Positions 1 through 20,157 of a stretch of 20,157 bases of DNA are shown here, piece by piece. The notes beneath the pieces were generated by a model that did not search any database, was not told the DNA's origin, and was given only the letters and a program-made list of their open reading frames with translations. The position numbers and the translations under genes were made by a program. Origin of the DNA: a virus. Within the stretch, counting starts at the first letter, position 1; every line of letters starts with the position of its first letter. The stretch lies in the IMG/VR virus record IMGVR_UViG_3300011114_000838, positions 1-20,157 of that record. One strand, written 5' to 3'.

Positions 1-2
1 GC

Positions 3-146
3 CTTGCCCCGCGCTTTTTGGGCAAGATGCTGAATCACGCTGAGAATTTGCGACGGCACAGCGGATGGCGTGCGCGCAAAGTTGCGGGGGCCGCGGCGAG
101 CTGGATGGCTGCGCAGTTGGCCGAGGTGGTGGGCGATGGCGGGTAA
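3..146 (+). CDS. 3' end of an unidentified CDS (truncated by window start)
   Basis: An open frame runs from the first bases of the window to a TAA at 144-146, giving 47 C-terminal residues rich in Ala, Arg and Trp (it begins LAPRFLGKML). It lacks a visible start because the gene begins upstream of the window. Codon use (GCG, AGC, CTG) matches the genes downstream. Its stop overlaps the likely start of the next gene (ATG 136) by 11 bases, the same overlap seen between the two terminase genes, which supports it as real. I do not recognise the product. In this genome position, just ahead of a terminase pair, it could belong to the end of an early/middle gene block. Confidence 0.45.
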   Translation, partial: LAPRFLGKMLNHAENLRRHSGWRARKVAGAAASWMAAQLAEVVGDGG

Positions 147-438
147 ACCAAAATTCCCAAACGACACGCTACACTTGGAGCGGACACGGCCACGCCACCC
201 TCGGGCACAAGCCGAGCGCGTGGCTGCTGCGACGATGGCCGAGACTGCGGCGGCGCAGGCGGTCGATGGCCGTGGCCCGGCGATGGCTGTTGAAGTGCCG
301 GCGCAAGCAACGGGTGCGCGGGTGTTTACTTTGTACGGCGCACCACCGCGGCCACCGACACCAGAGCCAGAGCCCGAGGCGGCTGACGTCGATGGCACCA
401 GCGTGGCCTTGGACTTCTACCGGCGGCGGCAGCTATGA
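136..438 (+). CDS. Small hypothetical protein preceding terminase
   Basis: This is a 100-residue protein. An upstream in-frame start at 70 exists, but ATG 136 is preferred because a GAGGTGGT stretch at 123-130 lies at Shine-Dalgarno distance. The N-terminus is basic (MAGKPKFPND, then Arg/His-rich), the middle is Ala-rich, and residues 73-84 form a Pro/Glu-rich stretch (PEPEPEAAD). No enzyme motif, signal peptide or membrane segment is visible. The stop TGA at 436-438 overlaps the next ATG (435), so it is translationally coupled to the small terminase. It may be a packaging-associated accessory protein, but that rests only on position. Low complexity makes the call less secure than its neighbours. 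Confidence 0.5.
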   Translation: MAGKPKFPNDTLHLERTRPRHPRAQAERVAAATMAETAAAQAVDGRGPAMAVEVPAQATGARVFTLYGAPPRPPTPEPEPEAADVDGTSVALDFYRRRQL

Positions 439-1142
439 CGAAAAAAAAACTACCACACGAAAAAAAACCGCGTAAGTCTAAGCTAACAAAGGAGATGCGC
501 GAACAGATCGTCAAGGCGCTCAAGCTGGGGGCCAGCGTGGAGCAGGCGGCGGCTTATGCGGGTGTGACGCGGCAGGCGCTTTATGACTGGCTCAAAAGCC
601 CTGCCACGCAGTTATCGGCCTTTCAGCGCGAGGTCGAGCAGGCCCGCGGCGGCCGGATGGTTGGCTGGCTGGCGGCGATCCAGCTCAAGGCTGACTCGGC
701 CGACAAGGACGCATGGAAGGCGGCGGGATGGTTGCTGGAGCGCACGCTGCCCGATCAGTTTGGGCCGCGGGGCCAATTGACGCTGGCGCGTGGTCAAGAC
801 AATGCGCCCGATGTGGCCGAGCTCGAGGCGGCGGCAGCGCGTGGTGTGACGCTGGGCGATGGCGCTGTTTTGTGGCAGCGGCAGCTCAGCGTGCTGGAAG
901 CCGCGTATGGCCGAGGTGAGCTTGACTCACAAGCGTATTTGGAGGGCATGAACAGGTTGGCGGCGCAGGCTGCGCGGTTGGCTGAGCTGGGCCGCAATGA
1001 CGGCAAGGCCGTGGGGTTGCCGCAAGTGCAGTTGGCGTTCTTGCTGGATTCGCCGGCGATCCACGACGCGGCACCATTGCCGGCGGGTGTGGCAGCACCT
1101 GGGCGAGCAGCAGCTGGTGGAGATTCGATCGATGCAAGTTGA
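435..1142 (+). CDS. terS: Terminase small subunit (putative)
   Basis: A 235-residue protein directly upstream of, and overlapping, the large terminase. Small terminases bind the packaging site on concatemeric DNA and hand it to the large subunit. The N-terminus is very basic (residues 1-19, many Lys), followed at about 17-55 by a helix-turn-helix-like segment containing GASVEQAAAYAGVTRQALY and DWLK. A segment at about 90-113 with W...WLLER.LPDQFG resembles a motif common in HTH-type phage small terminases. The C-terminal half is helical and Ala-rich. The start ATG overlaps the stop of the preceding gene (ATGA), and the SD is weak, so coupling is likely. The first 11 codons contain A9 and A8 homopolymers, unusual in this GC-rich DNA. 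The function is inferred from motif and position, not from a family search. Confidence 0.8.
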   Translation: MTKKKLPHEKKPRKSKLTKEMREQIVKALKLGASVEQAAAYAGVTRQALYDWLKSPATQLSAFQREVEQARGGRMVGWLAAIQLKADSADKDAWKAAGWLLERTLPDQFGPRGQLTLARGQDNAPDVAELEAAAARGVTLGDGAVLWQRQLSVLEAAYGRGELDSQAYLEGMNRLAAQAARLAELGRNDGKAVGLPQVQLAFLLDSPAIHDAAPLPAGVAAPGRAAAGGDSIDAS

Positions 1143-2520
1143 TCTGGCAACGGTGTTTGGCCCGTATCGTAAGCAAGCAGAGTTCTTGACATCGAGGGCG
1201 CGCAATCGCTTCTTTTTGGGTGGGCGTGGTGCGGGCAAAAGCTGGGCGCTGACGTTGGACGCGCTGATGCAGGCGCTGATCAATCCCGGCGTGCCGGGTG
1301 CGCTGCTGGGTCGCACCGAGCGCGATCTGAAAAAAAACCTGCTGCCATTTTTGCGCGATCACTTGGCGCGGCTGCAAGCGGCCACTGGGTTCAATTGGGT
1401 GCGGCGCTTTTCTGTAGATGATCAAGCCATTTATCTGCACAACGGCAGCACGATCTACTGGCAAGGTTATGAACGCTACGACAAATTGCGCGGTCAAAAC
1501 TTGGCGTGGGTGGATGCTGATGAGATCTGCTGGAGCGAGGCCGATGAGCTGACGGTGTATGAGACGCTGGTGGCGTGCATGCGGGTGCCGTGCCCGAGGC
1601 CCAGCTTTGCGGTGGCGAGCAGCCCAAACGGTTTGCGCGGTGTGACGCGGTTGTTTAGAGATCGCCAACTTGAGGGCCACGATGGGTTTTATGTGGCGCG
1701 GGCCACCAGCTACGACAATCCGCATTTGGATCGCGCGGTGATCGAGACTTGGAAAGCGGCCATGGGCAGCCGGCGCTATGAGCAAGAAGTGCTGGCGCTG
1801 GCGCTGCGGCCGATGAGTGCTATCTATGGAGAGTTTAAGGAAACGCGGCACTTACTGCCGTGGTCGCACAAACACCATCCAGAGTGCCGCTGGGTGATCG
1901 GCGTGGATTGGGGGCTAAACCGCGCGGTGGCGGTGGCGATCCAAGTGACGCCAGATGGCCGGTGGATTGTGGTCGATGAGTTGGTGCGCAAGCCTGAGAG
2001 CCGCGGACATTTCAGGGCAGATCTGCAGCAGTGGATCGAGGTGCTGATGCCAGGCATGGTGCCGTTTTTGATCTCGGCCGATCGCGCGGTGCCAGAGGAA
2101 AATATGTGGCTGCGGCAGATTTATGGCACACGGCGCAGCCAAGTGCTGAGCTTGACAAGCAAACATGATCAGTATGTGCGCAGCGGGATCAGCTTGGTGC
2201 AAGACATGCTTGCGCCGGTGGTGGGCGATCCGCGGCTGACTTTCAGCGATCGCTTGCCGCGGGTGTTTGCCAGTGACATCGCGGGCATTGTGCCGTCGAT
2301 GGCGGCCTATCGTTATCAGGTGGATCGCGAGGGCAATCCCACCGATGTGCCGGCCAAAGACAACGTGCACGATCACGCGGTGGATGCGCTACGCTACGCG
2401 GTGGTTGCTGGCGCGCGGTTCAAGGAATTGCACGCGGGGCGGCTGCCGAGCAGGCCAGGGCTTGGGCCGGACGGGATAACGATCGACAACAAGGACGGCG
2501 ATCTGCGGCCACACTTCTAA
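1132..2520 (+). CDS. terL: Terminase large subunit (ATPase/nuclease)
   Basis: A 462-residue packaging motor subunit. ATG 1132 was chosen over the in-frame start at 997 because GGTGGAG at 1116-1122 sits 9 bases upstream and because the extra N-terminal residues read through terS in another frame without family-like sequence. N-terminal ATPase: Walker A GGRGAGKS at residues 30-37, Walker B LAWVDADE at 124-131 (acidic D130/E131), and a probable coupling motif SSPNG around 163-167. C-terminal RNase H-like nuclease: acidic residues in VIGVDWG (D259), ISADRA (D317) and the HDHAVDALRY block (D414, D418). All expected catalytic landmarks are present and in order, so the gene looks intact. It overlaps terS by 11 bases. 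An A8 tract at 1330-1337 encodes Lys-Lys-Asn. Confidence 0.95.
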   Translation: MQVDLATVFGPYRKQAEFLTSRARNRFFLGGRGAGKSWALTLDALMQALINPGVPGALLGRTERDLKKNLLPFLRDHLARLQAATGFNWVRRFSVDDQAIYLHNGSTIYWQGYERYDKLRGQNLAWVDADEICWSEADELTVYETLVACMRVPCPRPSFAVASSPNGLRGVTRLFRDRQLEGHDGFYVARATSYDNPHLDRAVIETWKAAMGSRRYEQEVLALALRPMSAIYGEFKETRHLLPWSHKHHPECRWVIGVDWGLNRAVAVAIQVTPDGRWIVVDELVRKPESRGHFRADLQQWIEVLMPGMVPFLISADRAVPEENMWLRQIYGTRRSQVLSLTSKHDQYVRSGISLVQDMLAPVVGDPRLTFSDRLPRVFASDIAGIVPSMAAYRYQVDREGNPTDVPAKDNVHDHAVDALRYAVVAGARFKELHAGRLPSRPGLGPDGITIDNKDGDLRPHF

Positions 2521-2557
2521 GCTGGCGTGCGATCGCGTATTCTGAACGCTGGATTCT

Positions 2558-2562
2558 GGAGG
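2558..2562 (+). promoter_or_regulatory. Ribosome binding site deciding the portal start
   Basis: GGAGG lies 7 bases before GTG 2570 but only 1 base before the alternative in-frame GTG 2564. Normal spacing therefore favours GTG 2570 as the portal start. Confidence 0.7.
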
Positions 2563-2569
2563 TGTGGCC

Positions 2570-3991
2570 GTGGGCTTATTCAGTATTGCGCAGGCCGAGA
2601 CTTGGAATGTGCTGGCATTTCAGCGGCGCAGCCGGCAGTTGTCGCAATTGCTGCGCGGCGATTTTAGTTCGATCGCGGCAGAGCTGGCGCGGGTATTCCC
2701 AAACACCGATGGTTTGCAAGAGCGTTATGTGCCGTTGGTGCAACGCTATGCGCACGAATTGAGCGGGCTTTATGCTCGGCCGGTTGTGCGGCGGTTTGTC
2801 GATTCGACAGCTGCCACGGCGGATCCATTTGTCAAGCTGCAGGCCGTGTACAAGGCCAGCGGGATCGATCGCACGTTGCACCAAGTGCACCGCGGGCTGC
2901 TGATCCAAAACACGATGATCGTGGCGGTGTTGCCGTCAAGTCTGGGCCGTGTGCGGGTGCAGGCGTTTGAGCCGTGGCTGGTCAATTGGACCGTGGGCGA
3001 TCCCATGCGGGCTGACGATGTGCAGTCTGCCGAGAGCGTGAAGCTGCGGGTGCCGATCAAAGCAGCGGGCAACAGCATCGTGTACGGCGATTTGGTGATG
3101 ACGCGCGATGAGATCTATCTGCTGCGCGGCGGCAAGCATGTGCCGGTGTACGGCACCAGCACGCGCAATCCGTTTGGCAAGATCCCGCTGGTGGTGTTGC
3201 GCGGCGAGGATCCGCAGCCGGGCAGGCCGTTTGCGCCGGTCAATGAGCCTTTGCTGACGATGGCGCTGGCGCTTTGCGTATCAGAATCGGACACCGAGCT
3301 GCTGGTGCACACGCAGAGCTGGGGCCAGAAAGTGTTGGAGGGCGCGCAATTGGCGCAGCAGGTTGAGGAGATGCAGGTGGGGCCTGACAAGGTGCTGGCC
3401 TTGTACACGATGGATCCGACAGCACCGGCACCTCGGCTGACGATTGTGCAGGGGCAGCCACCGCTGGCGCAGATAACAACTTGGAATGAGGCGCGGTTGC
3501 GGCTGCTGTGCAGTATGTTTGACCTGAGCCCCGATGCGTTCTTGAAGGTCAACACCGCGGTGACAGCCAGCGCAAGGGCGTTTGACGCCAGAGATCGAGA
3601 GACGGCCAAGGCGCGTTACGAGCCGGTGTTTGTGGATGCTGAGCAGGAGCTGGCCCAGCTGGTGGCGGCGGTGCTGAATTTGACAGAGCCAATGCAGATC
3701 CCGCTGACGGTTGGCGTGGAGATCCGTTATAGTTCTTATGACATGCCGGTGGATCCGTTGCATGAGGCGCAGGCCACGCAGGCTGAAGTTGGCCTCGGGC
3801 TTATCTCGCCGGTGGATTTGGTGGCCGATCGCGACGGGATCACGCGGGTGGCGGCGCGCACCAAGGTGGAGAACAACTTGCGCGAGCGGCGTGAGCTCGA
3901 GGCGTTGGGCATGCAGGTTGCCACTGGTGCGACACCGGCGGCGGTGGGTGCTGTGGCAGATGCTGCAGCTGCTGGAGCTGGCACGCCATGA
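2570..3991 (+). CDS. Portal protein (SPP1/HK97-like)
   Basis: A 473-residue protein immediately downstream of the large terminase, the standard portal position. The portal forms the dodecameric ring at one capsid vertex through which DNA is packaged and to which the connector attaches. Sequence support: length typical of portals; a NPFGKIPLVVLRGED segment near residues 200-214 resembling the conserved block in SPP1-type portals; helical stretches downstream (VSESDTELLVHTQSWGQ); and a long helical, charged region near 330-400 ending in an Ala/Gly-rich tail. GTG 2570 is chosen because of SD spacing. The stop overlaps the next start (ATGA, 3988-3991). A 49-base spacer separates it from terL and includes a GCGATCGC palindrome. 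I infer the family from pattern and synteny. Confidence 0.85.
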   Translation: MGLFSIAQAETWNVLAFQRRSRQLSQLLRGDFSSIAAELARVFPNTDGLQERYVPLVQRYAHELSGLYARPVVRRFVDSTAATADPFVKLQAVYKASGIDRTLHQVHRGLLIQNTMIVAVLPSSLGRVRVQAFEPWLVNWTVGDPMRADDVQSAESVKLRVPIKAAGNSIVYGDLVMTRDEIYLLRGGKHVPVYGTSTRNPFGKIPLVVLRGEDPQPGRPFAPVNEPLLTMALALCVSESDTELLVHTQSWGQKVLEGAQLAQQVEEMQVGPDKVLALYTMDPTAPAPRLTIVQGQPPLAQITTWNEARLRLLCSMFDLSPDAFLKVNTAVTASARAFDARDRETAKARYEPVFVDAEQELAQLVAAVLNLTEPMQIPLTVGVEIRYSSYDMPVDPLHEAQATQAEVGLGLISPVDLVADRDGITRVAARTKVENNLRERRELEALGMQVATGATPAAVGAVADAAAAGAGTP

Positions 3992-4794
3992 TCGAGATCC
4001 GTGTGCGCCATACCAAGAAAGCGCAAGCCGATCCTGCCATTATGGCGCAGCTGAAGCGGCCGATGGTGTTGGGCGAGGCGCTGGCGCGGCGGGTGCATGA
4101 GCGCGTGAGCAAGGGCGGCGATCTGGCCACTGAGGCCAAACGGTACAAGGCCGAGGTGCAGGCTGAGAAGCGGGCGGGCCGATTGGCACGCAATTATGAC
4201 AAGTACGAGCAACGGATTGCTTTTGCGCGATCGCAAGGCAATCACAGAAAGGTGGCGGAGCTGACGGCCAAGCTGCGCACGATCGACAACCAACAGCAAA
4301 AAACAGGTGACAATCTAAAGGCCTATGTGGTGAGCGATGCTTATGCTGGGCTGCTGGGCTTGAAGCAAACACGGTTCAGCTCGAGCGCGGCCTTTCACGC
4401 AGCGGCCGGCACCAAGCCGGGCAGTTTTAGGGTGAGCGGTGGTATGTGGCAGGGGCTGCAGGTGCGCAATGTTGGTGCTGACGCAGTGCTGATTGACTTT
4501 GCGGGATCGAGCCTTGGCGGCAAACGTCAGAGCACCACCACAAAAACAGGACGCACACGATCAAAGCCGGTGGCAATCCGCAACCAGGTAAAGGCGGGCA
4601 CGGTGTTCCACCACAGCGGCGTGAACGTGCTGCAGCCCAAGGACACCGAGATCGAGGCGATGGTGGCCGGCGTGTGCCGGTGGTCGCAAAACATGCTCGG
4701 CCGCGTGCTGGGCGCTGCGGTGGGCGAGTTTAAGACTGGCGGTGATCAACTATTGCTGCGGGATATTCTGCAGCACTATGACGGAACGAGGTAA
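3988..4794 (+). CDS. Unrecognised head/connector-region protein with coiled coil
   Basis: A 268-residue protein coupled to the portal gene through an ATGA overlap. Residues about 47-110 are Lys/Arg/Glu-rich and predicted helical (likely coiled coil). Residues about 127-180 (SFRVSGGMWQGLQVRNVG, then IDFAGSSLGG) and 195-225 (VKAGTVFHHSGVNVLQP) look like a compact beta-containing domain. The position after the portal often holds a MuF-like minor head protein or a protease, but I see neither a MuF signature nor a Ser/His protease motif here. It may be a minor head, virion morphogenesis or tail-completion protein. The stop lies just ahead of the scaffold start (4799), consistent with co-translation. 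The frame is certain; the function is unknown. Confidence 0.75.
   Translation: MIEIRVRHTKKAQADPAIMAQLKRPMVLGEALARRVHERVSKGGDLATEAKRYKAEVQAEKRAGRLARNYDKYEQRIAFARSQGNHRKVAELTAKLRTIDNQQQKTGDNLKAYVVSDAYAGLLGLKQTRFSSSAAFHAAAGTKPGSFRVSGGMWQGLQVRNVGADAVLIDFAGSSLGGKRQSTTTKTGRTRSKPVAIRNQVKAGTVFHHSGVNVLQPKDTEIEAMVAGVCRWSQNMLGRVLGAAVGEFKTGGDQLLLRDILQHYDGTR
4788..4792 (+). promoter_or_regulatory. Ribosome binding site deciding the scaffold start
   Basis: GAGGT sits 6 bases before ATG 4799. The frame is open from 4742, but the earlier starts (4742, 4778) lie inside the preceding gene and encode an atypical Cys-containing leader, so 4799 is preferred. Confidence 0.7.
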
Positions 4795-4798
4795 AACA

Positions 4799-5440
4799 AT
4801 GGCGGTGGAAAACTTAAATGCGGGTGCAGGCGGTGCTGCTGGTGGTGCTGCTGGCGCTGCAGCTGGTGCAGCTGGCGGCAATGCTGGTGGCGATGCGGCT
4901 GGCGGGCAGGGTGCCGGATCCGGCGCGGGTGGCGCTGGTGCTGGAGCTGGTGGCGAGCAGATAACGGCGCTGCAGGCGCAGTTGGCCACGCTGTTGGCTG
5001 AGCGTGAGGCTGACAAGACGGCAGCGACCACGGCGGCAGAAGCGGCGCGCGTGGCTGCTGAGGCCGAGCGGGCCAGCAAGCTGACGGCTGATCAGAAGCT
5101 GCAGGAGGAGATCGCCAAGCAGCGCGGCGAGCTGGACGCCACGCGGCAGCAGTTGGCAACGGATCGGCGCAACTTGGCGTTGGATCGCTTGGGCGTGGCC
5201 GAGAAGTTCCGCAACTTTGCGCCGGCGGTGGATCCGGGCGATGTGAAGGGGGCCAAGGCGTTGGAAGATTGGGCCAAGCTCAATCCTGAGCTTTTGCGCC
5301 CGCAACACCAGCAGATGACGCCGGCGAATTTGGCGCTGGACGCATTGAAGGCAAAGGCGGGCGCAGGGTTGCGCGCGGTGCTGGACGGTACACGGCGCAG
5401 CACTTTGGTGACTGAGCGCAACCTGAGCAAGTTGCGCTAA
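4799..5440 (+). CDS. Scaffolding protein (putative)
   Basis: A 213-residue protein in the portal-to-capsid interval. Scaffolds organise capsid subunits into the procapsid and leave before or during packaging. Three parts are visible: an extreme Ala/Gly run at about residues 8-52, a long helical coiled coil at about 53-128 (Glu/Gln/Lys/Ala heptad-like), and a C-terminal region with LGVAEKFRNFAP near 131-142 and a basic tail at 196-213. Coiled coil plus a basic C-terminus is the usual scaffold architecture, where the C-terminus contacts capsid subunits. No protease domain is fused to it. The Ala/Gly leader is odd for a scaffold and may be a flexible spacer. The call rests on architecture and position. 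Confidence 0.72.
   Translation: MAVENLNAGAGGAAGGAAGAAAGAAGGNAGGDAAGGQGAGSGAGGAGAGAGGEQITALQAQLATLLAEREADKTAATTAAEAARVAAEAERASKLTADQKLQEEIAKQRGELDATRQQLATDRRNLALDRLGVAEKFRNFAPAVDPGDVKGAKALEDWAKLNPELLRPQHQQMTPANLALDALKAKAGAGLRAVLDGTRRSTLVTERNLSKLR
4820..4954 (+). repeat. Low-complexity GCN/GGN tract in the scaffold gene
   Basis: About 135 bases built almost only from GCT/GCG/GCA and GGT/GGC codons encode an Ala/Gly run. Short direct repeats of GCTGGTGG type recur. It includes the 12-base perfect palindrome GCCGGATCCGGC at 4913-4924. Such tracts are prone to replication slippage, so its length may vary between related phages. Confidence 0.8.
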
Positions 5441-5490
5441 CGATCGGGCTTGCAGCAGATGCGTGTGTTGCCGTACCATTGCGGCTGATT

Positions 5491-5495
5491 GGAGG
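5491..5495 (+). promoter_or_regulatory. Ribosome binding site deciding the start at GTG 5501
   Basis: GGAGG lies 5 bases before GTG 5501. The alternative TTG at 5489 overlaps the GGAGG itself and is therefore unlikely to be the start. Confidence 0.7.
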
Positions 5496-5500
5496 TTATC

Positions 5501-5914
5501 GTGGCGGCAAAAGCAGCAGAATTGGCAGGAGTGACATCGACGGTGGTCGAGGCCGGTGGCCCGATCTTCCCGGCGATGCCGAGCCCCGAGCAGGTGGCTG
5601 CTGCGCGAGCCGAGCGCAAGGCTGCGAGTGAAGCCAGCATTTTGCCGCAAGGCACAGTGCAAGGGCTGCCCGAGGGTTGGCGCGCTGCCAAGCTGGATCC
5701 GTCGCTGGACGCCGGACGCAAGGCGGTGTTGCGGGCCAAGTGGAAAGGCAAGGGCTGGATCCCGCTTGAAGGATTGCACCAAGTTGTGGGCTATCCGTTG
5801 GGCGCTGAGGTCTGGGTGAAGTCTGAGGCAGACTGGCAAGCTGACCGGCGCGAGCGTGATGAGCTTCTGAAGAAGATGGCGGCCAACGGCACTGTGATGC
5901 TGGGTATGGCGTAA
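5501..5914 (+). CDS. Small head-region protein of unknown function
   Basis: A 137-residue protein between the scaffold and capsid genes. In many phages this slot holds a decoration or head-stabilising protein (lambda gpD precedes gpE), but the sequence shows no clear gpD likeness. The N-terminal third is Ala/Pro-rich. The middle has a Trp/Gly-rich segment (AKWKGKGWIPLEG, then GYPLGAEVWVK) suggestive of small beta structure. The C-terminus is a charged helix (DWQADRRERDELLKKM). No membrane segment or signal peptide is seen. Start GTG 5501 is set by the RBS. A 60-base gap upstream (5441-5500) contains only weak -35/-10-like hexamers (TTGCAG at 5450, TACCAT at 5474, 18-base spacer), which I do not call as a promoter. 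Confidence 0.7.
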   Translation: MAAKAAELAGVTSTVVEAGGPIFPAMPSPEQVAAARAERKAASEASILPQGTVQGLPEGWRAAKLDPSLDAGRKAVLRAKWKGKGWIPLEGLHQVVGYPLGAEVWVKSEADWQADRRERDELLKKMAANGTVMLGMA

Positions 5915-5935
5915 CAACAAATTGAGGGGTTTATT

Positions 5936-6850
5936 ATGGCGAATACTTTGGCAAATGTGCTGCAAATTGCGCAGCAATCGTTTTTGGACAGTCTGGCAAA
6001 CAGCACCGAGCTTTATGCTGAGTGCTGCCAAGTGCTGGATTATGCTGGCGGGCAGGCGCGACTGATGAGCGCAAACGCCGGTGGTATTCCCACCGAGGTG
6101 ACCGGCGCGACCACCACGGTGGCCAACGTCGATTTGACAAGCGGCATTAAAGTGGTGACGCAGCGCGGCTTTGCGCTCAAGCACCGCATGCCGCGCGTGC
6201 AACTGGGCTGGAGCCAAGACACGCTGGCCAGTGACATCGCGGCCGGTTTGGCCAACGCTGCAGCGGCTGCGGTCAATAAGCTGTTTTTTGACGGGCTCGA
6301 GAGCTTGTTTGCACTGGCGCACCCGATGGCGGGCGCTGCAAACGGCGATGTGGGCGCGGGCAAGAAGTTCTTGGACACCGGCTTGAAGTTTGCCCAGGGC
6401 ACGGCCAATGACGGCACCCAGGCAAACTTGATCACCGATGCCCTGAGCGAAACCAGCTTGAACGCGGTGCGCACGATGTTGCGTAATTACCGCAACCAAC
6501 AGGCTGTTGCGATGAACATGGCCGATGGCAATTATGCGTTGGTGTGTGGGCCGGGCAATGAGAAGTTGGCGCGTCAGCTGTTGACCAGCGATGTGACCAG
6601 CAGCGCGTTGCAAGTCAACACCCTGAAGGCATGGGCCAAGCCGGTGATCTATCCGTTGGCGGCTGATGACGATGATTGGTTTGTGATCGACATCGACAAA
6701 AGCCCCGTTGGCATTTGGATGGGCGAGCCACCGATGATCGACGTGCTGCCGAGCGAGGACAACTTGTTTGTCAACTTTGTGGCCCAGTTCAGCGCGAGCT
6801 TCTACGTGAAGTCGTATGAATTTGGGATCATCGGCAGCAACGTGGTCTAA
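5936..6850 (+). CDS. Major capsid protein (Mu gpT-like, HK97 fold, putative)
   Basis: A 304-residue protein with the strongest ribosome site of the head region (GAGGGG, 5924-5929, 6 bases before ATG 5936), as expected for the most abundant virion protein. Sequence features resemble Mu gpT-type major heads: an early helical segment, a FFDGLESLFALAHP block near 118-131, a TQANLITDALSETSLNAV block near 161-178, and a segment with YALVCGPGNEKLARQLL followed later by an Asp-rich DDDDW strand near the domain boundary. There is no N-terminal delta domain like HK97 and no encoded protease nearby, in keeping with a separate scaffold. A terminator-like hairpin follows 26 bases after the stop. The identity as capsid is well supported by position and length; the gpT likeness is my pattern judgement. 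Confidence 0.82.
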   Translation: MANTLANVLQIAQQSFLDSLANSTELYAECCQVLDYAGGQARLMSANAGGIPTEVTGATTTVANVDLTSGIKVVTQRGFALKHRMPRVQLGWSQDTLASDIAAGLANAAAAAVNKLFFDGLESLFALAHPMAGAANGDVGAGKKFLDTGLKFAQGTANDGTQANLITDALSETSLNAVRTMLRNYRNQQAVAMNMADGNYALVCGPGNEKLARQLLTSDVTSSALQVNTLKAWAKPVIYPLAADDDDWFVIDIDKSPVGIWMGEPPMIDVLPSEDNLFVNFVAQFSASFYVKSYEFGIIGSNVV

Positions 6851-6876
6851 GGTTTGATGGTGTTGCAATTGCAGGG

Positions 6877-6917
6877 GCCGGGTGGCGTAGCTCGATAAAC
6901 TACGCTGCCCGGCTTTT
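6877..6917 (+). terminator. Intrinsic terminator/attenuator after the capsid gene
   Basis: The arm 6877-6890 (GCCGGGTGGCGTAG) pairs with 6900-6913 (CTACGCTGCCCGGC) over 14 bp, with two tandem G-U wobbles and otherwise perfect pairing. A 9-base loop separates the arms and TTTT follows at 6914-6917. This is the form of a Rho-independent terminator, though the U-run is short. It lies in the 90-base gap between capsid and the next gene on the same strand. A partial terminator here would give high capsid transcript levels with reduced read-through into connector and tail genes. No promoter is visible between the hairpin and GTG 6941. Confidence 0.8.
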
Positions 6918-6940
6918 GTGCTGGCGAGCGAGGGCACGGC

Positions 6941-7798
6941 GTGGACATCGAGCTGCTTTACGATCGATCAACGGTGGTGGCCCACACCGATTTGGACGGC
7001 GTTGTGGCAACCTCGGCCACGGCCGTGCTGCGCAAGGCCGATGGCACCACGCTACAATCGCCGGCGGTGACGCTGCCCACGGTGAGCACCACGGTGGCGG
7101 CGGGCAGTACAATCTTGGCTTTGATCTTGGCCAGCGTGACCGGCGTGCTGGTGGGCGTGCCGCTGGTGGTTGTCAGCGATGGCGTGAGCTACGTTGTGAC
7201 GCCGGTGCGGATTGACGGCACCACGGTTTATCTGGCTGCGGCGTTGCCGGTTGTGCCGGACACCGGCAGCCCCGTAAAGAATCTCAGAATGACGGCCACG
7301 ATCACGGCACCGGGCATTGCCCTGCTTGGATCTGGCTTGCAGCTCGAGTGGCGCTATGCCTCGGCCTCGGCCAACGGCTTTGCGACGGTCGAGGTGTCGA
7401 TTGTGCGTTGGCTGTGGCAGCCACCGATCAGCGGCGGCGAGGTGGCTGAGTTATTGGCCACGGTGTACCAAACGACACGCAGCGATGACTTTTGCCGCGG
7501 TGTGGCCGATCGCGTCAATCTCAAGATCCGCAATGCGATTGAGCAAACTGGGCGTAGGCCATATTTGTATGTGGCACCGGGCGCATTTGCCGAGGTGGCC
7601 CAAGTTGGCGCACGGTGGGTGCTGGCCGATAACGGGATCGGGCTTGTGGGCGATCTGGCTGGGCTGGTGCGCGAGTATCGCTTTGCATTTAATGACGAAA
7701 TGGCCAAGGCTGTGGCTGGGCTCAAGGGCTACGACAGCGACAATGATGGCAAGGTCACAGCCCAGCGCAACGTGCTGGCGATCAAGATGAGGCGCTAA
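6941..7798 (+). CDS. Head-tail connector/adaptor candidate
   Basis: A 285-residue protein, start GTG with AGGG at 6931-6934. Head-completion proteins normally sit between the capsid and tail tube genes. The N-terminal half is Val/Thr/Ala-rich beta-like sequence (about 1-150). The C-terminal half is largely helical (about 160-285), resembling the helical bundle of gp15/gp6-type connector proteins, though I cannot assign a family. Near the C-terminus, residues 265-272 read DSDNDGKV, a calcium-loop-like DxDxDG motif; loop position 12 is Arg (R276), so it is not a full EF-hand. It abuts the next gene (stop 7796-7798, start 7799). It could be a fusion of a head-fibre or beta domain with an adaptor. 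The role is inferred from order. Confidence 0.65.
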   Translation: MDIELLYDRSTVVAHTDLDGVVATSATAVLRKADGTTLQSPAVTLPTVSTTVAAGSTILALILASVTGVLVGVPLVVVSDGVSYVVTPVRIDGTTVYLAAALPVVPDTGSPVKNLRMTATITAPGIALLGSGLQLEWRYASASANGFATVEVSIVRWLWQPPISGGEVAELLATVYQTTRSDDFCRGVADRVNLKIRNAIEQTGRRPYLYVAPGAFAEVAQVGARWVLADNGIGLVGDLAGLVREYRFAFNDEMAKAVAGLKGYDSDNDGKVTAQRNVLAIKMRR

Positions 7799-8236
7799 GT
7801 GCCGATTGGATCGACAACAAGCGGATCGATTCTGGCGGCGTGGAAGGTGCGCATTGATGCCTTGGTGCCGATCACGCGCGCCGGTGTCGATGACAAATAC
7901 CAATCGATCGTGGGCTTGCGCCACACGCACATGGGATCGCGGGCGATTCTGCTGACGTGCCAGCCGGGGCGGCGATTGCAGGGCGGGCGCAGCTGCAGCG
8001 ATTGGGAGATGATCGCGCTGATCGAGGCGTGGTATTTGGACAATCCCGGCGCATACGCTCAGACTTGCGAAGATGCTGAACAAATTGCTGATGATCTATA
8101 TACTTGGGTGGCAAGCGTGGCGGGTGAAGATCTTGGCCTATTGCGGATTGAGCCCGAGCTTGCGAACATTGCAGGCGGTGACGGTGAGCTGCAGGTGACG
8201 CGCACGGTGCGTTTTGTTTATCGTGGCCTTGGATGA
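7799..8236 (+). CDS. Tail terminator/tail completion candidate
   Basis: A 145-residue protein starting at the GTG that directly follows the previous stop, with TGAGG at 7788-7792 as RBS. It sits right before the tail tube gene, where siphophages encode the tail terminator or head-tail joining protein. The sequence shows a helix at the N-terminus (GSILAAWKVRIDALV), a central strand region (GSRAILLTCQPG), an acidic helix (CEDAEQIADDLYTWVASVAG) and a final beta strand (LQVTRTVRFVYRGL). This alpha/beta layout and size fit tail terminator folds, where the last strands line the ring. No specific family is recognised, so the function is by position and general shape. Confidence 0.62.
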   Translation: MPIGSTTSGSILAAWKVRIDALVPITRAGVDDKYQSIVGLRHTHMGSRAILLTCQPGRRLQGGRSCSDWEMIALIEAWYLDNPGAYAQTCEDAEQIADDLYTWVASVAGEDLGLLRIEPELANIAGGDGELQVTRTVRFVYRGLG

Positions 8237-8256
8237 CAAACTGATCGGGGGAAAAA

Positions 8257-9636
8257 ATGGCACAGTTTTGGACAGATAGCAGCTTGCTGCTGGCGTTGCA
8301 GGACAATCTGATCACGCCGAGCCCGTTGGCTGCCGGCGAGTTCCAGGCGCTGTTGTGCGATCAGCCCAAGATCACTTTCAACACCGAGGTGAGCGAGCTG
8401 GCCTTGACCACTGGCCAAGTGGGCGCGGCACCCGAGAAGATCGTGGGCCGGCGCAGCGGATCGATTACTTTTGCCGTGCCGATGCAGGCCTTCAAGACGG
8501 GCTACGATCCGACAGCTGAGAATCCGGGCGGCGCACCAGCAGCTGGTGCTGAAGTGATCCCGCCATGGTTGGCGTTGGTTGGCAACGCGCTGGGCTGCAA
8601 TGTGGAAGCATTGGCTGGCGCGGCATTGATCGACAAAAACACCAACTTCTGGCGCGGCACGCATTTGAGCAACAGCGCATATGCGGCGGCCAAGGTGACG
8701 GCTGCCGGCACCGATAGCACGCACATCCAGGGCGATGCTGGCGAGGGCGCGGCGCACAAGGGCGGCCAGCTGATTGCAGCGGCGATGAGCGCGATCATTG
8801 CGCCGTTCTTGGGCTTTATCAAAACCAAGTTGGTGGACCTGATGACGGCGTTTGAGGCCACGCGGGCCGATGCTGCCAACTATGACAACAATGCGGCAAA
8901 CATTTATGGCACGGCCACGGCGTGGCAGAGCGACGATCAGCCGCGCTATTTGACCGCGTACTGGGTTGGGCCGGACACCAAGATGTGCTACGTGCTGAGC
9001 GGCTTGGTTTGCGAGAGCTTCAAGATCAGCTTGGACGCTGGGCAAGTTCCAATTGTCGAGTTCACTTATCGTTTTTACGATTACACCGTGGACAAGACAA
9101 AGGGCGGCCTGATCGTGCCGGACAGCTATGTGCGCACGCCGCAATTGGTTGGTGCCAAAAGCGGCCAGCTGATGTTGGACACCGCGGTGAAGTGCGGCTT
9201 GGAGGCGGTGAGCCTTGAATGGAAGTGCACGATCCGCGAGACAAAATGCTTGTCTGCTGAGCAGGGCATTGACAGTGTTGCGATTATCAAGCCACGGATC
9301 ACGCTTGGTTTTAGCGTGCCGCACGACAAGGACGATCTGGTTTATGACGCGGCGGGCACACCGGGCAACACCGGCAGCCATACGTGGCAATCCAGTTTGG
9401 AGCTGGGCACGGCGCACAGCGTTGGCATTTATGTGGGGCCGAGCGTTGGCAAATGTTTCGCGATCCACATGCCGGCGGGCAAGGTGGCGGCTGTGCCGTC
9501 GATTGCCGATCGCGACGGTGCGCAGGCGTACACGGTGCAGCTCGAGGCCGGCAGTTACACCGGCGACAGCACCGACACGGCCGAGGTCAGCACCGACAGC
9601 CCGTTAGATGCGATCATAAAGATCGCGCTGGCATAA
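8257..9636 (+). CDS. Major tail (tube) protein, putative
   Basis: A 459-residue protein with a GGGGG RBS (8247-8251) before ATG 8257. It sits between the tail terminator candidate and the chaperone pair, the position of the tube protein that stacks in rings around the tape measure. The N-terminus contains strand-rich sequence (SELALTTGQVG, then GRRSGSITFAVPM) typical of tube subunits, and a later region (CESFKISLDAGQVPIVEFTYRF) looks like the paired beta sheet of the tube fold. At 459 aa it is roughly twice the common tube length, implying extra domain(s), probably the C-terminal 100 or so residues (acidic, Thr/Ser-rich). No sheath gene accompanies it. A 39-base gap follows with only an RBS-like AAGGG (9662-9666). 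Confidence 0.75.
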   Translation: MAQFWTDSSLLLALQDNLITPSPLAAGEFQALLCDQPKITFNTEVSELALTTGQVGAAPEKIVGRRSGSITFAVPMQAFKTGYDPTAENPGGAPAAGAEVIPPWLALVGNALGCNVEALAGAALIDKNTNFWRGTHLSNSAYAAAKVTAAGTDSTHIQGDAGEGAAHKGGQLIAAAMSAIIAPFLGFIKTKLVDLMTAFEATRADAANYDNNAANIYGTATAWQSDDQPRYLTAYWVGPDTKMCYVLSGLVCESFKISLDAGQVPIVEFTYRFYDYTVDKTKGGLIVPDSYVRTPQLVGAKSGQLMLDTAVKCGLEAVSLEWKCTIRETKCLSAEQGIDSVAIIKPRITLGFSVPHDKDDLVYDAAGTPGNTGSHTWQSSLELGTAHSVGIYVGPSVGKCFAIHMPAGKVAAVPSIADRDGAQAYTVQLEAGSYTGDSTDTAEVSTDSPLDAIIKIALA

Positions 9637-9675
9637 CGTCAGCAGCCACCCGAACACCACTAAGGGCAGCAAAAC

Positions 9676-10155
9676 ATGATGATAACGACAAGCAAGGGCC
9701 GCACTGTGCGGCTGGTGTACACCGGCGATCCGGCTGTGCAGCTGACAAGTGCGGCGCTCAAGCAGCGCATGGATGCGCGTGAGCGCCGTGAGCTCAAGGC
9801 TGCGCAGGCCGAGCTGCCCAAGGACGCAACAGAAGCTGACAAGGACGCGGCGGTGACGGCCACGCTGGAGCGGTTGGTGGATGCGCCGCTGCCCAAGGCG
9901 TGGGTGACGGTCGATGAGTGCGACAAAAGCCAAGGTGCGCTGGTGGCCAAGGTGCGGGCGCTCAATTGGCTGGAAGATCAAGAAGCTCAGGGGCTGCCGG
10001 CAGACAAGCAGATCTTGCGGGTGATTGAGCTCGGGCTTGTGGAACTGGCGGTGGACGGCGATGTGGACGGGGCCAAGGAATTTTTGGCCGATCCTCGGGC
10101 CGATTTGGTGATCCCGCTTTATCGGGCGATCTGCGATCTAACCTGGGGAAACTGA
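9676..10155 (+). CDS. Tail assembly chaperone (G-like)
   Basis: A 159-residue acidic, helical protein between tube and tape measure. In lambda, gpG and its frameshifted form gpGT coat the tape measure and recruit tube subunits; they are not in the finished virion. This gene has the matching length (gpG 140 aa), location and a slippery heptamer three bases from its stop. Residues 24-72 are Lys/Glu/Ala-rich helices with a TEADKDAAVTATLERLV stretch; residues 98-135 form a second helical zone with an acidic DGDVDGAKE segment. A fused product join(9676..10152,10152..10493) would be 272 aa, close to lambda gpGT at 279. ATG 9676 is preferred over ATG 9679 by distance from AAGGG. Assignment depends on context and recoding signal rather than primary similarity. 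Confidence 0.8.
   Translation: MMITTSKGRTVRLVYTGDPAVQLTSAALKQRMDARERRELKAAQAELPKDATEADKDAAVTATLERLVDAPLPKAWVTVDECDKSQGALVAKVRALNWLEDQEAQGLPADKQILRVIELGLVELAVDGDVDGAKEFLADPRADLVIPLYRAICDLTWGN
10146..10152 (+). promoter_or_regulatory. -1 ribosomal frameshift site G GGA AAC
   Basis: The heptamer GGGAAAC is in the X XXY YYZ register of the 0 frame (codons TGG GGA AAC, then TGA). Lambda G/GT uses GGGAAAG. A -1 slip here resumes at CTG 10152 and stays open to TGA 10491-10493, bypassing the stop at 10153-10155. Confidence 0.8.
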
Positions 10156-10194
10156 TCCGGGTGGAGGTGGACGGCGAGGCGGCCACCTGGATCA
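10153..10194 (+). other. Hairpin immediately 3' of the slippery site
   Basis: Bases 10153-10164 (TGATCCGGGTGG) pair with 10183-10194 (CCACCTGGATCA) over 12 bp with a single G-U, enclosing an 18-base G-rich loop. Its base abuts the slippery heptamer. When the ribosome sits on the heptamer, the lower part would be melted, leaving the GC-rich upper stem at a usual stimulatory distance. It could also mask the weak independent starts of the second ORF. Confidence 0.6.
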
Positions 10195-10493
10195 CAATCT
10201 TGCCGCACATGCTGACGATCTGGCTCAAGGAAGGGCTTTATCGGCGTGCGGTTTGGCGTTGTCGCTGTGAGGCTGGGCCTTGTGCTGAGGTGCCCGATGG
10301 CGCAGAGCTGCCGGGCGGGGCGTGGTCGCTGTGCCCTTACGGCCTGATGCGCGGGCCACAATTCCAATCGCTGCTGATTCTTGACAGATGCGCTACCATT
10401 GGGCCACTGGCCGGATGGCCCGAGGCTTATCCTGCTTGGCTAGGCTGGGGCTTGGTTCAATTACGCCAGCGAAAACCGCGGAGTGAAGCATGA
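10161..10493 (+). CDS. Tail assembly chaperone C-terminal ORF (T-like, made by -1 frameshift)
   Basis: This ORF is in the -1 frame relative to the upstream chaperone. The frame is open from the slip site (CTG 10152), so the expected product is a 272-residue G-T fusion carrying 113 residues from this frame. Independent initiation at GTG 10161 (110 aa) is possible but has no properly spaced SD, and that start lies in the hairpin. In lambda the T part binds tube subunits. Counting from 10161, Cys occur at 34, 36, 41, 58 and 77 (CRCEAGPC, later LCPYGL), a cluster that could bind metal. Trp and Pro are frequent near the end (GWPEAYPAWLGWGL). Its stop overlaps the tape measure start (ATGA, 10490-10493). 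Confidence 0.75.
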   Translation: MEVDGEAATWITILPHMLTIWLKEGLYRRAVWRCRCEAGPCAEVPDGAELPGGAWSLCPYGLMRGPQFQSLLILDRCATIGPLAGWPEAYPAWLGWGLVQLRQRKPRSEA

Positions 10494-12997
10494 GCACAGT
10501 GGCGGCAGCACGGGTTGATGTAAAGATCGGCCTATTTGGCGAGGGCAACGCGGCCAAGGCTGTGGGCGATGTGCGCAGCGGGCTGGACAAGCTGGACGCT
10601 GGCGCGGCCAAGGCTGGCGGATCTGCCAAAGCCCTGAGCGGCAATATATCGGAATTTGCCAAGGTTGGCCGTGAGAGCAGCAGCAAGGCTGGTGCGGCGT
10701 TTGCTGGCTTGGGCGCGGTGTTGGGCGGGGCTGTGCCCGAGGTGGCCAAGCTCGGCCAATCGTTCACGGCTGCCGGCGCTGCGGCCAATTTGATCCCAGG
10801 GCCGATTGGTTTGGCGGCGGCTGCCATTGCAGCTGCGGCGATCGGTGCTTACGAATTAAACAAGAACATGAACGAAACCGAGGCCAAGGTGCGCAACCTT
10901 GGCGATGCGAGCACGCGCGGGCTGGCCAAGAATTTGGACCTGAGCGTGGACGCGGCGATCGCGCTGCAGCAGGCGTTGGAAGATGTGCCGGCCAAGTTGC
11001 GGCCCACCGAGGCGCTGCTGGACGTGGTGCGCCGGCGTGCTGAGAGCATGGGCAAAGACGGCGCTGAGGCTGTGGATAAGTTTGCGCAGGCGCTTGCTAA
11101 GGGGCCGGATGCGCTAAAGGAATTTGAGAAACAGTTTGGACGGCTGAGCACGGCCACGGCGAGCTTGCCAGATGTGGCTGAGCGGCTGGGGCTGAGCAAG
11201 GCGGCGCTCGGCATTGCCGAGGCGGTGGGTGCTGAGGCTGACAAGGCCAAGGTGGCGGCGCAGCAGGTGGTGACGGCCGAGCGTGAGCGGCAGGGATTGC
11301 TGACGGCTGCGGCAGATTTGGAGAAGCAGGCGGCTGACTCGAGCAGCCGCAAGGCTGCGCAATTGAACGATCAGGCCGATAGTTTGAAGCGGCAGGCGGG
11401 CTTGTTTGGCGATCTGGTGCGGGAGAGCACGGCCGAGGCCAACGCATTGCAGCGCGTGGTAGATCTGCAGCAAGAAGCTGAGCGGGCGGCCAAGAATCGT
11501 GGGCTGATCGCTGGCTTGATCTCGGCTGACATCGCGGTGGCTGAGGCGCAGGCCGGCGTGCTGCTGGGCCAAAAGGCGCAGCTGCAGCAAAACATTTATG
11601 CCAACCAATTGCGCACTGCGGAAGTGACGCGCAAGACAACTGAGCTGGAGGCGGCATACGCCAAGGGGCTGTTGACTGAGATCGATTATCGCACCCAGTT
11701 GGCGGGGCTGCAGGCTGAAGGGCTGAACGCTGACGCCAAGTTGATTGCGCTGGGCAAGCAGGCCACGGCCGATCTCAAGGCACGGCGTGAGAAGGGCCAG
11801 CAGATCCACGATGCCGAGTTGGCTGCAAAGTTGCGGCTGATCAAGGTGGACGCTGAGCTGGCCGATCGATCGATCAACACCGCGGGCAAAGTGCACGGCT
11901 TGAAGCTGAAGCAATTGGATTTGGAGGAGCAGGCCGAGCTGACCAAAAGCCAGCGCACGGTGACAACCAAGGCGGGCCATGAGGCTGACAAGCTGGCGAT
12001 TCACCGAGAGTTTGCGCTCAAGCGTTTGGCGGTGAGCACCACTGAGCAAGACGCTGAGGCCAAGCTGCAAGAGGAATCGCTGCAGCTGATTGAACGCGAC
12101 AGCCAGCGCACGGTGGAGCTGGCGAGCAAGACGGCCGAGCTGGTGGCAGCTGGTGCGGCCAAACGCAGCGGCACGCTGGCGGCGGTGTTGCGCGCTGGTG
12201 GCAATGATGAGCGGGCCGATTTGGTGGAGCGGCGGCAGGCGTGGGTGGACTATCAGGCCGAGAGCGCGCGCGTGACTGCTGAGCTGACTGCGCAGCGCGA
12301 TTCAACGGTTGAAGGATCCAAGGACAGAGCCAACGCTGAGGCGCAGATTTTAGAAGCGCAGGCTGGGGCTTATGAGGCATACGCTGAGAAGCTGACGGCG
12401 GTGGATGAGAAGCGCAACCAGCGGCTCAAGGATAGTGTGGCCTCGGCGTTGGACTCGATCCGCGCACCGGCTGAGCTGATGGCGAGCGCGGGCGGGCCGG
12501 GGGCCAAACTGGGCAAGGCGTTGCAGGCCACGGCTGAGGGCGTGCAACGTGTGAGCAAAAACTGGAAGGGCATGGGGGCCTCGGCACCAGATGCGATCAG
12601 TGCCGTTGGCGCGGTGGCTGCTGCTTTTGTCGATGGCGAGCGTGAGAAGGCTGCGATCTTGGCGGTGACTGAGGCGGCGGCTGCCATTGCATCGCTGGCG
12701 GCCGAGAATTATGTGGCAGCGGCGGGCCATGGTGCTGCGGCTGTTTTGTATGGCAGCGTGGCGGCCGGTGTGGTTGGCGGCGGCAGTGGCGCACCCTCGG
12801 CAGCTGGTGGTGGCGGTGGCGCTGGCGGCAATGCAGCGGGCGGTGGCGACAATGCGCCGAGCAGCGGCAAGGGCCAAGTGATCAACGTGTATTTTGGCAA
12901 GGGCTTTGTGGTTGGCACGCCGCAACAAGTGGGCGTGGCGGTGCAGGGCGCGATTGGCAGCTTGAAGGGCACAGGGCTGAAGTCAAAGGGAGTTTAA
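10490..12997 (+). CDS. Tail tape measure protein
   Basis: An 835-residue, overwhelmingly helical protein following the chaperone pair, with GGAG at 10480-10483 as RBS and ATGA coupling. Tape measures span the tail lumen and set its length; at about 1.5 Angstrom per residue this predicts roughly 125 nm. Domains: an N-terminal region rich in Ala/Gly (1-95), a hydrophobic stretch at about 97-121 (LIPGPIGLAAAAIAAAAIG) that may insert in the membrane at DNA ejection, a very long coiled-coil region (about 125-660) rich in Lys/Glu/Ala/Gln, a second Ala-rich hydrophobic segment near 725-765, then a Gly-rich linker and a short C-terminal beta-like tail. No lytic transglycosylase or peptidase motif is visible. 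It is the largest helical ORF of the tail cluster, which makes the call secure. Confidence 0.9.
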   Translation: MSTVAAARVDVKIGLFGEGNAAKAVGDVRSGLDKLDAGAAKAGGSAKALSGNISEFAKVGRESSSKAGAAFAGLGAVLGGAVPEVAKLGQSFTAAGAAANLIPGPIGLAAAAIAAAAIGAYELNKNMNETEAKVRNLGDASTRGLAKNLDLSVDAAIALQQALEDVPAKLRPTEALLDVVRRRAESMGKDGAEAVDKFAQALAKGPDALKEFEKQFGRLSTATASLPDVAERLGLSKAALGIAEAVGAEADKAKVAAQQVVTAERERQGLLTAAADLEKQAADSSSRKAAQLNDQADSLKRQAGLFGDLVRESTAEANALQRVVDLQQEAERAAKNRGLIAGLISADIAVAEAQAGVLLGQKAQLQQNIYANQLRTAEVTRKTTELEAAYAKGLLTEIDYRTQLAGLQAEGLNADAKLIALGKQATADLKARREKGQQIHDAELAAKLRLIKVDAELADRSINTAGKVHGLKLKQLDLEEQAELTKSQRTVTTKAGHEADKLAIHREFALKRLAVSTTEQDAEAKLQEESLQLIERDSQRTVELASKTAELVAAGAAKRSGTLAAVLRAGGNDERADLVERRQAWVDYQAESARVTAELTAQRDSTVEGSKDRANAEAQILEAQAGAYEAYAEKLTAVDEKRNQRLKDSVASALDSIRAPAELMASAGGPGAKLGKALQATAEGVQRVSKNWKGMGASAPDAISAVGAVAAAFVDGEREKAAILAVTEAAAAIASLAAENYVAAAGHGAAAVLYGSVAAGVVGGGSGAPSAAGGGGGAGGNAAGGGDNAPSSGKGQVINVYFGKGFVVGTPQQVGVAVQGAIGSLKGTGLKSKGV

Positions 12998-12998
12998 G

Positions 12999-13706
12999 AT
13001 GCTGAGTCTGGAAACTACCGGCGATTGGGCAGCAGCCACGGTGACGGTGACGGTAGGCGCTGGTGCGGACGTGTGGAGCGGCAACGCTGAGTTGCTGAGT
13101 GCTTTTGCAGCGATGCAAGACTTGACCACATGGGCAAACGACGCAGCGCGGCCATGGTTTGGCGCGGCGTTGTTTGATTGGACGTGGCAGCGGCAGGCGT
13201 CAAGCGGTGGGGCGATCTTCAAGCTGCGCAACAATGGCGGCGTGTTTGACTACACGCCGGGCGGCACAGCTGCGGCGCTGTTGGGTATTCCGGCACTTGC
13301 TGGCGTGCTGACGGCAACGGGCACCACGGCGGCCAATGGCACGTGGGCACCGGGGCCGGATGGGTTTTTGCCGTTAAAGCTGGGCGTGCAATGGTTAAAG
13401 GCTGGCGGTGTCGCCAGCGGCGTGGGTGCTGTGCGCCCAGGGATCCCGGGTTATGCGCCGTGGGTGGCGGTGTGCCAGCCGATGGTAAAGGCGCAGGATT
13501 GTGCACGGCTGACGGCGGTGCTGCTGCTGGCCTCGCACCCTAGGCGTGCTTGGCTGCGGTTGAGCAACGTGGCGCGGCCCGATGAGATTTTGCTGCCACC
13601 AGATTCAGCGGGTTGGCGGGTGGTGGCGCTGGGGCAGGTGCAGCGATCGCGCCGGCAGGTGTCGATTTGGCAGTGTGAGCTGGCTGTGGCCGGCGAGGCG
13701 GTTTGA
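12999..13706 (+). CDS. Tail tip protein of unknown family (first after tape measure)
   Basis: A 235-residue protein with AAAGGGAG (12985-12992) as RBS, starting one base after the tape measure stop. The first gene after the tape measure usually encodes a distal tail protein or a minor tail protein that caps the tube. The sequence is beta-like and Trp-rich (DWAAATVTVTVGAG, then WFGAALFDWTWQRQ, GGAIFKLRNNGG, WLRLSNVARPDEILLP). The opening strand pattern and the size (200-250 aa) are compatible with a distal tail protein, but no motif proves it. The stop TGA overlaps the next ATG (TGATG at 13704-13708), so both are co-translated. There is no signal peptide or membrane helix. Confidence 0.65.
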   Translation: MLSLETTGDWAAATVTVTVGAGADVWSGNAELLSAFAAMQDLTTWANDAARPWFGAALFDWTWQRQASSGGAIFKLRNNGGVFDYTPGGTAAALLGIPALAGVLTATGTTAANGTWAPGPDGFLPLKLGVQWLKAGGVASGVGAVRPGIPGYAPWVAVCQPMVKAQDCARLTAVLLLASHPRRAWLRLSNVARPDEILLPPDSAGWRVVALGQVQRSRRQVSIWQCELAVAGEAV

Positions 13707-14413
13707 TGGCGCGGATTGAGGGCTACGCTTATAGCGATGGCACGGCAAAGTATCGTGCGGTCAACACCTTGGTGATTGAGGAGCAGCCCAGCAGCCCCGC
13801 GGTGACTGAGGCGCGGCTGGTGGCACCGGCTGTTTTTGGTGACGCATTGCTGGCGTGGCAGGCGCTGTTGAACGCGACGGCACCAGCTGGGCAATACGCG
13901 ATCACGTATGACGCGACCACGCGGCGGGTGACGATCGCCAGCACCAACGCGGTAAACTTCAAGCCGGTGTTTTTGGGCGGCGATGTGGACTTGGCGCTGT
14001 GGCTGGGCTTTGATCCGGGCGCGGCGTTTGGCTTTGCGCTGACGCACACCGGCACGGCGATCCCATGGGGGCGGGTGGAGGTGTTGGGCGTGGACATCGA
14101 GCCGCCAGAAGATGCGGCCAAAGTAGATCTGCAGCAGCTGCGGCTGGGGCGGGCGGTTGCGCCGGTGTTTGGCAATCACTTGCTGATCACGGTGGCGCTG
14201 ATTGTGGTGCTGCAATCTGCACCGGCGGCGTGGTACTGGGTGTTGACTGGCCGTGTGCGGATCTATCCGAGCAGCGATGCAAGCCCGTACAGCGAAAGCA
14301 ATCTTGACGGTTACACCGATGGCTGGGTGGTGAGCCAGCCAGCATGGGAGCAACTGGGCGATGATGAGGGGCTGAGCGTGCTGACTTTGTTGCTGGCGCT
14401 GCCAAGGAGCTAA
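13706..14413 (+). CDS. Minor tail/virion protein with strand-turn-LGF motif
   Basis: A 235-residue protein. ATG 13706 is used (TGATG overlap) rather than TTG 13703. Residues 64-102 read as beta strands (YAITYDATTRRVTIAS) leading to ALWLGFDPGA; a strand pair followed by LGF occurs widely in phage virion and fibre proteins of unknown role, which supports a structural function. Residues about 160-180 are hydrophobic (LLITVALIVVLQSAPAAW) but are more likely a buried sheet or helix than a membrane anchor. It lies between the distal tail candidate and the large hub candidate, so it probably belongs to the tail tip. No catalytic residues are evident. Confidence 0.62.
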   Translation: MARIEGYAYSDGTAKYRAVNTLVIEEQPSSPAVTEARLVAPAVFGDALLAWQALLNATAPAGQYAITYDATTRRVTIASTNAVNFKPVFLGGDVDLALWLGFDPGAAFGFALTHTGTAIPWGRVEVLGVDIEPPEDAAKVDLQQLRLGRAVAPVFGNHLLITVALIVVLQSAPAAWYWVLTGRVRIYPSSDASPYSESNLDGYTDGWVVSQPAWEQLGDDEGLSVLTLLLALPRS

Positions 14414-14414
14414 T

Positions 14415-17000
14415 ATGAGCAGCGTTTTTGCACCAATTCAATATGGTTGGGGCGTAGTCTACTGGCTGACGATTGAGGGCGTGCCGGTTGTTTGGATCGA
14501 GCGCGAAACTGGGTTGACGTTGCCAACTGGTTACGGGCAGGACGCCAGCTTGGTGATCGATAAAAGCAGCGATGTTGGGCAGTTGGTGGATCGCGAGAGT
14601 GGTCTGGGCGCGGGCTATCCGTTGACGTTTCAGCTGTTGGACACGTTGGTGATCCGCGGTTGGCTGCGCAAGTGGTCGCTGTCAACGGAGATTGTGCTGG
14701 CGGTGGCGTGGAATGACGCCACGATCCATGTGGAATCGATCACCGGCTGGCCCGCGGGTGGTGTGTTTTGGCTGGGGCTGGAGCGGATCGAGTACACCGG
14801 CACGGCTGACGGCGGCGATCCACGGTTTACGGGCTGCACGCGCGGCACGGCTGGCAGCTTGGCGAGCATCCATTATCCGGGCACGATCAGCGGCATTTGC
14901 ACCGATTTGCCGAGGTGGTGGCGTGGCCGGCAGGCGCGGTTGTTTGCCAGCCCAGTTGCACCGAGCACGACGATGACGGGCAGCGGTTTGGCCGATGAGG
15001 CGGCAGAAGTCTGGCGCGGCGTGATTGATCAGGGGCCGGATCGCGTGGGCGGTTTGTGGGAGATGCAAGCCCAGGCGCTGGACCGGCGGCTGGACTTGCA
15101 GCTGACGGCCAAGATCACCGGATCGGTGATTGACTTGGCACCGCGTTACGCGATCGAGCCGAGCATGAGCGTGGTGCTGCAGCTCAAGGGCTGGACGCTG
15201 GGGCCGGTGGTTGCACAGTGGGAATTTTGGATTGAGCTCAATCCGTATGCGGCCATGACGAGCGGCGATCTGCTGACGCCGGCCGAGCAGGCCGATGCGA
15301 TCAAAGCAGCATGGTTGGTGGCGCTGCCATTGGCCAAGAATCTGGTGAGCGGGGCTTTTGACGCTGCGGCCTATTTTGGCGCGCTGGTGGTTGCTCACCA
15401 AGCGGATGCGTGGTGGTGGAAGGTGACGCTGCAGGCTGGCGCTATTGCGGCACCGGGGCTGATTGCAGACAAGATCAGTTTTAACGGCGCGGACTCGCCG
15501 GGCAGCTTGACCAAGAAGGACACTTTTGATCTGACGCCGGTGGCTGGGCAATTGCTGTGGCTGAATTGGAAAAGCAACGGCGATCACCTGCTTGGCCACG
15601 CCACCATGGGGGCCACACTCAATCCGGGCTTGTCGGGCATTGCGGTGGAGTTGGATGCGCCGGTGCCGGTGGGCTTGTCTACTTACGGCAGCTTAAAATT
15701 GAATGATAAGCAGGTGACTTACACCAAGATGGCGGCCAGCGGCACGCTGGCGTTTTTTGCTGGATTGTATGCGCAGGCCAACAAGGCGATCGATTTGGGG
15801 GCGGTCAAGATTGGCGATTCTGTGGAAGTGTTGCACCAAAACGGCGGCAAAGCGGCCATTGTGATGCGCGAGCTGCTGAGCTCGAGCGGCACCGGCCAGC
15901 GTGGCGCGTATGACACCAAGGGGCTGGGCGAGGGCTATGGGCTGGATGGCAGCGGCGCAGATACAAGTGCGGTCTATAACGCGAGTTTTGACAAATTTGC
16001 GGCGGGGCCGTTGGTGGCGCTGCCGGTGCAGATGGCGTTGGATGACGCCACGATGGCAGAGTTGTTTGGCGGTTTGTTGGCGCTGAGCCAGCGCGGCTTG
16101 GTGGTGCGCGGCGATGAGGCGCTAGGCGTGCGCCGGCAGCGGCTGGCGATGGTGAGCACTGAGCCGGGTGGCGGTGATTACGATGTGACGATCACCGATT
16201 TGGATCTGCTGACAACAGATGGCGAGGCTGTGACGGCAGTGCGCAAGCGCGACGTGCCGAACACGATCAAGGTGACGATCCCGCAAGGCAGCGACGATCC
16301 CGATGTATTTCAGATCCAAGACAGCCCAGCGGCGGCGCAGCAGGGCACGATCTTGGCCGAGTATGAGCTGCCGTTGTTTGGCAAGGCCACCCAAGATCAG
16401 GTGACGCAATGGGCGTTGGCCCGTTTTGTGCCAGCGCAAACAGAGCAGATCATTGATCTCAAGCTGGTGCCGTGGATTGACATCGACGTGGGCGATCTGG
16501 TGCGGCTGGAACTGACGCACTTTGCGATTTGGCAATGGTCAACGGGCACGCCGGGCTACACTGGCAACGGGCGGGTGTTGGGCGTGCGGCGGCAATTGCT
16601 GGACGGCAGCTTGACGGCCACGATCTTGATCGACGGCACCACGCAAAAGCTGGCGCTGTGCCCGGCGGCAGTTGTGGTGGATCACGATGGCGCGGCAGGC
16701 GCACCAACAAAGATCCGAATTGAGCAGCGGTTTTATCAGCATTTGCACAAAAGCCTGAGCTTGGCGGCCACGATCGATGTGTGGCATTTTGAGGCGGGGC
16801 TGGGCGCAGAAGATGGCGGCGGTGGTTACACGGTGAGCGCGGTGGTGGACAATGGCACCAACGCAGAGCTGACGGTGGCTGCTGTGCTGGGCGGCGCGGT
16901 GTTGTCAGCTTACAGTTGGCTGACGTTGCCGGACACGGCCAACGCGACAGATTATCAGAAGAATTTTGCGCATGTGAGCGATGGCAGTAGCTGGGGGTGA
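14415..17000 (+). CDS. Large tail tip/hub protein (putative)
   Basis: An 861-residue protein with AAGGAG (14404-14409) 5 bases before ATG 14415. It is the biggest complete protein of the tail-tip block and probably forms the hub or central spike base that closes the tube. Residues about 123-156 (ERIEYTG, then FTGCTRGTAGSLASIHYPGT) match a pattern frequent in phage tail proteins in which a strand ending in RG is followed by a conserved H..G. The C-terminal third has an adsorption-hub-like section (QWALARFVPAQTEQIIDLKL, then IDIDVGDLVRLEL and GRVLGVRRQLLDGS), resembling the late beta domains of tail hub proteins where a shift in surface or interface is described. No peptidoglycan hydrolase motif was seen. 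Its stop is 3 bases before the next start. The identification is by size, position and these two segments. Confidence 0.7.
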   Translation: MSSVFAPIQYGWGVVYWLTIEGVPVVWIERETGLTLPTGYGQDASLVIDKSSDVGQLVDRESGLGAGYPLTFQLLDTLVIRGWLRKWSLSTEIVLAVAWNDATIHVESITGWPAGGVFWLGLERIEYTGTADGGDPRFTGCTRGTAGSLASIHYPGTISGICTDLPRWWRGRQARLFASPVAPSTTMTGSGLADEAAEVWRGVIDQGPDRVGGLWEMQAQALDRRLDLQLTAKITGSVIDLAPRYAIEPSMSVVLQLKGWTLGPVVAQWEFWIELNPYAAMTSGDLLTPAEQADAIKAAWLVALPLAKNLVSGAFDAAAYFGALVVAHQADAWWWKVTLQAGAIAAPGLIADKISFNGADSPGSLTKKDTFDLTPVAGQLLWLNWKSNGDHLLGHATMGATLNPGLSGIAVELDAPVPVGLSTYGSLKLNDKQVTYTKMAASGTLAFFAGLYAQANKAIDLGAVKIGDSVEVLHQNGGKAAIVMRELLSSSGTGQRGAYDTKGLGEGYGLDGSGADTSAVYNASFDKFAAGPLVALPVQMALDDATMAELFGGLLALSQRGLVVRGDEALGVRRQRLAMVSTEPGGGDYDVTITDLDLLTTDGEAVTAVRKRDVPNTIKVTIPQGSDDPDVFQIQDSPAAAQQGTILAEYELPLFGKATQDQVTQWALARFVPAQTEQIIDLKLVPWIDIDVGDLVRLELTHFAIWQWSTGTPGYTGNGRVLGVRRQLLDGSLTATILIDGTTQKLALCPAAVVVDHDGAAGAPTKIRIEQRFYQHLHKSLSLAATIDVWHFEAGLGAEDGGGGYTVSAVVDNGTNAELTVAAVLGGAVLSAYSWLTLPDTANATDYQKNFAHVSDGSSWG

Positions 17001-17003
17001 GCG

Positions 17004-18050
17004 GTGGCGGTGACTTACAACACAGCGATGACGATCAAGCAGATGGCGCAGTTGCTGGCACCGAGTATGCTGACCGAGCCGTTGGCCACGATGTTGGCCA
17101 ACAGCAACAGCTTGTACCGCGTGCACCAGCCACCGTTGGTGAGCTTTTGCCCGATGGTTGCGCCCGATGTGTCACCAACTGGTTTTGTGGTTGGCTGCCG
17201 GCCAAGTTTGGACGGGATCCGTTACAAGTTCCGGCACCAGATTTTGCCGAATGTAAACGGGTTTGTGACCATCGAAGTGGAGAGCGGCCACGGTGACGGG
17301 CCGACAACTTGGACATCGATCTACGGGCCAACGGCGGTTGCGACGACAGCGGGCACTTGGTTGGATCATGGCCATTATGGCGTGATCGCTGCTGGCGAGG
17401 ATCGCTTGCGATTCAGCTACACGGCACCGAGCGGGATCTATTTTGTGTCGCACGTGCTGGCCCAGCCGGATCCAGATCCGGCGGTGGTGCCGCTGGTGGC
17501 ACCGTGGGGCCAACAGGCCAGCGATTTTTGGCCAGCCGATGACGCATTGCTTTTGCTGGCTGGCGGGCCGGTGCACACCGAGATGTTAAACCGTTGTTTG
17601 CGCAACAGCGTGGCGGTATTGCGCGACAGGTATCATGCGCTTGGCAGCGTGGTGCAACAGGATAGCCGCTATGCGCCACCGCGGTTTGTGGCACCGTTTG
17701 GCACCGAGGCCGTGGGCGCGTGGGCGCTGGTGGGCAAGGGCCGCGCATTTTTGCCATACCAATCCGGTGCACCAGATTTGCGGCCAACGCTGCGGGTGGA
17801 CTGTTTGGCGGCGGTGACGGCGGGCGCGACGGGCAACAGGGTGCAAGTGATTGCACGCGGGGCCAACGGCAAGGAGAGCGTGGTGCAGCTGGACGCCACC
17901 GGCGTGATGGTGGTGAACACCACCAACTTGCGGGCTGAGCTGGACGGCACGGCAAACGCAGGTATTGACTTGGAGTTTTATGTGCGGGCCGAGGCTGGGC
18001 AACAAGTTGAGCTCAACAGCTGCGCAGTATCGTGGTGCCCAGGAGACTAA
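17004..18050 (+). CDS. Virion structural protein, tail tip region, unknown family
   Basis: A 348-residue protein; start GTG 17004 with GGGGGTGA at 16993-17000. After a short helical N-terminus (IKQMAQLLAPSMLTEPLATM) it becomes beta-rich, with a central section FVTIEVESGHGDGPTTW and a C-terminal domain with LRVDCLAAVTAGATGNRVQV and IDLEFYVRAEAGQQVELNSC, which looks like a carbohydrate-binding-module-style jelly-roll. Such domains are common in phage tip and fibre proteins, but I cannot name a family. Four Cys are in the two terminal parts. A P-D-P-D-P stretch near 153-160 is encoded by an inverted repeat in the DNA. It is followed with no gap by the next gene. Confidence 0.62.
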   Translation: MAVTYNTAMTIKQMAQLLAPSMLTEPLATMLANSNSLYRVHQPPLVSFCPMVAPDVSPTGFVVGCRPSLDGIRYKFRHQILPNVNGFVTIEVESGHGDGPTTWTSIYGPTAVATTAGTWLDHGHYGVIAAGEDRLRFSYTAPSGIYFVSHVLAQPDPDPAVVPLVAPWGQQASDFWPADDALLLLAGGPVHTEMLNRCLRNSVAVLRDRYHALGSVVQQDSRYAPPRFVAPFGTEAVGAWALVGKGRAFLPYQSGAPDLRPTLRVDCLAAVTAGATGNRVQVIARGANGKESVVQLDATGVMVVNTTNLRAELDGTANAGIDLEFYVRAEAGQQVELNSCAVSWCPGD

Positions 18051-18644
18051 ATGCGAGCGCCACCGACAAGATCTTGGAAAGCGATCCCGCCAATTGCGCC
18101 CAGCGATAGCATTGTGGGCGACGATCCAACGCCACCAGCGGCGTTGTCGCTGGTGCTTGCGGCTGACAATTGGCCGGTGGCTGTGGGCTGTGGGCTTTAC
18201 GCCAGCCCGGCGTGGCCGATGGAGGCCAACACCGCGGCGATAACTCAGCGGCGCGTGGCTGCTGTGATCCCACCGGCTTGCAGGTACAGCCAAGCGTGGA
18301 TCACCAGAAGTGGCAATGATGACGGCCAGCAACCAACGCAACAGGTGGGCCACACGCATGCGAGCGCGACGGGTGGCGGCTACACTGGCAATCCGGTGAG
18401 CGCGGCTGACTCGCCGGTGGCGGGGGCCGAGGTATACTTGCAAACGGATCCTGTGCTGGCGATGACCGGCGTGGCGATCGCACCAACGGGCACGACGATC
18501 AATGATGCGCCAACTGGGCCGATCGATCGGGCGCTGGCGGTGCCAGAAACTTTGCACGCAAGTGTTGAAGTCTATGAGTTCAATCAGGTGGCGGGTGCCA
18601 GCTTGAAGTTTTGGAATCGCACAAGCGATCTAGAAGGGTTGTAG
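18051..18644 (+). CDS. Small tail/fibre-associated protein, unknown
   Basis: A 197-residue protein whose ATG directly follows the previous TAA, with AGGAG at 18040-18044. It is Pro/Ala/Thr-rich with few charged residues and no long helix, so probably an extended beta structure. A single GHTHASATGGG segment at residues 100-110 holds an HxH pattern like those that coordinate iron in some phage spikes and fibres; one copy is weak evidence. The C-terminus (ASVEVYEFNQVAGASLKFWN) looks like two beta strands. It precedes the repeat-rich protein by 32 bases (18645-18676), which contain only a GGAGG RBS at 18666-18670. Confidence 0.6.
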   Translation: MRAPPTRSWKAIPPIAPSDSIVGDDPTPPAALSLVLAADNWPVAVGCGLYASPAWPMEANTAAITQRRVAAVIPPACRYSQAWITRSGNDDGQQPTQQVGHTHASATGGGYTGNPVSAADSPVAGAEVYLQTDPVLAMTGVAIAPTGTTINDAPTGPIDRALAVPETLHASVEVYEFNQVAGASLKFWNRTSDLEGL

Positions 18645-18676
18645 CGTTTGGCGTAGACTTAGCGCGGAGGTGTTGT

Positions 18677-20157
18677 ATGAGCGGTTTTTATCGTGGGCTG
18701 ATCTTGGTGAGCAAAGATGTGTTGGCTAAATTGGGCCAGCGCACACTGACCGGCGCGGGCCAAGAGGAGATCTGGCCGGGCACCGATGTGACGCGGCCAA
18801 CACCGGCGGGCGAGCAGTTGCGGCTGATCAGCACCAGCGTGGACGATGACGCGGTGCGCGATGAGACGGGTACGATCACGGTGGCCGGCACCATGGACAT
18901 CGCGCTGGCCAAGATCGTGGAGATCACGCTGGCGGGCGATCTGCAGGTGATCACCACCGACACGTACACCGGCACGATTGCCGGTGCGCCCGATTTGGGC
19001 GATGTGGCCAAGATCACATTGAACGGCACGGCTTATGGCTACCATGTGAACGCCGGCGATGCTGCGGCTGACGTTGCAGCTGGCGTCAAGAACGCAGCAA
19101 ACTTGGGCAGCTATGACGCGCACAAATTTGTACTGGGTGGCACGGCCGATGTGGGCGATTCGCTGCGGCTGACGTTGGGCGCGGTCAATTACGATCGCGT
19201 GGTCGATGGCACGATCGACACCTGGGACGGCACGGTGGCGGGTGGCGCACCAGCTGCCGGCGATGTGGTTACGCTGACGCTGAACGGAGTTGCGTATGCT
19301 TATCGCTTTGCGACTGGCGACACGGCCACGCTGATGGCGGCTGGCGTCAAGAACGCGGCCAACTTGGGCAGCATTGATTGCTGGAAAATTGTGCTGGGCG
19401 GCACGGTGCAGGCTGGCGATGAGGTGCGGATCGTACTGGGGCCAAACACTTACACGCAGGTGACGGGCGTGGGCACGGCCACTGACGCGGCAGCGGGCAT
19501 TGCTGTGCAGGCTGCGGCTGATGCCAATTACACGGTGACGGCTGCGGTTGGCAGCATATTTATCACGGCCAAAGTGCGCGGCGCTGCTGGCGCTTTTACG
19601 TGCTCGGGCAGCTGGATCGTGGACGGCAACGGCGGCAACACCGTGACCACCACGCACGCTGTGACCGGCACCACGCTGCAAACGGCGTGGACGATCAGCA
19701 ACGCCGGCGCGGCTGTGACGGCCACGCACGTGGTGCACGGCACCACGGCTGACACAGTTACGGGCAGTTATAGCGGCGGCACTGGCACTTTTAGCATGCC
19801 AACGCACACGATCACCGGCACCACCGAAACCAAGACGGTGATCGCTGCGGCGATTGCAACACTTGCAGCGGCGGATCCTTTGTACGCGGTGACATCGGAT
19901 GGCGTGAACATTCGCTGCGTCAAGAAAGCCCGAGGCGTTGCAGCCACGTGCACCTGCAGCTGGACGGTGGATGGCGGTGTGGCGGCCACGGTGACGAGCA
20001 CCCAGCCGGTGGTTGGCGTTGTCGCTCAAACGGCGTGGTCGCTGAGCAATGCGGGCGCTGATTTGACCATTGCGCACGCTGCAGCGGGTGCGACGGCTGA
20101 CACCGCGAGCTCAAGCTACGTGCAAGACGTGGGCACCGGCACTTTTGCGGCGCTAAC
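18677..20157 (+). CDS. Repeat-rich virion/fibre-like protein (3' truncated by window end)
   Basis: An open frame from ATG 18677 (GGAGG at 18666-18670, 6 bases upstream) to the window edge with no stop, at least 493 residues. The N-terminal 90 residues look like a virion-binding domain (MSGFYRGLILVSKDVLAKLG, with a DETGTITVAGT strand). After that come tandem beta modules with the pattern TLNG.AY......GD.......GV...., a form common in phage fibre and decoration proteins. Two 65-residue units at 108-172 and 195-259 align without gaps (38 of 65 identical), and a different unit of about 116 residues is duplicated from about 275 onward (SW.VDG, QTAW, SNAGA, GTGTF). Thr, Val, Ala and Gly dominate. 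Host binding or capsid/tail decoration is likely. The antisense ORFs over it are composition shadows. Confidence 0.8.
   Translation, partial: MSGFYRGLILVSKDVLAKLGQRTLTGAGQEEIWPGTDVTRPTPAGEQLRLISTSVDDDAVRDETGTITVAGTMDIALAKIVEITLAGDLQVITTDTYTGTIAGAPDLGDVAKITLNGTAYGYHVNAGDAAADVAAGVKNAANLGSYDAHKFVLGGTADVGDSLRLTLGAVNYDRVVDGTIDTWDGTVAGGAPAAGDVVTLTLNGVAYAYRFATGDTATLMAAGVKNAANLGSIDCWKIVLGGTVQAGDEVRIVLGPNTYTQVTGVGTATDAAAGIAVQAAADANYTVTAAVGSIFITAKVRGAAGAFTCSGSWIVDGNGGNTVTTTHAVTGTTLQTAWTISNAGAAVTATHVVHGTTADTVTGSYSGGTGTFSMPTHTITGTTETKTVIAAAIATLAAADPLYAVTSDGVNIRCVKKARGVAATCTCSWTVDGGVAATVTSTQPVVGVVAQTAWSLSNAGADLTIAHAAAGATADTASSSYVQDVGTGTFAAL
18998..19453 (+). repeat. Tandem 65-residue protein modules with 87-codon period
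   Basis: Copy 1 is 18998-19192 and copy 2 is 19259-19453, exactly 261 bases apart. The most conserved DNA core (19079-19111 vs 19340-19372) encodes AGVKNAANLGS in both, with only synonymous third-position changes. Linker codons between copies encode 22 residues. Confidence 0.85.
19499..20157 (+). repeat. Tandem module of about 116 residues, second copy running off the window
   Basis: Shared blocks are Y.VT (codon 19529 vs 19883), K.RG.A...TC (before 19604 vs 19958), SW.VDG (Trp codons 19613 vs 19961), QTAW, SNAGA and GTGTF (ending 19792 vs 20146). Offset is 348-354 bases, so small indels exist between copies. A third copy may follow beyond the window. Confidence 0.75.

Follow-up and report, generated by a model that had tools for sequence, protein, structure and literature searches.

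The locus considered here raises the question of why two overlapping open reading frames (ORFs) lie between the gene for a major tail protein and a tape-measure-like gene, the second in the -1 frame relative to the first, with a slippery heptamer in the matching phase close to the first ORF's end. In long-tailed phages, frameshifting between genes G and T is widespread (PMC5009743), and it is very probable, judging from the sequence and its relatives, that the two ORFs (here called G and T) act as one expression unit, in which a minority of ribosomes would slip by -1 and yield a G-T fusion. A first-pass annotation had already proposed a programmed -1 frameshift at this site. That reading is now supported by the conservation of the heptamer and of the -1 frame, and by a distant relative in which the heptamer has been exchanged for another one.

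The window, that is, the whole stretch of DNA that was analysed, comprises the 20,157 bases of a viral contig record. The first ORF ends with ACC TGG GGA AAC TGA, and GGGAAAC indeed stands in exact register before the stop codon, as had been claimed. The claim that the -1 frame is open from the slip site to an ATGA overlap with the next gene also holds: this frame is open from position 10029 up to a stop codon at 10491-10493. The predicted G-T fusion has 272 amino acids (aa). Heptamers of any kind with the in-register pattern X_XXY_YYZ are scarce: the window's genes contain 8 in 4,621 codons. Furthermore, GGA makes up just 4.8% of the glycine codons in these genes, yet it is invariant at the slip site. 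The features of the locus are collected in the table.

Features of the G-T locus (positions in the window; all sizes refer to predicted products)
Feature	Position	Strand	Remarks
Major tail tube gene, 459 aa	8257..9636	+	Pfam PF18906 Phage_tube_2, E 5e-4, below cut-off
G-like gene, 0-frame ORF, 159 aa, product of normal decoding	9676..10155	+	Tail assembly chaperone by position
Slippery heptamer G_GGA_AAC, in X_XXY_YYZ register	10146..10152	+	Identical in window, L002, L003 and L006/L007
0-frame stop codon TGA, abutting the heptamer	10153..10155	+	TGA/TGA/TAA in three sequences; missing from L006/L007
T-like gene, -1 frame, 115 aa from slip site, C-terminal part of the fusion	10146..10493	+	
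RNA hairpin, 12-bp stem, 5' arm 10153-10164, 3' arm 10183-10194	10153..10194	+	RNA folding and covariation
Tape-measure-like gene, 835 aa	10490..12997	+	ATG at 10490, ATGA overlap with T

Upstream of G are a TerL gene (phrog_2, E 1.6e-33), a gene in the portal position and a capsid gene (phrog_4523, E 3e-5). The homologue of the tail tube protein in the related contig L002 clears the curated cut-off of Phage_tube_2 (27.7 versus 27 bits). The tail tube protein of the window is large in comparison to the 266 positions of this weakly matching family, which suggests an inserted or added domain. The tape-measure-like gene has no convincing family match and owes its name to position and length alone. 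Its place and its overlap with T are kept in the relatives, with GTGA instead of ATGA in L002. Further along, on the + strand, a frame rich in threonine, alanine and glycine (18611-20155; 515 aa) stays open until the contig stops, overlapping an antisense ORF of 472 aa; it has the look of a repetitive fibre or tail protein that is truncated by the contig end.

Neither G nor T has a convincing match in Pfam, PHROGs or NCBIfam. The AlphaFold model of G is confident (pLDDT 87). It has no structural match in the PDB; in BFVD, two annotated tail assembly chaperones, both from Microbacterium phages, are among its top five viral matches, with weak E values of 0.06-0.07. The model of T alone is poor (pLDDT 48). 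The T protein carries invariant cysteines at positions 39, 41, 46 and 63, in the arrangements C-R-C-x4-C and C-P-[YF]-G. In the distant homologue from contig L031, which is described below, a C-x-x-C-G-G-T-G stretch together with another cysteine resembles a small zinc-binding motif.

Relatives were located by means of the terminase, which yielded nine related contigs. Four of these reach through G-T, with complete synteny; two of the four, L006 and L007, share 12,299 nt without a difference and were counted once, so that three relatives are independent. The close comparison set therefore consists of four independent sequences (the window, L002, L003 and L006/L007), or five when L031 is included. 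In the three independent contigs the G homologues occupy the same place, between the tail tube and tape-measure-like genes. They are 43-52% identical to G of the window, while T is better conserved (55-68%). The lineage is uncultivated and represented by metagenome contigs only. Single-protein searches gave nothing in viral contigs (with G and the tail tube protein), in phage records (with G, the tail tube protein and the capsid protein) or in plasmids (with the tail tube protein). When genome contigs were scanned with alignments of T and of the terminase, neither a prophage nor a host came up, and bacterial and archaeal genomes, taken one per species, showed only generic terminase similarity. 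Matches to the DNA pattern GAYCNNACNTGGGGAAACT in L019, L020, L022, L025 and L026 are without a G-T pair and were taken as chance.

This comparison with relatives had been set beforehand as a refuting test for the frameshift, and it found heptamer and -1 frame intact in all three independent relatives, and thus in four of the four independent sequences with the window included. The stretch TGGGGAAACT, which contains the heptamer, is invariant in all four, and T homology starts exactly at the heptamer in every close relative. Other in-register heptamers in further codon-aligned genes are common to two of the four sequences at most. In codon alignments, the nucleotide differences within T gather at the third positions of the -1 frame, which is therefore a real coding frame. 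Coding selection acts on both frames.

The more distant contig L031 was retrieved by scanning with an alignment of the tail tube protein, and its own tube protein is 31% identical to that of the window. Here (7418-7894), the 0-frame ORF that follows the tube gene ends four codons past CCCTTTG (7499-7505), read as C_CCT_TTG, which is the sole in-register heptamer in this G ORF. The -1 frame encodes a T homologue of 131 aa (tblastn to T, E 1.5e-4). The letters of the heptamer thus differ, and the site and the -1 frame are the same as in the close relatives. This swap, with frame and place kept, is direct evidence that slipping itself, rather than the particular letters, is under selection, and it is the strongest single argument for such selection. 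The stem just after the heptamer is weaker in L031.

A feature that was absent from the first-pass annotation is the hairpin that follows the heptamer. Its stem follows the heptamer without a gap, and the stop codon lies within the pairs. The outer pairs, from 0 onwards, are present in three of the four close sequences; L003 is without most of them and chiefly keeps the pairs from about +5. The core common to all four consists of about 10158-10165 paired with 10182-10189. Several pairs have undergone compensatory double changes (for example, G-C to T-A, A-T to G-C, T-A to C-G and G-C to C-G). Nine codon-aligned genes allow 283,827 stems of 12 bp, among which the hairpin ranks first on pairing and double changes jointly. 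RNAalifold independently arrives at this stem, in which six pairs are doubly changed. Pair counts were taken from the codon alignment, since MAFFT nucleotide alignments misplace the gap of L003. Over 42 nt, three sequences have folding energies in the lowest 0.1-0.4% of windows, and L003 has one in the lowest 13%. Compared with shuffled sequences the energies are unremarkable (z -0.8 for the window, -0.45 to -1.5 overall). The case for the hairpin is built on covariation and position in four sequences.

The placement of this hairpin, flush with the slip site, is unusual, as stimulatory structures usually begin 5-8 nt downstream (PMC4066793). The mRNA channel of bacterial ribosomes takes up 11 nt beyond the first base of the P site (PMC7282821). 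When the heptamer occupies the P and A sites, roughly the next five bases would lie inside the channel, their outer pairs already opened, and the shared pairs, from about 10158 onwards, would be found at the channel entrance. The mark of a hairpin-stimulated bacterial -1 signal, a covarying structure spaced from the heptamer so as to stand at the channel entrance, is present at this locus, and the hairpin may well stimulate slipping. It could also be imagined that the frameshift is real and that the hairpin serves another purpose, either in mRNA stability or in hiding GTG start codons. Its atypical spacing of 0 and the fact that it spans GTG 10161 as well as the stop codon would fit such a role. 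However, in all close relatives the hairpin lies directly against the heptamer, with the part shared by the four beginning where the mRNA would enter the ribosome, and L003 retains the hairpin core in spite of having no start codon there to hide. A hairpin that is foreign to the slipping appears unlikely, although it keeps a certain weight.

Start codons also bear on whether T could be a separate protein, with reinitiation or coupled initiation taking place right after the stop codon of G, at GTG 10161 (or 10167). GTG codons in the T frame are indeed found at +15 and +21 from the start of the heptamer in the window and in L002, and at +18 in L006. In L006/L007, moreover, an ATG (L006:17164-17166) directly precedes GGG AAA, and the start codons alone would allow a separate T there. 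In L003, however, the T frame is devoid of ATG, GTG and TTG from -84 to +219 nt of the slip, and in L031 from -81 to +57 nt, yet the T domain is conserved in both. As far as ordinary start codons go, the conserved T of these two contigs can only be reached from G. Furthermore, the residues G-K-L and the codons GGG AAA, which are ahead of any start, do not vary among the close relatives, and separate initiation leaves the invariant heptamer unexplained. Independent synthesis of T is therefore very improbable.

Two further explanations carry practically no weight. Homopolymer-like runs often give single-base indel artefacts, but an error of sequencing or assembly that split one gene is scarcely credible when separate assemblies from different metagenomes, with 43-68% protein identity, agree in the frame relation and L031 shows it again at another sequence. 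Likewise, the four G and three A residues of the site are mildly repetitive, but a change of frame by RNA polymerase instead of the ribosome is just as remote, since runs of three to four identical bases are short for transcriptional slippage, those in CCCTTTG of L031 count only three, and the conserved X_XXY_YYZ register is relevant to ribosomes only.

With ribosomal slipping as the preferred reading, the following course of events can be proposed. Most ribosomes would stop at the TGA and release the 159-aa chaperone. A minority would be stalled by the hairpin while GGA occupies the P site and AAC the A site. A tandem slip in both sites would then re-pair GGA-AAC on GGG-AAA, and reading would continue in the -1 frame to position 10493, with the G-T fusion as the outcome. 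In this way, G and G-T would be made in a fixed, unequal ratio. Both are probably chaperones, by analogy with lambda gpG and gpGT: the G part would coat the tape measure protein and the T part would recruit the tail tube subunit. The junction peptide named in the first-pass annotation had left open either Asn or Lys; a tandem slip would give T-W-G-N-L-I-R, and W-G-K-L-I-R is predicted only if the slip precedes decoding in the A site.

The rate of slipping may be low. In E. coli, re-pairing from AAC to AAA is poorly tolerated, and bacterial ribosomes appear to accept it less readily than eukaryotic ones (PMC4066793). A low rate is therefore to be expected, unless the hairpin or the tRNAs of the host compensate; we expect that slipping is infrequent and aided by the hairpin. 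Lambda, too, works with a low rate, the ratio of its two products being about 30:1 (PMC5009743). For tail chaperone slip sites in another cluster, rates of 6-7% have been measured (PMC3711429). As to the stop codon, it had been suggested that its position directly against the slip site adds to slipping. Adjacency is not required, as L006/L007 have TTG in its place and the TGA four codons further on, and the stop codon of L031 is also four codons after the heptamer; a modulating effect may still exist. It is possible, though on the doubtful side, that we are dealing with a composite signal untypical of bacteria, in which a poorly tolerated A_AAC heptamer is combined with a hairpin that pairs the stop codon, slows the A-site codon and delays termination, and thereby tunes the ratio of G to G-T.

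Frameshifting by -1 between G and T is already known as a kind, and so is the G_GGA_AAC site, from the virus HCTV-1. What is added here is a lineage without recognizable tail chaperone sequences, the exchange of one heptamer for another with the frame unchanged, and a covarying hairpin that directly adjoins the slip site. G-T frameshifting is thereby extended to a group of phages whose tail chaperones are recognized by no family library. Since these libraries miss both G and T, the two genes are best named from the frameshift itself. The view that no annotation pipeline would join such ORFs is mostly fair for default annotators; PRFect, however, does exactly this job (PMC10885494). The hairpin, for its part, offers a compact signal for learning what effect a slip-flush stem overlapping the stop codon has on bacterial ribosomes at A_AAC.

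In certain aspects, the locus is reminiscent of G/T of phage lambda, with its G_GGA_AAG site. The gene order is the same: tail tube, G, T in the -1 frame, tape measure. The predicted sizes (159 and 272 aa) are, as had been noted, nearly identical to those of lambda (140 and 279 aa), which were measured in the same way. In both, the slip site is at the 3' end of G, and T is reached, or here would be reached, through the slip (PMC5009743). The two differ in the Z base of the heptamer (C here, G in lambda), in the distance from slip site to stop codon (0 codons here, 5 in lambda) and in the downstream fold over 45 nt, which is strong and covarying here (-23.1 kcal/mol) and weak in lambda (-7.1 kcal/mol). 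Homology to lambda gpG and gpT was not detected with hhalign (probability 0.1% for both). The term "lambda-like" is thus appropriate for the organization and, by inference, the mechanism, and does not extend to the sequences. A counterpart of the slip site, according to its published description, is found in the haloarchaeal virus HCTV-1, for which G_GGA_AAC is listed as the g-t site (PMC5009743): the heptamer is identical and the gene pair is the same, but the virus is archaeal. The combination of a heptamer with a downstream RNA structure is shared with E. coli dnaX, IS911 and Lactobacillus phage A2 (PMC5009743, PMC4066793). Their structures generally start 5-8 nt downstream, whereas the stem described here starts at 0, with its universal core at about +5.
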